Source of the DNA: Nitrospira sp.
GTDB taxonomy: Bacteria > Nitrospirota > Nitrospiria > Nitrospirales > Nitrospiraceae
DNA: 64,000 nucleotides
Reading direction: 5' to 3'
Assembly: GCA_018242665.1 (NCBI GenBank)
Contig: JAFEBL010000012.1
Location: forward strand, 62,001 to 126,000
A model generated the notes under the pieces. It ran no database searches and had not been told where the DNA came from. It worked only from the letters and a program-made list of their open reading frames with translations. Each line of letters begins with the position of its first letter. The first letter of the stretch is position 1. Below are positions 1 to 64,000 of the stretch, in pieces. A program made the position numbers and the translations under genes.

Positions 1-1
1 G

Positions 2-220
2 TCCTACAACGCCATGCAGAATTCCGGTTCCAACTATCTACGGTCAGGAAGCCCCAACCAACCGGCTCCCGAACTGAAACCTGATTCCGATTTGACGGTG
101 GATCCACGCTTCGTTGACACTACGCGAGACGATTTCAGACTGCGGGCTGATACCTCACTGGTTCGCATCGGCGAGTTCCCCTATCTTGGCGCCCTCCCTC
201 CTCTGACCGAATCCCACTAA
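2..220 (+). CDS. C-terminal end of a secreted beta-helix-like protein (5' truncated by window)
   Basis: The frame is open from base 2 to the TAA at 218-220, so this is the last 72 codons of a gene that starts outside the window. The tail reads DPRFVDTTRDDFRLRADT and then a G-x-x-P-Y-L-G-A segment. A 'DP.F.D...DF.L...S' ending is typical of right-handed parallel beta-helix / choice-of-anchor proteins, in which the last coil describes a site followed by the residual strand. No catalytic residues are visible in this piece. Family assignment is by resemblance only, because the body of the protein is missing. Confidence 0.6.
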   Translation, partial: SYNAMQNSGSNYLRSGSPNQPAPELKPDSDLTVDPRFVDTTRDDFRLRADTSLVRIGEFPYLGALPPLTESH

Positions 221-373
221 ACGGCGATCAACACAGTACAAATTCGGGCCTCCGCCCGCGCATCTGCGCAGGAGGGGCGTGTGCTATGCTTCAGTGTGGG
301 CCGAAACATGACCCGGCTCAGGCTTGGCTCAAGAATTGCTGTACTACGACCGACAAGGGATTGGAGGGTAGAC

Positions 374-559
374 GTGGCTAGCTTTCGATTCGATCTCGAA
401 AAACGTAGTACCGACGGGATTCCCAATCTGGCGGAAGTGGAATCCGGCAAGCTTCTGGGGGCGGTGTTGCCCATGTCCGAGCAGGCACAACTCCAGCTGC
501 GGGATAGCATCGAAGTCATCGACTATCTCATGAACCAGGAAGGCGTGATCTGGAGCTAG
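374..559 (+). CDS. small hypothetical protein (61 aa)
   Basis: I do not recognise the family. The frame is also open upstream to an ATG at 281, but a GGAGGG Shine-Dalgarno at 363-368 sits 5 nt before the GTG at 374, which decides the start. The product is acidic and soluble, with no signal peptide or membrane segment. It contains LAEVESGKLLGAVLPMSEQ and ends in a Trp-Ser dipeptide. The gene stands alone between the upstream beta-helix tail and the glucosidase gene. An extended -10 (TGCTATGCT, 282-290) lies 84 nt upstream and could drive it. Codon pattern and the strong SD favour a real gene. Confidence 0.55.
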   Translation: MASFRFDLEKRSTDGIPNLAEVESGKLLGAVLPMSEQAQLQLRDSIEVIDYLMNQEGVIWS

Positions 560-815
560 GGCCTTTGCCTGCGCTGAGGTCTGCCGCGATCGACTGCCTG
601 CCCTGTCCATCCCACTGTTCCAGCCTGTTTCGCCCGCATTGAAAACCGAGTGCTCCCGTTCTGTCGTTCCACTTCTCACCGACACACCCCCGTTCGGCCC
701 GGCCTAAGGGGGCGACCATCGCTGCCCCGAACCCAGTTGAATCTTTTTGACGCTAGGTGCATGCTGGCGCCATTTCACTGACCTGCGGCGGTCTCAGGAT
801 GGGAGTCTGCGTCAT
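560..815. other. intergenic, no gene seen
   Basis: 256 bp between the small protein and the glucosidase gene. It contains a C-rich stretch with a CCCCC/GGGGG pairing near 686-712, a TTGAAT/TTTTTGACG-rich patch at 737-752 that could be part of a promoter, and a TTG start (747) in frame with the glucosidase that I do not favour. Confidence 0.4.
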
Positions 816-3491
<2,676 letters not shown>

Positions 3492-3505
3492 GGCGACGTG
3501 ATGGC

Positions 3506-5491
3506 ATGACGATCGACGCGCGAGAGTGCCGCGATCTCGACCGGGCACTGAGTCTGGAATGGTTGGAACCGAACGGTCGTGGCGGGTATGCCTCGGGAAC
3601 GGTCGCCGGCGCGAATACCCGCCGGTACCATGCCTTGTTATTGATTGCCCGGCATCCACCGGTCGATCGTGTGGTGCTGGTCAATCATCTGGAAGAATCA
3701 CTCGAGATCAGTGGGGCTACGGTTCCCCTGTCGACGAACGTCTATGGCGGCGCCGTGTATCCCGAGGGGTATCAATATTGCGAGCGATTTTCCGACACCC
3801 CCTGGCCGACCTGGCAGTTTGCCTGCCAGGGCATTCGAGTGGAGCGGGAGTTGGTCTGTCCGCATGGACGCGACATGGTGATCGTTCGATGGCGGCTGCT
3901 CGATGACGCCTCGCCGGCGGTGGTGTTGCGTGTTCGGCCGATGCTGACGGGCCGGGATTTCCATGCGACGCATCAAGAAAATGCCGGATTGCGCAGCGAT
4001 GCGACGATGACAGAGGGGCAGGTGGTGTGGCAGCCCTATGAGGGGCTCCCGCCGGTGCGGGCCGTGCACAACGGCCAGTACCATCACCGGCCGGATTGGT
4101 ACCGCCAGATTCATTACCGGGTGGAGCGGGAGCGGGGATTGGATTCCGTTGAGGATTGGTGGTCGCCGGGCGAGTGCCAGTTCACGCTTACTCCGGGGAC
4201 GACCGCTGAGCTCGTGTTCACGACGGAGGCTGCATCGACATTCAGTGTGGTGCAACTCATGGAGGCGGAACGTCGCCGCCGCGCCGCGTTGGCGTCCGCG
4301 GCCCCGACCAAGGACGAATTGACGGGCCGCCTCTGGATGGCTTCCGAGGCCTATCTGGTGCAGCGGAGTGCCAGACAGACGGTCATTGCCGGCTATCCAT
4401 GGTTTGCCGATTGGGGGCGCGATACCTTTGTGGCCCTACCGGGGTTGTGCCTCGTCACCGGTCGATACGAGGTGGCCCGGCAGGTGATCGAGGGGTTTGC
4501 GTCCTATGTGTCGCAGGGAATGGTGCCCAATCGATTCGCCGACATCGGGGAACAGCCTGAGTACAACACGATCGATGCCTCGTTGTGGTTCATTCACACC
4601 GTGGATCGGTACCTGCACTACAGCCGCGACCTTCCCGCGGTGCAGCGGATGGCCTGGCCGGCGATCAAGCAGATTCTGGACGGCTATCGGCAGGGCACGC
4701 GGTTCGGAATCCGGATGGACGACGACGGATTGATTGCCGGCGGGATAGACGGCGTTCAATTGACCTGGATGGACGTCAAGATCGGGGACTGGGTCGTCAC
4801 TCCGAGACACGGAAAGCCGGTCGAGATTCAGGCGCTCTGGGTGCGGGCCCTGGCGGTGGCTGCTGCGTTAGCGGAGCAGTTCGGCGAGTCGGCCTATGCG
4901 GCGCAATGTCGCGAGGATCGTGTGCGGGCGACGGCGTCCTTTCGGGAACGGTTCTGGTATCGGACCGGAGGGTATCTGTTCGATGTGGTCGACGGGCCGA
5001 TGGGAGATGATGCCTCGCTGCGGCCCAACCAGATCTTTGCCCTCGCGTTGGATGATCAGTTGGTGACCGATGTTCAGGCGAAGCACGTGTTGCAATTGCT
5101 CAAGGAGCGCCTTCTCACGCCGGTCGGTTTGCGAACACTGGCGCCGGAAGACATTCGCTTCTGCCCCTCCTACGAAGGTGGAGTGGCCGAGCGGGATGCC
5201 GCGTATCACCAGGGAACCGTCTGGCCGTTTCTACTCGGCCCGTTCGTGACGGCGTGGGTGAAAACCTATGGCGACAGTCCGGCGGTGCGGCGCGAGGCGC
5301 GGTTCTTTCTTCAAGGACTCTTCGAGCATCTCAACGAGGCCTGTGTGGGGCAGGTGTCGGAAATTTTTGACGGAGCACGTCCGCATCGGGCGCGCGGCTG
5401 TATCGCGCAGGCCTGGTCCGTGGCTGAACCGTTACGTGCCCTGATCGAAGATGTCGGTATCACGGGTGAGGATGCGTCGGTCCTGCGCTGA
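3506..5491 (+). CDS. glycogen debranching enzyme (amylo-alpha-1,6-glucosidase family)
   Basis: A 661-aa protein with the archaeal/bacterial GDE layout: an N-terminal domain (GGYASGTVAGANTRRYHALL, residues about 25-45) and a C-terminal (alpha/alpha)6-barrel with YPWFADWGRDTFVALPGL near residue 296-313, PEYNTIDASLWFI, and YHQGTVWPFLLGPF near 568. The aspartate of WGRDT and the later GTVWP/EIFDG region form the known active-site floor. It would hydrolyse alpha-1,6 branch points in glycogen. The frame is open far upstream inside the preceding gene, but homologous sequence begins at ATG 3506, 14 nt after the previous stop; translation is likely coupled to the upstream glucosidase. Confidence 0.93.
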   Translation: MTIDARECRDLDRALSLEWLEPNGRGGYASGTVAGANTRRYHALLLIARHPPVDRVVLVNHLEESLEISGATVPLSTNVYGGAVYPEGYQYCERFSDTPWPTWQFACQGIRVERELVCPHGRDMVIVRWRLLDDASPAVVLRVRPMLTGRDFHATHQENAGLRSDATMTEGQVVWQPYEGLPPVRAVHNGQYHHRPDWYRQIHYRVERERGLDSVEDWWSPGECQFTLTPGTTAELVFTTEAASTFSVVQLMEAERRRRAALASAAPTKDELTGRLWMASEAYLVQRSARQTVIAGYPWFADWGRDTFVALPGLCLVTGRYEVARQVIEGFASYVSQGMVPNRFADIGEQPEYNTIDASLWFIHTVDRYLHYSRDLPAVQRMAWPAIKQILDGYRQGTRFGIRMDDDGLIAGGIDGVQLTWMDVKIGDWVVTPRHGKPVEIQALWVRALAVAAALAEQFGESAYAAQCREDRVRATASFRERFWYRTGGYLFDVVDGPMGDDASLRPNQIFALALDDQLVTDVQAKHVLQLLKERLLTPVGLRTLAPEDIRFCPSYEGGVAERDAAYHQGTVWPFLLGPFVTAWVKTYGDSPAVRREARFFLQGLFEHLNEACVGQVSEIFDGARPHRARGCIAQAWSVAEPLRALIEDVGITGEDASVLR

Positions 5492-5593
5492 TTCGTGCGT
5501 GATGAAGAGGGCCATGTCCGCTGTGATGGTCTCATGCCGGATCTATTCGCCGGTTTCGCCAGGATCTTTTCTGCAGATCCCTCGCCAAAAATC

Positions 5594-5623
5594 TTGACAG
5601 CGCTGGAACCGTTCCGGTAAGCA
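5594..5623 (+). promoter_or_regulatory. candidate sigma-70 promoter, possibly leaderless
   Basis: A perfect TTGACA at 5594-5599, an 18-nt spacer and a poor TAAGCA at 5618-5623 lie 8 nt before the ATG at 5632. No Shine-Dalgarno is present, so the transcript may begin at or very near the start codon. Confidence 0.4.
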
Positions 5624-5631
5624 TACGACCA

Positions 5632-6138
5632 ATGGCACTGTCCAAGGTGATACGTTTGTCTGCGTGGCTCTCTGTGGGCATGGTATGCGCTGGCTGTCAG
5701 TTGTTCGATGGCTCGACGCAATCATCGCCGATGCGATCGCCTTCGGTCATGTCGATGTGGGAGTTGTACCGACACTGTCAGTCCAGCGGTGATGTCGAAA
5801 CGGTTTTGTCGGCGGCGAAGCAGCTGCAACAATCCGCGGATACGCATGTCGTCCCTGCCCCCGACGTGCCCAAGAGTCTGGATCGCTTTGTCACGAAACA
5901 GCCGGTCCGCACGACCGTGGATCCCAAAGCCTTGGCTGCGTCCTGCACTCTCCAGGCGGCTCGAACCAGCCTCAGCGCGGGGCGTGAACAGGAGGCCGAG
6001 CAACTCCTGTATGCCGTAGTGTTGAGTTATCCGGAAAGCGACTATACCTTCTATGTCGCGCAGGCGAAGGTGTGGATCGAAGAATTGCATCGTCCCGGCA
6101 CCGTCGAACCCGTCGTCCATCCTATCTCTATCCACTAA
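5632..6138 (+). CDS. lipoprotein of unknown function
   Basis: A 168-aa protein with a type II signal peptide: basic N-terminus, hydrophobic core and lipobox VCAGC (Cys at about residue 22), so it is probably tethered to a membrane. The mature part has two helical stretches (MSMWELYRHCQSSGDVETVL and ALAASCTLQAARTSLSAG) followed by EQEAEQLLYAVVLSYPESDY. The latter resembles a single TPR-like helical hairpin, as in outer-membrane assembly accessory lipoproteins. That resemblance is weak and I would not assign a role. It stands alone after the glycan genes. Confidence 0.8.
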   Translation: MALSKVIRLSAWLSVGMVCAGCQLFDGSTQSSPMRSPSVMSMWELYRHCQSSGDVETVLSAAKQLQQSADTHVVPAPDVPKSLDRFVTKQPVRTTVDPKALAASCTLQAARTSLSAGREQEAEQLLYAVVLSYPESDYTFYVAQAKVWIEELHRPGTVEPVVHPISIH

Positions 6139-6401
6139 CGATCCTTGATCTCGCTCCCTGTTCTCTTCGGGTGCGGTCCGATGGGGCATTGCTGTGCCTC
6201 GATCATGCAGGCTGTTTCATTCCGATCTGTTGCATCAGACCGGCGACGGCGGGAAGGGGGCGTGTTTCCTCGAACTGGCGGGCGCCGTCGCTCCCACATC
6301 CCCCTGGAGATCGAAGTATTGACAGCGCGCAAGGATGACCGTAGGCTCGCGACGGCAATGAAGGATGGCCGGCGTCTGCGGGCTATGATCAAGGGAGGCG
6401 A
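6139..6401. other. intergenic with hairpin and promoter
   Basis: 263 bp without a convincing gene. It holds a perfect 9-bp inverted repeat GCGACGGCG (6243-6251)/CGCCGTCGC (6283-6291) with a 31-nt loop, and the promoter described separately. The open frame from 6145 is arginine-rich and looks untranslated. Confidence 0.5.
6319..6347 (+). promoter_or_regulatory. candidate sigma-70 promoter of the HbpS-like gene
   Basis: TTGACA (6319-6324), 17-nt spacer, TAGGCT (6342-6347). This predicts a start near 6354 and a leader of about 48 nt containing the GGGAGG Shine-Dalgarno before 6402. Confidence 0.55.
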
Positions 6402-6956
6402 ATGATGGCGAGGGCGATACAGGTGTCCGGGCGGAAGTTGGGCGGAGCGAAGCTGATAGCCGCGGTGATGCTGCTGGCCGGCGGAGGGGCATTGGCGGCA
6501 CAGGCTGCGGATGAATTGCCGAAGGAGTCCGTGCTGCCGTCCTCGCTCGCCGCGAAGGCCGCGCAGGCGGCACTCGATGCCTGCAAAAAAGACGGGTATC
6601 GAGTCAGCGCGTCAGTCGTGGATCGCGCCGGAGTCCTACGCGCCATGTTGCGGGCTGACGGTGCCGGCCCTCACACCGTCGACAGCAGCAGGAAGAAGGC
6701 CTATACCGCGGCAAGCCTGCGTCGTGCGACGACAGACTTGGCGGAGATGATCGCCAAGCAACCGGCGCTGCAGGCGTTACGTGAAATGAACGAAAGTATT
6801 CTGATGGTCGGCGGCGGCCTGCCCATCGAAATCGCCGGTGAAGTGGTCGGGGCGATCGGAGTCGGTGGCGCTCCGGGCACCCATCTGGATGATGCCTGCG
6901 CGGAAGCTGGTCTCGATGCCATCGGGGCCGCCTCAAAGATGCCTACGGCCAAATGA
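6402..6956 (+). CDS. GlcG/HbpS family secreted heme-binding-like protein
   Basis: A 184-aa protein with a Sec signal peptide (KLIAAVMLLAGGGALAAQAA) followed by a DUF336/HbpS-fold domain. The family signature is visible as VVDRAGVLRAMLRADGAGPH, then SRKKAYTAAS, and IEIAGEVVGAIGVGGAPG. HbpS relatives are small alpha/beta proteins, some of which bind heme or sense redox stress; which ligand is bound here cannot be read from sequence. Two tandem ATGs (6402, 6405) follow GGGAGG. The stop overlaps the start of the next lipoprotein by 4 nt (ATGA), so both are probably one operon. Confidence 0.9.
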   Translation: MMARAIQVSGRKLGGAKLIAAVMLLAGGGALAAQAADELPKESVLPSSLAAKAAQAALDACKKDGYRVSASVVDRAGVLRAMLRADGAGPHTVDSSRKKAYTAASLRRATTDLAEMIAKQPALQALREMNESILMVGGGLPIEIAGEVVGAIGVGGAPGTHLDDACAEAGLDAIGAASKMPTAK

Positions 6957-7417
6957 AATCGATGCGAGGACGTGGACCGGGCTGGATGCTGATCGGCCTG
7001 GCCCTTGTCCTGGCAGCGTGCAATAGCGATCGTCCCGAGCCGGCGGAGGTGGAGCTGCCTTCCGTCGGCTTGCGCGTGCGACTGACTCGCGTCGCCACGC
7101 ATCCGTTTCTGTCCCGTTACCGGTTGATCCTTGAGGTGAGGGGCCGGTCAGGTTGCGAGGCGACGGCTGAACTGTTTCCCGATACTGGGTACGCCGGACG
7201 GCGCAATCTGTACCAGCAGGCTTCGGGTGCCATCACGGTCTTCGGGCAGTACGACGCGAGGGTAGTGGAGCCGGATACCTGTGCGATTCGGCTGGTGGAG
7301 TTTCAGTCGCTGGCTGGGCAAAGCACCTATCTGGGTATGTTTGATGCGAATGCGGAGAAGCGATGGCAATTTTTCCCGCCATCCGTCAGGCCGGAACGGC
7401 CGTTTGAAAAACACTGA
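6953..7417 (+). CDS. small lipoprotein, unknown function
   Basis: A 154-aa lipoprotein with lipobox VLAAC (Cys about residue 22). The mature part looks beta-rich (VGLRVRLTRVATHPFLSRYR, LILEVRGRSGCEATAELFPD) with three further cysteines that could form a disulfide in the periplasm. No catalytic motif is apparent. ATG 6953 overlaps the stop of the HbpS-like gene (ATGA), which argues for translational coupling and a joint role at the envelope. The gene converges on the dehydrogenase gene 33 bp away. Confidence 0.8.
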   Translation: MKSMRGRGPGWMLIGLALVLAACNSDRPEPAEVELPSVGLRVRLTRVATHPFLSRYRLILEVRGRSGCEATAELFPDTGYAGRRNLYQQASGAITVFGQYDARVVEPDTCAIRLVEFQSLAGQSTYLGMFDANAEKRWQFFPPSVRPERPFEKH

Positions 7418-7450
7418 CCATGTGGGGATGCCTCCTCGCATGGGACGACA

Positions 7451-8350
7451 CTACGCTCCTGTTCGTCCCTTAAAGGTCAGTTCCGCTATGGCTGATTTAT
7501 CCATCTCCCCCTTGCCGATCGCGACCAATCGTCGATATTGCTCGTAGGCAGCCTTGGCCACCGGAAGGTCCAATCCGGCCTGTTCGGCCAAGACGCAGGC
7601 TATTCCTGAGTCTTTTGCCGCGTGGGAGGCGGAAAAATAGCAGTCGTGCGCGCGAGACTGCATGTCCTCACCGTCGGTCTCCAGTACGCGGGAGTTAGCG
7701 CCGGTTTGCGAAAAGACCTCGCGGAGCATGGTCAGATCGAGGCCCAGCGCGGAGCCCAAGCCCAGTCCTTCGGCCAGGGCGGCGGTATTGGCGTTCATCA
7801 CCATATTTACGAGCGCCTTCACATTCGCGGCTTCCCCGGCCGGGCCGATCAAGCGCAGATGCGCGCTCAGAGCCTTAAGCAAAGGGCTGGCCCGTTCGAA
7901 GACTTCCCGCCGTCCGCCGCACATGAGGTAGAGCGTGCCCTGTCGAGCTTGTGTGATGCTGCTGGCCATACAGGCTTCGAGGCATTGGCCACCCTCCTGT
8001 TCGACCAGCGTGTGGACTTCCCGTTGCAGCGCCGGGGACAGCGTCGCGCAATTGATGAACAGTCGTCCGGCCGCCTGGCGCAGCAGACTATCCGCCGCTT
8101 CGCTGGAAAAAATCCGCCGCATGGCCGCATCGTCCGATACGACGGTCAATACCGTGTTTGCGGGCTCGGCCAGTTCCCTCAGTGTTGGGGCTGCTGCACA
8201 TCCCAGTTCACGCGCCAGTTCCTCCGCTCGTGTGGCGTCGGTGTCGTAGACTGCCACCACAGGGTAGTGGAGTTCCCGGAGCCGCCGGGCCATGTTGGCG
8301 CCCATGCGTCCAACCCCGACGATGCCGATGCGAAATTCCGACTGTGCCAT
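7451..8350 (-). CDS. NAD(P)-dependent oxidoreductase, 3-hydroxyisobutyrate dehydrogenase family
   Basis: A 299-aa beta-hydroxyacid dehydrogenase. The N-terminal Rossmann motif is IGIVGVGRMGANMARRL (residues 7-23); the family substrate loop is degenerate (EACMASSITQARQGTLYLMCGG where others have APVSGG); the catalytic-lysine segment is AANVKALVNMVMNANTAALAE, and a C-terminal AAKDSGIACVLAEQAGLDLP follows. A typical member would oxidise a 3-hydroxy acid or reduce a semialdehyde such as glyoxylate, tartronate or succinic semialdehyde; the altered loop prevents choosing. The ATG at 8350 is preceded by AGGAGGT (8362-8356), which rules out the longer upstream open frame. It is divergent from the DUF3565 gene. 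Confidence 0.9.
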   Translation of the reverse strand: MAQSEFRIGIVGVGRMGANMARRLRELHYPVVAVYDTDATRAEELARELGCAAAPTLRELAEPANTVLTVVSDDAAMRRIFSSEAADSLLRQAAGRLFINCATLSPALQREVHTLVEQEGGQCLEACMASSITQARQGTLYLMCGGRREVFERASPLLKALSAHLRLIGPAGEAANVKALVNMVMNANTAALAEGLGLGSALGLDLTMLREVFSQTGANSRVLETDGEDMQSRAHDCYFSASHAAKDSGIACVLAEQAGLDLPVAKAAYEQYRRLVAIGKGEMDKSAIAELTFKGRTGA

Positions 8351-8488
8351 CCATGACCTCCTGGGAAACATGCTGCTGTTGTGGGCGCGGAAGTGTACCA
8401 TATCGTATCCGAGGCAGATATCCTGGGCCGTGACCGTGGTGGCACGTCGGATTCGGTGTGCATCATTACCAGAGGTGGGGAGTTTGGA

Positions 8489-8710
8489 ATGCAACAGGCG
8501 ATTATTGGGTATCACCAGGATGAAGAAGGTCATTGGGTTGCGGACCTTCGCTGTGGGCATGGGCAGCACGTGCGCCATCAACCGCCCATGACGAGTCGCG
8601 CCTGGGTCTTGACCGTGGAGGGACGGCGAGCGTTTCTCGGCACCGAGCTCAATTGTAAAAAGTGCGAGGAGGGCGGGGATGGGTACAACCCCGCCAAGTC
8701 CTCAGTCTGA
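8489..8710 (+). CDS. DUF3565 domain protein
   Basis: A 73-aa protein matching the DUF3565 pattern: IIGYHQDEEGHWVADLRCGH, then GQHVRHQPP, RAWV, and a final CKKC pair. Cys-His and Cys-x-x-Cys groups suggest a small metal-binding (probably zinc) protein, but no biochemical role is known to me. ATG 8489 follows GAGGTGGGGA; the open frame extends upstream to 8381 but that part is not family-like. A hairpin overlaps the stop codon. Confidence 0.9.
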   Translation: MQQAIIGYHQDEEGHWVADLRCGHGQHVRHQPPMTSRAWVLTVEGRRAFLGTELNCKKCEEGGDGYNPAKSSV

Positions 8711-8724
8711 GGACCCGGCGGGTT
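8688..8724 (+). terminator. hairpin overlapping the DUF3565 stop
   Basis: GTCCTCAG (8698-8705)/CTGAGGAC (8707-8714) nested in CCCGCC (8690-8695)/GGCGGG (8717-8722). It lies between convergent genes and overlaps the TGA at 8708. There is no real U tract, so termination strength is doubtful. Confidence 0.45.
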
Positions 8725-8784
8725 GATGCTGATTTGAGGAATATCTTGGCCGGGATGACGGACGTGACCCGTGCCGCCGTGCGG

Positions 8785-9606
8785 CTAGGCCCAAATCCAA
8801 TTCAACAGAGAAGAGAACCACCCGGTCACACTGGAGAACCAGGATTCCTCTTGAGGCGCTGCGGCCGTGGCGGGCCGAGGGGCTGGAGGTGCCGAGGCCG
8901 CCTGCGCGACTTTCGCCGGAGCCGGCGACGCGGTGGATGGCGCCACAATAGGTGCAGGCGTGGTTGCAGGTGAAGTCAGGCTCGCAGATGGAGGAACGGT
9001 TGGTTGGACCGGAGCTGCCGTGTGAGCCGGTGAGGACAGTGCACTTTCCACGGAGACTGGTTCTGGCGTCACCACTGCGACTACCGGCGTCGCCGGGTGT
9101 GCGTGATCAATCATAGTGGCATGCCCGTCTGCCGTTGCGTCAACCGGCGCCACGGACTGCCCACGTTCGGCTTCGAGCGCCGCGACGCGCTTTTCTAACC
9201 GTTTCGTCTCGCCGATTTCTTTCAACATCGCTTGATGTCGGGCGCGCAATGCGACGATGTTGTGTTCCAGGAGCGCCAGCTTGGCCTGGTTGGCCTTGTG
9301 GATCTGATCGTAGGAGGCCTGGATGGTTTTCAGCTCGCTCTTGAGCGCGGTGAGCGCACGCTCATCACGTTGATTCGCGAGATGCGCTTCGTCTCGTTGT
9401 TGCTCCAGACCATGGATGTCCGATTGCGTTTGTGCGAGTTCATTGGCACTCGTTTTGAGATCATGTTTGGCAGCGTCATACGTCCGGTGCGAGACACAGC
9501 CCCCCAACATTAACGCAGCGCTTCCGAGGATCCAGCAGAGAGTGATGGCTCGGGGAGTCGGAGCCGAGACGTTCGCTGCTCGTGACAAGTGGGCCATTGA
9601 TCGCAT
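8785..9606 (-). CDS. coiled-coil lipoprotein with Pro/Ala-rich tail
   Basis: A 273-aa lipoprotein: lipobox LGGC (Cys about residue 37), then a long coiled coil (about residues 40-150, heptads rich in Gln, Leu, Lys: ELAQTQSDIHGLEQQRDEAH, KRLEKRVAALEAERGQ). A low-complexity Ala/Pro/Thr linker (about 160-250) leads to a hydrophobic aromatic end WFSSVTGWFSSLLNWIWA. The layout suggests an outer-membrane-anchored spacer that spans the periplasm and docks by its Trp-rich tail. Function unknown. Either of two Met codons (9606, 9597) could start; GAGAGGAA precedes the first. Confidence 0.85.
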   Translation of the reverse strand: MRSMAHLSRAANVSAPTPRAITLCWILGSAALMLGGCVSHRTYDAAKHDLKTSANELAQTQSDIHGLEQQRDEAHLANQRDERALTALKSELKTIQASYDQIHKANQAKLALLEHNIVALRARHQAMLKEIGETKRLEKRVAALEAERGQSVAPVDATADGHATMIDHAHPATPVVAVVTPEPVSVESALSSPAHTAAPVQPTVPPSASLTSPATTPAPIVAPSTASPAPAKVAQAASAPPAPRPATAAAPQEESWFSSVTGWFSSLLNWIWA

Positions 9607-9783
9607 GGGATGTTCCTCTCAGGTGCGTAGAGTGGCAGCATTTGTGAGAGGTGGCTCGCTCTCTGCATAGCCACCGTGCCTCAGGGTAATTTTTCAGAAA
9701 AGTGGAAAAACGGCAAAATATTTCGGGAAACCTGCAGCCTGTTGTCTGCGGTGATGGCGCGGGCCTGATGCGCGGTCGAGGGC

Positions 9784-10887
9784 CTATTGAACGGTGATGG
9801 TGTCGTCCGGCGAAGAGGGTACTTGCATCGCCAGGCCTGCCTCCTGCCAGGGACGGAGGCGAGGACCACTGTACTGGTAGCCGCCGGCGATAGGGTCGGT
9901 GGAGAGAAGCAAGGGAGTATCCAGATCAAGGACATCGAAACCGCCCATGCCTAACACGAGACTAAATGAGCAGCCCATGGCAACGCGGGTTTCCAACATG
10001 CCCCCGACCATGAGACGGAGGCCCATCGAGTGGGTGAACCCGGCGATGCGCCGGGCCTCGATCACGCCGGTTTTCATGGTCTTAATGTTGATGTAGTCAG
10101 CGGCCTGCATGTCCACGACCCGGCGTGCATCGTCTAATGATCGCACGGACTCGTCCGCCGCAACGGGAATGCCGGTCAGGTGCCGGATTGCCTGCAACCC
10201 TTCGAGATCATCCCGTGCCACCGGCTGTTCGAGGAGGACCAGTCTCCCACCGAATTGTTTGACGCCGCCGGCGAAGCGAAGACAATCTTCGCGGGAAAAG
10301 CCTTGATTGCCATCACCGATGAAACTGACCCCGGGGAGTGCCTCGTGCACGGCCCGCAGCCGGCGAATGTCCTCCTCGACGTCGATGCCGACCTTCATCT
10401 TGAGCAAGCGGAATCCTTGCGCATGCCAGGCGCGTGACAGCGCCACGGTCTTCTCCAGGCTGCAGATGGGGATCGTCATGTCGGTTTCATGGTCATGGAC
10501 CTCGGCCTCTCCCCACAGCCGCCAGAGTGGTATCCCCTGTGATCGGCAATAGGCATCCAAGATAGCGGTTTCGAGCCCGCAGCGGGCCGCGGGCTGGAGC
10601 GGGGCTTGTTCAGCCATGTGATCGGCGAGCGATTCGTAGTCGGCGGCCGACCGGCCGAGCAGGTGGGGAGCGAGTGCCGTCGCGGCGGTTAGGGAAGTCG
10701 GTCGATCTTCTCCCCCGACTTCGGGAAACGGCGCCGCCTCTCCGAGGCCTTGAGCCCCGTCGCGTAGCGTCACTCGAATGAACAGGTTTTGCGCCGTCGC
10801 CCGTGCGCCGGTGGCGACGACAAACGGGTCCGTGACCGGGATATCAACCGGCCAGATCTCGATGCATTGGATGATGGGCGCGCTCAC
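9784..10887 (-). CDS. dipeptide epimerase-like enzyme (enolase superfamily, MLE subgroup)
   Basis: A 367-aa enolase-superfamily enzyme of the muconate-lactonizing/dipeptide-epimerase type. The catalytic KxK is in FRLLKMKVG; metal ligands lie in FIGDGNQGF, LVLLEQPV and VAADESV; the second-face lysine is in YINIKTMKTG. The family abstracts and re-adds a proton alpha to a carboxylate, most often epimerising L-Ala-D/L-Glu-type dipeptides from peptidoglycan, but specificity needs structure-based comparison. I start at GTG 10887 (VSAPIIQCIEIWPVDIPV), since the longer open frame runs through the neighbouring gene. It lies 28 nt downstream of the sulfite-oxidase-like gene on the same strand; no obvious SD. 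Confidence 0.85.
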   Translation of the reverse strand: MSAPIIQCIEIWPVDIPVTDPFVVATGARATAQNLFIRVTLRDGAQGLGEAAPFPEVGGEDRPTSLTAATALAPHLLGRSAADYESLADHMAEQAPLQPAARCGLETAILDAYCRSQGIPLWRLWGEAEVHDHETDMTIPICSLEKTVALSRAWHAQGFRLLKMKVGIDVEEDIRRLRAVHEALPGVSFIGDGNQGFSREDCLRFAGGVKQFGGRLVLLEQPVARDDLEGLQAIRHLTGIPVAADESVRSLDDARRVVDMQAADYINIKTMKTGVIEARRIAGFTHSMGLRLMVGGMLETRVAMGCSFSLVLGMGGFDVLDLDTPLLLSTDPIAGGYQYSGPRLRPWQEAGLAMQVPSSPDDTITVQ

Positions 10888-10915
10888 GAGAAGGACTGAT
10901 CTTGCAACACGTGAT

Positions 10916-11560
10916 TCATCCGTACCGATCGTTTTTCCAGGGGAAGGCGCTATTGGAATAGCCCCGGACTTCCCAGAACCCCTTCTCGTCCTGCTCCGAA
11001 AACGTGATTTCTTTGATCCACTTTGCTCCTTTCCAGGCATATCGTTTCGGGACGATCATCCGAACCGGCCCGCCATGGTCTTTGGTCAGCGGACGTCCGT
11101 TCCATTTGTAGGTCAGCAACACGTCATCGTCCTGACACGCGCTCAGGGGGAGATTGGTGGTGTAGTCGTCGTAAGACGTGAACAGGACGAATCGAGCGGA
11201 TGCCAGCGGTTGAACGACCGCCATCAACTGCTTGAAGCTGACGCCCTCCCATTCATTGTCGTACCGACTCCAGGATGTCACGCAGTGAAAGTCTGAGATG
11301 TCTGTGAACTGCGGTTGGGCGAGAAAATCCGACCATGTCCAGGTGACGGTTGTGGTGACGGCGCCCCCGATGCTCAATCTCCAGGTCTCAAGGGAAATGT
11401 CCGGTTTGTGACCGAGATCCAGCACCGGCCAGTTTTCCACCAAATGCTGGCCTGGCGGAAGCCGGTCGTCGCCCTCATAAAAGACTTCGCGCTCTTCTCC
11501 GCCACGGCGGGCCTTTGCCCACTGTTCCTTGCTCTTGATCAACCGGTCGTTCTGATCCAT
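10916..11560 (-). CDS. sulfite-oxidase-like molybdopterin oxidoreductase
   Basis: A 214-aa protein consisting of the molybdopterin (sulfite oxidase) domain alone. The cofactor cysteine is in SDFHCVTSWSRYDNEW; other family segments are SFKQLMAVV, FTSYDDYTTNLPL, LTKDHGGPVRMIVPKRYAWKG and WIKEITF. No Tat signal or membrane helix is present, so it resembles the short cytoplasmic YuiH/MsrP-like group rather than respiratory sulfite dehydrogenases. Substrate unknown. ATG 11560 is preceded by AGGAGG with a 6-nt gap. Probably cotranscribed with the epimerase downstream. Confidence 0.92.
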   Translation of the reverse strand: MDQNDRLIKSKEQWAKARRGGEEREVFYEGDDRLPPGQHLVENWPVLDLGHKPDISLETWRLSIGGAVTTTVTWTWSDFLAQPQFTDISDFHCVTSWSRYDNEWEGVSFKQLMAVVQPLASARFVLFTSYDDYTTNLPLSACQDDDVLLTYKWNGRPLTKDHGGPVRMIVPKRYAWKGAKWIKEITFSEQDEKGFWEVRGYSNSAFPWKNDRYG

Positions 11561-11762
11561 ATCCAGCCTCCTCACGCACAGAGTAGGGCATGCGACCTCG
11601 GTCTGACAAGGGCGGATGATGTGGGAGTCAGGCGGGAGCGTGAAGGGCTGTAGGGGAGAAGGCGTGGGACGACGAAAGGAATTTCAGGAGCAGCGCATGA
11701 AATGTGTGAGCGTGAGGTGAGGGAAGGATGCCGGCACGAACCAGCGCCGTTCGCTGTGCAAA

Positions 11763-11780
11763 GCCATGCTGCGGCATGGC
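11763..11780 (-). terminator. short hairpin after the one-TM protein gene
   Basis: GCCATGC (11763-11769)/GCATGGC (11774-11780), loop TGCG, 20 nt beyond the stop of the small gene ending at 11800. Only three T residues follow on the minus strand, so this is a weak call. Confidence 0.3.
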
Positions 11781-11799
11781 GACACGGAGAAAGCGAAGG

Positions 11800-11949
11800 T
11801 CAGGCGTGGAGCCTGGTTTCCCGTTCGCACCAACGTTGCGGGCGCATCAACGTTCCCAGTGCGGCGATCGCACAAATCGTCGCCAGGAGCACAAAACTTG
11901 CGATGAGAAAAAATCCACCCTTCATATCATGCACCGAGAGCGGTCCCAT
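11800..11949 (-). CDS. small single-TM membrane protein (49 aa)
   Basis: A short frame below usual gene-calling length. It reads MGPLSVHDMKGGFF, then a clear transmembrane segment (LIASFVLLATICAIAALGTL, residues 15-34) and a basic tail RPQRWCERETRLHA. A purine-rich AAGGGGGTG lies 6-14 nt upstream of the ATG. It starts 37 nt after the stop of the zinc-ribbon gene on the same strand, so the two look like an operon. Function unknown; such one-helix proteins often accompany respiratory or transport complexes. Confidence 0.6.
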   Translation of the reverse strand: MGPLSVHDMKGGFFLIASFVLLATICAIAALGTLMRPQRWCERETRLHA

Positions 11950-11986
11950 GACGGCACCCCCTTGCTATGACTTAATTGTACCACCT

Positions 11987-12190
11987 TCACTCCGTGCGCC
12001 AACCACAATCGCAAAGCCATGATTCTTCGGGTGAAGATTTTTTCAGGCGCGAATGGCAGTGCGGGCAGGGACGCATCCACACATGTGAGGCGGTCTCGTA
12101 GCTGGGGTGCGAGGTACGGGGCTGCTGGGAAACCGAATGTGTTGTCGGCATCGCAGGGTCCAGAAGATCACTCAATGTTGCCGGCCACAC
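11987..12190 (-). CDS. small zinc-ribbon protein (67 aa)
   Basis: The C-terminal half holds CPHCHSRLKKSSPEES followed by LCDCGW, i.e. a C-x2-C ... C-x-C rubredoxin-like knuckle pair, enough for one zinc site. The N-terminal 38 residues are polar and probably disordered. The GTG at 12190 is preceded by GAGGGGG with 5-nt spacing; an internal ATG at 12151 lacks an SD. Forms a two-gene unit with the one-TM protein downstream. The start and hence exact length are uncertain. Confidence 0.5.
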   Translation of the reverse strand: MWPATLSDLLDPAMPTTHSVSQQPRTSHPSYETASHVWMRPCPHCHSRLKKSSPEESWLCDCGWRTE

Positions 12191-12397
12191 CTTACCCCCT
12201 CACACGCCTTCGCTTCAAGAGTTCTTTCGGAGGGCACGGCTCCGTACTTGAGCGTTGGGATGGGTGGCCGCGTCGGCTCTTTTCGTCGCGGGCTGGCCGT
12301 CCACCGCGGACGGGCATGGCGTGACGTCGTGCCTGGATCAGCAGCAAGTGGCTGTGGCTGCCCATCAGGGGCTGGTCTGTGGCGAGTAGGGACGCGA

Positions 12398-12426
12398 TTG
12401 ACACATAGGGATGTAGGCACGATGAT
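12398..12426 (+). promoter_or_regulatory. sigma-70 promoter of the flavoprotein operon
   Basis: TTGACA (12398-12403), 17-nt spacer, GATGAT (12421-12426, 4 of 6 consensus). The start would fall near 12433, giving a leader of about 23 nt that contains AAAGGAG before ATG 12456. Confidence 0.6.
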
Positions 12427-12455
12427 ACCGAGAATGGCACAACAAAAGGAGTTCC

Positions 12456-14042
12456 ATGTCGCGTGATGCGAACGTCAGTTCGTCGTCCAAAGCAGCCCCG
12501 AGACAAGAGCTGGTGTTGCCGGACGACGATCATAACCGCAGGCTCGTGGAGAACGTGCACCCGTCCAATTGGGTGAATCCGGAACCGGCAGGGCGATACA
12601 ACCTGGTGGTCATTGGGGCCGGGGTTGCGGGATTGATCACTGCCGTCGTTGCGGCCGGACTCGGCGCAAAGGTTGCCCTCATTGAACGGCATCTGATGGG
12701 GGGAGATTGTTTAAACGTCGGCTGTGTCCCGTCCAAGGCGCTCATTCGTGCCGCAAATGTCTGGGCGCACGTGCGTGATGCGTCGGTCTTTGGGGCACAG
12801 GTGGCTTCCGAAGCCAGCTGTGACTTTGGGGTTGCGATGGCGCGGATGAGAGAGCTGCGCGCCCGAATTAGCCATCTGGATTCCGCCTCGCGATATACCT
12901 CGCTGGGCGTCGATGTGTACATTGGCCAAGGCCGGTTCACCGGCCAGGACAGAGTGGTTGTGGAAGGGCCGGCGGGCAACCGAACCCTGTCTTTTGTGAA
13001 AGCGGTCATCTGCACGGGCGCAAAAGCATCAGCTCCGCCCATTCCCGGGTTGGAAGCGGTAGGGTACCTCACGAATGACACCCTGTTTTCTCTGACTGAG
13101 TTGCCTCCGCGAATGGCCGTAATCGGCGCGGGACCGGTCGGGTGTGAACTGGCGCAGGCGTTTGCGCGATTCGGCAGTCAGGTGTCGTTGTTCGAGGTCA
13201 TGCACGGTATTCTGCCGAATGAAGATCGGGATGCGGCGGAAATTGTTCAAGGGGTGATGGCTAAGGACGGGGTCACGCTTCTCTGTTGCGGAAAAGATTT
13301 GAATGTCGAACGCACCCCCGAAGGCAAACGCCTGGTCGTTGAGTCGCATGGCCAGCGCCATGCGGTGATCGTCGATGAAATTGTCGTGGGGACGGGCCGC
13401 TCACCGAATGTGCAGGGGCTCGGGCTCGAGGCTGTCGGGGTCCAGTTCGACAAGACCGGAGTTACGGTCAATGAACGGCTTCAAACAACGAATCCGCGGA
13501 TCTATGCCGCCGGCGACATTTGCTCACGCGACAAATTTACGCATGCGGCGGAGGCCATGGCGCAGATCGTCATTCAAAATGCCTTGTTTCCACATCCTTT
13601 TGGCTTGGGGTATGCGACGACGAATTCCCTCACCATGCCTTGGTGTACCTACACCACACCGGAAATCGCCCACGTCGGTGTGTACGCGACCGACGCGAAG
13701 AAGAAGGGCGTGGAGATCGAAACGTATACCTACCATTTCAATGACGTGGATCGCGCCGTGCTGGATGGTGATGAGGAAGGGTTTGCGCGCCTTCACATCC
13801 AGAAGGGAACCGACAAGATTCTTGGCGCGACGATCGTATCCGCGCATGCCGGCGATTTGATCAGTGAAGTGTCGATCGCGATGAAGGCAGGTGCCGGGGC
13901 AAAGACCATTGCCACGACGATCCATCCCTATCCCACCAGGGCTGAGATCATCAAGAAAACCGCGAATCTCTGGCGCAAGGCGCATTTTACTCCGCGGACC
14001 AGGGCAGCCCTGGCGCGATTGTTTGCCTGGTTGCGGCGATGA
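12456..14042 (+). CDS. MerA/Lpd-like FAD-dependent disulfide oxidoreductase
   Basis: A 528-aa class I pyridine nucleotide-disulfide oxidoreductase. FAD site VVIGAGVAGLITAVVAAGLG (about 49-68), redox pair GGDCLNVGCVPSK (about 86-98), NAD(P)H site MAVIGAGPVGCELAQAFARFG, second FAD motif IYAAGDIC, and a dimer-interface HPYPTRAE near the C-terminus. The last motif is that of the mercuric-reductase-like branch, but the C-terminal Cys-Cys pair and N-terminal HMA domain of true MerA are absent, so mercury reduction is unlikely. About 40 extra residues precede the FAD domain. SD AAAGGAG; stop overlaps the DUF3047 gene (ATGA). Confidence 0.92.
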   Translation: MSRDANVSSSSKAAPRQELVLPDDDHNRRLVENVHPSNWVNPEPAGRYNLVVIGAGVAGLITAVVAAGLGAKVALIERHLMGGDCLNVGCVPSKALIRAANVWAHVRDASVFGAQVASEASCDFGVAMARMRELRARISHLDSASRYTSLGVDVYIGQGRFTGQDRVVVEGPAGNRTLSFVKAVICTGAKASAPPIPGLEAVGYLTNDTLFSLTELPPRMAVIGAGPVGCELAQAFARFGSQVSLFEVMHGILPNEDRDAAEIVQGVMAKDGVTLLCCGKDLNVERTPEGKRLVVESHGQRHAVIVDEIVVGTGRSPNVQGLGLEAVGVQFDKTGVTVNERLQTTNPRIYAAGDICSRDKFTHAAEAMAQIVIQNALFPHPFGLGYATTNSLTMPWCTYTTPEIAHVGVYATDAKKKGVEIETYTYHFNDVDRAVLDGDEEGFARLHIQKGTDKILGATIVSAHAGDLISEVSIAMKAGAGAKTIATTIHPYPTRAEIIKKTANLWRKAHFTPRTRAALARLFAWLRR

Positions 14043-14773
14043 GTCGAGCTGTACTGTTGTTGGCCCTCTTGTTGGGGTTGGTGTCCGTTGGGCTGGCGCA
14101 CGAGCCACCCAGGTTGCTCGTGGGGGCTTTTTCACATGCAGTTGAAGGGAGCACTCTGCCGGAGGGGTGGAGTCCACTCACGTTTAAAAAGATTGCTCGG
14201 CACACGCACTACGAGGTCGTGAAGGATGGGGCAACGTCCGTCATGAAGGCGGTGAGTGACGCCTCGGCTTCAGGCCTGACCAAGGCCGTGACGATCATCC
14301 CGCGTGAGTATCCAATCGTCCGTTGGCGATGGAAGGTCGAGAATCTGTTGGAACGCAGCGATATGAGCCGCAAGGACGGCGATGACTATCCCGCGCGGCT
14401 GTACATTACTTTCGCGTATGAGCCGGATAAGGTACCCATCCAGAAGAAACTACAGTACAAGCTCGGACAGGCGCTGTTCGGCGAGATTCCCATCGCGGCG
14501 CTCAACTACATCTGGGACGGGAAGAGTCCCGCGGAAACTCTGGTAGACAACGCCTATACCGGGTTCGCCAAGATGATTGTGGTACAAAGCGGGTCCCGCC
14601 ACGTCGGCTCCTGGGTCGAACAGGAACGAAATGTCTATGAAGACTATAAGCGGGCGTTCGGTGAGGAGCCGCCAGCCATCAACGGCGTGGCCATTATGAC
14701 CGACACGGACAATACGCGGGAGCGTGCCGTGGCCTACTACGGCGATATTGAGTTTTTCCAGCCAGGGAACTAA
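14039..14773 (+). CDS. DUF3047 secreted protein
   Basis: A 244-aa exported protein: signal peptide VLLLALLLGLVSVGLA cleaved near residue 20, then the DUF3047 body with WRWKVENLLERSDMSRKDGD, DYPARLYITFAYEP, ALNYIWDGK, RNVYEDYKRAFGEEPP and a final AYYGDIEFF. The fold is predicted beta-sandwich; no enzymatic role is known. ATG 14039 overlaps the upstream stop by 4 nt, so it is translationally coupled to the MerA/Lpd-like flavoprotein, a pairing that suggests an extracytoplasmic partner. Followed by a GC-rich bidirectional hairpin. Confidence 0.93.
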   Translation: MSRAVLLLALLLGLVSVGLAHEPPRLLVGAFSHAVEGSTLPEGWSPLTFKKIARHTHYEVVKDGATSVMKAVSDASASGLTKAVTIIPREYPIVRWRWKVENLLERSDMSRKDGDDYPARLYITFAYEPDKVPIQKKLQYKLGQALFGEIPIAALNYIWDGKSPAETLVDNAYTGFAKMIVVQSGSRHVGSWVEQERNVYEDYKRAFGEEPPAINGVAIMTDTDNTRERAVAYYGDIEFFQPGN

Positions 14774-14806
14774 AGGAATGGGATATCGGGTCGAGAGATG
14801 AGCTGC

Positions 14807-14839
14807 GGGGCGGCCGACCTGTACAGGGTCGGCCGCCCC
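14807..14839. terminator. bidirectional hairpin terminator
   Basis: Perfect 13-bp stem: 14807-14819 pairs with 14827-14839 around a 7-nt loop. It sits between convergent genes ending at 14773 (+) and 14881 (-). No U tract on either side. Confidence 0.65.
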
Positions 14840-14880
14840 AGAACATCGGCGGGCTGAACCGGGGTCGCAGGATCAGGGGG

Positions 14881-15282
14881 TTATTGAATGGAGTTTGCGA
14901 AGCCGCCGTGAGTAATTTCAGCCCGGATGCTGTCTCCGACCTTCTTGTTCCCCCGTAGATGTTTGGTGCCCTGCCCGACACGAACCTTCATCTGCCCTCC
15001 ATCGTACTCTTCCACGGTATAGGTCTCTCCTTGAATCTCTTTGACGGTGCCGCCGATCGTTTTCCACGCAACGCCAGGCTTCGAATCGGTGTGTCCGGGC
15101 TTCGACGCGAGACCCTGCTCCGGGACCGATCCCAAAAGGGCAGTTGCGGCCGCTGCAGAGGTGGTGGGCGTCTGCCTGGCGTGCTTCTCCGGTTTGTCCT
15201 TTGCCGATGCGGACGCGGCGAGAAGACCGATGGCGGCCATCGTCACCACTGCCAGGGTGAAAGACTGAATGCTTGTTTTCAT
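14881..15282 (-). CDS. secreted OB-fold-like protein
   Basis: A 133-aa exported protein with signal peptide (TLAVVTMAAIGLLAASASAK) and, after a low-complexity Ala/Thr spacer, a 60-residue domain WKTIGGTVKEIQGETYTVEE ... MKVRVGQGT. The pattern (beta strands with 'G.V..I.G..YTV.D..G..M.V.V...T') is that of small OB-fold stress or metal-binding periplasmic modules. Conserved in Nitrospira as far as I remember, without a known role. AGGAGG lies 5 nt before ATG 15282; an upstream in-frame codon at 15309 is less likely. Confidence 0.85.
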   Translation of the reverse strand: MKTSIQSFTLAVVTMAAIGLLAASASAKDKPEKHARQTPTTSAAAATALLGSVPEQGLASKPGHTDSKPGVAWKTIGGTVKEIQGETYTVEEYDGGQMKVRVGQGTKHLRGNKKVGDSIRAEITHGGFANSIQ

Positions 15283-15309
15283 GCGGTCCTCCTTGAGAAG
15301 GGGGCTCAC

Positions 15310-15627
15310 GGTTTAGCGGAACCATACGCAGCAATCCCCATGCCGTTGTTGCCGGTTTCCGAGGTGCTGAATCTGTTGGATTTGTGACGGTTCTATCTCG
15401 TTGTATCGGCGGTGCGTACAAGTAGCACGGTGGTTTGCGCATCCCCGTTCAATTCTGCCCTGGCTTCCGATCCGGGTCCCGCCGAGAGAAATCTGGAGCG
15501 GTGAAAAACAGGCATTGGCCCCAAGGGCCTCAGGCCGCTCTGGAAAGTAGAATCTCATTGTCAACGTGGCGGTCCCCTTGTACGTTGGAATGGCTGACAG
15601 GCAGGGGCGTTAACCAAGGGAGGATGT
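15310..15627. other. intergenic region between divergent small secreted-protein genes
   Basis: 318 bp. I see no credible gene on either strand. A TTGTCA (15558-15563) with a 17-nt spacer to TACGTT (15581-15586) is the best promoter-like pair for the gene at 15628. Confidence 0.4.
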
Positions 15628-15945
15628 ATGAAGCAGGTGATGTGGAGTGCAGCGGTGATGTCGATTTTGACTGCGTCGGTCGTGTTCGCCCAGGCAGAAA
15701 CGCCCAGAATTGATCAGCGACAGGCCAACCAGGAGCGGCGCATCGATCAAGGGATTGCGAGCGGGCAGTTGAATGAGCGCGAGGCCGCTCGCATGAACAA
15801 TCAGCAGGAGCACATCAACAACATGGAAGATAAGGCGAAGAGCGACGGTGCGGTCACCAAGAAAGAACGCGCGCGGATCAAGCATGCGCAAGATCGCACG
15901 TCGCGCCATATTGCTCGTCAGAAGCACGACCGCCAAGAGCGGTAG
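15628..15945 (+). CDS. small secreted charged alpha-helical protein
   Basis: A 105-aa protein with a Sec signal (VMSILTASVVFAQA) and a highly charged helical body: RIDQRQANQERRIDQGIASG, LNEREAARMNNQQEHINNME and a basic tail RQKHDRQER. The same pattern (TPRIDQRQANQE...) recurs in small periplasmic proteins of many Proteobacteria; function unknown, perhaps metal- or polyanion-binding. GGGAGG precedes ATG by 5 nt. An intrinsic terminator follows at 16036-16077. Confidence 0.88.
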   Translation: MKQVMWSAAVMSILTASVVFAQAETPRIDQRQANQERRIDQGIASGQLNEREAARMNNQQEHINNMEDKAKSDGAVTKKERARIKHAQDRTSRHIARQKHDRQER

Positions 15946-16035
15946 TGGCCGTTCCCGGCCTGGTTCAGCCGGTGTGTGCCTGAAATGCCCGGCCGGAAGA
16001 AGACATTCGGCGCTCGCGCATCTTGTCGAGTAACC

Positions 16036-16077
16036 CCGTGCCGTCCGCGACAATGGTTGCGGGCGGCACGGTTGTTT
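16036..16077 (+). terminator. intrinsic terminator
   Basis: A 13-bp stem with one G-U pair (16036-16048 with 16059-16071) and a 10-nt loop, then TTGTTT. It follows the small secreted-protein gene. Confidence 0.7.
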
Positions 16078-16142
16078 CAGCAGGTCTCCTTCGCTCTTCC
16101 CTCACGGAACTCCTGACAGTTCTGAATCAATCCGGCCGATCC

Positions 16143-16151
16143 TGATAGAAT
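16143..16151 (+). promoter_or_regulatory. extended -10 promoter, leaderless geometry
   Basis: TGATAGAAT: extended -10 ending 6 nt before ATG 16158, so transcription would begin on the A of the start codon. No Shine-Dalgarno is present. Confidence 0.5.
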
Positions 16152-16157
16152 GCCGGC

Positions 16158-18824
16158 ATGGATCTGATCACGACGCATGTGAACGCCGACTTTGACGGCA
16201 TGGCCTCCATGGTTGCGGCGAGAAAATTATACCCTGGAGCGTTGCTGGTACTTCCCGGTGGTGCGCAGGAAAGCGTCCGGAATTTTCTGGCCACGCATGA
16301 CATGGATCTCATCCGATTGAAAGACCTGGCGTTGGAACGGGTGCGGCGCCTGGTGCTGGTGGATGTGCAGGAGCCGGATCGACTTGGCCCGTTGAGGGTG
16401 CTCAGTACCCGCAGCGATGTGGAAGTTCATGTGTTTGACCATCATGAGGTAGGGCTGCGTGCCGAGCCGCCGCTGTGGCCGTCTGTCAGTCACCGGCAGG
16501 TTGAATCCGTCGGGGCGACCACCACCCTGCTCGTGGAGCAACTGAAAAGCCGGCAGATTTCCCTCACCGCCGATGAGGCGACCATACTGGCGCTGGGCTT
16601 GTATGAAGAAACCGGTTCGTTTGTCTATCCGTCCACTACTCCGCGGGACGTGGAGGCGGCGGCCTCTGTGTTGCGGGCCGGGGCCGATTTGCGTGTCGTC
16701 GCCGAGACGTTGCAACATCCCCTGGACCCGGACCTCATCGCGCTCCTGAACGATCTGCTGCAGTCCGGCGAAGTCTACTACCTGGAAGGCCGCAAGATTC
16801 TTGTCGCCTCGAGTGCCTATGACCGGTATAGCGGCGACCTCGCCGAAGCCGTCCAACGGCTGGCGGAATTGCATGGCCTCGACGCCGTCATCGTCGCCAT
16901 TGCCTTGCAAGAGAAGGTCGAAATCATCGGAAGAAGTCGAAGGCCGGAGATCGACGTGGCATGGATCGCGCGTGAATTCGGCGGCGGCGGCCATGCGGTG
17001 GCGGCGGCGGCAAGCGTTAAAGGCCGGACATTGGTGGAGGTGCAGCAACAACTGACACGGCTGCTGACAGAGCGCTATCGTCCTACGTTATTGGCTCGAG
17101 ATGTCATGACGACGCCGGTCAAATCGATCGCCGAAGAGGCAACCGTTGTGGAAGCCGAACGGGCGATGACGACCCATGGAGTGAATGTGCTTCCCGTGGT
17201 CGATCGGAAGGGGCGCTATCTCGGCATGATTGCTCGGGAGACGATTCAGAAAGCGCTGTTCCATCATCTCGAAACCCATCAGGTCGGAGAGCTGGCCGGC
17301 GGCGGACACTATACGGCCCTGCCTGACACGCCGTTTCACGACATTGAAACCAGGATGATCGAGTTGAACCAACGGTTTGTCCCGGTGTTATCCGACGGCA
17401 ACACGGTCGGGGTCATCACCAGGACCGATCTGTTGCGCAGCCTGCATGAGGATGTGTTGGCGGGTGCGCGTGGAAAGCCGAAATCGTTGATGGGACTGGA
17501 ATCGATGGGCGTCGAACGGCGCCGAGATCTCACGGGGCTGTTGCGCGACCGGCTGCCTCCCGCGGTCCACAATTTTCTCCGAACGGCTGGAGAGCTGGGC
17601 GAGCGCTTGGGTGTGTCGGTGTATGTCGTCGGGGGATTTGTCCGCGACGTCTTGCTCGGCCTCGACAATCTTGATGTGGACCTTGTGGTGGAGGGCGACG
17701 GGATCGCGTTCGCGCGGGAGCTGGCCAAACAACAAGGCGGGAGCGTCAATGTTCACGAACGGTTTGGCACGGCGGTGGTGCATCTGCGAGACGAGTTCAA
17801 GCTGGATGTGGCCACCGCCCGCACCGAGTACTACGAATATCCGACTGCGTTGCCCACGGTCGAGCAGAGTTCCATCAAGAAAGATCTCTACCGGCGGGAT
17901 TTTACGATCAACACGTTGGCCGTGGCGCTCCGGCCTCGTCGATTCGGCCAGCTCATCGATTTTTATGGCGGACAACGCGATCTCAAGGAGCGCCTGATCC
18001 GAGTCCTTCACAGTTTGAGTTTTGTGGAGGATCCGACGCGGGTCTTTCGTGCCATACGATTCGAACTACGGTTCAATTTTCAATTGAGCAAGGACACGCT
18101 GGCCTTGATTAAAGGCGCGGTGAAGATGGAATTGTTTCACCGGCTCTCCGGCCAGCGACTCTTGGATGAATTGCGGTTGTTGTTTTCCGAGCGCGCGCCC
18201 CGACATGCCGTTCGGCGTCTGTCTGAGCTCGACCTGTTGCGATTCATTCATCCGACCCTCGCTTGGTCGGATCGATTGGATCGGCGGCTCATCGACGTGG
18301 AGGCGGCGCTGGATTGGTATCGACTCTCCGCTCTGGACCGGCCTCTCCGTGAATGGCTGGTCTATGCGATGGCATTGGCCGAGGCCATGCCGGATCAAGC
18401 GGTGCGCGAGATGCTGAAGCGGTTTCCGTTTGCCGAGGCTGAGCGTGCCGCGATCGATGAAGCCCGATTTCTTACGCAGCCGGCTTGCCGCACCTTGAGT
18501 CGACGTGTGCCGGTGAAACCATCGGAAACGGTTCGGGTCTTGACGGGTCTGTCGGAGGAGTGCCTGGTCTTTCTCCTGGCGCAGAGCCTGAATAAGTCGG
18601 CAAAGCGGCATCTCTCGCTCTATCTCACGACCTATCGCAACGTGAAGCCTGCGCTGACGGGGAAGGCACTGAGCGCCCTGGGGTTGAAACCTGGCCCTCT
18701 GTACCGGAAGATTCTGGCGCGTCTCACCGAGGCGCGGCTGGATGGCGAGGTCAAGACGGAAGAGGATGAACTGGCACTGGTGAAAGACTGTATCGATCGA
18801 GGATGTGGGGAATCGACGCGCTAA
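16158..18824 (+). CDS. tRNA nucleotidyltransferase (A-adding type) with DHH and CBS domains
   Basis: An 888-aa four-part protein: DHH phosphoesterase domain (DADFDG-like NADFDGMAS at 9-17, DHHEVG at 94-99, DHHA1 loop FGGGGHAVAAAAS near 270), two CBS domains (about 310-435; VMTTPVKSI and VGVITRTDLL), the class II nucleotidyltransferase head (YVVGGFVRDVLLG near 487, DNLDVDLVVEG, RRDFTINTLAV) and the tRNA-binding helical region. This architecture is that of the A-adding enzymes in bacteria that split CC- and A-addition between two proteins. It completes the 3' CCA of tRNAs; the DHH part may degrade signalling or oligonucleotides. Confidence 0.95.
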   Translation: MDLITTHVNADFDGMASMVAARKLYPGALLVLPGGAQESVRNFLATHDMDLIRLKDLALERVRRLVLVDVQEPDRLGPLRVLSTRSDVEVHVFDHHEVGLRAEPPLWPSVSHRQVESVGATTTLLVEQLKSRQISLTADEATILALGLYEETGSFVYPSTTPRDVEAAASVLRAGADLRVVAETLQHPLDPDLIALLNDLLQSGEVYYLEGRKILVASSAYDRYSGDLAEAVQRLAELHGLDAVIVAIALQEKVEIIGRSRRPEIDVAWIAREFGGGGHAVAAAASVKGRTLVEVQQQLTRLLTERYRPTLLARDVMTTPVKSIAEEATVVEAERAMTTHGVNVLPVVDRKGRYLGMIARETIQKALFHHLETHQVGELAGGGHYTALPDTPFHDIETRMIELNQRFVPVLSDGNTVGVITRTDLLRSLHEDVLAGARGKPKSLMGLESMGVERRRDLTGLLRDRLPPAVHNFLRTAGELGERLGVSVYVVGGFVRDVLLGLDNLDVDLVVEGDGIAFARELAKQQGGSVNVHERFGTAVVHLRDEFKLDVATARTEYYEYPTALPTVEQSSIKKDLYRRDFTINTLAVALRPRRFGQLIDFYGGQRDLKERLIRVLHSLSFVEDPTRVFRAIRFELRFNFQLSKDTLALIKGAVKMELFHRLSGQRLLDELRLLFSERAPRHAVRRLSELDLLRFIHPTLAWSDRLDRRLIDVEAALDWYRLSALDRPLREWLVYAMALAEAMPDQAVREMLKRFPFAEAERAAIDEARFLTQPACRTLSRRVPVKPSETVRVLTGLSEECLVFLLAQSLNKSAKRHLSLYLTTYRNVKPALTGKALSALGLKPGPLYRKILARLTEARLDGEVKTEEDELALVKDCIDRGCGESTR

Positions 18825-18926
18825 GATCCTCTCGAGGTGAGGATCAGTTGGATGGCCGACCGCACGACAGCGCCGGCAACGGAGGCCGGGAGAGTATTCC
18901 GAAGCCGGCAAGACGACGTGGGGAAG

Positions 18927-19127
18927 TTAAGCCAATGGCTCAACCGGCTCGAATTCGTCGTCGGTTTCGACGGCTCGAGCGTCTTTCCCCATCGCGGCAA
19001 GCAGGCCGTCGTAAACGATGCGAGCCGCGTCCGACCATTTCGGATTGAATGGACGACCAGCGAAAGCGGCCTCGGCCGCCTTTTTCTCATCGTGGGTAAT
19101 CTGTCGAGGAGTCAGTGTGCTGTCCAT
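18927..19127 (-). CDS. small conserved hypothetical protein (66 aa)
   Basis: Soluble, acidic C-terminus. The core ITHDEKKAAEAAFAGRPFNP followed by KWSDAARIVYDGL is a pattern I associate with a small conserved bacterial protein of unknown function. The start at 19127 is set by a strong promoter whose -10 lies 7 nt upstream; no Shine-Dalgarno exists. The frame is open further upstream (to 19262) into the end of pxpC but that part is not protein-like. Its own promoter separates it from the pxp operon. Confidence 0.7.
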   Translation of the reverse strand: MDSTLTPRQITHDEKKAAEAAFAGRPFNPKWSDAARIVYDGLLAAMGKDARAVETDDEFEPVEPLA

Positions 19128-19134
19128 ACGAATA

Positions 19135-19162
19135 ATAATAGATCGGTTCAGGGCAAAGTCAA
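19135..19162 (-). promoter_or_regulatory. strong sigma-70 promoter, leaderless geometry
   Basis: On the minus strand: TTGACT (19162-19157), 16-nt spacer, TATTAT (19140-19135). Seven nucleotides separate the -10 from ATG 19127, placing the transcription start at or next to the A of the start codon. Confidence 0.65.
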
Positions 19163-19258
19163 GAAGCAGCGGGTCCGGCGAGCCCCTCTCGTTTGGCGGG
19201 GACGCCACTCCCTGAATGGACATCGTCTCGCAGCAAGCACGCGATGGGAGCGGCCCGT

Positions 19259-20224
19259 TCAAGTTTTTTGCGGAGGCAGTATCCGGTCAAGTTCTGCATG
19301 CCATGACCGAAAGAGAGTAGATGCCTCCTGCTCGGTGATGACCACAAACGAGAGGCGATCCCCCGGTCCCACCTGGGCGGCGAGATGGCGGTCGGCGCCG
19401 ATCATCGTCGCCAGTTTCGCATACCCACCAGTCGTTTGACAGTCCGCCATCAAGAGAATCGGTTGGCCGTTCGAGGGCACTTGGATATTTCCGGCGGTGA
19501 CGGCTTCGGAGATGATGTCGGCTGAACCGCGATGTGGCAAGACCCGTCCTTCCAGACGATACCCCATGCGATCGGATTCCGACGTCACGCAATAGGGACT
19601 CGTCATGAGCACATGCAGTGCTTCCTCGATAAAGTCGTCGGCTTGCGGCCCAGGGATTACCCGCAGAGTCGGGGAGGCGACATATCGAGGCTGAGACGCC
19701 GGCGCGAGCATGCGGCCTACACCAGACGTAGCCGCGCTTGGGGCAGGTCCCGCCACAAGTCGATCTGACTTCCTTAGCGCCCGCCCTTCAAGTCCGCCCA
19801 GCCCACTCCGAACATGTGTCGATCGGCTTCCCAGCACGAGTGGCAATTCAATGCCGCCGGCCACGGTCACATACGCGCGCGTGCCTTGTTTGCGCAGGCC
19901 GAACTGCAATCGACTTCCTGCTGGCATAGCCACGACGGTCCACATGGGAATGGCTCGGCCGTCGCTGGTTGGTGAGAGGTCTGCTCCGGTGATGGCGATG
20001 TAAAGGCGTTGTTCGAAGAACAGCTCAGGACCCTGCAAGGTGATCTCGAGACCCGCGGCATTGTCGTGATTCCCAAGCAGACGATTGCCGACCGTCAGCG
20101 CCCAGGGATCCATGGCGCCGCTCACCGACACGCCGAACCGCTGGTAGCCGCGACGTCCCAGATCTTGAATCGTCGTGAAGAGGCCGGGGCGCACTACATG
20201 AATGAAGGAGCCGTTAGACGACAT
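19259..20224 (-). CDS. pxpC: 5-oxoprolinase subunit C (KipA / allophanate hydrolase subunit 2 family)
   Basis: A 321-aa protein of the biotin-dependent carboxyltransferase-like family: opening VVRPGLFTTIQDLGRRGYQR, then GVSVSGAMDPWAL, NRLLGN, GLEITLQGPEL, and a C-terminal TSESDRMGYRLEG and GNIQVPSNGQPILLMADCQT. With PxpA and PxpB it hydrolyses 5-oxoproline (pyroglutamate) to glutamate with ATP in the cytoplasm. ATG 20224 lies 11 nt inside the end of pxpA, so translation is coupled. Last gene of the MFS-pxpB-pxpA-pxpC operon. Confidence 0.93.
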   Translation of the reverse strand: MSSNGSFIHVVRPGLFTTIQDLGRRGYQRFGVSVSGAMDPWALTVGNRLLGNHDNAAGLEITLQGPELFFEQRLYIAITGADLSPTSDGRAIPMWTVVAMPAGSRLQFGLRKQGTRAYVTVAGGIELPLVLGSRSTHVRSGLGGLEGRALRKSDRLVAGPAPSAATSGVGRMLAPASQPRYVASPTLRVIPGPQADDFIEEALHVLMTSPYCVTSESDRMGYRLEGRVLPHRGSADIISEAVTAGNIQVPSNGQPILLMADCQTTGGYAKLATMIGADRHLAAQVGPGDRLSFVVITEQEASTLFRSWHAELDRILPPQKT

Positions 20225-20990
20225 GGTCCAGGCTGGTGACGGCAATGCCGCCCTCGTCGAACATGGTTCGCAACGCCTGGGCCAAACGGACGGCGCCAGG
20301 TGTGTCCGCGTGGAGGCAGAGGGTGTGAATATGGGTGTGGATGACGGAGCCATCGATGGCGGTGATACAGCCGCCGGTTGCGAGTGATCTCGCCCGCCCC
20401 AACACCGCCTCTTCATCATGGATGCTGGCCCCATCCTGCTCGCGTGGCACCAGGCTGCCGTCGGCACGATACCCGCGATCGGCAAACCCCTCGGCTGCGA
20501 CTCTGAGCCCCTGCGCCGATCCGGCGGCGATCAGTTCGGAGCCCGCCAGTCCGACGAAGATCAATCGGTGGTCGAGTCGTGCCACCGCGGTGGCGATGGC
20601 ATCCGCAATCACTCGGTCCCGTGCTGCCATGTTGTAGAGAGCCCCGTGCGGTTTCACATGCGTAAGGCGGACCCCTTCTTCTCGGCCGATGTCCATGAGG
20701 TTGCTGACTTGGGTGTGGATCAGCTCATCCACGAATGATGGAGACAACGGGTGCTCACGGCGGCCTTGGAACTCCCGATCCGGCAGACCGGGGTGAGCGC
20801 CGATGGCCAACCGGTGCCGGTGGGCCATGCGAACGGTGTGGCGCATGAGAGCCGCATCGCCGGCATGGACGCCGCACGCGATGTTGGCTGAAGTGACCAA
20901 GGTCATCAGGCGGGCTTCCACCTCCATCTGGTCGGGAGTCGCGGCTTCACCCAGATCACAATTCAGATCGATGGAGCCGGTATCCCTCAT
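20214..20990 (-). CDS. pxpA: 5-oxoprolinase subunit A (LamB/YcsF family)
   Basis: A 258-aa LamB/YcsF protein, full length. Signature blocks are IDLNCDLGE at the N-terminus, TSANIACGVHAGD, IGAHPGLPD, THVKPHGALYN, EGFADRGY and GSVIHTHIHTLCLHADTPGA. This is the subunit proposed to open the 5-oxoproline ring once activated by PxpBC. Its start overlaps the pxpB stop by 4 nt (20987-20990) and its stop overlaps pxpC, an unbroken translationally coupled set. Confidence 0.95.
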   Translation of the reverse strand: MRDTGSIDLNCDLGEAATPDQMEVEARLMTLVTSANIACGVHAGDAALMRHTVRMAHRHRLAIGAHPGLPDREFQGRREHPLSPSFVDELIHTQVSNLMDIGREEGVRLTHVKPHGALYNMAARDRVIADAIATAVARLDHRLIFVGLAGSELIAAGSAQGLRVAAEGFADRGYRADGSLVPREQDGASIHDEEAVLGRARSLATGGCITAIDGSVIHTHIHTLCLHADTPGAVRLAQALRTMFDEGGIAVTSLDHVV

Positions 20991-21715
20991 GGCTGTTCGT
21001 CGAAAAGCCTGTGAAATTCATCTTCGTCGATCGGAACGAACCGAACCACGTCACCGGGATCCAACAAGAATGGCTTGGGTCTGCTGAGTCTGAACAGATG
21101 CACCGGTGTTCGACCGATGATGCGCCAACCGCCTGGGCTGGTCTGCGGATAAATCCCGGTTTGTGTTCCTGCAATACCGACGGAACCAGCGGCGACGTGC
21201 CTCCGTGGTGTCGGAAGGCGCGGTGCAGCGATGCGTTCCGGTACGGTGCCCAGATAGGGAAATCCCGGACTAAATCCCAACATGTAGACGCGATACGTCA
21301 CAGAGGCATGAAGTCTGCTGGCTTCCGCCTGGGTCAGATTAGCCTGTTGTGCCAGGTCGAGCAAGTCTGGCCCTGCAGCCCCGCCGTACCACACGGGAAT
21401 GAGGTGGGTGGTGTGAGGTCGAGAGGGCGCATTGATTCTGCGAGTGATGATGGCTTGGATCTCCCGGCTAAGTGTTGCCGCGTCGGTCCGTAACGGATCA
21501 AAGTAGACGGTGACGGATCGATAGGTGGGAACAAGTTCCACCATTCCGGCGAGAGCCGCCTGTTCGATGGAGGCGGACCCTGCGAGCACCAGTTCGTTCG
21601 TACGAAGCGTGATGCCGTCTCCGAACTCGACGGTGAGGGCACATTCACTCAAGGGAACGATCCGCGGGGTCGAATACACGAAGGACCTCATGACGGGGCG
21701 GGCGGCCGCCGGCAT
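20987..21715 (-). CDS. pxpB: 5-oxoprolinase subunit B (KipI / allophanate hydrolase subunit 1 family)
   Basis: A 242-aa KipI-family protein. Family segments: SVTVYFDP, HLIPVWYGG, VTYRVYMLGFSPGFPYLG, PRRHVAAGSVGIAGTQTGIY, PGGWRIIGRTPVHLF and the final PGDVVRFVPID. The GGAG at 4-nt spacing before ATG 21715 supports this start, which directly abuts the stop of the MFS gene (21716). Works with PxpA and PxpC. KipI was first seen as a sporulation kinase inhibitor in Bacillus, but its place in this operon indicates the metabolic role. Confidence 0.93.
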   Translation of the reverse strand: MPAAARPVMRSFVYSTPRIVPLSECALTVEFGDGITLRTNELVLAGSASIEQAALAGMVELVPTYRSVTVYFDPLRTDAATLSREIQAIITRRINAPSRPHTTHLIPVWYGGAAGPDLLDLAQQANLTQAEASRLHASVTYRVYMLGFSPGFPYLGTVPERIAAPRLPTPRRHVAAGSVGIAGTQTGIYPQTSPGGWRIIGRTPVHLFRLSRPKPFLLDPGDVVRFVPIDEDEFHRLFDEQP

Positions 21716-22996
21716 TCACTCCGGTAACGGTCTCCCCCGGGTTTCTGTCGCCAGGGGCAGTATGGCCAAGCCCAGCACGTAGATCAATGCAATCGCACTG
21801 GCGGCACTGTTGAACGAACCGAGCACGGTGACGAGCCAGCCTGTGAGAAACGGCGCTACCGAGGCCAGCACACGGCCTGCATTAAAACAGAAGCCGGACC
21901 CCGTGGCGCGCAGGCGTGTGGGATAGAGTTCCGGAAGATAGATCGGAAATCCACTGAAGATGCCGTTGTTGAAAAATCCGAGGATCGGCAACAAGACCAA
22001 CACCTCCGCATAGCTGTGGGGAACGAAATAGGTGGCCGGCAACAGGATAAGGCTGCCGAGACACATCAGGCCGAAGACGGGAAGGCGCCCGAATCGTTCC
22101 GCGAGCGGCCCGAACCCTAGATACCCGAACAGCGCCCCGGCGTTCAGCGCCATGATCGCATAGCTGACCTTCTCACTTAGAAGGGCGGGATCCTGACCCT
22201 GCAGATCCGGCATGCCACGAATGAGAGTGGGGGCCCAATTGGTCGCGCCCCATACGCCGAACACGGCCACGAAGGCCAGGGTGGCGCCCACGAGGGTATC
22301 GCGGCGCAGGGTCGGTTGAAACAATTCAGCCAGGTGCAGGATAGTGGCGCGGGCTGAGCGTCCTTCCAATTCATGTGCCTGCACCCACCGCTCCGGTTCT
22401 TTGACCCATCGACGGACGAGCAACGCCACAAATGCCGGCAGGATGCCGACCAGGAACAGCACTCGCCATTCGGAATCGTTCAGCAGCAGATTGCACCCGG
22501 CCGCCAGGAAAAAGCCGAAGGCCCAGGCCGACTGTAAAATTCCGGCGGCTTGGGCGCGTTTCTCCTCAGGCCAGGTTTCGGCCACAATGGCCGCTCCCGC
22601 CGCCCATTCTCCCCCGACGCCGAGTGCCGTGAGAAAACGGGCGATCGCCAGATGCCACCATTCCTGTGCGAAGGCGGCCAGGCCGGTGAAGATCGCATAC
22701 AGCAGGATGGTCGCAATCAAAGTCTTGGTGCGGCCGAAATAGTCGGCGGCCACGCCGAAGCCGATGCCGCCGATGGCCCAGCCGATCAGGAAAATGGAAA
22801 AGACCAAGCCGCCGTACCATCCGATGAGTTCGGCGGAGACCTCGCCGTTGGCCGCGCCGATGTGAAGCAATTCCTGGAGCGCGGGATGGAGAACGATCGC
22901 ATAGATCGTGGCATCCATTGCGTCGAAGACCCAGCCCAACCATGCCACGAATAGAACCAGCCATTGGTATCGTGTGACGCCGTTCGTCCATCCCAC
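21716..22996 (-). CDS. MFS transporter (aromatic acid/sialate symporter type)
   Basis: A 426-aa, 12-helix major facilitator. The loop 2-3 motif is GVAADYFGRTKT and the loop 8-9 counterpart is PLAERFGRLP; family features include FDAMDATIYAIVLHPAL in TM1 and ARFLTALGVGGEWAAGAAIV in TM4, as in NanT/AAHS-type proton symporters. The GTG at 22996 is preceded by AGGAGG at 8-nt spacing. Being the first gene of the operon with pxpBAC and directly abutting pxpB, it probably imports 5-oxoproline or a precursor; this is inference from context. Confidence 0.92.
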   Translation of the reverse strand: MGWTNGVTRYQWLVLFVAWLGWVFDAMDATIYAIVLHPALQELLHIGAANGEVSAELIGWYGGLVFSIFLIGWAIGGIGFGVAADYFGRTKTLIATILLYAIFTGLAAFAQEWWHLAIARFLTALGVGGEWAAGAAIVAETWPEEKRAQAAGILQSAWAFGFFLAAGCNLLLNDSEWRVLFLVGILPAFVALLVRRWVKEPERWVQAHELEGRSARATILHLAELFQPTLRRDTLVGATLAFVAVFGVWGATNWAPTLIRGMPDLQGQDPALLSEKVSYAIMALNAGALFGYLGFGPLAERFGRLPVFGLMCLGSLILLPATYFVPHSYAEVLVLLPILGFFNNGIFSGFPIYLPELYPTRLRATGSGFCFNAGRVLASVAPFLTGWLVTVLGSFNSAASAIALIYVLGLAILPLATETRGRPLPE

Positions 22997-23084
22997 GCAG
23001 AGCTCCTCCTGAGTCAGGCGAGTGAAGTGCCGCCACGCTACGGGCAGGAGGTTGCGCTGTCAAGGTGAAGCTACACAAGTCCCG

Positions 23085-23093
23085 TGGTATAGT
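23085..23093 (+). promoter_or_regulatory. extended -10 promoter close to the J-domain start
   Basis: TGGTATAGT ends 10 nt before ATG 23104. GTGAAG at 23065-23070 is the 17-nt-spaced -35 (weak). The leader would be only about 4 nt and there is no Shine-Dalgarno. Confidence 0.5.
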
Positions 23094-23103
23094 CGCCGGT
23101 ACG

Positions 23104-23742
23104 ATGCCACGAATCGACTATTACCGAGTCCTCGGCCTGTCGCGCGACATATCCGATGAGGACATCAAGAAAGCCTATCGGAAGCTCGTCTTCGAGCACC
23201 ATCCGGATCGCAATCCGCACAATAGCAAGGCCGAGGAGAAGATCCGGGAGATCAACTCCGCCTACGAAGTGCTCGGGGATCCGGAGCGCCGGCGCACCTA
23301 CGATCGCCTCCATTGGGGCGAGGAGCCCAAAGCCGAGACCGTCGATCCCGCACAGATTCTCGAAGAAATGGAGAAGAAGCTCTTCGACGAGGGGCGGAAG
23401 GAAGTCTTCGCCGTCCTGATGAAGATGGTACCGCGGATCAAATCGGAGCTCGCGATCATTCGCGAGCGCACCGTGGCGCACCAGGGTTATGACACGTTCA
23501 AGGAGCCGATCGTCGCGGCGCGTGGCGCGGAAGTCGTCGAAGAGTTCGTCACACCGGACATGGAGCAGCGCAAACAGCGTCTGCTCGAAGTGGCGGTGCA
23601 GATGATGCTGTCACAGTCTGTGGTCGCACGCGGCGATGAGGGCGGGATCCGAGCCTTACGAGGTAGCCTAGATGACGCGTTTCGAAAAGGCCGGATCAAC
23701 GGGTTTGCTGCCGCCCTGGAACTGCTCTACGAACGGAGATAG
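23104..23742 (+). CDS. J-domain (DnaJ-like) protein
   Basis: A 212-aa protein with an N-terminal J domain (residues 4-70): [20 protein letters not shown], the diagnostic HPD in [11 protein letters not shown], and [18 protein letters not shown]. It should stimulate a DnaK-type chaperone. The remaining 140 residues are helical, without the Gly/Phe-rich, zinc or CTD domains of true DnaJ, so this is a specialised J-protein. ATG 23104 starts exactly before the J domain; the open frame runs a little further up but an extended -10 lies in that stretch. Confidence 0.9.
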
Positions 23743-23804
23743 TGGGGAGCCCTGGTTGGGCGCCAGCCCTGGCGTGCACTGTGGGCCGCACCAGAATGCG
23801 TGCG

Positions 23805-25013
23805 TCACATTCGTGAAAGTGGACCAGCCACGAAACGTCCGCCTTGCATCACGCCTACGATCCGTTCCTGTTTCTGCAGCAGATCGATCCTTCTCAGTGG
23901 ATTCCCTTCCACGAACAGCAGATCCGCCTGCTTGCCCGCTTCGATGCTGCCGATCTCCTCGGACAGGCGCAGCAATCGTGCGGCGGCGGACGTGCTGGTC
24001 ATGATCGCGTCCATCGGTGTCATGCCGAGGGCCACCATGCGCTCTAGTTCCTGCGCATTGTCTCCGTGATAGTTGAACGGCGTGCCGGCATCGGTGCCAA
24101 GTGCGATCGGGACCCCACGCCGCACCGCGGCGCGGAAACTTTTCTCGTGCTGTTTCACCATATTCTTCGCTTTGGAGCGAGCGCTGTCCGGAATGCCACA
24201 GCCGCTCGGGCAGGCGGCGGTCGTCGCGAGTGCCGACAATGTCGGTACCATATATACGCCCTGCCGGCTCATCATTCCCGCGGCTTCTTCGTCCATTAGC
24301 GTGGCATGTTCGATTGAATGCACACCGGCCCGCAGCGCGTTTTTCATCCCCGTGGCGCCGTGGGCATGGGCGGCGACATGCCGCCCGGCTGCGGCGGCGA
24401 CTTCTACAGCGGCCTGCAATTCTTCCACGGTCATCTGGGCATCGTCCGGTGAAGTACCGGGTGTCAGCACGCCACCGGAGGCGATTACCTTGATGACTTC
24501 CGCCCCGGCATCGAGTTGATCCTGCACGGCGGTTCGGACCGCGGCCACTCCGTCGGCCTCGCGTCCAATGAACCGCGCGTGTCCGCCCGGCATGCAGATG
24601 GCCAGACCGGCGGCCAGGATGCGTGGTCCCGGCGTCAGGCCCGTGGCAATGGCTCGTTTGAGCGCAAACACGGCATGGTCACGGAAGCCTACATCGCGCA
24701 CGGTCGTAAATCCGGCCTGTAGGGTACGGCGCGCCAACTCGGCCGCCTTGAGCAGCGTGACCGATGAAGACTCTCCCTCCACGGCCGCAACCACATCGGC
24801 TTCCGCGCCAAGGCAAAAGTGGACATGGCAATCGATGAGCCCCGGGAGGACGGTGAGACCGCGGCCATCGATGCGTTGCACTCCCTTGGGAATGCGGATG
24901 GTGCGGTCTGGGCCGGCCGCCAGGATGCGCGGGCCGTTGATGAGAAGTGTGCCCTGTTCAATCCGTCCACCGAGGCCATCCAGAATTCGAATCTGCCGGA
25001 TCGCAATGGTCAT
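23805..25013 (-). CDS. metal-dependent amidohydrolase (prolidase-like)
   Basis: A 402-aa amidohydrolase. Metal-binding HxH is in GLIDCHVHF (about 59-67), the likely carboxylated lysine is in AEVIKVIASGGVLTPG, histidines in HVAAHAHG and HSIEHATLMD, and the final aspartate in IALGTDAGTPF. The order and spacing match the Xaa-Pro dipeptidase-like/imidazolonepropionase-related branch that often acts on peptides or N-acyl amino acids. ATG 25013 overlaps the stop of the heme-protein gene by 4 nt. No signal peptide, so cytoplasmic. Confidence 0.92.
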   Translation of the reverse strand: MTIAIRQIRILDGLGGRIEQGTLLINGPRILAAGPDRTIRIPKGVQRIDGRGLTVLPGLIDCHVHFCLGAEADVVAAVEGESSSVTLLKAAELARRTLQAGFTTVRDVGFRDHAVFALKRAIATGLTPGPRILAAGLAICMPGGHARFIGREADGVAAVRTAVQDQLDAGAEVIKVIASGGVLTPGTSPDDAQMTVEELQAAVEVAAAAGRHVAAHAHGATGMKNALRAGVHSIEHATLMDEEAAGMMSRQGVYMVPTLSALATTAACPSGCGIPDSARSKAKNMVKQHEKSFRAAVRRGVPIALGTDAGTPFNYHGDNAQELERMVALGMTPMDAIMTSTSAAARLLRLSEEIGSIEAGKQADLLFVEGNPLRRIDLLQKQERIVGVMQGGRFVAGPLSRM

Positions 25014-25612
25014 GACGCCTCGCTGATCGGAATGGTGACGATGACGCCGCCCATGATGTCGTTGAGCTTATAGTCGCGGCGTGGGCTATTGGCGTGATCG
25101 TTGTGACAGGCGACGCAACTTTCCGACACCGCCCGGTCGGCGTAGATCCCTTGAAAATAACGTACGCCGCCCTGGTTGTAGAATCCCGTGAACGGTTTTT
25201 CCGGCGACTTCATCACCACCTCCAGGCCCCGCCGTTCGAACTCGCTGTTCGGTCCGTTCCACACATAAATGGGCGTGAGACTGGCCAGTCGGAAGCTAAG
25301 CTTCATATCCTTCTGTGCCACGAGCCGCCCCGATTCGAGGAGGAATTGGGCAGGCAGGGGAAGGCCCTTCTCTTCCTTCCAATGTTCGAGCGCCTCGACC
25401 ACGCCTTGCGTGTGCAGTTTATCAACGACGTTTTGGGTGTAGTTGGCGCGATTGGCATCGATCACGGCGTGGATGAAGCTGGTGACACGTTCGGGTGCCA
25501 CCATATCGGCTTTTCGTGATTCGGCGACCGCCAAGGCGATGACCCAGTAGGTCACGGCCGCGACGAATCCGGCCACGCCAGCTGCGACAATCCACAATCC
25601 GTTTCGACTCAT
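25010..25612 (-). CDS. Tll0287-like (DUF3365) membrane-anchored c-type heme protein
   Basis: A 200-aa protein with an N-terminal membrane anchor (IVAAGVAGFVAAVTYWVIAL) and an extracytoplasmic Tll0287-like PAS-related domain. One c-type heme site is present as SCVACHNDHANSP (CxxCH). It also has the family block FTGFYNQGGVRYFQGIY. Such proteins are proposed heme-based redox or gas sensors or electron carriers. It is squeezed between an aminotransferase and an amidohydrolase with 4-nt overlaps at both ends (25609-25612 and 25010-25013). GAGGAGGAG precedes ATG 25612. Confidence 0.9.
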   Translation of the reverse strand: MSRNGLWIVAAGVAGFVAAVTYWVIALAVAESRKADMVAPERVTSFIHAVIDANRANYTQNVVDKLHTQGVVEALEHWKEEKGLPLPAQFLLESGRLVAQKDMKLSFRLASLTPIYVWNGPNSEFERRGLEVVMKSPEKPFTGFYNQGGVRYFQGIYADRAVSESCVACHNDHANSPRRDYKLNDIMGGVIVTIPISEAS

Positions 25613-26826
25613 GCACTCCTCCTCGTCGCCAGCTGTGAACTGCTGTAGGTGTCGACCGCCGCTTGCACCGCGCGGCCGGGCTGTGCCGGCCACCCCTGTT
25701 GACTAAAGATCTGTTCCAGGGCCCCCAGCAGCGTCAAGACATGAGCCTGCCGGCTGGATTCCCCCATGAGACCGATGCGCCAGACTCGCCCGCGCAGCGG
25801 CCCTAACCCGCCTCCGATCTCGATGCCATGCTCCTGGAGGAGTTGTGTCCTCACTGCCGCGTCATGAAGCCGGTCCGGCAGAGTGACACAATTCAGCATC
25901 GGGAGTCGATGGTCAGCAGAAGGGAGGGGTGTCAACCCTAGGGTCTCGAGTCCTGCCAGCAGAGCCGCGCTATTGAGCTGGTGGCGTGCAAACCGTGCCG
26001 CGCGCCCCTCGTCCTGCACCAGGCGCAACGCTTCTCGAAGGCCATAGAGCATTGAGATCGGAGCTGTATGGTGATAGGCGCGACTCTGATCATTCCAATA
26101 GTCGGCGATCAAGCCCAAGTCCAGGTACCAGCTCTGGCAGGCCGTGCGCCTTCGCCGAACCGCGTCCATGGCGCGCAGGCTCATCGTCAGCGGGGCGAGT
26201 CCGGGCGGGCAACTGAGACATTTCTGGGTGCCGCTGTAGCAGGCGTCGATGCCCCAGGCGTCCACCTCGACCGGCATGCCGCCCAGTGATGTGACCGCAT
26301 CGACGATCAGGAGCGCTCCATACTCGCGGCACAGGGCCCCGACGTCTTCCAGTGGTTGTCTGGCCCCGGTAGAAGTCTCTGCATGGACCAGCACGACCGC
26401 CTTGACCGGACCGGAACAGGTGAGTTGTTGGCGCAAGGATTCCTGCGGAATGATGTCTCCCCAGTGCGCGTCGATCCGCAACGGCACTCCGCCCTGTCGC
26501 TCGATCATCGTGGCGAGCCGTGTTCCGAAGACACCATTCACGCCGACGAGGGCCCGGTCTCCCGGTTCTATCAAGTTGGCGATGACGGCCTCCATGCCTG
26601 CCGACCCGGTACCGGACAAGGCAATGGTGAACTCATTCTGGGTTTGGAACGTGGCGCGGAGCCGGGCCTGAATGTCATTCATCAAGCCGAGAAACACCGG
26701 ATCAAGATGGCCGACCAGCGGCTGGGCCATCGCATGCAACACTCTAGGGTGGACCATGCTCGGTCCGGGTCCCAAGAGCAGGCGGTAGGGTGGAGTGAAC
26801 TCGTGATCCTGTGCAGGCAGGCTCAT
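25609..26826 (-). CDS. serine--glyoxylate / alanine--glyoxylate aminotransferase family protein
   Basis: A 405-aa fold-type I (class V) PLP aminotransferase. LLLGPGPSMVHPRVL at the N-terminus, ALSGTGSAGMEAVIANL, LIVDAVTSLGGMPVEVDAWG and the cofactor lysine in YSGTQKCLSCPPGLAP are the SGAT/AGAT signature. It would transfer an amino group between glyoxylate/serine/alanine, linking to photorespiratory-type glyoxylate salvage. The gene is the first of three translationally coupled genes. I chose ATG 26826 since the family begins there; the frame stays open to 26913 but lacks homology. Confidence 0.92.
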   Translation of the reverse strand: MSLPAQDHEFTPPYRLLLGPGPSMVHPRVLHAMAQPLVGHLDPVFLGLMNDIQARLRATFQTQNEFTIALSGTGSAGMEAVIANLIEPGDRALVGVNGVFGTRLATMIERQGGVPLRIDAHWGDIIPQESLRQQLTCSGPVKAVVLVHAETSTGARQPLEDVGALCREYGALLIVDAVTSLGGMPVEVDAWGIDACYSGTQKCLSCPPGLAPLTMSLRAMDAVRRRRTACQSWYLDLGLIADYWNDQSRAYHHTAPISMLYGLREALRLVQDEGRAARFARHQLNSAALLAGLETLGLTPLPSADHRLPMLNCVTLPDRLHDAAVRTQLLQEHGIEIGGGLGPLRGRVWRIGLMGESSRQAHVLTLLGALEQIFSQQGWPAQPGRAVQAAVDTYSSSQLATRRSA

Positions 26827-26966
26827 CGTCGGAGTTGGTCGTGTCTCATCAGGGAAGATTGCCCAGCCGCCCACGGGTGTGCGGTGCGCGCATCGTAGTA
26901 TAGCGAAACGCAAGGGACTTCAGCCATGGGATTATCGCGGGCTGCGGAACCTTGGGCACGCGCCTG

Positions 26967-26995
26967 TTTCACCTCTGTGAGGCCGGTGCTATACT
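26967..26995 (+). promoter_or_regulatory. extended -10 promoter of the CPBP protease gene
   Basis: TGCTATACT (26987-26995) with a weak TTTCAC -35 (26967-26972) at 17-nt spacing. The start near 27002 gives a 24-nt leader with GGGAGG before GTG 27026. A second TATACT on the minus strand (26902-26897) may serve the divergent aminotransferase operon. Confidence 0.55.
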
Positions 26996-27025
26996 CCGGC
27001 GCTTCGTTGTTTTCGGGAGGACTTC

Positions 27026-28519
27026 GTGGACGCGGAATCATCAATCAGCCCGACTGTGCAGCCCGCGGCTTCACCGGCCGCCTCTCTCGGGGCTCCTCCT
27101 CCTCCTCATGCCTACAATCCCGGTTTTTCCCGGGCGGTCACCCTGTTGTCTGCCGTGGTGCTGTCTGCTTCGATTGCCGTGGTGGCCTGGCTGTCGTTCG
27201 ATGTGCCGCGTGTCGAGCGGATAGCGGATGCCGAACGGGCCCTGAGCCATATGGTCGGCCGTCTGATGGATCAGGCCGAAGGACTCAAGACGTTGCCGGT
27301 GTGGGAACAGGTCCTCTACGACTTCACCATGGGGAGTGACGCGAACGATCGCGAGCAGGCGCTCGAATGGTATCGTGAACTGGCCGCAGAATCCTCCGAT
27401 CCGTTCGTCGACTTGCACCTCGCGATTTTGGAAGGAGAGTCGGGGCATCTGCCGGACATCACACAGCACCTCGCGCGATGGAGTCATCAGGGAGAGCCGT
27501 ATCCCTCGTTTGCCCGGTTGCTGCGGGCCGCCTATGTGGACACGAAGGTGTCGCGGGCGGCCGGATTTGAATTGCAAGCCTACCTGGCGGAGCAACCGGT
27601 GACTGGATGGTTCTATGCCCGGCTTGCCGGCAATATTGCCGAACGCGCCGGCGACCGTGCCTTACTCGTGACGATTGATGCCTCCTCGCAGCAACGGGTT
27701 GAGGCGTTGCTGTGGCGTGCACGAGCGTTTGCCTGGCTGGAGCTGACATTGATGGCTGCGGGGCTCTTGGTCTTGACGGTCTGGCTTCGTCAGGGGAAGG
27801 CCGCGGCCATGTTTCGCGTCGGGTCGGCCGAGCTCCCGCCTTTGTGGGCAGGCCGATTGGGCGCGGGCGTGCTGCTCCGTGGCGGAGCGGTCGGCGCGCT
27901 CCTGACCGTCGCCTTTTTGTTTGCCGCAGGGGATTGGGCCTCGCTGCGGGTGCTCGCCGTGCCCCTCTCGAATCTCCCGTTGTTGGCCTTGGCGTACTAT
28001 CACTTGCTTCGTCCCCAACGGCAGACGTTCTGGCGAGGCTTCGGCCTCAGCATTCAACCGCGTCACCTGGGGCAGCTGGCGCTTGCGGTGTTGGCGGTTG
28101 TGGCGGCGGGTCTTGTCGGTGAGTGGGTATTGGGCCGGCTGGCGGAACCGCTCAAACTGATCAGCCATTGGACGGAATGGTTCGACGCAGACCTGGTGTG
28201 GGGGGCATCCCCCACGCTCGCGGTCAGCCTTCTGGAGTATGTGTGCTTCGCGCCGGTCTTCGAGGAATTAGCATTCCGGGGGTTGCTGTTCGGAGTGTTT
28301 CGCAGGCGTTTTCGCTTCGGGGTGGCGGCCATGCTCAGCGCCGCGTTGTTTGCGCTGGCCCATGGCTATGGGTTGATCGGTTTTCTCAGCGTGTTTTGGA
28401 GCGGGCTGATCTGGGCCTGGGCCTATGAACGGACTGGAAGCCTGTGGCCCGGGGTGCTTGGGCACGCCGTCAACAATCTGCTCGTGTGCCTGAGTGTGAT
28501 GGCGCTGTTGCGGTCGTGA
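27026..28519 (+). CDS. CPBP family intramembrane metalloprotease
   Basis: A 497-aa membrane protein. One TM helix (about 37-57) is followed by a roughly 170-residue extracytoplasmic helical region and then about seven TM helices. The CPBP/Abi catalytic motifs are in the last third: EELAFRGLLFG (EExxxR), ALAHGYGLIGFLSVF (second His) and LGHAVNNLLV (HxxxN). The family cleaves or chaperones membrane-bound substrates (Rce1-related). The long N-terminal domain is unusual for CPBP proteins, many of which are 200-300 aa. GTG start with GGGAGGAC at good spacing. Confidence 0.92.
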   Translation: MDAESSISPTVQPAASPAASLGAPPPPHAYNPGFSRAVTLLSAVVLSASIAVVAWLSFDVPRVERIADAERALSHMVGRLMDQAEGLKTLPVWEQVLYDFTMGSDANDREQALEWYRELAAESSDPFVDLHLAILEGESGHLPDITQHLARWSHQGEPYPSFARLLRAAYVDTKVSRAAGFELQAYLAEQPVTGWFYARLAGNIAERAGDRALLVTIDASSQQRVEALLWRARAFAWLELTLMAAGLLVLTVWLRQGKAAAMFRVGSAELPPLWAGRLGAGVLLRGGAVGALLTVAFLFAAGDWASLRVLAVPLSNLPLLALAYYHLLRPQRQTFWRGFGLSIQPRHLGQLALAVLAVVAAGLVGEWVLGRLAEPLKLISHWTEWFDADLVWGASPTLAVSLLEYVCFAPVFEELAFRGLLFGVFRRRFRFGVAAMLSAALFALAHGYGLIGFLSVFWSGLIWAWAYERTGSLWPGVLGHAVNNLLVCLSVMALLRS

Positions 28520-28597
28520 TGCGAATCGCGGGTTTCAGTGCCACGGGTGCTGCTCGTTTGCTCGCATGTCGATATGAACGAACGAGTGACGGGTGGG

Positions 28598-29185
28598 TCA
28601 GTGGGACCGGTGTGCGGTGACGAGCAGCATCTGCGCAGGTTTCCGGCTGGCGTTCCGCCAGCAATGACGGCTCCCGGCCGGGATTCCGACTGCATCCCCC
28701 CGCTTCAGCAGGTGCACCTCTTCCTCCAGGGTCAGTTCGAGTGTGCCTTGAAGTACCATGGCCAACTGCTCGGCCTCCCGCGCGTAAGGTTTGTGGCCGC
28801 TCGCGCCGCCCGGCTGGATGGTAATGACCATGGGCTCGAACCGGCTGTCTTTGTTGAAGGGGCCGAGGGTTTCAATTCTTGCGCGAGACCATTGGCTCTG
28901 CACCACGGGGCGGGCGTTGGACCGAATGATGGCAGGCATGATGGGCTCCGCCGTGCGAAAGAATTCCCCCAGGGTCACGCCGAGTGCAGACGCGATCCGT
29001 TCGGTGGACGCAATCGAAGGAGAGGCCTGACGTAATTCGACCTGAGAGATGAAGCTGGGGGAGAACCCGCACTTGTCGGCGAGCATGCGTACGGAGAAAT
29101 GGCGGGACTTTCGCAATCGCCGAACGATGTCCCCGACATGGACCTCTGCCTTCGGCGCATCTTTGGGGCGGACTGATCGAGCCAT
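28598..29185 (-). CDS. XRE-cupin transcriptional regulator
   Basis: A 195-aa regulator: helix-turn-helix of the XRE/Cro type (VRRLRKSRHFSVRMLADKCG, FSPSFISQVELRQASPSI; residues about 20-75) and a C-terminal cupin (PFNKDSRFEPMVITIQPGGA, EQLAMVLQGTLELTLEEE, GDAVGIPAGSRHCWRN). The cupin probably binds a small metabolite. Members of this design often control amino-acid or amine catabolism; no target can be fixed from the sequence. ATG 29185 follows AGGAGG (5-nt gap). A promoter with a palindromic -10 region lies upstream, hinting at autoregulation. Confidence 0.93.
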   Translation of the reverse strand: MARSVRPKDAPKAEVHVGDIVRRLRKSRHFSVRMLADKCGFSPSFISQVELRQASPSIASTERIASALGVTLGEFFRTAEPIMPAIIRSNARPVVQSQWSRARIETLGPFNKDSRFEPMVITIQPGGASGHKPYAREAEQLAMVLQGTLELTLEEEVHLLKRGDAVGIPAGSRHCWRNASRKPAQMLLVTAHRSH

Positions 29186-29240
29186 GTACCTCCTCGCGGT
29201 TCCGCCCTCGCTGCTCTCACGACCTGAAATAGGTTGGATG

Positions 29241-29269
29241 AGTGTACACGTTTCACCCGGGGGGTACAA
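29241..29269 (-). promoter_or_regulatory. promoter and possible operator of the XRE-cupin gene
   Basis: Minus strand: TTGTAC (29269-29264), 17-nt spacer, TACACT (29246-29241). The 8-bp palindrome GTGTACAC (29242-29249) covers most of the -10 and could be the regulator's own operator. Confidence 0.5.
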
Positions 29270-29318
29270 GGTTTCCCGCCTGCCGGGACTCTGCCGCCGG
29301 GCGAGCGTTCCTCATCAT

Positions 29319-30158
29319 TTAGCGGCTGTCCGGCGACCGACCTGGGGAGGGGCCCGGGAATGAGAGTTCCTCAATGGCCCCGAGGGCTTGAAACAAATCA
29401 GGATGCCGGAGGCTGTAGTGAAGTTGGGTGAGCGCCTTGTGGTTGAGGATCCGTTTCCCAGGCTCGTCACCAGCCGCCTCGCGTGGACTCACGACACCCC
29501 ATCTCGCTGCTACCTCTCGGCAGATCTCCTCCCAGCGCCGGGGATGGCCATCACTGATGTTGTAGGTGGCGCCTGCCTGACCGTGCCGCAGGGCCTGCAG
29601 GCAGAGCCGCGCCAGGTCTTCAACGTGGATGAGGTTGACGAATTTGCTCGTCGGGCCGACGCGTCCCCGCTTGATCCACTCCACCGGGTTACGATGCGGA
29701 CCATAGATGCCTGCCACGCGGAGGATGATGGCGCCATGGTACGTTCGCAAGTATTCTTCCCCTTGCACGCGGGGCAGGTCGGTATTGATAGGACTGGTTT
29801 CATCAATCCACGCCGGTCGCGCCGCCCGCGGATGATCGGGCCGGTCATAGGCCGAGGTGCTCCCGAGCACGACCAGTTTGCGATCTCCCTGGCACAGCTG
29901 CCGGGCGAACGTCTGTACCAGCTCCAGCGGCATGGCGGGAAATGTCCACATCAGGTCAGCGTTCGGGGGCAGGGTGCGCCAGCTGCTCTGATCGGTCAGA
30001 TCAAAGTGCAGGCGATCCGTGATGGGGACTTCGTGCAGATGGAGCTCAGGTCGGCGGCTGCTCGCGAGGACGCGCAACGATTGGTCTTGAGCCAGTCGAT
30101 AAATCCAGTGGCCGGTATAGCCATATCCGAGAATGATGAGGGGGGAGGCCGCTGCCAT
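29319..30158 (-). CDS. SDR family NAD(P)-dependent epimerase/dehydratase-like protein
   Basis: A 279-aa extended-SDR-like protein. The nucleotide motif is IILGYGYTGHWIYRLA at the N-terminus (GYGYTG in place of GxxGxxG), typical of the YeeZ/YbjS-like group; LVVLGSTSAYDRPDH and later YHGAIILRVAGIYGPHR follow. The classical YxxxK is not intact in the expected place (EEYLRTYHG), so enzymatic activity may differ from true epimerases. Cotranscription with the XRE-cupin regulator downstream is possible (50 bp gap to its promoter). Confidence 0.88.
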   Translation of the reverse strand: MAAASPLIILGYGYTGHWIYRLAQDQSLRVLASSRRPELHLHEVPITDRLHFDLTDQSSWRTLPPNADLMWTFPAMPLELVQTFARQLCQGDRKLVVLGSTSAYDRPDHPRAARPAWIDETSPINTDLPRVQGEEYLRTYHGAIILRVAGIYGPHRNPVEWIKRGRVGPTSKFVNLIHVEDLARLCLQALRHGQAGATYNISDGHPRRWEEICREVAARWGVVSPREAAGDEPGKRILNHKALTQLHYSLRHPDLFQALGAIEELSFPGPSPGRSPDSR

Positions 30159-30239
30159 GGCCCATCATACTCGAAGCCTTGGCTGATTTGCTGAAGCCGA
30201 TTTCTGGGGCTGCTGGTTCTGGTCTCCGGGCCAACTGCA

Positions 30240-30248
30240 TGCTAAAAT
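30240..30248 (+). promoter_or_regulatory. extended -10 near the histidine kinase start
   Basis: TGCTAAAAT ends 9 nt before ATG 30258, predicting a leader of only a few bases. No Shine-Dalgarno precedes the ATG. Confidence 0.45.
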
Positions 30249-30257
30249 CCCGGCTCA

Positions 30258-31400
30258 ATGGCGCCTCTCAATCAACGGCGGGATGTGTTGATGGATCAAC
30301 TCGACCGATCAGGCGATGTCCTGGCGCAACGGCGACAGCATGTCATGGTCGGGTTAGCCGGCCTTCTCGCGTGCCTCTTTTTTGTGCTGGACCTTCAGTT
30401 GCCGCTGGGGCTTGCGAATGCGGTGCTGTATAGCGCCGTGGTGCTGTTGTCTTCAGCCAGCCAATACCGGTGGTTGCCGATCGCGACCGCCGGCGCCTGT
30501 TCGGTGCTGACGATCGTCGCCGCTCCGTTCAGCCCCCGTGTGCCTGGCCTTCCCTCCTGGTTTGAGTGGGTGAACCATCTGTTCAGCCAGTTCGGGATCT
30601 GGGCACCGGTACTGTTCGTGTATCAGCGGCGTCGCACGGAGTCGCTGTTGAAGGAAATCAATGAGCGGCTTGAGCGAGGCGTCGAAGCGCGGACCGCGGA
30701 CCTCGCCGCCAGTCGTGTGGCGCTGGAGCGAAGCGAGGAACAGCTGCATTTCCTCACCGGCCGCATTCTCACCGCCCAGGAAGAGGAGCGCCGACGAATC
30801 GCCCGGGACTTGCACGACGATGTGAACCAGCGACTGGCTCTGTTGCTGCTGGAGTTGCAGGAGGTCGATCGCCAAATTGCAGGGACGTCGGACGATGCCC
30901 ACCTCGGCGTTCGCCAGGTGTTGAAAGGGTTGGAAGAATTGTCCGACGATGTGCGGTATATGGCCTATCGGTTCCACCCGTCGATCCTGGACGATCTGGG
31001 TTTAAAGGCTGCCCTGCAGCGGCTGCTGGACGATTTTTCCAGCCGGACGGGCGTGAAAATTCTCTTTGTGCATCAGCCGCTGGATCACCAGCTGGATAAG
31101 GCGGCCTCAACGGCCTTGTACCGGGTGGTGCAGGAAAGTCTGTCCAATATCGCGCGACATGCGAAGGCCACGCGGGTAGAGGTGGAAGTCACGGTGGAAG
31201 ACGAGGGGGTGGTGGTGGTGGTGCGTGATGATGGCCGGGGATTCGATCAGCTCCTGGTCAACAAGGGTGAAGGTGGGTTGGGCTTGCTGAACATGCGCGA
31301 GCGCCTCTTGTCGGTTCAGGGCACCTGTGAAATCGAGTCGCTTCCGGGAAAGGGGACCACTGTGTCGATGTATGTGCCGTTGGTCAGGGTGACCATATGA
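30258..31400 (+). CDS. NarL-type sensor histidine kinase (HisKA_3)
   Basis: A 380-aa kinase. Three to four N-terminal TM helices (about 35-125: VGLAGLLACLFFVLDLQL, GLANAVLYSAVVLLSS) without a recognisable periplasmic sensor, a coiled linker, the dimerisation/phosphoacceptor helix EEERRRIARDLHDDVNQRLA (His about 184) and an HATPase with VVRDDGRGFD and GGLGLLNMRERL. It should phosphorylate the response regulator encoded next, whose start overlaps its stop by 4 nt. An alternative start is ATG 30291; the closer ATG 30258 fits a near-leaderless transcript. Confidence 0.93.
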   Translation: MAPLNQRRDVLMDQLDRSGDVLAQRRQHVMVGLAGLLACLFFVLDLQLPLGLANAVLYSAVVLLSSASQYRWLPIATAGACSVLTIVAAPFSPRVPGLPSWFEWVNHLFSQFGIWAPVLFVYQRRRTESLLKEINERLERGVEARTADLAASRVALERSEEQLHFLTGRILTAQEEERRRIARDLHDDVNQRLALLLLELQEVDRQIAGTSDDAHLGVRQVLKGLEELSDDVRYMAYRFHPSILDDLGLKAALQRLLDDFSSRTGVKILFVHQPLDHQLDKAASTALYRVVQESLSNIARHAKATRVEVEVTVEDEGVVVVVRDDGRGFDQLLVNKGEGGLGLLNMRERLLSVQGTCEIESLPGKGTTVSMYVPLVRVTI

Positions 31401-32041
31401 CGTTGCCGCGAGTGTTGTTGGCGGATGATCACACGCTGGTCTTGGAGGGATTTCGGCGTCTGTTGGACGATCAGTGCGAGCTGGTCGGCACGGTGGGAGA
31501 CGGGCGTGCCCTGTTGGATGCGATCCCGCAGTTGAAACCTGATATCGTGATTCTCGACATCTCAATGCCGGTCCTCAATGGGATTGATGCCGCCCGCGTG
31601 CTCAAGGTGAAGTTTCCTCACGTCAAGGTCGTGTTTATCACGATGCACGCCGACCCGGCCTATGTGCGAGCAGCCTTTGAAGCCGGCGCTTCTGCCTATC
31701 TCTTGAAACGATGCGTAGGCGAGGAATTGGCGCAGGCGATACGAGCGGTCCGGGGTGGAAACTTCTACGTCACACCGTTGGTGACGAAGGAGGTCGTTGA
31801 AAGCATGTTGCGGGGCGTCGACGGCGGTGGGCCGTCCGGTCCCGAGCTCACCACCCGCCAACGAGAAGTCTTGCAACTGTTGGCCGAAGGGCACACGGTG
31901 AAGGACATTGCCGCCACCCTGAAAATCTCGCCGCGTACCGTTGAATTCCACAAAGGGCAGATCATGGAACAACTCAATCTGCACACGACCGTCGAACTCG
32001 TCAAATACGCGCTTGCCCAAGGGCTCACCAGCCAGACCTAG
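31397..32041 (+). CDS. NarL/FixJ-type response regulator
   Basis: A 214-aa regulator: receiver domain with acidic pair ADDH, phosphoacceptor Asp in DIVILDISMPVLNGID (about residue 55), Thr in VFITMHADP and Lys in AYLLKRCVG; then a LuxR-type HTH (LTTRQREVLQLLAEGHTVKD ... SPRTVEFHKGQIMEQL). Pairs with the upstream kinase (4-nt ATGA overlap). Followed by a textbook intrinsic terminator at 32091-32117. Confidence 0.95.
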   Translation: MTLPRVLLADDHTLVLEGFRRLLDDQCELVGTVGDGRALLDAIPQLKPDIVILDISMPVLNGIDAARVLKVKFPHVKVVFITMHADPAYVRAAFEAGASAYLLKRCVGEELAQAIRAVRGGNFYVTPLVTKEVVESMLRGVDGGGPSGPELTTRQREVLQLLAEGHTVKDIAATLKISPRTVEFHKGQIMEQLNLHTTVELVKYALAQGLTSQT

Positions 32042-32090
32042 CCGTTTCTCCCCAGTCTTCTGTCTGTACTTCATAGAGGCGTCGAGAAAG

Positions 32091-32117
32091 CTACCAGTAT
32101 TTGTACTGGTAGTTTTT
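32091..32117 (+). terminator. intrinsic terminator of the two-component operon
   Basis: Perfect 9-bp stem CTACCAGTA/TACTGGTAG with a 4-nt loop TTTG, followed directly by five T residues. The clearest terminator in the window. Confidence 0.9.
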
Positions 32118-32208
32118 GGGTCGGTTTGACCCGTTTTATTACGCGTGTGGTTTTTCCTTCACTTGCCTACTATACTGCCGCTTCCATTACGCAGTCACTC
32201 GTAGGAAT

Positions 32209-32640
32209 ATGAGAAGAAAGCATTCGCGGCCACGGGTCCTCCTCGGCGATTCATCCCGATCCATGCTGGCATTTCTTGAGATTCTCCTTGAGTCTCAATA
32301 TGATATCGTCGCGGTCGAGACCGAGGGGGAGGCCCTGCTGTTGACCGCTACGCGCCTCACTCCAGATCTCGTGATTCTGGATTTCTCTTTGTCGTTTCTC
32401 GACGGCCTGTCTATCAGCCGGCAACTTCAGGATGCAGTGCCATCCAGTAGAGTGGTATTTTTTTCATCCCATGAGGACTCGGCCTATGCGACTGCGGCAT
32501 TCGAAGTGGGCGCGATGGGCTATTTGGTTAAACACCTGACGGTCGATCTGGGACATTATTTGAGCCGGGTGTTGCAAGGTGAGCGAGTCTGTTGTCCGGA
32601 CGATTTGCACAAGCGGCCTGGGCGGCAGAAAAAGAAGTAA
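32209..32640 (+). CDS. stand-alone receiver-domain response regulator
   Basis: A 143-aa single-domain receiver: Asp pair reduced to GDSSRSML, phosphoacceptor DLVILDFSLSFLDGLS, conserved Ser/Ser in VVFFSSHED and Lys in MGYLVKHLT. It ends in a basic tail RPGRQKKK with no output domain. Because its first acidic position is a Gly-Asp pair rather than Asp-Asp/Glu-Asp, metal binding could be altered. Short AGGA before ATG 32209; TATACT at 32171-32176 may be its -10. It is separated from the preceding pair by the terminator, so it is independently transcribed. Confidence 0.88.
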   Translation: MRRKHSRPRVLLGDSSRSMLAFLEILLESQYDIVAVETEGEALLLTATRLTPDLVILDFSLSFLDGLSISRQLQDAVPSSRVVFFSSHEDSAYATAAFEVGAMGYLVKHLTVDLGHYLSRVLQGERVCCPDDLHKRPGRQKKK

Positions 32641-32688
32641 CCGCCGGGTATCGGGAAGAAGGCGGAGTCGCGCAAAAGGAGACCGACG

Positions 32689-32898
32689 ATGGTCCGAGTC
32701 GTACCAATGTGTGAGTTGTGCCGGCGGGTGCGTGATGACGGGTTCTCGGTGGGGGGGGCGCATTGTTGGGTCGATTTTCCCAGTTACCTCGCGCGGCATG
32801 TCGTGGCTCCGACCCAGGTGCGATTCTCCAGGAACTACTGCAGTGAATGCCGGGTGTCGTTTGATATTCTGAAAACGTATGGAGGCGTCAGGAGCTGA
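32689..32898 (+). CDS. small zinc-finger-like protein (69 aa)
   Basis: Contains two Cys pairs, MCELCRRVRDDG and YCSECRVSF, 41 residues apart, plus an internal Cys and His: a plausible treble-clef or ribbon-type zinc site. No DNA-binding helix can be named. AAAGGAG precedes the ATG at 32689 by 7 nt. It follows the stand-alone receiver gene by 48 bp on the same strand, so they may share a transcript. Family unknown. Confidence 0.75.
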   Translation: MVRVVPMCELCRRVRDDGFSVGGAHCWVDFPSYLARHVVAPTQVRFSRNYCSECRVSFDILKTYGGVRS

Positions 32899-33072
32899 CG
32901 TTCCCCCGCCCTGCCCCACCGTCGGCCTCGACGATGCCGGCCATTCCAGTGGCTGTGTCCGCCGCGTTTCTGCATCGCTGATGAGGCGTTCCATCTGAGG
33001 AGGCTGCTCGTTCCTCACCATTTCTGACTCCCGCCACGCCAGCGGTGGCACATGCGTTGGGCTTCCCGGTTG

Positions 33073-33081
33073 TGGTACGGT
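33073..33081 (+). promoter_or_regulatory. extended -10 directly upstream of lhr
   Basis: TGGTACGGT ends 6 nt before ATG 33088, so transcription would start on the start codon. The -10 match is 4 of 6 and no -35 is clear; no SD. Confidence 0.35.
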
Positions 33082-33087
33082 CACCCG

Positions 33088-36000
33088 ATGACGCCGGACT
33101 TGCCGTTTCATCCGATCATCCGCGACTGGTTCAACGGACGGTTTGCTTCGGCAACAGACGTGCAGTTGCGAGCCTGGCCGGCAATACAATCGGGGCGAGA
33201 CCTATTGATTTCCGCGCCGACCGGGTCTGGAAAGACGCTGGCGGCGTTTCTCACCTGTATCGATACCCTGTTCCAGCAGGCGGTGCGCTGCGACCTTCGT
33301 GACGAAACCCAAATTCTCTATGTCTCGCCGCTGAAAGCCCTGAGCAACGATGTCCGGAAGAACCTGCAGCAGCCGCTGACCGAGATCGGTCAAGCCGCCT
33401 TGGCAGCGGGGTTGCTGCTGCCCGAGCTGCGTGTGGTCGTACGGACCGGCGACACACCGATGACTGAGCGCCAGCAGATGCTGCGGCGACCGCCGCATAT
33501 CCTGATCACCACGCCTGAATCGTTGTTTATTCTGCTCACCGCGGAGAAAAGCCGCGCGATGCTGAGGACGGTGAGAACGGTCATTGTGGATGAAATTCAT
33601 GCGGTCGCGCCCAATAAACGTGGCGCGCATCTGGCGTTGTCCCTGGAGCGGGCGGCGGCGCTGGCCGGCGGTGCTGTCCAACGGATCGGCCTATCTGCCA
33701 CGCAACGACCGATCGCGACGGTGGCAGAGTTTTTGGTGGGAAATAGAAACCCGTCTATCGTCAACGGTCAGATAGCATGCGAAGCCGTCAGCCATCAGCC
33801 ATCAGCTATCAGCTCTGCGCCCTGCACGATCATCGATGTGGGGCATCGTCGCGACATGGATCTTGCCGTCGAGGTGCCGAAGGACGAGTTGGGTGCGGTC
33901 GCCACCAATGCGATTTGGAGCGACATCTACGACCGTGTCGCGGCCCTGGTCGAAGCGCATCGCTCCACGCTGGTGTTTGTGAACACGCGCCGCCTGGCGG
34001 AGCGGGTCTCCCACTACTTAGAGGAACGGCTACGGCATCTGGGCGAGAATGTTGTGGCGGCGCATCACGGCAGCCTGTCACGCGAGATTCGGTTGTCGGC
34101 GGAAGATCGTTTGAAGAGCGGGGCGGTGCGGGTGGTGGTGGCCACCGCCTCGCTGGAGCTCGGCATCGATGTCGGCACCGTCGATCTCGTCTGCCAAATC
34201 GGCTCGCCCCGCTCTATTGCGACCTGCCTGCAACGCGTCGGCCGGGCCGGCCATTGGATCCATGCCATTCCCAAGGGGCGGCTGTTCGTCACGACCCGCG
34301 ATGAGCTGATCGAATGCGCCGCGTTAATCAGAGCGATCAGAACAGGTGTGTTGGACCGTATCGCTGTGCCGCCCGCGCCGCTCGATGTCTTGGCGCAGCA
34401 GATCGTGGCGGCAACCGCAGGACAGTCCTGGGAGGAGACGGAGTTATTCGAGTTGTGCCGACGGGCCATGCCGTACCGTGATCTGTCACGTGAAGCCTTC
34501 GACGACGTGGTCCGAATGTTGGCCGAGGGATTCGTGACGAGCCGTGGTCGGAGACGGGCCCATCTCCACCATGATCGCATCAATCATCACATCAGGGGGC
34601 GCCGGGGCGCCAGATTGGCTGCCATGACGTCCGGCGGCGCCATTCCCGATACGGCCAACTATGTGGTGATTGCCGAGCCGGACGGCACGGTCGTCGGGTC
34701 GGTGGATGAGGATTTTGCGGTTGAAAGCTTGGCCGGGGATATCATTCTGCTGGGCAACACGTCCTGGCGCATCAAAGGGGTGGAAACCGGCAAGATGCGG
34801 GTCGAGGATGCACAGGGCGCGCCTCCGACCATTCCTTTCTGGCGTGGGGAAGCTCCGGCGCGGACCGCGGATCTCTCCGCGGAAGTGGCGGCGCTCAGGG
34901 CCGAGATTGATCGGCGTCTGGATACCACGCCATCCACCCCGGCCGCTTCCCTCCCACCGGTGCAGTGGTTGAAGCAGGCATGCGGGTTGGATCAACGCGG
35001 GGCACAACAGGCGGTCGAATATATTCTGGCGGGGAAAGCGGTGCTCGGAGCAGTCCCGACGCAGCAGACCATCGTCGCGGAGCGCTTCTTTGACGAAAGT
35101 GGCGGCATGCAACTGGTCATCCATGCCCCGTTCGGCGGACGCGTGAATCGCGCCTGGGGCTTGGCCCTGCGCAAACGTTTTTGTGTGACCTTCGATTTTG
35201 AATTGCAGGCCGCGGCTACGGACGAAGGCATTGTTCTGTCGCTGGGGGAGAAACACAGCTTTCCGCTCGACACCGTGTTCGCATTCTTGAATCCGAACAC
35301 CTTGCGCGAGGTGCTGACGCAGGCTGTCCTGCAGGCCCCGATGTTCATGACGCGGTGGCGGTGGAATGCCTCGCGTGCCCTGGCCTTGCTCCGATTTGTC
35401 GGCGGGAAACGGGTGCCGCCGCAGATTCAACGCATGCGTGCCGAAGATCTCCTGGGTGCGGTCTTCCCCGACGCGATTGCCTGCCAGGACAATTTTCAGG
35501 GCGAACGGACGATCCGCCACATTCCCGACCATCCCTTGGCCCAGGAGACCATCCGTGATTGCCTGACCGAGGCGATGGACCTCGACGGCTTGATTGCGGT
35601 GCTGGACCGTATCGAGCGCGGCGCGATTGCCTGCCGTGCCGTCGATACGCCGTTGCCTTCCGTGTTTTGCCATGAGATTTTGAACGCGAATCCCTACGCG
35701 TTTCTCGACGACGCGCCGCTGGAGGAACGCCGAGCGCGGGCGGTGGACATGCGGCGCACGCTGCCGCCAGAACTCGCTGGTGAGATGGGCGCGCTGGATC
35801 AGACGGCCATCGATCAGGTCATCGACGAATCGTGGCCGGTGGTGCGTGATGCAGAAGAGTTGCACGACGCATTGTTGACCCTTGGCTGGGTGCCCTGTGC
35901 CTGCATGCCCGGGTGGGATCTCCTGGTTCCCACACTGTCGGCTGCCGGCCGCCTGGTGACGGTGTGGCAGGGGGCGACAAAGCTGGGATGGTTGGCTGCG

Positions 36001-37479
36001 GAATGCCGACATTACGGAGATGAACTGTTTCCGGATGCCCGACTCGAACCCGCTCCCGCCGCGAGTCAGGACACAGAAGTGGTGGAGCGGGACGAAGTCG
36101 TGACCCGGGTGGTGTTGGGATGGATGGAGAGTATCGGCCCGACGACCGCTGCGGCCTTGGCCGCTCGTCTACATCTGTCGACGGAAGATGTGGATGGTGC
36201 GATGTTGCGGTTGGAAGCCCAAGGCCATGTCTTGAGGGGTCGATTTTCACCTCACGCGTCACGAACGATGAGTGACGTCGTCGAGTGGTGCCACCGGCGC
36301 CTCCTCGCGCGCATCCATCGTCTCACCATCGGCCGGTTGCGCAAGGAGATTGAGCCGGTCTCGGCCGCCGGGTTCATGCGGTTCCTGTTCCAGTGGCAGC
36401 GGGCCGCACCGGGCGCGCGTTTGCACGGAGAAGCGGGACTACTGGAAGTGGTGAAGCAGCTTGGCGGTTTCGAGGCGGCGGCATCGGCCTGGGAGAGCCA
36501 GATTCTGCGCGTGCGCATGGCCAAATACCAACCGGAATGTTTGGATCGACTCTGTCTGAGTGGGGCGTTGATGTGGGGACGGCTGACTCCGCATCCGCGG
36601 CTGATGCAGGAGCTGGCGTCGGGGCCTGGGCGTCGAGTGGTTCCGACTCGCGTCGCGCCGGTGAGCCTGTTTGCGCGTGACGATGCGTCGCTGTTGCTCA
36701 GGGCGACCGGAGAAGAGTTGGCGCGGTTGGATCTGTCATCCAAGCTCAGTGCGCCTGCCCAGGCGATCCGCCGGTGCCTGCAGGATCGTGGCGCCAGTTT
36801 TTTCAGCGAACTCCTCCATGGAACTAGGTTATTAGCTTCCGAGGTGGAAGACGGGTTGTGGGAATTGGTAGCGGCGGGATTGGTCACGGCGGATGGGTTT
36901 GACAATCTGCGCGCACTCATCGATCCCAAGCGTCGCCGGGCGGACGCATCCGATCGCAGTCGTCGGCCGCGGCATGTGGGCGGTCGTTGGTCTCTCCTGA
37001 GGTCGACCGCGTCCTCACCGGATCCGCGCGCGGCGGCAGAGACGTCCGAGCGGATCGCCAGACAGTTGCTGCAACGATATGGCGTGGTCTTTCGGGATCT
37101 GCTGGCGCGCGAGTCAATCGTGTCGTCCTGGCGCGATCTGTTGGTGTGCTACCGGCGGCTCGAATTCACCGGGGAGATTCGCGGCGGCCGATTTGTGAGC
37201 GGGTTTACCGGGGAGCAGTTTGCGTTGCCGGCGGCATTGGAGTCGCTACGGGCGATGACCAAGCGCCCGGGCAGCGCCCTGCAACAAGAGATCACGTTGT
37301 CGGCTGCCGATCCGTTGAATCTCGCCGGGGTGATCCTGCCCGGTCCTCGGATTGCCGCGGTGCCATCGAACTTCGTGGTGTTTCGTGACGGGCAGGTGGT
37401 TCGCACGGTGACGGGGCGTGACACGAGTGATCGGCAGGTGCCCTCTCTGCTGGAAGTGGCCAGGCGGGATCGTCCCTGA
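33088..37479 (+). CDS. lhr: Lhr-type ATP-dependent helicase
   Basis: A 1463-aa superfamily 2 helicase. Motif I APTGSGKTLAAF (about 44-55), motif Ib LYVSPLKALSND, motif II DEIHAV (about 168), motif III GLSATQ, then helicase C with LVFVNTRRLAE, HHGSLS, VVVATASLELGIDVG and QRVGRAGH. The Lhr winged-helix/beta-barrel core follows (GGRVNRAWGLALRKRF, EWCHRRLLARIHR), and the full-length C-terminal extension is present. Acts as a 3'-5' DNA helicase in repair. Residues about 225-245 contain an in-frame heptad-repeat insertion (33787-33814), and a second heptad tract codes for RFSPHASRTMSD near 1053-1064. It converges with the USP gene with no gap. Confidence 0.95.
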   Translation: MTPDLPFHPIIRDWFNGRFASATDVQLRAWPAIQSGRDLLISAPTGSGKTLAAFLTCIDTLFQQAVRCDLRDETQILYVSPLKALSNDVRKNLQQPLTEIGQAALAAGLLLPELRVVVRTGDTPMTERQQMLRRPPHILITTPESLFILLTAEKSRAMLRTVRTVIVDEIHAVAPNKRGAHLALSLERAAALAGGAVQRIGLSATQRPIATVAEFLVGNRNPSIVNGQIACEAVSHQPSAISSAPCTIIDVGHRRDMDLAVEVPKDELGAVATNAIWSDIYDRVAALVEAHRSTLVFVNTRRLAERVSHYLEERLRHLGENVVAAHHGSLSREIRLSAEDRLKSGAVRVVVATASLELGIDVGTVDLVCQIGSPRSIATCLQRVGRAGHWIHAIPKGRLFVTTRDELIECAALIRAIRTGVLDRIAVPPAPLDVLAQQIVAATAGQSWEETELFELCRRAMPYRDLSREAFDDVVRMLAEGFVTSRGRRRAHLHHDRINHHIRGRRGARLAAMTSGGAIPDTANYVVIAEPDGTVVGSVDEDFAVESLAGDIILLGNTSWRIKGVETGKMRVEDAQGAPPTIPFWRGEAPARTADLSAEVAALRAEIDRRLDTTPSTPAASLPPVQWLKQACGLDQRGAQQAVEYILAGKAVLGAVPTQQTIVAERFFDESGGMQLVIHAPFGGRVNRAWGLALRKRFCVTFDFELQAAATDEGIVLSLGEKHSFPLDTVFAFLNPNTLREVLTQAVLQAPMFMTRWRWNASRALALLRFVGGKRVPPQIQRMRAEDLLGAVFPDAIACQDNFQGERTIRHIPDHPLAQETIRDCLTEAMDLDGLIAVLDRIERGAIACRAVDTPLPSVFCHEILNANPYAFLDDAPLEERRARAVDMRRTLPPELAGEMGALDQTAIDQVIDESWPVVRDAEELHDALLTLGWVPCACMPGWDLLVPTLSAAGRLVTVWQGATKLGWLAAECRHYGDELFPDARLEPAPAASQDTEVVERDEVVTRVVLGWMESIGPTTAAALAARLHLSTEDVDGAMLRLEAQGHVLRGRFSPHASRTMSDVVEWCHRRLLARIHRLTIGRLRKEIEPVSAAGFMRFLFQWQRAAPGARLHGEAGLLEVVKQLGGFEAAASAWESQILRVRMAKYQPECLDRLCLSGALMWGRLTPHPRLMQELASGPGRRVVPTRVAPVSLFARDDASLLLRATGEELARLDLSSKLSAPAQAIRRCLQDRGASFFSELLHGTRLLASEVEDGLWELVAAGLVTADGFDNLRALIDPKRRRADASDRSRRPRHVGGRWSLLRSTASSPDPRAAAETSERIARQLLQRYGVVFRDLLARESIVSSWRDLLVCYRRLEFTGEIRGGRFVSGFTGEQFALPAALESLRAMTKRPGSALQQEITLSAADPLNLAGVILPGPRIAAVPSNFVVFRDGQVVRTVTGRDTSDRQVPSLLEVARRDRP
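33787..33814 (+). repeat. four 7-bp direct repeats inside lhr
   Basis: GTCAGCC, ATCAGCC, ATCAGCT, ATCAGCT in tandem. They encode a Ser/His/Gln/Pro-rich stretch (AVSHQPSAISS) between helicase motifs III and the second RecA domain. Confidence 0.85.
36244..36278 (+). repeat. second degenerate 7-bp repeat tract inside lhr
   Basis: TTTTCAC, CTCACGC, GTCACGA, ACGATGA, GTGACGT: decaying TCACG-based heptads with a 7-bp period, translated as FSPHASRTMSDV. Confidence 0.5.
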
Positions 37480-38334
37480 CTAGCTCGGTGATGCCGGAAT
37501 CGCCAGGACCGGGCAGCGTGCGCCGCGGAGCACGCGTTCCGTCGTGCTGCCACGCAAGAGATCCAGCACACTGTCCTGTCCTTTCGTCGCCATCACGATC
37601 ACATCCACATCGAACTCAGCACCGGCGGCCAGAATCCATTCCACCGGGTCGCCTTTCCCGAACAGTTGATTCCAGGACCAACCAGGTTTCTCCAGAAGAA
37701 CCAAGTTATTCGCTTCTGCCTCTTTGCCTGCATGCACCAACGTCAGCGTCACCGGTGACGCGTTGAATTGAGAGACCAGGGCGACCGCGGCGTCGATGGC
37801 CGGTTGAGCCGATGGCATGAGCGAAATCGGCAGGAGCAGCCGGTTCAGTGAGGTCTGCCCGGTGTCGCGGGCCACAAACCCTTGGATATGTGACGGCACG
37901 AACAGCGTCTTCACATGCATGTGACGCGAGACCGGCTCCGCCAGCGAGTGATGCGCCCAGCGGGCGAAGCCGTCGTGGTGATGCGTGGCCAGGACCATGA
38001 GATCAGTGGGAGTAATCGTCAGGTGGTGGATGATGGCCTGTTTGGCGTCCGACGCGAGAGCACGCACCTTTCGGATGCGCAAGCCCAGTTTCGTGACATC
38101 GCCTTTGGAACTGGAGCCCGGCAGCAGGCCCCATTTCTCCAATGTCGGGCGGACCCGCGGAAAGTCCTCGAACCCCTCCGGCGAGACATCGGGATCCACG
38201 TGCATGATCGTTAGTTCCGCCTGGTAGACCAGCGCCAGTTTCAGCGCATGGGCAAACGCCACATGGCTGTCGTCTGAAAAATCTGTGGGGTGAAAAATCC
38301 GATGAATCACAAGCGGCGTGCGCGGCGCATGCAT
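37480..38334 (-). CDS. tandem universal stress protein (UspA family)
   Basis: A 284-aa protein with two USP-like domains. Domain 1 (about 8-150) opens IHRIFHPTDFSDDSHVAFAH and has LMVLATHHHDG; domain 2 (about 160-282) has LNRLLLPISLMPSAQPAIDA and closes with VDVIVMATKGQDSVLDLLRG, STTERVLRGARCPVLAIP. The second domain carries the ATP-binding-like G-x2-G-x9-G(S/T) region in a modified form (STTERVL). A cytoplasmic stress protein. The TAG stop directly abuts the lhr stop from the other strand, without an intervening base. Confidence 0.92.
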   Translation of the reverse strand: MHAPRTPLVIHRIFHPTDFSDDSHVAFAHALKLALVYQAELTIMHVDPDVSPEGFEDFPRVRPTLEKWGLLPGSSSKGDVTKLGLRIRKVRALASDAKQAIIHHLTITPTDLMVLATHHHDGFARWAHHSLAEPVSRHMHVKTLFVPSHIQGFVARDTGQTSLNRLLLPISLMPSAQPAIDAAVALVSQFNASPVTLTLVHAGKEAEANNLVLLEKPGWSWNQLFGKGDPVEWILAAGAEFDVDVIVMATKGQDSVLDLLRGSTTERVLRGARCPVLAIPASPS

Positions 38335-38396
38335 GTCGATGTCGAACTCCGGTGAAGTGCGGTGAATCGATCTGTCGCTGGTTGTTCGTTCCGTGG

Positions 38397-38789
38397 TCAG
38401 CGCACGGCTGCGAGCAGGTCTTGCACCAAGTTTCCAGCCGTGGGGCTTTCTGATCGGCCCCAGCGGCTATATGCGTCCTGGGCCGCCGGTTGAAAGGCTG
38501 GGCCGTCTGACGTGCCGGTGAGGCTATCAAGCGAAGCCAGGTATTCTCCCTGCCCGCGTGCTGCATCAGTTTCAAGATTCTCTGCGTTATAGGCGGTGAA
38601 TGCCGCCACCTTGTGATCCGCGTTCAGGAGGCCGTCTTCGTTCCACCAGATGCGTCCGGACGTCGTGCCGGTGATGTTGGAGGTGGTATCGGTGGTCTCT
38701 TTGAACGTCGCTTTGAAGGAGCAGGCCGAAAACAGCATGAGGCAGAGACCTCCTACTGCAGCGATCATCGGGCGATAACCGGTCGTCAT
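38397..38789 (-). CDS. lipoprotein, unknown function
   Basis: A 130-aa lipoprotein with lipobox LFSAC (Cys about residue 23), then a Thr-rich stretch (KETTDTTSNITGTTSGRIWW). A middle segment DAARGQGEYLASLDSLTG recalls the D-x-A-x-G-x-G-E-x-L-x-x-L motif of DUF3015-type proteins, but the rest does not match clearly. AAGGAGG sits 8 nt before ATG 38789. A palindrome-embedded -10 lies upstream. Same strand as the USP gene, 62 bp ahead of it. Confidence 0.8.
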   Translation of the reverse strand: MTTGYRPMIAAVGGLCLMLFSACSFKATFKETTDTTSNITGTTSGRIWWNEDGLLNADHKVAAFTAYNAENLETDAARGQGEYLASLDSLTGTSDGPAFQPAAQDAYSRWGRSESPTAGNLVQDLLAAVR

Positions 38790-38826
38790 ACGTATGCCCT
38801 CCTTGTCCCCGAGAAACAGATCATGC

Positions 38827-38850
38827 CTGTGGTGCCCGACTATACCACAG
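38827..38850 (-). promoter_or_regulatory. -10 element inside a palindrome (candidate operator)
   Basis: CTGTGGT (38827-38833)/ACCACAG (38844-38850) flank 10 nt. On the minus strand the right part reads TGGTATAGT, an extended -10 (38847-38839) for the lipoprotein gene at 38789. Confidence 0.5.
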
Positions 38851-38907
38851 TCATCGGGAAAATCAGCCGGGAAGAGTCGGCGGCGTGCGTGCCGAGAGGA
38901 AGAGCGG

Positions 38908-38936
38908 TTGACAATGTCTAAAGGCATGCGCACAAT
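38908..38936 (+). promoter_or_regulatory. sigma-70 promoter of the DUF3617 gene
   Basis: TTGACA (38908-38913), 17-nt spacer, CACAAT (38931-38936). The start near 38943 gives a leader of about 95 nt to ATG 39037. Confidence 0.6.
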
Positions 38937-39036
38937 CGCCGGGTCCTTGATGGGGCACGAATTCGGGCGAGGCGTCCTGGTGGCTCTCTACGCGCCCAGG
39001 AGCGGACGCACCCCGGCAATACAAGGAGGAGTGAAG

Positions 39037-39477
39037 ATGAAGCGACGCGTCGGCAGCTATGTGATGGCAGGCCTTCTCTGTGCGGCACCGGCAGTGGGGG
39101 CTGAACCGGTTCCCCTCAAGCCGGGGGAGTACCAGGTGACGGCGGTCACGGAAAGCACCAACGGCGAGGCAGGCAAGCCTGATACCCAAAGCCGGTGCCT
39201 GAAGGAAGAACACCTCGCCAATCCCGATGCGGTCTTTAATTATTATGCCCTCAATGGGTTCAAACCCAACCCAGCCAACAAAGTGATGAATGTGTCGATG
39301 CACGGGGGGAACGTCAGCTACGACATCGAAGGTATCTATGCGATTACCCGTGTAGAAGGCACGGTTTCGAGCACCAGCTTCTCCGTCGTGCGGAAAGCGA
39401 CGCCGAAGGGAGACAAGGCGCTCTCGGTGACGATGAAGGTTGACGGCAAACGCACTGGCGATTGCGCGAATAAGTAG
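39037..39477 (+). CDS. DUF3617 secreted protein
   Basis: A 146-aa exported protein: signal peptide GSYVMAGLLCAAPAVGAE, then the DUF3617 body PLKPGEYQVTAVTEST, the paired cysteines SRCLKEEHL and GDCANK, and YDIEGIYAITRVEGTVSSTS. The family is periplasmic, beta-rich and of unknown function. AAGGAGG at 8-nt spacing fixes ATG 39037; the GTG two codons earlier is too close to the SD. Followed by a terminator-type hairpin. Confidence 0.9.
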   Translation: MKRRVGSYVMAGLLCAAPAVGAEPVPLKPGEYQVTAVTESTNGEAGKPDTQSRCLKEEHLANPDAVFNYYALNGFKPNPANKVMNVSMHGGNVSYDIEGIYAITRVEGTVSSTSFSVVRKATPKGDKALSVTMKVDGKRTGDCANK

Positions 39478-39523
39478 TTCCTGTCCGGCACCCATCTGAC
39501 GTACCGGGTATGCCACGCGTTGT

Positions 39524-39552
39524 GGAGGCCGGCTGTTCCGGCCTCCGGTTTC
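39524..39552. terminator. intrinsic terminator between convergent genes
   Basis: GGAGGCCGG (39524-39532)/CCGGCCTCC (39538-39546), loop CTGTT, followed by GGTTTC on the plus strand. It lies between the DUF3617 gene and the DUF2330 gene. Confidence 0.65.
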
Positions 39553-39561
39553 TCTCCCCTG

Positions 39562-40905
39562 CTAGTTATTCCACAAGCGCTGATACCACTTCTTCTCCGT
39601 GTCAGCCGGCAGGGATGCCAATTTCATTGAGTTGCGGATCTCGCTGATATTCCACCCCGTCAGCGAGGCGAGTGTGTGCGCTTCCCGCTCGTACCGCTCG
39701 CGCAATTGTTGGCGATACGTCGTGGCCGCCGCACAGTCCTCCGTTCCGGTCCACGGATGGCGCAGGATGTAGCGGGCCTGAAAGTTACCGCGACCGGACG
39801 TTTCCTGGAACATCAGGTCTTCGGGAAAGTGCGCGGCGTCGTAGCGGACGTGCAGCCTGGTCAGAAAGACGTGCTGCGCCACCGGCAGGCCTTTGCCTAT
39901 CCGACCATTGCTTTCCTGCCAAAACACACCGAGGCTGCGCAACTCTTCAGCCGACAGCGGGTCGGCGGCGCAGGGATCACACCAGTTCATGTCCCACGCA
40001 TACTCCATGAAGACGCCGCGTTCGCTTTCCCGCTTCACCTGCTGGCTGAAGAGGTCTCGGTAGAAGTCGCCGAACTTGTCCTTCACGAACAGCGGAACCT
40101 CCTGGGCGTCGGGCAGCCGCACCGTCCGATAGTTGGTGGTTTCGACGCGACCTTGCTTTGTGAGGAAGTAGATGAACAGTTCCTGCGCACCGTCGGCGTT
40201 GACCGTGCCGAGCCGGATCGGCAGCATGAACTTGGGCGATTCGAACGCGATCTGCAGCGGCCGGAGATGTGTGAGGCCAAGCTTGGCTTGCTCGCCCAGG
40301 TTGACCTTCGCCACGAAGAATTTCATGCCCTGTTTGAGATAACTCTGCAGGACTGCCGACGCGCCCTGCGGAATGCGGTAGCCGTTTTCGGTCAGCCAGA
40401 TTTCCAGGCCGCTGCTTTCTTTGCCGGAGAGGATCAGGATGTCGTATTCACCGACCGTATACTGCGCCTCCACCGTGACGCCCAGGGCCTTGTCGCGTTC
40501 ACGCGGAGCGGCCGCCGGTGCCACGCTCTTCATGGCGTCCATGCTGCGGCGTTCCATCAGCTCATAGCGGAGGCAGGGATTCTGGTCGAAGTATTCCACC
40601 AGTCGAGGCGCCGAGTAATCGGCCAGATGTTTCAGCAGCGCTGGATCGCCGACGTGGATCTGTTCTTTCTCCAGGATGGTCGGAACCGGCACCACCAGGG
40701 CGAACTCCTTCACGTCGCCTTTGAAATCATTGGCCATCGTGATCACGGTCTTGTTGTCGTGCCGCGCGATGGCCACCTCGGAGGCCGTATTGAAGAGTTT
40801 TGTATCGGCCTTGCCGACGTAAAAGCCGCAGAAGGCTGAGGCGTCGCCACCCCAGGCGAGCAGACCCAGAGTGAGCAATAGTGACGGAACGATGGCACGT
40901 CGCAT
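39562..40905 (-). CDS. DUF2330 secreted protein (internal start)
   Basis: A 447-aa exported protein translated from ATG 40905, preceded by AAGGAGG with 5-nt spacing. It has a signal peptide (LLLTLGLLAWGGDASA), the DUF2330 opening FCGFYVGKADTKLFNTASEV, then FALVVPVPTILEKEQIHVGD, EYDILILSGKESSGLEIWL and a Cys-rich DMNWCDPCAADPLS. A second TM anchor is not evident, so it is periplasmic or extracellular. DUF2330 proteins are of unknown function. The same reading frame continues upstream as the RnfD-like part. Confidence 0.8.
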   Translation of the reverse strand: MRRAIVPSLLLTLGLLAWGGDASAFCGFYVGKADTKLFNTASEVAIARHDNKTVITMANDFKGDVKEFALVVPVPTILEKEQIHVGDPALLKHLADYSAPRLVEYFDQNPCLRYELMERRSMDAMKSVAPAAAPRERDKALGVTVEAQYTVGEYDILILSGKESSGLEIWLTENGYRIPQGASAVLQSYLKQGMKFFVAKVNLGEQAKLGLTHLRPLQIAFESPKFMLPIRLGTVNADGAQELFIYFLTKQGRVETTNYRTVRLPDAQEVPLFVKDKFGDFYRDLFSQQVKRESERGVFMEYAWDMNWCDPCAADPLSAEELRSLGVFWQESNGRIGKGLPVAQHVFLTRLHVRYDAAHFPEDLMFQETSGRGNFQARYILRHPWTGTEDCAAATTYRQQLRERYEREAHTLASLTGWNISEIRNSMKLASLPADTEKKWYQRLWNN

Positions 40906-41805
40906 AGGAACCTCCTTGGTTGATGACCGAACAGGGACGAGATTGCGGACTGGTTTTGTAGCCGAGTGAGGAGAACCACCGGTTGAAGCGCGTGCCCAGT
41001 GGTAGCGTGAGCCGGGGAGCAGGTAATCGATCACTGGGACCAACGGCGCGCAGGCGATGAGTCCCCAGAGTGGCCCGTTCGGCTTGAACAGTCCGAATTG
41101 CACATAGAGCGCAGTCAAGGCCACGAGCAGCGCATACACGATACGCCCGATGCGTGAATCCGGCGTGGTCTTCGGGTCCGAGATCATGAAGAAGGCAAAG
41201 ATGAGCAATGTGCCACTTTCGATCTGATGGAGTGGAATGGTGACTGGATCGCCGAGTCGAAACGCCCGTGCGAACAGGAGCCCGATGTAACAGGCGAGGA
41301 ACGCCAGCGTGACATCGGCGCGTGCGGCGCGAGTGACCACCAGACTCCCGAGGCAGGCGATGAAAAAGGCGACCCAGGCGGCTTGCCCCCATTGCCCCGG
41401 CGAGATCCAGCCGAGCCCGCCGGCGAGAAGTAGGGCCAAGGCGAGATTGGTCGGATTGAAGAGGTGTTTGTCATGCCAACGAAGGACAAACTTACTCCCG
41501 ATGGCGATGAGGGCCGCCAATGCGGCGACCGTGAGATCATCGGTGCGCAGCAGGAGGCACAGTGACAGTGATGAGATCAGGGCGCTCTTGGGATCGAAGG
41601 CCGGAAGGTTGACGAGGACGGTCCCGACGTATTGGGCGAGTAATGCGGTTCCGATCGTCACCGCGATTTGCCAGATCGACAGATTAAAGTCAAGCCAGCA
41701 CAGCCCATAGACAAGGAGGGTACCCAGGCTTGCGATTTGGTAGGAGCGGGGATCCTGCCGAGATGCTGCCAGATCCGGTTCAAGCCTGGCGTGGTGATGT
41801 TCCAT
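39562..41805 (-). CDS. continuous frame: RnfD-like membrane part plus DUF2330 part
   Basis: One 747-codon frame with two unlike halves. Residues 1-275 are an NqrB/RnfD-like domain with about nine TM helices (SYQIASLGTLLVYGLCWLDF, HDKHLFNPTNLALALLLAGG, IFAFFMISDPKTTPDSRIGR); SDPKTTP is the family block. After a polar linker of about 25 residues, residue 301 starts a new Met, signal peptide and DUF2330 domain. GGAGGAATT precedes the ATG at 41805. Because the inner Met has its own SD, I regard this as probably two genes lying in one frame with no stop between them, though a real fusion product is possible. RnfD-like proteins bind flavin and move electrons or ions. Confidence 0.75.
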   Translation of the reverse strand: MEHHHARLEPDLAASRQDPRSYQIASLGTLLVYGLCWLDFNLSIWQIAVTIGTALLAQYVGTVLVNLPAFDPKSALISSLSLCLLLRTDDLTVAALAALIAIGSKFVLRWHDKHLFNPTNLALALLLAGGLGWISPGQWGQAAWVAFFIACLGSLVVTRAARADVTLAFLACYIGLLFARAFRLGDPVTIPLHQIESGTLLIFAFFMISDPKTTPDSRIGRIVYALLVALTALYVQFGLFKPNGPLWGLIACAPLVPVIDYLLPGSRYHWARASTGGSPHSATKPVRNLVPVRSSTKEVPMRRAIVPSLLLTLGLLAWGGDASAFCGFYVGKADTKLFNTASEVAIARHDNKTVITMANDFKGDVKEFALVVPVPTILEKEQIHVGDPALLKHLADYSAPRLVEYFDQNPCLRYELMERRSMDAMKSVAPAAAPRERDKALGVTVEAQYTVGEYDILILSGKESSGLEIWLTENGYRIPQGASAVLQSYLKQGMKFFVAKVNLGEQAKLGLTHLRPLQIAFESPKFMLPIRLGTVNADGAQELFIYFLTKQGRVETTNYRTVRLPDAQEVPLFVKDKFGDFYRDLFSQQVKRESERGVFMEYAWDMNWCDPCAADPLSAEELRSLGVFWQESNGRIGKGLPVAQHVFLTRLHVRYDAAHFPEDLMFQETSGRGNFQARYILRHPWTGTEDCAAATTYRQQLRERYEREAHTLASLTGWNISEIRNSMKLASLPADTEKKWYQRLWNN

Positions 41806-41865
41806 AATTCCTCCTGTACGAAGGGTATGGAATGAATCCGGGAATCCTTTCAGCGAGGGGCGGGA

Positions 41866-41964
41866 AGCGAGGCGGTGAGCCTATGGCTCCTTGCTCGCGG
41901 AACGCGCGCCTTCAGAAAGTCCTCGTTCGACGCGCGCACTGGAGCATAGGCCTACCGCCTCGCT
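41866..41964. repeat. large imperfect inverted repeat
   Basis: Arms 41866-41890 and 41941-41964 pair almost fully (AGCGAGGCGGT/ACCGCCTCGCT at the ends), with an inner CGCGCG stem (41903-41908/41931-41936). It fills most of the 269-bp gap between the divergent RnfD-like and lipoprotein genes. Candidate REP/MITE-like element or structured RNA. Confidence 0.6.
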
Positions 41965-42074
41965 GAAGAGGGGGAGCGGGTTGGAAGAGGCGTTTCGGCT
42001 AGGGACATCCCTCATTGAGCAGAGACCTGTACCCGGGTAACATGTCAAACGAGCCTGTGATCAGAGGAGATCTC

Positions 42075-42707
42075 ATGTTGCGCGGCGCCTTGTTCCTTGC
42101 GTGCCTCATCCTGCTGCTGACGGGCTGCTCGCTCGAGCAAGAGCTGTCTCGCACGCCCAGGACGGCCGTCGAGCAGGTGTTGCTGACACAAGCCGTGAAT
42201 CACGCGCTCACGAATCTCACTGTGCAGTTGCCGGCCGGGGTGAACATCGAAGTGGATGCAACGGGTCTGGAGAGCGACCGGTCGCGTCTTCGCATGACGA
42301 ATTCGGATCTGGGCACGTTGAACAGTCCCAACCGCGACATCCTCTACATTCGAGACACGGTCGCGGCGGAATTGGGCCGCAGAGGGTATCTGGTGCGCGC
42401 GCGCGACACGGAGTCGCCCTATCTCGTGCGTGTCATGGCGGAATCGTTCGGGACGATGCAAGGTCTCACGTTCTTCGGCATGCCGCCGGTGCAGAGCCTC
42501 CTCATCCCGTTCGCGCTCCCGGAATTGACGCTCTACAAACAACAAAATCAAAGCGGGTATACGCGCCTCCATCTGGACATTTACGACAATCGCACCGGCG
42601 AATTTCTCGGGTCTTCCGCCACGCTCGTCGGCCGGACGTTTTACAATCAATACACGCTGCTCTTCTTTCTCACCTGGAATCGCACGGATATCGATGCCCC
42701 GCCGTGA
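42075..42707 (+). CDS. lipoprotein, unknown function
   Basis: A 210-aa lipoprotein with lipobox LLTGC (Cys about residue 18). The mature part carries TAVEQVLLTQAVNHALTNL, then VNIEVDATGL, YIRDTVAAELGRRGYLVR, and a hydrophobic stretch PPVQSLLIPFALPELTLYKQ. The order 'AVEQ..L..Av..al..L.l' with a later 'lr..v...L...Gy.v' is seen in a group of outer-membrane lipoproteins that resemble LptE/CsgG-neighbour proteins; the role is unknown. ATG 42075 has GGAG at 7 nt; an upstream in-frame ATG at 42015 is less likely. Confidence 0.82.
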   Translation: MLRGALFLACLILLLTGCSLEQELSRTPRTAVEQVLLTQAVNHALTNLTVQLPAGVNIEVDATGLESDRSRLRMTNSDLGTLNSPNRDILYIRDTVAAELGRRGYLVRARDTESPYLVRVMAESFGTMQGLTFFGMPPVQSLLIPFALPELTLYKQQNQSGYTRLHLDIYDNRTGEFLGSSATLVGRTFYNQYTLLFFLTWNRTDIDAPP

Positions 42708-42784
42708 CGGCGATCCGTGACGCGGTCCCTCGCCTTCCTATTGAGGTGTCAGCGGTGTGCCTGCCCTCCCTGCCCGGTCTCCGG

Positions 42785-42790
42785 TATACT
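42785..42790 (+). promoter_or_regulatory. -10 element directly before the membrane-protein start
   Basis: TATACT (42785-42790) 7 nt ahead of ATG 42798 with no SD: leaderless geometry. No convincing -35. Confidence 0.4.
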
Positions 42791-42797
42791 CGCGTCC

Positions 42798-43160
42798 ATG
42801 CTCGAATTGCTGATTGTGTTGGGAAGCCTGCTGCTCATCGGGTTGACCGGCCTGGTGACGATGGTCATCACGCCGCCCCTGATGGTGGAATTTGGGCTCT
42901 GGGTCTTGGCCGCCGGCCTCATGCTCGGTATTCCCAGTGGCTGGTGGTATCACGTGCTGCTGTATCGGACGTTGGCGGCCAACATGCCTGTGCCCTCCCA
43001 TTGGTGGCGAAGGCCGGTGGACCTGCATTCCCTCCTGACCGTGGATGAATATCACCGCGTACGACCGTGGTTTGTGGCAGGGGCCGTCGGATTCGTGCTC
43101 TGCCTGATCGGTGGCGTGGCCGCGATTGCCGGAATGCTGGTGTTGAGGTTCTATCCTTGA
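42798..43160 (+). CDS. small integral membrane protein, unknown function
   Basis: A 120-aa protein with three TM helices (ELLIVLGSLLLIGLTGLVTM; GLWVLAAGLMLGIPSGWWYH; WFVAGAVGFVLCLIGGVAAI). A polar loop of about 30 residues between helices 2 and 3 contains PSHWWRRPVDLHSLLT and reads as cytoplasmic. No family recognised. The frame is open to 42717 but the extra residues are Cys/Pro-rich and unlike a coding start; the start at 42798 fits the -10 element just upstream. Confidence 0.75.
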   Translation: MLELLIVLGSLLLIGLTGLVTMVITPPLMVEFGLWVLAAGLMLGIPSGWWYHVLLYRTLAANMPVPSHWWRRPVDLHSLLTVDEYHRVRPWFVAGAVGFVLCLIGGVAAIAGMLVLRFYP

Positions 43161-43184
43161 GGAGTCGATGCGGCAGGGTCGGTG

Positions 43185-44405
43185 CTATCGGCTCACGGGG
43201 ATGTCGACCGCGAGTTGTGCAGCGGGAGTCGCCTCGGGATTCACCACATAGGTCGCAGATTCCTCAACACCTGCGACTTCGCCAGACGTGACCGTTTCGA
43301 TCACGAGATTGCCGGAGAATCGGTCCAGCATGCCGACCTCTTGCATCGTGAGCGGGCCAAAGGGTTTGGGGGACAACCGGAGGACGAGATCGAGAAGGCC
43401 GCTCTCGGCCGAGGGTGGCATTGGAATCTCAATCCGTGTTCTGGCTGTCGCCTTCAGCGAAATTTTGCCGGTTTCCTGCGGAGGCCACCAGAGTCTCGTT
43501 CCGGCGGACCCGAGGTTTTGTAGGAGTTGGAGGTACCCATCCACCGTGGTCTCCACTACCAAGCGCATCGGTTCTTTGCTTCTGGCGGCAATGGCGGCGC
43601 TGACCTCCTGGTTTTGTCCGTTCACTCCACGGATCGCAAAGCTATATCGCAAGCCCAGAAGTTTGGTCGAGGCGTCTGCGTAATACAGCGCCCGGGCGCC
43701 TTTCGCCGGCACTGGGGCCCCAGCTCCGGACAGGGCAGATGGGGCAGGCTTCAGCATCGGCGCTGCAGCCGGTGTCGGAGGTCCCGGGGTTTCTGCAGAG
43801 AGCGAGCGGTCTTGCGAGACGCGGGCATGCTGGTCTGGTTGGCTTGATTCTGCTATGGCAGCTCGCTGGCTTGCATCGGCATGTGGTTGCGAGGCGGCTG
43901 TGTCGCGACTGGCTTTTTGTGTGGTGCTTCGGATGCGATTGGTGCTGTCCTTTTTTTCGAGCGCCACCGGCTCCGAGGCCGGTGGCGCGGGCGGGGAAGC
44001 CTGGGACGGTGAAGGCTTTGGGGGTGCGGGGGCACCAGGTTCTTCAGTGGAGACTGAGCGCGCTTGTCGATCGAGCCCCTCTTGGTAGATCCTCGTTCCA
44101 AACGTCACGGCGAACAGCGCAGCCGCGAGGCCGCCGGCCCAGGCAAGCCCGGCGGGTGTTCTGAACCAAGCCCACCAGGAAGCAGAGGGTTCAGCGGTCT
44201 GCGTGCGCGATTGCTGCAAGACATCCAGCAACCGGCGCCGCACCTCAGGCTCAGCAAGCAATTCTTTTAAGCTCTGCTCATCGGCCAGGGCATTGAACAG
44301 GCGCTGGTCCTGCAACGCTGCCGCATAGAGACGTTGTTGTTCGTCGGCCGTCAGTGTTCCAGCCGCGAAACCGCCCAATAATTGTTCCAGTTCGTGTTCA
44401 GGCAT
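43185..44405 (-). CDS. anti-sigma factor with DUF4384-like C-terminus
   Basis: A 406-aa membrane protein. The N-terminal 65 residues (LEQLLGGFAAGTLTADEQQR, LYAAALQDQRLFNALADE) look like an anti-sigma domain without the zinc HxxxCxxC motif. One TM helix follows (GLAWAGGLAAALFAVTFG, about 88-105), then a roughly 140-residue Pro/Ala/Ser-rich linker, and a periplasmic domain with RLVVETTVDGYLQLLQNLG and GLLDLVLRLSPKPFG, resembling DUF4384. It should hold the ECF sigma encoded 70 bp upstream inactive until an envelope signal arrives. The start at 44405 has no good SD. Confidence 0.85.
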   Translation of the reverse strand: MPEHELEQLLGGFAAGTLTADEQQRLYAAALQDQRLFNALADEQSLKELLAEPEVRRRLLDVLQQSRTQTAEPSASWWAWFRTPAGLAWAGGLAAALFAVTFGTRIYQEGLDRQARSVSTEEPGAPAPPKPSPSQASPPAPPASEPVALEKKDSTNRIRSTTQKASRDTAASQPHADASQRAAIAESSQPDQHARVSQDRSLSAETPGPPTPAAAPMLKPAPSALSGAGAPVPAKGARALYYADASTKLLGLRYSFAIRGVNGQNQEVSAAIAARSKEPMRLVVETTVDGYLQLLQNLGSAGTRLWWPPQETGKISLKATARTRIEIPMPPSAESGLLDLVLRLSPKPFGPLTMQEVGMLDRFSGNLVIETVTSGEVAGVEESATYVVNPEATPAAQLAVDIPVSR

Positions 44406-44411
44406 ACGGTT

Positions 44412-44452
44412 CGTGCGCGAATCGTGAAACGTACGACGTGAAAGGTACAACG
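44412..44452 (-). repeat. degenerate 7-bp repeat tract between sigma and anti-sigma genes
   Basis: On the minus strand CGTTGTA, CCTTTCA, CGTCGTA, CGTTTCA, CGATTCG follow with a 7-bp period. It separates the sigma stop from the anti-sigma start. Confidence 0.45.
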
Positions 44453-44475
44453 AATTGCTCAATACTCATGCCGGT

Positions 44476-44973
44476 TCATTCCCACGTTCCTCCCATCACG
44501 TTCAATAGCTGTTTCCGGCAGCGCGAGTCCCAGGTATAGATCGTATTGATCGAGGTCTGGCCCATGATGCGCTGAATCTCTGGAAACGTGTGTCCCTCCA
44601 GCTTCCACCTGAACAGCTCCCGGCAGCGATCCCCGAGTTGTGCCACGGCGGTCAACAGGCGCGCGACGCGCTGCTGTTGATCCAATTGCATGACCGGATC
44701 ATCTCCGGGGTTGGTCAGCGGCAGATCCTCGATCGCGTCTTGATGATACTCGCCCCGTCGCACGGATTTGCGGTGAGCATCCAACATTCGATACCGGAGT
44801 ATCTGAAACGCCAGGGGGACCAGTTCGGTCAGCTCTGTGACGCGCGCATATTTTTCATGCAGCAGCACTAGCACGTCTTGTGTGAGGTCCTCGGCCTGGT
44901 CCCGTGAAACCCGTGATGTCGCGAAGGCTAAAATCCTTTCGCGCAGGCTAGTCAAGATGAGGTCCCGGTGCAT
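44476..44973 (-). CDS. ECF RNA polymerase sigma factor
   Basis: A 165-aa sigma-70-family (ECF) factor. Region 2: AFATSRVSRDQAEDLTQDVL and AFQILRYRMLDAHRKSVRR; region 4: LTAVAQLGDRCRELFRWKLE, GHTFPEIQRIMGQTSINTIY, TWDSRCRKQLLNVM. It would redirect RNA polymerase to a stress regulon and is probably controlled by the anti-sigma factor gene downstream. The 41-codon amidohydrolase-like frame ends 7 nt before its ATG, so a ribosome finishing there could re-initiate here. Confidence 0.92.
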   Translation of the reverse strand: MHRDLILTSLRERILAFATSRVSRDQAEDLTQDVLVLLHEKYARVTELTELVPLAFQILRYRMLDAHRKSVRRGEYHQDAIEDLPLTNPGDDPVMQLDQQQRVARLLTAVAQLGDRCRELFRWKLEGHTFPEIQRIMGQTSINTIYTWDSRCRKQLLNVMGGTWE

Positions 44974-44980
44974 GGCTGAT

Positions 44981-45106
44981 CTAGTTACCCTCGAAGAGGT
45001 AGCAGCCGTTGTCGCCGTTCGGAAACGCCGCGAGATGCACGTGGCAGTCGAGCAGGGATTTTAGAATCGGGCTTCTCATGGGGTCTTCTAATGAGTGCGT
45101 GTTCAT
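44981..45106 (-). pseudogene. N-terminal remnant of an amidohydrolase, or leader ORF of the sigma gene
   Basis: A 41-codon frame (ATG 45106, TAG 44981-44983). The peptide SPILKSLLDCHVHLAAFPNG, then DNGCYLFEGN matches the beginning of metal-dependent amidohydrolases (first metal ligands in DCHVH, then HLAALP-x-G-x-NGCY). After that the frame stops, so about 300 residues are missing. Either a decayed gene 5' end or a short leader peptide translated ahead of the sigma factor. It lies between the 3' end of the Aas-type gene and the sigma start. Confidence 0.5.
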
Positions 45107-45128
45107 GACGTGTCTCTCGATCGAAACC

Positions 45129-45163
45129 ATTCACGAAGCACGGTTCACGTTTGACGTTTTCCC
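45129..45163 (-). repeat. degenerate 7-bp repeat tract overlapping the aas 3' end
   Basis: Plus-strand reading: ATTCACG, AAGCACG, GTTCACG, TTTGACG, TTTTCCC. Every unit but the last ends in ACG, and the aas stop codon (45147-45145) lies inside the tract. Confidence 0.55.
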
Positions 45164-48100
45164 AGCCGTTCCATGGCGATTCGTTTCAAGGCTCGAAGAT
45201 CCAGCTTGCCGGTTCCCAGGATCGGAAGTGACTCGACTTTCAAGCAGTGGCTGTGCGAGGGGAGAAAAAGATTCGGCAGGCCCGCCGCGGCAGCCTTCGC
45301 CAGGATATGCGGAATCTTCTCCTCAGCGAGTGTATGCAAAACGGCCAATTGTTCGCCCTTTCGCTCATCCGGAACGCCGGTGACGGCACAGACCTGTATC
45401 TCTTCTCCTGATGCTAACTGCAGGGCCTCCTCCACGCGTCGATGCGGCACCATTTCGCCGCCGATTTTGGAAAACCGTGACAGCCGATCCGTGATGGTGA
45501 GAAATCCATCGTCGTCGAGCGTGGCGATGTCGCCGGTAATATACCATCCATCATGGATCGCCTGGGCGGTCAAATCTTCACGGCCGAGATAGCCGTTCAT
45601 CACATTCGGTCCCTTCACGAGCAACATGCCGGCTGTGCCTGGCGGAAGGAGGGCAAAACTATCGGGATCGACGATGCGAACCGACACGCCGGGAAGCGGC
45701 TGGCCGACGGTCCCGCGCCGCGAGGCTGGTTGGAAGAATCCCGCTGCGCGGAAGTCCGGACAATTGACCGCGATCACCGGAGCGCACTCGGTCACGCCAT
45801 ACCCTTCAATCGGCCCGATGCCGAACCGATCCTGGAAGGATTGGCAGAGGCGCAGGGGAAGTTTTTCCGCCCCGGTGAGCACCACCCGCAGCGTGCTGAA
45901 TTGCTCAGGTGTGCAGCGGCGTTGATAGAGCTGCAGAAACGTCGGCGTGCAGACAAGAAACGTGAGGCGATGTTTGGCGCAGAGCTCACCGATTGCGGTG
46001 ACATCAAGCGGTGACGGATGGAAGACGGTGGCCGCCCCGTTGAGCGTGACATACCAGAACACCAGATAGCCGAACGAATGGAACAGCGGAAGGATGCCCA
46101 GGATGCGATCGTCTCGATCCAACGGCAGCACCTGCGACACCGCCTGGACGTTAGCATCGATGCTGAAATGGGTCAGCATGACGCCTTTCGGTTCTCCGGT
46201 GCTGCCGCTGCTGAAGATGATCGTGGCGAGATCATCCATCGTGACCCGCTTGGTCTGCCCGCAGGCCGATTCGATGAGCCTGACCGGGGCGAGCAACGCA
46301 AGGAGTGCGGCAACGGCTTTGTGTCGCGGGCCAATGGTGGCGCCGATGTCTTCCAGCCAAATGACGATCGGCCCCTCAGGCAGGTCAATCTTGGCTTTCT
46401 CGATGAAGGTGCGGCTCGTGACAATGGTGCGCAGTTGGGCCTGCCGCACAGCGGATTCAAGCCCCGCCTTCCCTACGGTATAGTTGAGGTTGACGCAGGT
46501 CCTGCCGGCCAGTGCGGCGGCGACAGTGGTAAGCGCGCCGGCGACGGTCGGCGGCAAGAGCAATCCGACGTACGATTGGTCCATCCAGTGCGTGCGAAGT
46601 GCGCGTGCCAGGGCGATGGCGCCGATCAAGGCTTGGAGGGAGGACACGTGGGGCTTGTTCATGTCGGCCATGGCTAGTCGGAAGGGATGGCGGCGCATGG
46701 CATGGACGAACGCCGCGTGCAAGGGACGTCTGGTGGACTTTCGTAGTTGCCAGGCCTCTTCGCCAAGCTCACGTACCAGCCGGCGGAGTTCGTGTGCCGG
46801 CGTATCGGCGCTCACGGGATTGCCGAACGAGACGGTGACCGGATAGGGGAGGCGCTCCGGCCATTTGGTGACGAACCGCCCTCCGACAAAACTGAAAATG
46901 CTGCCCCACACGCGATCCAGGTGCACCGGCACGACCGGCACCTCACGCCCCTTCACAATCCGCTCGAAACCGCGGCGGAACGGTAAGAGATTCCCGGTGC
47001 GAGTGATCTGGCCTTCCGGAAAAATACAAACGAGATCGCCGGCATCGAGCGCGTGGCCCGCATCCCGAAGGGCGCGAAGGATCACGCGGGGACCGCCTTC
47101 GGAAGAAATCGGAATGACCCGCAAGGCCTTCATAAACGGTTTGAAGAGCGGATGATTGACGTATTGGGCATCGACGACGAAGCGAATGGGGCGATCCAGG
47201 CTGGCGATGAGCAGAAAACCGTCGATAAAAGAAATGTGGTTGGGCACGAGCAACGCGCCACCGGTGACGGGGACCTGCGACTGCCCGACGATGCGGAGCC
47301 GATAAATGGTGTGCGTCAGCAGGACGAGAACCAGTCGCAGGAAGGTGTCGGGCATGAGCCACATCGCCCAGGCGGTGCCGATCGTGGTGCCGAGCGCCGT
47401 TGCCAGGAAAATCCCGGCCGTCGAGAGGCCTGCGTTGGCTAACAGGCCACCGCTCAGTGAGCCCAGGAGAATACCGGTGAAGACGCAGATATTTTCCAGG
47501 GCGATGACCGACCCTCGGCGGTCGTGCGGCGCGCGCCATTGCACCAGCGCATTGATCGGAATGAAGATCAACGCGCTCGCGATGCCCAGGGCCATCATCA
47601 GCGCCAGGGTGCCGGGAAAGTCAGGAGTGGCCCACCCGAGCGCCAACAGGAACATCGCAACACCGGCTGCGCCCAGTGGCACCAGTCCGTATTCCACGCG
47701 AGAGCGGGAGAGTCGACTGACGACCAAGGCGCCCAGTCCGATGCCCACAGAGGTCAGGGCGGAAGGGACGGTCGCCAACGCGTCCGAGAGGCCCAGCACG
47801 GCCTTGGCATAGACCAGCACGTTTTGGACGACGAGGCTGGCGACGGTCCAGAAAAACACCGCGCCGATAATGGCCAGCCGTAAGAGCCGATCCGCCTGTA
47901 ACGCAGAAATGGCACCCCGCAAGGTGTCGAACAGGCCGCCTGCCGCACGCGCGGCCGGAACAGGCGGAACCGTCCATGCCGCGATGAATCCGGTCAGGGC
48001 AAGCAGGGTCAAGGAGAAGGGAGCGAGCCACGTCTGGTTACCGGCGCCGGCCAACAGGAATCCTCCTGCCGTGGTGCCGGTCAAAATCGCGAGGAAAGTA

Positions 48101-48603
48101 AACAATTCCAGCAGGCTATTGCCGCGCGCAAGTTGGTCGTGTGGGAGCAATTCGGGAAGAATCCCATACTTGGCCGGACTGAAAATCGCGCTATGGACCC
48201 CCATGCAGGCCAGCACGGCCAGCGCCCAGGCCCCTCCGCCAGGATGGGACACGAGGGCCCAGGTCGCCGCGGCCATGAGCAGGACTTCCACGGCCTTCAT
48301 CGTGATGATGACGGTGCGCTTACTGATCCGATCGGCAAACAATCCGGAGACGAAGGACGTCAGGACCAGCGGCAGGGTGAAGACCACCATGGCTAAGGTC
48401 GTCTGCGTTTGGGACGCCGTTTCCACGTCTTGCCCGGGCGAGAGGGCGGCAGTGGCCGACCGGATTCCCAGAAGGGCAACCATGAATTTCCAGGCGTTGT
48501 CATTAAAGGCGCCGCAAAACTGCGCCACGAGTAGCCCGCGCAATGGATGTGGAGGGTGTGGTGAGGAATCCGGCTGCGGATCGATAGGGGCCTCCCGTAT
48601 CAA
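45145..48603 (-). CDS. aas: Aas-like protein: LplT-type MFS + PlsC acyltransferase + acyl-CoA/ACP synthetase
   Basis: A 1152-aa three-part membrane enzyme. Residues 20-420: a 12-TM LplT-like transporter (GAFNDNAWKFMVALL, GLFADRISKRTVI). Residues about 430-630: PlsC acyltransferase with NHISFIDG and VCIFPEGQITRTG. Residues about 655-1150: an AMP-forming ligase with IIFSSGSTGEPKGVMLTH, GYGVTECAPVIAVN and GWYITGDIA. Together they re-acylate lysophospholipids taken up across the membrane. The start is unclear: TTG 48603 is the only usable start codon before the first TM helix and has no SD. The gene ends in a heptad-repeat tract. Confidence 0.93.
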   Translation of the reverse strand: MIREAPIDPQPDSSPHPPHPLRGLLVAQFCGAFNDNAWKFMVALLGIRSATAALSPGQDVETASQTQTTLAMVVFTLPLVLTSFVSGLFADRISKRTVIITMKAVEVLLMAAATWALVSHPGGGAWALAVLACMGVHSAIFSPAKYGILPELLPHDQLARGNSLLELFTFLAILTGTTAGGFLLAGAGNQTWLAPFSLTLLALTGFIAAWTVPPVPAARAAGGLFDTLRGAISALQADRLLRLAIIGAVFFWTVASLVVQNVLVYAKAVLGLSDALATVPSALTSVGIGLGALVVSRLSRSRVEYGLVPLGAAGVAMFLLALGWATPDFPGTLALMMALGIASALIFIPINALVQWRAPHDRRGSVIALENICVFTGILLGSLSGGLLANAGLSTAGIFLATALGTTIGTAWAMWLMPDTFLRLVLVLLTHTIYRLRIVGQSQVPVTGGALLVPNHISFIDGFLLIASLDRPIRFVVDAQYVNHPLFKPFMKALRVIPISSEGGPRVILRALRDAGHALDAGDLVCIFPEGQITRTGNLLPFRRGFERIVKGREVPVVPVHLDRVWGSIFSFVGGRFVTKWPERLPYPVTVSFGNPVSADTPAHELRRLVRELGEEAWQLRKSTRRPLHAAFVHAMRRHPFRLAMADMNKPHVSSLQALIGAIALARALRTHWMDQSYVGLLLPPTVAGALTTVAAALAGRTCVNLNYTVGKAGLESAVRQAQLRTIVTSRTFIEKAKIDLPEGPIVIWLEDIGATIGPRHKAVAALLALLAPVRLIESACGQTKRVTMDDLATIIFSSGSTGEPKGVMLTHFSIDANVQAVSQVLPLDRDDRILGILPLFHSFGYLVFWYVTLNGAATVFHPSPLDVTAIGELCAKHRLTFLVCTPTFLQLYQRRCTPEQFSTLRVVLTGAEKLPLRLCQSFQDRFGIGPIEGYGVTECAPVIAVNCPDFRAAGFFQPASRRGTVGQPLPGVSVRIVDPDSFALLPPGTAGMLLVKGPNVMNGYLGREDLTAQAIHDGWYITGDIATLDDDGFLTITDRLSRFSKIGGEMVPHRRVEEALQLASGEEIQVCAVTGVPDERKGEQLAVLHTLAEEKIPHILAKAAAAGLPNLFLPSHSHCLKVESLPILGTGKLDLRALKRIAMERLGKRQT

Positions 48604-48671
48604 ATGGTGAATGACAGCGTCGTGCGCAGCTCTTCAGTCTGCCGAAACTGCCGGAATGATGCAATTCCTGA

Positions 48672-50555
48672 TCATACAGACGACCCAAGGCCGTTCACCG
48701 GCAGTCCTTCGAGCGCCATGATGCGAAGAGCGTTCGTCGTCGGGCAGGGACCTGGTTTCAGGCGATAATCGAAGTGTAAGGCACCTTGGGCGACGGTTTC
48801 CTGAAAATGTACATTGGTGACGGTGGGAAGTTGTCGCTCCAGCTCGGACAATTCGAGGTCGTGCGTGGTCACCAGGCCAAAACCGTTTCCCGCTGCGAGC
48901 GCCGTAATGAGTGCGCGCCCGCCGATCAGCCGCTCCCGATTGTTCGTGCCTTTGAAGACTTCATCGATCAACCACAGCACCGGGGGGGCCTGTTCGTTTC
49001 GCGTGTCGTCGAGAATCATCTTCAGACGTTTGACCTCGGCATAAAAAAACGAGAGGCCGCCGTCGAGGGAGTCGTCCACGCGGATGCAACTGCCGATGCG
49101 GACCGGCGACCAGGTGAACGAGGCGGCGCACACCGGTCCTCCTGCCTGCGCGAGGCAGGTATTGATGCCGATGGTGCGGAGAAAGGTGCTTTTGCCGGAC
49201 ATGTTGGAGCCGGTCACCAGGTAGATACAGCCCCGGCCTGTGAAGCGGATCGCATTGGCGACGCGCACCGCCGGTGGGATCAGCGGATGCGCCAATCCTT
49301 CGGCTGCCAACACCGGCATCTCACTGTTGCCGGACCTGTTCGCGCCGGCTTCGATCATGCTTGGCCACAGATAGTCCGGATGAAGGTACGCGAACGTGGC
49401 GAGGGATGCGGCCGCGTCCAATTCGGCCAGCAACTCGAACCACGCGGGGGCAATGGTGGCGATCCGGTCCTGGAGTTGCTGGAGCCGATAGGTATGGTAG
49501 AGGTCCCAGGGGCCAACGGCGTTGATGAGGTAGTGGACCAGCGGATGGGCACGTACGCTGAGCCGGTTCATGACCGAAGCGGCCTGTGCCAGTGATCGTG
49601 ATGGACGGCTCTCGCTGTCCAGGAGCGGCTGGCAGAGTTGAGCCAGGTGAGGGGTGCGCCGGTAGGAGCGCCGCTCCAGATAGCCGAGCACTGCGCTGAG
49701 GCGCTCCAATTGGAGATGCAGCGATTGAGCATGGTCGAAAATCTCTTCCGATCGGCTCCGCACCGAGAGAAACAGCAAGGCATAGAGACCGAACGAGAGC
49801 ATCCAATAGTTACCGAGTCCGTACAGGAGGTCAGCGAACAGCAGTGCTCCCGTCGTGAGAGTCAGCGCGGTTTCGGTGACCAGCATGGGGATGAGCCCGG
49901 AGTCATCCACCCGCTTCTGCAGGACGGATAGGAGTCGCCGGCCGTCGATATCCGCGTCCTCCACGGTTTGTGCTTCCAGGATCATTCGGTCCCGGAGAAG
50001 CACCAGGGGTGTCAGCTCGCGGATGAGGGCTTGGCGGCTGCGCCACGGCGCGATTTCCGGTGGCTGGTCCAGCAGCCATGAGGTCAGGCGCTGCCGTCCT
50101 TGTGAGGAAATAGTCTGATCGATCAGATGGAGCAGCGAATGGGGGCCGGCGAGATCGAGGTCTCTGGCATACCCGTGCCGCTCAGGTACCGTGACGGGAT
50201 GCAGCGGAATCTCTGACCAGGACAGATGGATGCGCGCCAGATGAACCTGCTTGATCCCGCGCCAACGACGCAGTCGATGCAAGCGATCTTCCAGCCTGTT
50301 ATGATGCCAGGCCACGACGAGGAACAGCACGATGCTGAATGCTAGCGCCGCGTTGCCGGAGGCGGTCCATCCGAATTTATGTGGGATGATCGAGCCAAAA
50401 AGTCCCGAGGCGAAGACGGCCAGACGCAACGTGGTGAAGCGCGCGCTGATCCTTCGGCCCCTGTCCTCGAGCCTCGCCACACGACGGAGGCCGCGCAGCA
50501 GGCCGGCTTCGCGGGTGGAGCAGGATGGAATGTGTGACAGTGAAACCGGTTGCAC
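48672..50555 (-). CDS. membrane-associated MutS-family ATPase
   Basis: About 627 aa. Two pairs of TM helices (AVFASGLFGSIIPHKFGW and AFSIVLFLVVAWH near the N-terminus; LTTGALLFADLLYGLGNYWM and LSFGLYALLFLSV in the middle) frame a MutS core/lever-like helical part. The C-terminal MutS ATPase has Walker A VTGSNMSGKSTFLRTIG, then SCIRVDDSLDGGLSFFYAEV, Walker B PPVLWLIDEVFKGTNNRER and the switch FGLVTTHDLELSEL. It lacks the mismatch-binding and Smr domains of MutS/MutS2. Start uncertain: GTG 50555 is chosen because it avoids the divergent prmA gene 29 bp away. Confidence 0.88.
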   Translation of the reverse strand: MQPVSLSHIPSCSTREAGLLRGLRRVARLEDRGRRISARFTTLRLAVFASGLFGSIIPHKFGWTASGNAALAFSIVLFLVVAWHHNRLEDRLHRLRRWRGIKQVHLARIHLSWSEIPLHPVTVPERHGYARDLDLAGPHSLLHLIDQTISSQGRQRLTSWLLDQPPEIAPWRSRQALIRELTPLVLLRDRMILEAQTVEDADIDGRRLLSVLQKRVDDSGLIPMLVTETALTLTTGALLFADLLYGLGNYWMLSFGLYALLFLSVRSRSEEIFDHAQSLHLQLERLSAVLGYLERRSYRRTPHLAQLCQPLLDSESRPSRSLAQAASVMNRLSVRAHPLVHYLINAVGPWDLYHTYRLQQLQDRIATIAPAWFELLAELDAAASLATFAYLHPDYLWPSMIEAGANRSGNSEMPVLAAEGLAHPLIPPAVRVANAIRFTGRGCIYLVTGSNMSGKSTFLRTIGINTCLAQAGGPVCAASFTWSPVRIGSCIRVDDSLDGGLSFFYAEVKRLKMILDDTRNEQAPPVLWLIDEVFKGTNNRERLIGGRALITALAAGNGFGLVTTHDLELSELERQLPTVTNVHFQETVAQGALHFDYRLKPGPCPTTNALRIMALEGLPVNGLGSSV

Positions 50556-50584
50556 AATAGTGCAGACGATACTGGGAGTCTGAG

Positions 50585-51520
50585 ATGGCGTCAACCTCCA
50601 AGACCGATCATGTTGTATCAGAGCATGTCGGTGCGGGACAGATGCAGGACTGGGTACAGGTCGATGTGCGGACCTCAATTGACGCCGGTGAACTCCTGGG
50701 CCTGTTGAATGATCCGGCCGTCACCGGCGCCTGGCAGGAAGATGAACAGGTGCATCTGTACTGGCCTGAACATCGCTGCGGGCCGGATACGTGGGTAGGG
50801 CTCAAGCTGGCGCTGAGGCAACTTGGCGAAGCGGACCCTCAGCGCGCCGTCACGATCAATCGGTTGCCGAATGAAGATTGGAATGCCCAATGGTCGCGCC
50901 TGGTGGAACCGATTACCATCGGGCGAATGATCATCAGGCCAAGTTGGCGGAAGGTTCCGCTGGGCACAGGCCAAATTGAACTGGTCATCGACCCCAAGCA
51001 AGCGTTCGGAACGGGACACCATGCGACAACGCACCTCCTGATCGAGTGGCTTCAGCACTGCGTGATGCCGACCGACCGGGTGCTGGATGTGGGAACCGGC
51101 AGCGGCATACTGGCCATGGTCGCATTGCGGCTTGGGGCGGACGCGGCGGTGGGAGAAGATTGTGATCCTGTGGCTATCGACTGCGCGCGGGAGTATGCGC
51201 AGACGAACGGGTTCGATGGGCGATTGATGCTCGTCGTGCGTGATGCGCAAGGGGCGCAGGCTCTGGATCGGATCCCTCCCACTCTGGTTCTCGCGAATTT
51301 GGATCGGCAGACGCTACTGCTGGCGGCGGACAGTCTGTGTGGGTATGCCTCTGGCGGCGCACGCCTGTTACTGTCAGGCCTACTGGTGGATCAACGTGCT
51401 GAGATTGAAGCGGCCTATGCTGCGCGCGGGGTGTATGTGAAGGCCGTGCGGGAGCGTGATGGGTGGCTCGCGTTGGAGGCAGCAGCAATGGAATCGTGTG
51501 AGGGGGGCCTGTGCTCCTGA
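50585..51520 (+). CDS. prmA: ribosomal protein L11 methyltransferase
   Basis: A 311-aa class I methyltransferase. N-terminal substrate domain with NRLPNEDWNAQWSRLVEPIT; SAM-binding motif I VLDVGTGSGILAMVALRLG (about 170), preceded by the PrmA-specific AFGTGHHATTHLLIEWL; motif IV LVLANLDRQTLLLAA replaces the usual ANIL. It should trimethylate L11 in the cytoplasm. GGGAG with 6 nt before ATG 50585. Genes for a MOSC protein and another methyltransferase follow on the same strand with short gaps. Confidence 0.92.
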   Translation: MASTSKTDHVVSEHVGAGQMQDWVQVDVRTSIDAGELLGLLNDPAVTGAWQEDEQVHLYWPEHRCGPDTWVGLKLALRQLGEADPQRAVTINRLPNEDWNAQWSRLVEPITIGRMIIRPSWRKVPLGTGQIELVIDPKQAFGTGHHATTHLLIEWLQHCVMPTDRVLDVGTGSGILAMVALRLGADAAVGEDCDPVAIDCAREYAQTNGFDGRLMLVVRDAQGAQALDRIPPTLVLANLDRQTLLLAADSLCGYASGGARLLLSGLLVDQRAEIEAAYAARGVYVKAVRERDGWLALEAAAMESCEGGLCS

Positions 51521-51530
51521 AACGAGCGTG

Positions 51531-52016
51531 ATGCGACCAACCCTTCCGCATATCCATCAGGTGAGTTTGTCTGACGGCGGCGTGCCGAAGTTGGCCGTCT
51601 CCACGGCGCATGTCACCGTGAGTGGATTGGCCGGTGATCGTCAACGCAACCGGAAGTATCATGGCGGAGCCGACCGGGCGGTCTGTCTGTATTCACTGGA
51701 GGTGATAGAGGCCTTGCGGGCAGAAGGTCATTCGATTGCGCCTGGTTCCTCCGGAGAGAATTTGACCCTGGCGGGACTCGAGTGGACGCAGGTACGGCCG
51801 GGCGACCGACTGACGATTGGCGGAACAGTGCAGTTGGAGATCACGAGTTATACGACACCCTGTCGGCTCAACGGACAGTGGTTCAAAGATGGAGATTACG
51901 GGCGGATCGCGCAGGCTGCCTACCCAGGATGGAGCCGATTATATGCACGAGTTCTCCGTGAAGGGACTGTCACCCAGAGTGATGCTGTGGTTGTAGAATG
52001 GCTGCATGGAGAGTGA
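51531..52016 (+). CDS. MOSC domain protein
   Basis: A 161-aa stand-alone MOSC protein (molybdenum cofactor sulfurase C-terminal fold). Family marks: HIHQVSLSDGGVPKLAV, GLAGDRQRNRKYHGGADRAV, SGENLTLAGLEW, PGDRLTIGGTVQLEI and the conserved Cys in TSYTTPCRLNGQW. Members such as YiiM/YuaD bind Moco and reduce hydroxylated purines or amidoximes. ATG 51531 is 10 nt after prmA; the SD is poor. The neighbouring sulfite-oxidase-like gene at 10.9-11.6 kb shows that Moco enzymes exist in this organism. Confidence 0.92.
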   Translation: MRPTLPHIHQVSLSDGGVPKLAVSTAHVTVSGLAGDRQRNRKYHGGADRAVCLYSLEVIEALRAEGHSIAPGSSGENLTLAGLEWTQVRPGDRLTIGGTVQLEITSYTTPCRLNGQWFKDGDYGRIAQAAYPGWSRLYARVLREGTVTQSDAVVVEWLHGE

Positions 52017-52051
52017 ACGGGCAGGAGTGTGCGATTGGCGAGGAGCATGAG

Positions 52052-52711
52052 ATGCAACGTACGTTGGAACCGGAGCTGATGGAGGATGTTGCGCAGGCCC
52101 GTGCCTATGCGCAGGCGGATTTTGCCGAAGAGAATCAGGGATTCGTGGATCGGTTTCGCGACTATTTTCCTGACTGGAGTTCGGGGCATGTCGTCGATCT
52201 CGGTTGCGGGCCGGGCGATATTGCCATCCGCTTCCTCCGAGCCTACCCTGAAGCGCGGGTCACGGCGGTAGATGCCAGCCGCCCGATGCTTGATCTGGCG
52301 GCCGAGGCGGTGGCCGAAGCCGGGTTGACGGCTCGTATTGCCCTCCAGTGCGAACGCTTTCAATCGCTGGTGCTGCCCGAGCAGGCGGATGCACTTGTGT
52401 CGAATAGTCTTCTGCACCATATCCCCAATCCGTTGCAGTTTTGGTTTCGCTTGAAACAGTTGGCCAAACCCGGCGCCTGCATTCTGGTGATGGATCTGCT
52501 GCGTCCCGATTCGTCGGAAGCGGCCCAGGCGCTGGTGGAGCAGTATGCTGCCGATGAAGATCCCATTCTCAAACGGGACTTCTTTCATTCCTTGCTCGCG
52601 TCGTTTACCGAGGATGAAGTGGCGGCGCAGTTGGCGGAAATGAATCTCTCCAGGTTACTGATCGACGTCCCCGACGACCGGCACTGGGTTGTGGGAGGCA
52701 CCATCCTCTGA
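52052..52711 (+). CDS. class I SAM-dependent methyltransferase
   Basis: A 219-aa enzyme with motif I VVDLGCGPGDIAIRFLRAYP (about 47-66), motif II VTAVDASRPMLDLA, motif III ADALVSNSLLHHIPNP, and PGACILVMDLLRPD. The layout is of the UbiE/Trm-like small-molecule or lipid methyltransferases; substrate unknown. GAGGAG precedes ATG 52052 by 6 nt. The frame extends upstream into the MOSC gene, but the sequence there is not family-like. Confidence 0.92.
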   Translation: MQRTLEPELMEDVAQARAYAQADFAEENQGFVDRFRDYFPDWSSGHVVDLGCGPGDIAIRFLRAYPEARVTAVDASRPMLDLAAEAVAEAGLTARIALQCERFQSLVLPEQADALVSNSLLHHIPNPLQFWFRLKQLAKPGACILVMDLLRPDSSEAAQALVEQYAADEDPILKRDFFHSLLASFTEDEVAAQLAEMNLSRLLIDVPDDRHWVVGGTIL

Positions 52712-52796
52712 GGAAGTTGCGTATGTCCGCTCACGATGCCAGGTTTGTGTGATGCCCGTTTCTCCCCAGCCGGATGTGCATCCAGGAGGATTTGCC

Positions 52797-53627
52797 ATGA
52801 GGCTGTCCCACGCCATGGTCGGCCTGGTGGTGCTGGGTATCTGCCTGTTCGACAGCCATGTCGTTCACGCGCAGTTGGATCGATTGCGGGCGCAGAGGCC
52901 TGCTGCACTCCCACCGGTGTCTGATACTCCGTCGATTCTGATTCCCGAGGGTGAGTTTCTCATGGGCGCCGGAGGCTCTGATGCGCTTGAGGACGAGAAG
53001 CCGCAACACCTTGTCTGGCTTGATCGCTACGACATCGATCTTCATGAAGTCACGACCGCCCAATATGCCGATTTCCTTGCCCACGAACAGCGGCCGGCGC
53101 CGTGGCAATGGGAGGCCGTGGATCTGCCCCGGCATCACGATCGTCCGGTCATCGGCGTGAATTGGTTTGATGCAGAGGCCTACTGCCGATGGCGGGGGAA
53201 GCGCCTCCCGACGGAAGCCGAGTGGGAAAAGGCGGCACGGGGAACGGATGCGCGGTCCTACCCCTGGGGGAATCAGGCCCCTGAGCAGAAACGGGCCAAC
53301 TTTGGGCTGGGCGCGAGATTCAGTTACAGCCACGTGCTGGCGCCGGTTCAGAATTACGAGCAGGGACTCAGCCCCTATGGGCTCTACCAGATGGCAGGGA
53401 ATGTCGGGGAATGGGTGGCTGATTGGTATGGCACGAACTACTACGAGGTCAGTGCTCCGAAAAATCCGGCTGGGCCCGGCTCCGGCTCGTTTCGTGTGGT
53501 GCGGGGAGGGTCCTGGTCGGACCTTCCGAAGTATCTGTTGGCCTTCGGGCGTCTTCGGTTACCGCCGGAGACTCGCAACAGTTACACGGGATTTCGTTGT
53601 GCCCGTACGGTCGGTCCCGCTTCATGA
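52797..53627 (+). CDS. formylglycine-generating-enzyme-fold protein lacking catalytic cysteines
   Basis: A 276-aa exported protein: signal peptide GLVVLGICLFDSHVVHAQ, then the FGE-sulfatase/SUMF1 fold (IPEGEFLMGAGGSDA, HEVTTAQYADFLAHE, VIGVNWFDAEAYCRWRGKRL, PTEAEWEKAARG, YQMAGNVGEWVADWY, FRVVRGGSW, NSYTGFRCAR). Real FGE has two Cys in the loop after GGS(Y/W); here it reads SDLPKYLLAFGR without Cys, so it is not expected to oxidise sulfatase cysteines. It may be a ligand-binding or structural relative. AGGAGG before ATG at 6 nt. Confidence 0.9.
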   Translation: MRLSHAMVGLVVLGICLFDSHVVHAQLDRLRAQRPAALPPVSDTPSILIPEGEFLMGAGGSDALEDEKPQHLVWLDRYDIDLHEVTTAQYADFLAHEQRPAPWQWEAVDLPRHHDRPVIGVNWFDAEAYCRWRGKRLPTEAEWEKAARGTDARSYPWGNQAPEQKRANFGLGARFSYSHVLAPVQNYEQGLSPYGLYQMAGNVGEWVADWYGTNYYEVSAPKNPAGPGSGSFRVVRGGSWSDLPKYLLAFGRLRLPPETRNSYTGFRCARTVGPAS

Positions 53628-53676
53628 CCGTGAGCCGGGCACTCCTGCCCTCCGGCTCACGGGGTTTCGGCCAGAA

Positions 53677-55503
53677 TTAGAACAGACTCTTGCTCACTTC
53701 TGCAGACTTCGCGCTCTCATTTCCAGACTGATCAAAAGCCGACACCGCGAAGAAGTACGTCGTGCCGGTCGGCAGGTTTGGAATCGTGAAGCTGGTGCGG
53801 TTGGTCACCTCGAACGGTCCCACGAATCCGTAGCTTCCTGATCTTGTCCCGACATAGATTCGGTAACCGGCCAAATCCGCTTCGGTGTTGGCATTCCAAC
53901 TGACCGTGGCGCTCGCCGTTGTCGGCGTCGAGGTTGAGGCTGAGCCCGAAGGGATCGGTTGCGTCGGGGTGGTCACTGGTGTCGGCGGAGGCGAGGGAGG
54001 CGTCGTGACGGCGGGTTGAGACGGCGTGACCGGCGTGGCCGAGGCGGTTTGGCCGGCCGTCACCGTGAATGTCACGGGAATGCGCAGCGTATTGGAGAAA
54101 TTGTTGGGACCGGATTCCACAATATAGACCACCGCCGAATAGGTCCCCGCGGCAAGGCCTGAGGGTTGCGCCGTGATCACAATCTGATCAGTTTCTGAGG
54201 TGATGGTTTGGGTGCTGCCATAGGGCGGATTCATCCAGACCCACGACTGATTCGTGCTGATGGAGTATGCGTGCTGGTCGGTCCCGGTTTTCCGCAGGGT
54301 CAAGGTTCCGACCGTATTGGCGCTGCTCAGGCTCAGGGCTGCCGGCGTCACCTGGATCGGTCCGGTGGTGACAGGAGCTGGCGTTGCAGCAGGAGGCGTG
54401 ACCGGGGCCGGGGGCGCCGGTGCGGGCGGCGGAGGCACCACGACTGGAGGCGGAGGCGGCGTGACGGCCACCGGTTTGGGTGTAGGCGTGACAGCAACAG
54501 GAGCCGGAGGCGCTGGCGGAGGGGAGGGAGGTGTTGTCACCGGTGTGGCAGTGACCGTGAGCGAGACCGGGATGCGGAGCATGTTGCTGAAGTTGTTCGG
54601 CCCCGATTCCACAATGTAGACCACTGCTGCATAGGTTCCGACCGCGAGGCTGCTGGTCTGCGCGGTGATCACCAGCTGGTCGGTCTCCGTCGTGATGGTT
54701 TGGGTGCTACCGTAGGGCGGATTCATCCAAACCCACGATTGGTTCGTGCTAAGGGAATAGCTGTGTTGATCGGTACCTCCCTTGCGCAACGCGAGGGCGC
54801 CGACGGCGGTTTGTCCCTTAACGGCCGAGAGGGTCAAGGCCAGCGGGTTGGACACAATTCCGGATGTCGGCGTCACCGCCGGAGCCGGGGGTGTCGACGC
54901 GGGTGGAGGCGGCACCACGACCGGCGGCGGCGGCGGTGTGACGGCCACCGGCTGAGGCGTGGGTGTCACAGCCGGCGGAGCAGGAGGAGCCGGTGAGGGC
55001 GCCACTGTTTCGGCGGTGACGATGAGCGAGACCGGGATCCGAAGCATGTTGGTGAAGTTGTTGGGACCCGAATCGACGATATACACCATTGCCGAGTAGG
55101 TTCCCACGGCGAGATTGGCGGTCTGTGCCGTGATCACCAGTTGATCCGTTTCAGAACTGATCGACTGGGTGCTGCCGTAGGGGGGATTCATCCAGACCCA
55201 TGACTGGTTCGTGCTGAGATAGTAGGTATGTTGATCGCTCCCCGATTTTTGGAGCGTGAGGGTGCCGATGGCCGTTTTGCCTTTGGGGGCCGTCAAGACC
55301 AGCGCAGCGGGGCTCGGCAGGATCGGTGTCGTTCCGCTGCTCTGGGCTTTGGCAATGGCCGCGTCAAGGGACGGTTGCTGCAGCAAGCTTAACGAGGCTG
55401 AGGTGTCTGCGGCAGCGGCGGTTGAGACCAAAGCTGTAGGGCACAGCGTGGACGATAAACAACCGGCAACACCGAGTACAAACACACTCCTTGGCGTTTT
55501 CAT
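53677..55503 (-). CDS. secreted protein with three tandem BACON/Ig-like repeats and a fibronectin III domain
   Basis: A 608-aa exported protein. Signal peptide, then three very similar domains (residues about 64-164, 218-318, 386-483), each containing STNQSWVWMNPPYGSTQ, TDQ(L/I)VITAQ and YIV(D/E)SGPNNF(S/T)N. Long proline linkers separate them; two contain the identical VAVTPPPPPVVVPPPP. A fibronectin III-like domain closes the protein (SATVSWNANTEADLAGYRIY, GTTYFFAVSAFDQSGNESAK). The repeats look like beta-sandwich adhesion or carbohydrate-contact modules. GGAGGT with 6 nt before ATG 55503. No anchor is evident, so it is probably released or surface-associated. Confidence 0.9.
   Translation of the reverse strand: MKTPRSVFVLGVAGCLSSTLCPTALVSTAAAADTSASLSLLQQPSLDAAIAKAQSSGTTPILPSPAALVLTAPKGKTAIGTLTLQKSGSDQHTYYLSTNQSWVWMNPPYGSTQSISSETDQLVITAQTANLAVGTYSAMVYIVDSGPNNFTNMLRIPVSLIVTAETVAPSPAPPAPPAVTPTPQPVAVTPPPPPVVVPPPPASTPPAPAVTPTSGIVSNPLALTLSAVKGQTAVGALALRKGGTDQHSYSLSTNQSWVWMNPPYGSTQTITTETDQLVITAQTSSLAVGTYAAVVYIVESGPNNFSNMLRIPVSLTVTATPVTTPPSPPPAPPAPVAVTPTPKPVAVTPPPPPVVVPPPPAPAPPAPVTPPAATPAPVTTGPIQVTPAALSLSSANTVGTLTLRKTGTDQHAYSISTNQSWVWMNPPYGSTQTITSETDQIVITAQPSGLAAGTYSAVVYIVESGPNNFSNTLRIPVTFTVTAGQTASATPVTPSQPAVTTPPSPPPTPVTTPTQPIPSGSASTSTPTTASATVSWNANTEADLAGYRIYVGTRSGSYGFVGPFEVTNRTSFTIPNLPTGTTYFFAVSAFDQSGNESAKSAEVSKSLF
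54055..54348 (-). repeat. domain repeat 3 of the secreted repeat protein
   Basis: Codes for residues 386-483. It is nearly identical to repeat 2 around NQSWVWMNPPYGSTQTI. Confidence 0.85.
54550..54852 (-). repeat. domain repeat 2 of the secreted repeat protein
   Basis: Codes for residues 218-318; shares the NQSWVWMNPPYGSTQ and SGPNNFSN cores with repeats 1 and 3. Confidence 0.85.
55012..55314 (-). repeat. domain repeat 1 of the secreted repeat protein
   Basis: Codes for residues 64-164; the most diverged copy (VDSGPNNFTN, PYGSTQSISS). Confidence 0.85.
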
Positions 55504-55765
55504 GGTGGTACCTCCGGGAAATTCACTCCGCCTAATGAGCAATCGGCATGCCAATGAGAAAAATATCTGAATCGGCAGAAAGCCTCGTCACGAGCCAATT
55601 TGCGCCGATTTCAGTTCTGTGCTGTGTTCAATTTCCGGAGGCTGTGCAAGTTGGAGCAGCCACTGCAGGGGAAAGCCTTCGAACGTCGTCATTGCGGCAA
55701 CGTGCGGACGGGGGGAGCAGTTGACGTGGCTTCAGCAGGCCTGAGCAGGTGTACGGACGGCGCTG
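55504..55765. other. intergenic region
   Basis: 262 bp between the repeat-protein start and the end of the alpha/beta hydrolase gene, both on the minus strand. I see no coding frame worth listing and no clear promoter or hairpin. Confidence 0.4.
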
Positions 55766-56566
55766 CTAGGGTGCGGGGTGACGCGAGATCCAATCCGTGA
55801 GCAGGGTCAACATCCGTTGAAAGTCGACGGGTTTGGTGAAGCGATGATCGGCGCCAGGAAGAATTTCTAACTGTTTAGGGCCAGGCAAGGCATCGAACAG
55901 TCGCTGGCTCTGATGCAGGGGGACAAATTCGTCGTGGTCGCCCTGCACAATCAACGTGGGCGCCATGATTCCGCGTGCCGGCTCATAGGCCACCTGTCGC
56001 AGGCAATCCTCGTAAAACGCGTAGCTGAGCGGAATGCGAACGGGGCCGCCATGAAGATCTGGAATGCTATTCGTTTGTTTCCATTCTTGTAGTCCCGGTT
56101 CGCCAAGCTCAAGACGAAGCTCTTCGCCAAAGTCGACCACAGGACATTTCAGCGCGAGGCAGGTCAGCGATGGAATGGTTCCCGGTTGGGTTCGGTGCGC
56201 CTGGGTCCATTCGGCTGCAGCAAGGATGGACAGCAGCCCGCCAAAACTGGATCCGATCAGTGCCAGTCGCTGGTACCCTCGCGATACCAGATAGTGCAGC
56301 ACACTCAGGGTCTGAGCGACTCCGATTGTGGTGGTGAGATTGGCAAAGGGGCCGTCGCTCTCTCCATGTCCATAGCAATCGAACCGGCAGGTGGCGATGC
56401 CTCGATCCATCAGAAGCGTGGCGAGGGCTTGATTGCTGGTGCTGTTCTTGTGCGACAGAAATCCGTGGCAGAGGACGGCAACATAGTCCGTGGCCGGCGT
56501 GGGCGTTGCCAGCACGGCGGCGATATGGGCGCCCGTTTTGTCAGTGAGAACGACGGCCTGTTCCAT
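55766..56566 (-). CDS. alpha/beta hydrolase (acylaminoacyl-peptidase-like)
   Basis: A 266-aa serine hydrolase. Oxyanion segment LCHGFLSHKNSTSN, nucleophile elbow LIGSSFGGLLSI (GxSxG, Ser about 107), acid in VQGDHDEFVPLHQS and histidine in PGADHRFTKP near the C-terminus. Fold and length fit the small cytoplasmic lipase/esterase group with an unknown acyl substrate. It begins 13 nt after the stop of the polytopic protein upstream, so it is likely the third gene of a thiD operon. Confidence 0.92.
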   Translation of the reverse strand: MEQAVVLTDKTGAHIAAVLATPTPATDYVAVLCHGFLSHKNSTSNQALATLLMDRGIATCRFDCYGHGESDGPFANLTTTIGVAQTLSVLHYLVSRGYQRLALIGSSFGGLLSILAAAEWTQAHRTQPGTIPSLTCLALKCPVVDFGEELRLELGEPGLQEWKQTNSIPDLHGGPVRIPLSYAFYEDCLRQVAYEPARGIMAPTLIVQGDHDEFVPLHQSQRLFDALPGPKQLEILPGADHRFTKPVDFQRMLTLLTDWISRHPAP

Positions 56567-56579
56567 GGAGTACTCGCCT

Positions 56580-57896
56580 TCAGTGCTTCTCAGAGTGTGG
56601 GGCGTCGTGCAGGTGTGCGCGTTCCTGTCCTGGCTGCGCCGTGACGGCTTGAGTGAGTTTGACCGTCACCATGGTGAGGTGAACCAGGAGCAAGCCCATA
56701 CTTCCCCATGTGGCTGCCTGAACCCAAGGCGAGGAGAGCGGCAGGTTCCAGGTCAGGGAGGCGACTAGCAGCAGCCCCAAGGCGCCGAAACTGACGGTCG
56801 CAACCTGAACCGCCCGCCAGCGATTCAGGATGTGTTCAATGACGTCCCGATAGGCTCCCCGCTTTTTCTGATTCGGGACTCGTTGTGCGGCGAGTAAGGG
56901 AGGCAGGGCATACGCACAGCCGGCGACCATCGCCTGGAGGAAAAATCCGAGAAACGCGGTATGCGTATAAGCCACCAGATGCAGGGTGCCGTATGGCAAG
57001 GCCGGTGGCGTCCATAACACATTGATGCCGAGCGCCATGCCGATGCCGGTCATGATGAGCAGAAAGCAGAGCGCGGTCAGCAGATGATCGGTCGCGGCCG
57101 AACCCGGTTGCCCGGCCTGACTCCATGTGCGTAGGAGATTGAGGCAGCACAGCGCCAGCGTCAGCAGCAAGCAGCCCCCTGCCACGAGCTGAATAGGGAT
57201 CGAGGACAAGAGAAAACCCGTGAGAAGTCCTGCCGCGCAGGCCGGCAGCACGAGCAGGACCGCTTGGCCCAAGACCGTGCTGGACAACGTGTGATGTAGG
57301 AGCGGCGGCAACGTCAGTTGAATGGCGCCGACAGCGGCGAGGGTCAAAAAGATCAGGAGCCCGGCATGCAGGTGGCCGAGCCGGATGATGCCGTGCCAGG
57401 TGGGGTACCAAGAACTCGACAACAGTTCCCCCAGGATCAGGCTGCCCACCAGCCCGAGAAGCGACAGTCCGAAAAAGAAGGATGCCAGCGGAGACCAACC
57501 CGAACAGATTCGTAGTCCATGCAGGAGATGACGTGCTATTGGAACTGCGGCGGCGGCCAGCAGTAAGCCCGACGCCATGGTGAGGGTAGGATCTCGAAGC
57601 CACGCGGCTGCGGTAAAACCCAGCGCGCTGAGATTGACGCAGGCAAACAGCAGCCGGTGCTTGGAGCGGGTGCCGTCCTGTGTGACCAGAGCACTTGCCG
57701 TGAGGGCGAATCCCGTCATTAATTGCAGCAGTCCGCCGATCAAGACCCCGTGAACATGGAGCAGACGAAGGCCTGGTGGAAGCGGAGCCCCACGGACGAT
57801 GCTCAAAAACGTGGCGAGCCCCAGGAGCGAGGTCAGCAGCACCCAGCCCCATCCCGCCAACAGAAACGACAGTGGTGATCCGAGCCCGCGACTCAT
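56580..57896 (-). CDS. polytopic membrane protein resembling heme-copper oxidase/NorB-type or NnrS-type proteins
   Basis: A 438-aa protein with about 12 TM helices. Three helices begin with histidine motifs facing conserved glycines: LRLLHVHGVLIGGLLQL, RLGHLHAGLLIFLTLAAVGA and AYTHTAFLGFFLQAMVAGCA; a further HH occurs in LPPLLHHTL. This repetition resembles the heme-ligand pattern of NorB/cbb3 subunit I-like and NnrS proteins, but the full ligand set cannot be matched by eye. I do not assign an activity. ATG 57896 lies 8 nt after the thiD stop; a frame extends upstream through thiD but is a shadow. Confidence 0.8.
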   Translation of the reverse strand: MSRGLGSPLSFLLAGWGWVLLTSLLGLATFLSIVRGAPLPPGLRLLHVHGVLIGGLLQLMTGFALTASALVTQDGTRSKHRLLFACVNLSALGFTAAAWLRDPTLTMASGLLLAAAAVPIARHLLHGLRICSGWSPLASFFFGLSLLGLVGSLILGELLSSSWYPTWHGIIRLGHLHAGLLIFLTLAAVGAIQLTLPPLLHHTLSSTVLGQAVLLVLPACAAGLLTGFLLSSIPIQLVAGGCLLLTLALCCLNLLRTWSQAGQPGSAATDHLLTALCFLLIMTGIGMALGINVLWTPPALPYGTLHLVAYTHTAFLGFFLQAMVAGCAYALPPLLAAQRVPNQKKRGAYRDVIEHILNRWRAVQVATVSFGALGLLLVASLTWNLPLSSPWVQAATWGSMGLLLVHLTMVTVKLTQAVTAQPGQERAHLHDAPHSEKH

Positions 57897-57904
57897 GGCC
57901 TGTG

Positions 57905-58699
57905 CTACCCCTGGTTCAAGAAATAAAAGTGGTTGGTGGGTCCCTTGCCGTGCCCGATTGCCAGACTGTGCCTGATGGCCTCGGTGAGATAGGTCTTGGC
58001 GGTCTGAATCGCATCGGGTACGGATTTTCCCCGGGCGAGGTGCGCCGCAATCGCCGAGGCAAAGGTGCATCCGGTGCCGTGGGTGTGGGGAGTGTCGATG
58101 AATTCCCCTTTGTAGATCTGAAAAAAGCGTCCGTCATAGAGGAGATCGGTGCCGCGATCTTTCGGCAAATGGCCTCCTTTGATGAGGACATTGGCGCAGC
58201 CGAACTGATGAATGATCTTTGCGGCGCGGCGGGCGTCGGCCAGCGAGGTAATTTCGATTCCGGAGAGCTGCTGCGCCTCATGGACGTTGGGTGTCACCAG
58301 CAGGGCCAGCGGGAACAGGTCCTTCTTCATGCTGTCGATGGCATCAGGTTTCAACAACGTCTGTCCGCCCTTGGCGACCATCACAGGATCGACGACCAGA
58401 TGTTTCACCTGTTGCGGCTTGAGGAGTCTTACGACGGTGTTGATGATATCGGTCGAGGACAACATGCCGGTCTTGACGGCCGCCACGTCGAAATCGTCGA
58501 AAATGGCGTCAAGTTGGGCGGCGATGATGGACGTGGGAAGTTCGAACACATCGGTGACTTCTTCGGTGTTCTGGGCCGTGATGGCCGTGATGACGGACAT
58601 CGCATAGACGCCGTTGGCCGACATGGCCTTGAGATCCGCTTGAATGCCCGCGCCGCCTCCGGAGTCCGAGCCCGCTATCGACAATACTTGTGTAATCAT
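57905..58699 (-). CDS. thiD: hydroxymethylpyrimidine/phosphomethylpyrimidine kinase
   Basis: A 264-aa ribokinase-fold kinase: SIAGSDSGGGAGIQADLKA at the N-terminus, VAAVKTGMLSS, HLVVDPVMVAKGG, LVTPNVHEAQQLSGI and the anion hole HTHGTGCTFASAIAAHLARG. It phosphorylates HMP and HMP-P for thiamine synthesis in the cytoplasm. AGGAAG precedes ATG 58699. TenA is encoded 3.2 kb away on the same strand, so thiamine salvage genes are present but not in one operon. Followed at 8 nt by the polytopic membrane protein. Confidence 0.95.
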   Translation of the reverse strand: MITQVLSIAGSDSGGGAGIQADLKAMSANGVYAMSVITAITAQNTEEVTDVFELPTSIIAAQLDAIFDDFDVAAVKTGMLSSTDIINTVVRLLKPQQVKHLVVDPVMVAKGGQTLLKPDAIDSMKKDLFPLALLVTPNVHEAQQLSGIEITSLADARRAAKIIHQFGCANVLIKGGHLPKDRGTDLLYDGRFFQIYKGEFIDTPHTHGTGCTFASAIAAHLARGKSVPDAIQTAKTYLTEAIRHSLAIGHGKGPTNHFYFLNQG

Positions 58700-58734
58700 G
58701 ACGCTTCCTGTGAGTGGGTTTCGATGATTCTTCC

Positions 58735-59712
58735 CTATGGAGTGGGAGCAGCCGTGTCCGGCTTTGCGGGCGTATCGCTGTCAACTGGCGCGGGGCCTTC
58801 GACGGTCAGCCCATCCAGCGTGATGATGCGATCGGGTCGCGGCGCAGTTTCGTGGTAGTGCAGGCTCACGGGGCCTTTGAGCGCTTGAGTCGTGGTGAGA
58901 AACGACAACGTCCCATGCTGTTGCCGTCTTGGCGTCAGTTCTAACCCGCGGGTGCAGAGGCCTTCGCGATTGTGGGCGACATCCTGCTTCCATTGCTCGC
59001 CCTGTTCATTGACGAGATACGTGTCCAGCAACTGGCAGCCGATCTTGACCGGATGCGTGGTGCGATTCACGAACAGCAGGCGAACTTCTATCTGGTTATC
59101 CTGTCGGGACAGGCCCAGGACGGTGATTTTATAAAGCTCGTTTTCATGCGCGCTCAATACCGGGGCCGTAGACTCCGGTGTTACCGCCGCCGTTTGGGGT
59201 TTCGGAGCATTGGCCTGCTTCAGCAGGGCCGCCAACGGTCCGGATTTCGGGACGATTGTCCGAGAGGCGCCGACCGGGTAGACCGTATACGGACCGATCA
59301 ATTTGGCGGTCACCTGCACACCCTCGGGAAGTTCGAGATAGGCACCGGTGACGTAGAGATCGGCGCGGAGCGCCTTCGCCACTTTCTTGGCTGCCTTGGC
59401 TTGTGACGGATCAAGGTGCGTCAGGTGGTGCTTTTCCATGGTGGCGAGCAGGAGGGTGCGATCGACCACCTTGAGTTCCCCGGCGACGAGCAGGTGGGTC
59501 GCCAGTTCCTCCGCAAGAAACTGGCCGATGGGGGTCACCGCTCCTGCACTATCGACGAAATCGAGCAGGGCCAGACGTGATTTTTTCAGTTTGATTGCCT
59601 CGGCCGCCACGCCTTCGGCCAATTCCTTCACGCTGTCCTCGTATTTCGAGGCGGCCTGGGAGGGGGCATGCCAGAGGCTGAGCAGGAGCAGGCACAAGAG
59701 CAGATGGATCAT
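58735..59712 (-). CDS. FlgO/CsgG-like secreted protein
   Basis: A 325-aa exported protein: signal peptide LLLCLLLLSLWHAPSQA, then a FlgO-type domain (VKELAEGVAAEAIKLKKSRL, FVDSAGAVTPIGQFLAEELA, VVDRTLLLATMEKHHL, LRADLYVTGAYLEL). Residues 200-320 form a separate beta-rich part (IEVRLLFVNRTTHPVKIGCQ) with a Pro/Thr-rich tail. FlgO is an outer-membrane flagellar protein, but no flagellar gene is nearby, so here the domain probably has another envelope role. A very good promoter lies about 37 bp upstream. Confidence 0.88.
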   Translation of the reverse strand: MIHLLLCLLLLSLWHAPSQAASKYEDSVKELAEGVAAEAIKLKKSRLALLDFVDSAGAVTPIGQFLAEELATHLLVAGELKVVDRTLLLATMEKHHLTHLDPSQAKAAKKVAKALRADLYVTGAYLELPEGVQVTAKLIGPYTVYPVGASRTIVPKSGPLAALLKQANAPKPQTAAVTPESTAPVLSAHENELYKITVLGLSRQDNQIEVRLLFVNRTTHPVKIGCQLLDTYLVNEQGEQWKQDVAHNREGLCTRGLELTPRRQQHGTLSFLTTTQALKGPVSLHYHETAPRPDRIITLDGLTVEGPAPVDSDTPAKPDTAAPTP

Positions 59713-59748
59713 CGACCGGCACTCATCACAACGTTGCGCATGGCCCAC

Positions 59749-59776
59749 ATTATACTCACGTCATCGAGACTGTCCA
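59749..59776 (-). promoter_or_regulatory. strong sigma-70 promoter of the FlgO-like gene
   Basis: Minus strand: TGGACA (59776-59771), 16-nt spacer, perfect TATAAT (59754-59749). The start near 59742 gives a leader of about 30 nt. Confidence 0.7.
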
Positions 59777-59788
59777 GCCTGTCCCGCC

Positions 59789-60289
59789 TTACGGGGTCAA
59801 TCGTGGTACGAGGGCTTTCGCCAGGAGTCGCCCGACCGCATAACCGAACGGCAAAATGGTCAACAACAGCAGGGGAAGATAAAAATACGCAAGGGCGCCC
59901 TGAGCATCAGGATGGATCAGCACGCTGATGTGGGTCCATCCCGCGATGACCAGCATGACAACCTCCGCTGAGAGGAGTCCCAGTGCTCGGCGGTGGGCGA
60001 TCAAGGTCTTCTGGCTGTCGATGGTTCCCACATGGAGGAGTAACACGATCGCCAGTACCACAAAAGGAATGGCCGTCAGCGCGCCCACGAGAAAGAGATT
60101 GTAGCCGGGCGCGAATAGATGCAGGGTGAAGGCTCGCCAGGCCCGCGCGACCGGCACGCCGTGCACCCATGTGTCTACCCCCAACATGATGGTCCAGGGC
60201 AACAGAAAGCCCGCCGACAGGGTAAACCAGAAGCCCAGCCTCGTAACTATTCGGAGGCGGGATGCCTTTTCCACAGCAAAAGAGGTCAT
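59789..60289 (-). CDS. four-TM membrane protein, unknown function
   Basis: A 166-aa protein with four TM helices (FWFTLSAGFLLPWTIMLGV; LVGALTAIPFVVLAIVLLLH; LLSAEVVMLVIAGWTHISVL; YLPLLLLTILPFGYAVG). Single histidines in several helices (WVHG, LLHVG, THISV) could be ligands but form no known motif. It overlaps the HEAT-repeat gene stop by 4 nt (60286-60289), so they are translationally coupled. No family recognised. Confidence 0.8.
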   Translation of the reverse strand: MTSFAVEKASRLRIVTRLGFWFTLSAGFLLPWTIMLGVDTWVHGVPVARAWRAFTLHLFAPGYNLFLVGALTAIPFVVLAIVLLLHVGTIDSQKTLIAHRRALGLLSAEVVMLVIAGWTHISVLIHPDAQGALAYFYLPLLLLTILPFGYAVGRLLAKALVPRLTP

Positions 60290-61332
60290 GGGCCTGGTAT
60301 TCCTGCGGGGCGTCCGGGATCAAGCGCGGTTCCGGATTCCAGCGCGGCGACCATCTCCGTGATGGCTGCCTGAACGATGGGATCGGAGTCCCGCCGGAGT
60401 TTCAGGGCCGCCAGCGTTTGCTTTGCGCCCTGGCCCATCCCGGCCAGGGTTTCGACGGCGAGATAGCGAATCAAGGGATGCTCGTCATCGAGCAGAGGGA
60501 GGATCGCCTGCGTGGCTGCGCTTGCTGCCGGGCCCAGCTGGGCCAGCTGATGCAACGCATAATCGCGTGCGTTGTTGTGTGCGAGCATCATACCGAGCGA
60601 TTCGATGTGGGCCGCATCGCCGGCCTTCGGCTTGTCCAGTGCCGTGCGAGCCAGTGTCGCAATGCCTTTGTCGGAGTCATTCAGGAGCGCAGTCAACGCG
60701 GCGGCCGCGTCGTCGAATAGGGGAACGGTAAACGCGAATTGCGCGACGGCCGTCTGCCGCACAAGTGAAGAGGAATCGCGAAGGCCTGCAAGCAGCGCCG
60801 CACCGACGATGTCATGAGGGATGCCAATGCCGGCCAGCGCGGTGAGGGCATTGCGGCGCACGAGTGCATCCGCATCGTGCGCCGCAACAAGCAACGCCGG
60901 CACCGCGGGCGTGGCCACGGGCCCTATGCTGCCCAGGACTGCGCAGGCCGTGCGCCGCTGTTGCACGTCCGTGTCCTGAAGCCTCGTCATGAAGTGGGTC
61001 ATCACGCGCCGGGCCGTCGCAAGGTCAATCCATTTTAAGGCTGCAGCAGCGGTGGTATTGGCATGTTGGTTGCCGTCCTGGGTCGCTTGCGCGAGCAATT
61101 GTGGAATCGCGGCGCCGGCCGCCGGGCCGATCTGCCCCAAATGCTCCGCCGCGACAATGCGCGTCGACGGATCATCATCCTTCAGCATTTCCATCAGGGT
61201 TGGCACGACCCGCGCTCCGGTCGAGAGCCAATACCAGAGTCCGAGGAGGCTAAGGAGCAGCGTTAACCCCAGGAGATGGAGCGTGATCTCACGAGCGGAC
61301 AGGATACGGGATGGGGCAACGGTCACGGTCAT
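60286..61332 (-). CDS. membrane-anchored HEAT-repeat protein
   Basis: A 348-aa protein: one N-terminal TM anchor (LLGLTLLLSLLGLWYWLS) followed by about eight HEAT/PBS-lyase-type repeats, e.g. LMEMLKDDDPSTRIVAAEHL, AVLGSIGPVATPAVPALL, LVRRNALTALAGIG, LLDDEHPLIRYLAVETLAGM. A scaffold for protein contacts, probably outside the cytoplasm. ATG 61332 is preferred over GTG 61371 because a TATGAT (61380-61375) directly before the latter would put the transcript start inside it. It is the first gene of the coupled pair. Confidence 0.85.
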   Translation of the reverse strand: MTVTVAPSRILSAREITLHLLGLTLLLSLLGLWYWLSTGARVVPTLMEMLKDDDPSTRIVAAEHLGQIGPAAGAAIPQLLAQATQDGNQHANTTAAAALKWIDLATARRVMTHFMTRLQDTDVQQRRTACAVLGSIGPVATPAVPALLVAAHDADALVRRNALTALAGIGIPHDIVGAALLAGLRDSSSLVRQTAVAQFAFTVPLFDDAAAALTALLNDSDKGIATLARTALDKPKAGDAAHIESLGMMLAHNNARDYALHQLAQLGPAASAATQAILPLLDDEHPLIRYLAVETLAGMGQGAKQTLAALKLRRDSDPIVQAAITEMVAALESGTALDPGRPAGIPGP

Positions 61333-61417
61333 GCTGACGTTGATGTCCAGTACAGGGCTTGTCACACCCACCCTATCATAATCCTAGCTCTCTTAGGGAT
61401 GACCCTTGGGGAAGCCC

Positions 61418-61466
61418 GGGGATATTGCCGGAAAAAACCGGGTATTTCCCTCGTATGGAAAAAACC
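61418..61466 (+). repeat. tandem motif with duplicated GGAAAAAACC
   Basis: GGGATATTGCC + GGAAAAAACC (61419-61439) followed by GGGTATTTCCC + 6 nt + GGAAAAAACC (61440-61466). The 10-mer recurs exactly 27 bp apart (61430 and 61457). Lies between the divergent HEAT gene and the 51-aa gene; a candidate tandem regulator-binding site. Confidence 0.5.
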
Positions 61467-61516
61467 ATCCAAGGATTAGCATGGGAATAGGGATCACCAC
61501 GAACCCGGAGGTCAAT

Positions 61517-61672
61517 ATGCCAATCTATTTTCTCGGCGCATTGACGATTCTCATCCTCGTGATCGCAGTCTGGGCAACCCTTACAGAGGATAGTGAGGTA
61601 CTGGAAACGAGCCAATACGAACCGGAATGGGAACCCTTTGCAGAGGAGCAGCAATACCGCAAGGCGAGTTAA
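61517..61672 (+). CDS. small single-TM protein (51 aa)
   Basis: MPIYFLGALTILILVIAVWA is one TM helix right at the N-terminus, followed by an acidic cytoplasmic tail TLTEDSEVLETSQYEPEWEP. GGAGGT with 4-nt spacing before ATG 61517 is one of the best SDs in the window and fixes the start; an open frame begins at 61406 but covers the tandem regulatory motif. Function unknown. Confidence 0.75.
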   Translation: MPIYFLGALTILILVIAVWATLTEDSEVLETSQYEPEWEPFAEEQQYRKAS

Positions 61673-61704
61673 AACCGTTGTCCATGCTTCCTCTTGCACT
61701 GGAC

Positions 61705-61924
61705 GTGTAACTGGCGAGGGAGAGGGGCCTGGCTCTGAGTTATTGCACAGCATCGGCGATGTGTATGCGCTCCATGAGACTGCTCGCCCTGCTTCGCAGG
61801 TGGCGTCTGCTGTTCGAAGCTGCGGAACGCAGCAAGTTCAGACGCCAAGGGGAGTCTCTGGGGCGTTCGCTGGTGCTGTGCCAGTGAGCGAAAGAGCTAG
61901 GCCCTCTCCCTTGCCCCCTCACAC
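61705..61924. repeat. 220-bp nested inverted-repeat element next to tenA
   Basis: Outer arms 61705-61736 and 61893-61924 are near-complementary (GAGGGAGAGGG type). Inside are GCACAGCA (61745-61752)/TGCTGTGC (61874-61881) and TGGCGTCTG (61801-61809)/CAGACGCCA (61839-61847). The right arm contains the tenA stop codon. Candidate MITE or structured RNA. Confidence 0.65.
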
Positions 61925-62587
61925 CGGCCACTTTTCCTCATTCCAGGCCATTTCCCAAAACATCCACTCATATTTGGAACTGATCAGGAACGCCTGTTCC
62001 ATCCGCTTTTTTTCTTCATGCCCAGCTGTTCTTGCCCACGTATCGATTCTGGCCCGCATCCATTCCTGCACAGCCTCGAACTCCGGCGAGGCATAGAGCA
62101 GCAGCCAGTCGCGGTAGGGGTGTTTTGCGGGCGGGCTGCCGTTCTTGAGCAAATGTTTGCCGACCACGCAGTAGATCCATGCACAGGGCAGGGCGACGAC
62201 GGTGATCTCGGTGGCCGTGCCGCTCTGAGCGACGGCGAGCATGTGCCTGGTGTAGGCGTAATTGGTCGGGGACATCGGTTCGTTCAGCATCTCTTGTGGG
62301 GAAAGTTTCCAGCGTTTGCCGTAGTTTTCGTGGAGGCTGCGTTCGACGGTGATGGTGTCTTCAGCCAGCTTGGCGAACCGCAGCGCCGATTCCGCATCCG
62401 GCGCGCGCAGAGAGCCGGCGGCAAAGACCCTGGCGAGATCCGCGAGGAAGCGGGCGTCCTGCAGAATGTAGTACCGGAATTTCCGCTCCGACAACGTGCC
62501 TTTCCCCAGCGCCAGCACAAAGGGATGGGTCAGTTGTGCATCCCAGACCGGTTGGGCCAATTTGCGAAGATGGGTTGAAAACGACAT
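61919..62587 (-). CDS. tenA: TenA family thiaminase/aminopyrimidine aminohydrolase
   Basis: A 222-aa all-helical TenA protein: HLRKLAQPVWDAQLTHPFVL, YYILQDARFLADLARV, HMLAVAQSGTATEITVVALPCAWIYC (active-site Cys in PCAWIY), HPYRDWLLLYASPEFEA and the C-terminal YEWMFWEMAWNEEKWPV. It probably hydrolyses aminopyrimidine products of thiamine breakdown so that HMP can be re-used by ThiD. AAGGAGGA before ATG 62587 fixes the start. A TTGACA (62644-62639) with a poor -10 lies upstream. A large inverted repeat abuts its 3' end. Confidence 0.92.
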   Translation of the reverse strand: MSFSTHLRKLAQPVWDAQLTHPFVLALGKGTLSERKFRYYILQDARFLADLARVFAAGSLRAPDAESALRFAKLAEDTITVERSLHENYGKRWKLSPQEMLNEPMSPTNYAYTRHMLAVAQSGTATEITVVALPCAWIYCVVGKHLLKNGSPPAKHPYRDWLLLYASPEFEAVQEWMRARIDTWARTAGHEEKKRMEQAFLISSKYEWMFWEMAWNEEKWPV

Positions 62588-62660
62588 CCGGGTCCTCCTT
62601 GATGGCCTGAAAATGGATCGATTCAGTTGCGAGATACGTGTCAAGAGAGACGTGGCGGGT

Positions 62661-64000
62661 TCACGCTCTCGGGGTCCAGGGCCGGGGAAGCTGATTGATG
62701 CCATCCAGCGCGGCGACGCGATAACATTCCGCGAGGGTGGGATAGTTGAATACCGCGTCCACGAAGTAGTCGATTTGCCCTTGATAGGCCATGACCGTCT
62801 GGCCGATGTGGATGAGTTCCGTGGCGCCATCACCGATGGCATGGACGCCGAGCAATTGCCGAGTCTTGTTGTGGAACAGCAGTTTCAGCATCCCGATGTC
62901 GTCGCCGATGATTTGTCCACGTGCAATCTCGCGGTATCGGGCGATGCCGATGGCGTAGGGGATGCCGTTTTTGGTCAGGTCGTCTTCATTGCGGCCGATC
63001 ATGGAGATTTCCGGAATTGAATAGATGCCGTACGGCATGAGATCCGACTGGGTCTGATAGGGAATGCCGAAGGCGTGACAGGCGGCCTGACGGCCCTGCT
63101 GCATGGAGGTTGATGCGAGCGCGGGAAACCCGATGATATCCCCGGCGGCATAGATATGGGGTACGGCGGTTTGATAGTGCTCATTGACGGAGAGGCGTCC
63201 GCGGTCATCCGCCGAGATCCCGATCGCCTCGAGGTTGAGCATGGCGCTGGCGCCGGTGCGACCCACGGAGTAGAGAACCGTGGAGGCACCGATCTCCTTA
63301 CCGCTTTTCAAACGGACGATGACCTGCTGCCCTGCCGTCCGTTCGACGGAGACCACCTCTTCGTTGAATCGGAGAACGACGCCGATGCTGCGCATGTGAT
63401 ATTGCAGCGCTTCGATGGTTTCCTGATCCACGAATTCCAACAGGCGTGGGCGGCGTTCGATCAGGGTGACAGGGATGCCCATGGTCGCGAGGATCGATGC
63501 GTATTCCGCTCCGATGACCCCGCCGCCGATGATCGTGATGGACTTGGGCAGGTCCTTCAACGCCAGGAGGCCGTCGGTGTCGATGATTGTGTGGTCGTCG
63601 AAGGGAATATGCGCGGGACGGGCCGGGATGGTTCCACAGGCAATGACGAAGAAGTCGGCCGTGTGTTCCACCCGGTCGTCCGCTCGTTCGATGAGCACAC
63701 GATGTTGATCGAGGAACGACGCCGTCCCGAAGCAGAGATCGACGTTGTTCCGCGTCATTTGATTTTGGATGATTTCGATCTCACGGGTGATGACATGGTT
63801 GGCGCGGAAGGTTAGGTCCGCCATGGTAATGTCTTGCTTGACGCGATAGCTGGCGCCATACAGCCCGCGCTGGTTAAATCCGGAGAGATAGAGGGCGGCT
63901 TCGCGAAGCGATTTACTGGGAATGGTGCCGGTGTTGGTGCAGACGCCGCCGACAACTCGTTTCCGCTCGACGATGCCGACTTTCTTGCCTAGTTTGGCCG
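62661..64000 (-). CDS. sthA: soluble NAD(P) transhydrogenase (5' truncated by window)
   Basis: The frame is open to the window edge, giving 445 codons of a Si-specific pyridine nucleotide transhydrogenase; the first residues are outside. The distinctive active-site segment GGVCTNTGTIPSKSLREA has Thr in place of the second redox Cys, as in SthA. NAD(P) site ITIIGGGVIGAEYASILATM, IYAAGDIIGFPALAS, and the dimer segment IGDGATELIHIGQ are present. It balances NADPH with NAD+ in the cytoplasm. Next gene on the minus strand is tenA. Confidence 0.94.
   Translation of the reverse strand, partial: AKLGKKVGIVERKRVVGGVCTNTGTIPSKSLREAALYLSGFNQRGLYGASYRVKQDITMADLTFRANHVITREIEIIQNQMTRNNVDLCFGTASFLDQHRVLIERADDRVEHTADFFVIACGTIPARPAHIPFDDHTIIDTDGLLALKDLPKSITIIGGGVIGAEYASILATMGIPVTLIERRPRLLEFVDQETIEALQYHMRSIGVVLRFNEEVVSVERTAGQQVIVRLKSGKEIGASTVLYSVGRTGASAMLNLEAIGISADDRGRLSVNEHYQTAVPHIYAAGDIIGFPALASTSMQQGRQAACHAFGIPYQTQSDLMPYGIYSIPEISMIGRNEDDLTKNGIPYAIGIARYREIARGQIIGDDIGMLKLLFHNKTRQLLGVHAIGDGATELIHIGQTVMAYQGQIDYFVDAVFNYPTLAECYRVAALDGINQLPRPWTPRA

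Follow-up and report, generated by a model that had tools for sequence, protein, structure and literature searches.

An RnfD/NqrB-like membrane protein and a DUF2330 protein in one open frame of Nitrospira: fused gene or linked pair?

Is an open reading frame that runs through two proteins necessarily a single gene? In a 64,000-nucleotide stretch of Nitrospira sp. DNA (hereafter the window), one stop-free frame of 747 codons on the minus strand (a strand that the original prediction left unstated) encodes an RnfD/NqrB-like membrane domain and then a DUF2330 protein with start signals of its own. An original prediction, made from the sequence alone, offered two readings: either the first gene had lost its stop codon, so that a fusion and a free DUF2330 product would both be made, or the ribosomes make a deliberately coupled pair.

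The open frame and its two domains

We found that both halves of the frame score above the curated Pfam cut-offs (NQR2_RnfD_RnfE, PF03116, residues 136–263, 45.6 bits against 27.7; DUF2330, PF10092, residues 322–666, 276.6 bits against 24.7), which confirms the predicted run of an RnfD-like and a DUF2330 gene in one stop-free frame. The frame is the sole match in its own genome. The membrane domain is followed by a loose linker, the Shine-Dalgarno (SD) sequence AAGGAGG, five bases, an ATG and a signal peptide (MRRAIVPSLLLTLGLLAWGGDASA, read off the translated frame, with F after the cut) that leads into DUF2330 (Table 1); the SD, start codon and signal peptide that had been predicted for the second half are all present in the sequence.

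Table 1. Features of the open frame, by position in the window
Feature	Positions	Strand	Basis
Whole open frame	39562..41805	-	747 codons + TAG
Shine-Dalgarno AGGAGG of the RnfD-like start	41810..41815	-	Read from the sequence
RnfD/NqrB-like membrane domain, residues 1–270	40996..41805	-	Pfam PF03116; about ten helices in the model; Foldseek matches to RnfD 9eri_D, 8rbq_D, 8ahx_D
Linker, residues 271–295, nearly unconstrained but stop-free	40921..40995	-	pN/pS; stop counts and simulations; pLDDT <50
Internal Shine-Dalgarno AAGGAGG, whose bases are translated within K-E-V	40911..40917	-	Sequence; alignment of fused rows
Internal ATG of DUF2330, residue 301	40903..40905	-	ATG in 27/27 fused rows; weak local mRNA structure
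Signal peptide, residues 301–324, ending ASA before F	40834..40905	-	Sequence; cleavage-site tallies
Mature DUF2330 protein, residues 325–747	39565..40833	-	Pfam PF10092; model pLDDT 79.1

Just upstream of the pair, at 41866–41964, lies an imperfect inverted repeat with 34-nt arms that are 76% complementary. Apart from itself and its own reverse complement, this stretch is partly matched at six other places in the genome and is therefore likely to be a dispersed repeat element. At 43185–44973 on the minus strand, a gene with weak sigma-70 similarity, scoring under both Pfam cut-offs, is followed by a 425-aa gene with no Pfam match at E 0.01; relatives of these two genes stand near the pair in 6 of 22 loci with limited flanks.

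The AlphaFold2 model of the frame is poor overall (mean pLDDT 54.5), with a better membrane part and an unstructured junction. DUF2330 has a WCDPC motif (C-D-P-C in 58 of 58 rows, W in 57 of 58). In VIA-align, the mature DUF2330 model matched best to baculovirus P35 (Z 10.8, rmsd 4.0–4.8 over 216–222 residues, 9% identity), with the next unrelated rows at Z 7.8; Foldseek gave a best E of 1.0e-3 to P35, with TM-scores of only 0.27/0.37 and an rmsd of 14.4, and no sequence match between the two proteins was found. Baculovirus P35 is a caspase inhibitor. The name DUF2330 occurs in no paper of the literature searched, and a role of the pair in envelope stress or redox would be a guess.

Could the membrane domain be a subunit of an Rnf or Na+-NQR complex? 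Its fold and its PF03116 score are common to NqrB and RnfD of these complexes, and Foldseek aligned it with NqrB as well as with RnfD chains from the Rnf complexes of three organisms. On the other hand, it differs from them in having neither a PF02508 partner nor the covalent flavin motif [ST]GA[ST]. PF02508 had no match in the window's genome (G000, 99.93% complete); the same search was positive in 4 of 14 control genomes. The motif is absent from the window's core and occurs in 3 of the 150 cores aligned, some genomes being represented more than once. The RnfD model TIGR01946 scored 38.2 bits, below the NCBIfam cut-off of 207.05. With one PF03116 match, no PF02508 and a single ApbE match that lies on another contig, the window's genome therefore gives no support to a place for the pair in an Rnf or NQR complex, and this candidate role was rejected. 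The literature searched yielded nothing on RnfD-like proteins in Nitrospira.

The junction in relatives

Is the open frame peculiar to this genome? Of the 175 genomes of the family Nitrospiraceae, 82 match, and 27 of the 82 carry the two parts fused in one open frame. Within the genus (29 genomes), a single frame spans both parts in 18, the window's own included; four have two adjacent genes, three are cut by contig ends, two hold remnants and two have no match. The fused records include Candidatus Nitrospira defluvii (FP929003.1), Nitrospira moscoviensis NSP M-1 (NZ_CP011801.1) and Nitrospira sp. UBC2 (CP092081.1). Because the frame recurs in 27 family genomes, it is neither chance nor an assembly error, and a sequencing error at the window's junction is ruled out. 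For the window, we give practically no credence to an artefact of this one genome, since the identical open frame stands in 18 of the 29 genus genomes, four of them single-contig. Such an artefact is easier to imagine at other loci: the fused loci L034 and L037 belong to draft genomes, and single-base steps separate their junctions from those of the closest split relatives. A few fusions confined to one draft assembly could be errors. Neither of the objections raised with the original prediction, a sequencing error at the junction or a stop codon there in all relatives, holds against 27 genomes with a shared, stop-free frame. Two other loci of the genus (L027 in G017, L028 in G012) keep only short, interrupted DUF2330 remnants; loss of the pair is therefore possible.

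The 82 matching family genomes gave 68 readable pairs, 27 fused and 41 unfused; the other 14 were excluded by eye because contig ends, remnants or pieces on two contigs made the junction unreadable, and G015 (L081) was not used. We observed that in 38 of the 41 unfused pairs the stop of the first gene overlaps the DUF2330 start by 4 or 1 bases (ATGA, with one GTGA and two TGATG among the 35 scored by script), the starts being located partly by SD search. Three of the 38 were assigned by eye: the ATGA of L042 and L068 marks a start well ahead of the signal peptide, and that of L076 follows a poor SD. In the remaining three, the stop lies 34 bases before the start (L080) or there are frame breaks (L067, L072). 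The overlap is thus the usual unfused state, as a deliberately coupled pair would have it, although the window's own junction has no stop.

Some of these loci deserve a separate remark. In L042, L068 and L074 (unfused, genus g2), DUF2330 starts farther upstream, with an N-terminal extension before the signal peptide and the ATGA overlap kept. In L067 and L072, the membrane-protein gene is broken in frame and the DUF2330 start region is intact, a result of decay or assembly error; the L072 match, in G085, has stops listed inside it, yet there is an open frame of 477 codons.

How do fused and unfused junctions differ? In the unfused relatives, the first frame reads across the linker and the SD itself and often ends in QRRFS and a stop, whereas in the fused genomes the same junction DNA is mostly read in another phase (TKEV.M). 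In one close pair, L034 (fused) and L056 (TGATG), the difference is one extra A before the SD. Because the upstream frame reaches the DUF2330 start in fused and unfused genomes alike, the stop codon itself was not lost; by this comparison, the fusion is the same arrangement in another phase. Removal of the stop codon by substitution is not borne out, as the frame differs between fused and unfused relatives, and neither is the lost stop codon of the original prediction. Inspection of the junction in split relatives, with frameshifting in mind, revealed no clear slippery heptamer.

Judged from the trees, the fusion was gained or lost repeatedly. On the family tree of the 68 pairs, the fused and unfused states require 10 changes, at least 5 of which are forced by branches whose SH-aLRT is 95 or higher. 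A clade of 16 genomes keeps the fused frame. On a tree of 74 rows that reaches across phyla and combines 43 loci outside the family (L161 and L104 being one record) with 31 of the 68, they require 15 changes, at least 11 of them forced. Both trees come from quick searches with SH-aLRT only and flagged long branches, and 26 of 65 and 23 of 71 inner branches, respectively, are weak; because the root is the midpoint, gains and losses are not distinguishable and some of the changes may be losses.

The pair is widespread, conserved and present in several phyla. The best 80 of 131 relatives were kept, and 82 of 83 loci (all but L169) were scored, including repeats of family genomes; the 43 that lie outside the family comprise 9 fused pairs, 8 with ATGA, GTGA or TGATG, 13 long out-of-frame overlaps and 13 with a gap or unresolved, in 3 of which no start was found. 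An SD-like match was required in choosing the start in these loci, so the presence of an SD there is not independent evidence. With 13 of 43 loci in long out-of-frame overlap and another 13 with a gap or no start, tight coupling is therefore not universal outside the family, and a strict rule of overlap or fusion only, which nearly holds within the family, fails there. Three other families of the class illustrate the range: L102 is fused, L103 has a 55-base gap and L104 a 149-base out-of-frame overlap. In all three, the pair is preceded by a zf-HC2 anti-sigma-like gene, itself preceded by a sigma-70-type gene, the latter scanned by Pfam in L102 and L103.

The linker, the internal start and the fate of the read-through chain

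Could the junction simply drift, the upstream tail ending at the next chance stop, with phase 0 having neither function nor cost and no selection on coupling? The occurrence of all outcomes among the 43 loci outside the family speaks for this idea. Within the family, however, 62 of 63 loci have the first gene's frame free of stops as far as the DUF2330 start, compared with 44 of 63 for each other frame (63 of the 68 loci, leaving out L042, L067, L068, L072 and L076). Neutral simulations over 63 tips gave one interrupted tip or fewer in 0 to 23 of 2000 runs across six settings of root and scale; they modelled substitutions only, with no indels, and of the four test pairs, three show the divergence expected at the scale of 1.5. 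Stops are thus avoided in the linker family-wide. Within the 16-genome clade alone, stop avoidance is no more than suggestive (P 0.0085–0.066 at scale 1.5 and 0.026–0.13 at scale 1.0). This rarely reproduced openness, together with termination exactly at the overlap in nearly all unfused family pairs, makes pure drift an improbable account.

On the other hand, the amino acids of the linker matter little. Over 8 fused pairs, its pN/pS was 1.01 (interval 0.76–1.41), whereas the membrane core had 0.21 and DUF2330 0.13. The linker pS, 0.196, is lower than the core value of 0.297, and we therefore limit the claim to a nearly unconstrained linker; its pN over the core pS, about 0.67, indicates some constraint. 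Constraint on both proteins is similar in fused and split genomes (0.21 and 0.17 for the membrane core, 0.13 and 0.11 for DUF2330). The largest difference lies in the tail (0.99 fused, 0.52 split), and that in the signal peptide is small (0.37 fused, 0.51 split).

Are the internal start signals of the fused genes kept as DNA? An SD (AAGGAGG, AAGGAGA or GGAGG) precedes the ATG in all 27 fused genomes. In codon columns of their alignment, which are independent of the SD search used to locate the starts, every one of the 27 has ATG as its start, and the two SD codons read AAG in 25 of them and GAG in 26. Both codons are invariant in the 16-genome clade, where 2 of 14 invariant-Lys control columns used a single codon and none was all AAG, and 2 of 24 invariant-Glu columns used a single codon, one of them all GAG. 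These results indicate that the internal SD of the fused genes is conserved at the DNA level, and dual output, the other half of the lost-stop reading in the original prediction, is therefore likely; the comparison thus bears out parts of both original readings. Furthermore, the mRNA at the internal ATG is weakly folded (mean percentile 0.75 in fused and 0.72 in split genomes, above the median in 25 of 27 and 36 of 38, respectively), and the cleavage triplets of the 27 fused signal peptides are ASA (22), VSA (3), AAA (1) and AWA (1). Where a single genome is fused, the SD could be a recent relic, less easily so in the 16-genome clade.

A true fusion would tether DUF2330 permanently to the membrane through an uncut signal helix, with the internal SD as a relic. 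The unbroken frame in 27 genomes and its persistence in a clade of 16 are what it would predict; nevertheless, the conservation of the SD codons as DNA, the kept cleavage triplets, the nearly free linker and the repeated switching between fused and unfused states under similar constraint on both proteins all make it unlikely.

Where would the chain stand when it reaches the signal peptide? The membrane-domain model shows about ten helices, counting 244–252 and 255–262 as one, and not the nine originally predicted; by our reading of their positions, K and R lie mostly in loops on the same side as both termini, in keeping with a domain that would end in the cytoplasm. In the portions of the sources available, an older table counts nine helices for NqrB and eight for RnfD (PMC4014512), in an NqrB structure helix VIII is short and central and a helix X is present (PMC10643135), and NQR/RNF-like proteins are described that continue beyond the NqrB/RnfD part into a cytosolic domain (PMC8238504). 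The published counts of nine and eight therefore leave the topology open, as nine would put the C-terminus outside. The cleavage site follows this domain of about ten modelled helices, an arrangement that the original prediction called unusual for a signal peptide; it would be ordinary if the chain, as expected from ten helices, is back in the cytoplasm at that point, since the signal peptide could then enter the membrane in the normal direction.

Taken together, we consider it rather probable that the window holds two linked genes in phase 0, that DUF2330 has an internal start and that signal peptidase cuts the read-through chain; most likely, these are two genes with linked translation despite their fused look. 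The first of them encodes an RnfD/NqrB-like membrane protein and the second a DUF2330 protein that would reside in the periplasm. In most unfused family relatives, the first frame stops inside the second start (ATGA), whereas in the window the loosely constrained tail of the first gene lies in the phase of the second, so that, we propose, ribosomes run on. DUF2330 would still be initiated from the SD and ATG that belong to it. A chain made by read-through would insert as ten helices and end in the cytoplasm; the next hydrophobic stretch would serve as an ordinary signal peptide, and signal peptidase would cut after ASA, so that either route would probably end in the same two proteins. We infer the internal initiation, the membrane topology, the cleavage and any physiological role of the pair.

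Comparison with known systems and significance

The cytochrome b/c1 gene fbcH of Bradyrhizobium encodes a polyprotein that is cut at an internal signal peptide. The window's frame is like it in placing an in-frame signal peptide and a periplasmic protein after a polytopic membrane protein, but differs in keeping an internal SD and ATG and in having flipped between fused and separate states many times. Among the matches listed, the literature held no direct account of fbcH, nothing direct on internal signal peptides and no Nitrospira proteome naming N. moscoviensis, and the literature searched had nothing direct on fusion and overlap combined.

How does the pair compare with known overlapping genes? 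The unfused relatives mostly share the ATGA/TGATG junction of termination-reinitiation pairs, as these are described in the available parts of PMC6728339 and PMC10666635. The window differs: its upstream frame is in phase 0, there is therefore no termination at its junction, and neither ATGA nor TGATG with a stop is found there. In the available text of PMC10666635, ATGA overlaps are favoured phase-2 outcomes and long overlaps belong to phase 1, the latter also being present in relatives of the pair outside the family; that part of its Discussion treats phases 1 and 2 only, whereas the window's pair is in phase 0.

Two further systems come close. The frame-transition pairs of PMC3711429, in the excerpt available, are adjacent genes in one genome and a single fused gene in another, as here, and some are classed as translational coupling; the present pair differs from those described there in its kept internal start and signal peptide and in its repeated switching within one family. 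Cas11b (PMC11899642, available in part) is likewise translated from a second start within one frame, but its short product is part of the long one, whereas the two halves of the present frame are made from separate genes in relatives.

Could phase 0 be an overlooked third state of overlapping gene pairs? We put this forward tentatively: small frame changes may turn an ATGA pair into a single frame that still works as two genes, through a conserved internal start and cutting by signal peptidase, and with this pair it may have happened many times across phyla. Surveys of overlaps would miss such pairs because annotation would record them as fusions. If this is true, some apparent fusion genes are linked pairs, and inference of function from fusions, or the assumption of a single product, would mislead. 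The family and its relatives also offer a natural experiment, in which the same two proteins occur with an ATGA, a long out-of-frame overlap, a gap or an in-frame fusion, so that the cost and yield of each junction could be measured. Finally, the finding draws attention to a conserved pair of proteins found in several phyla.
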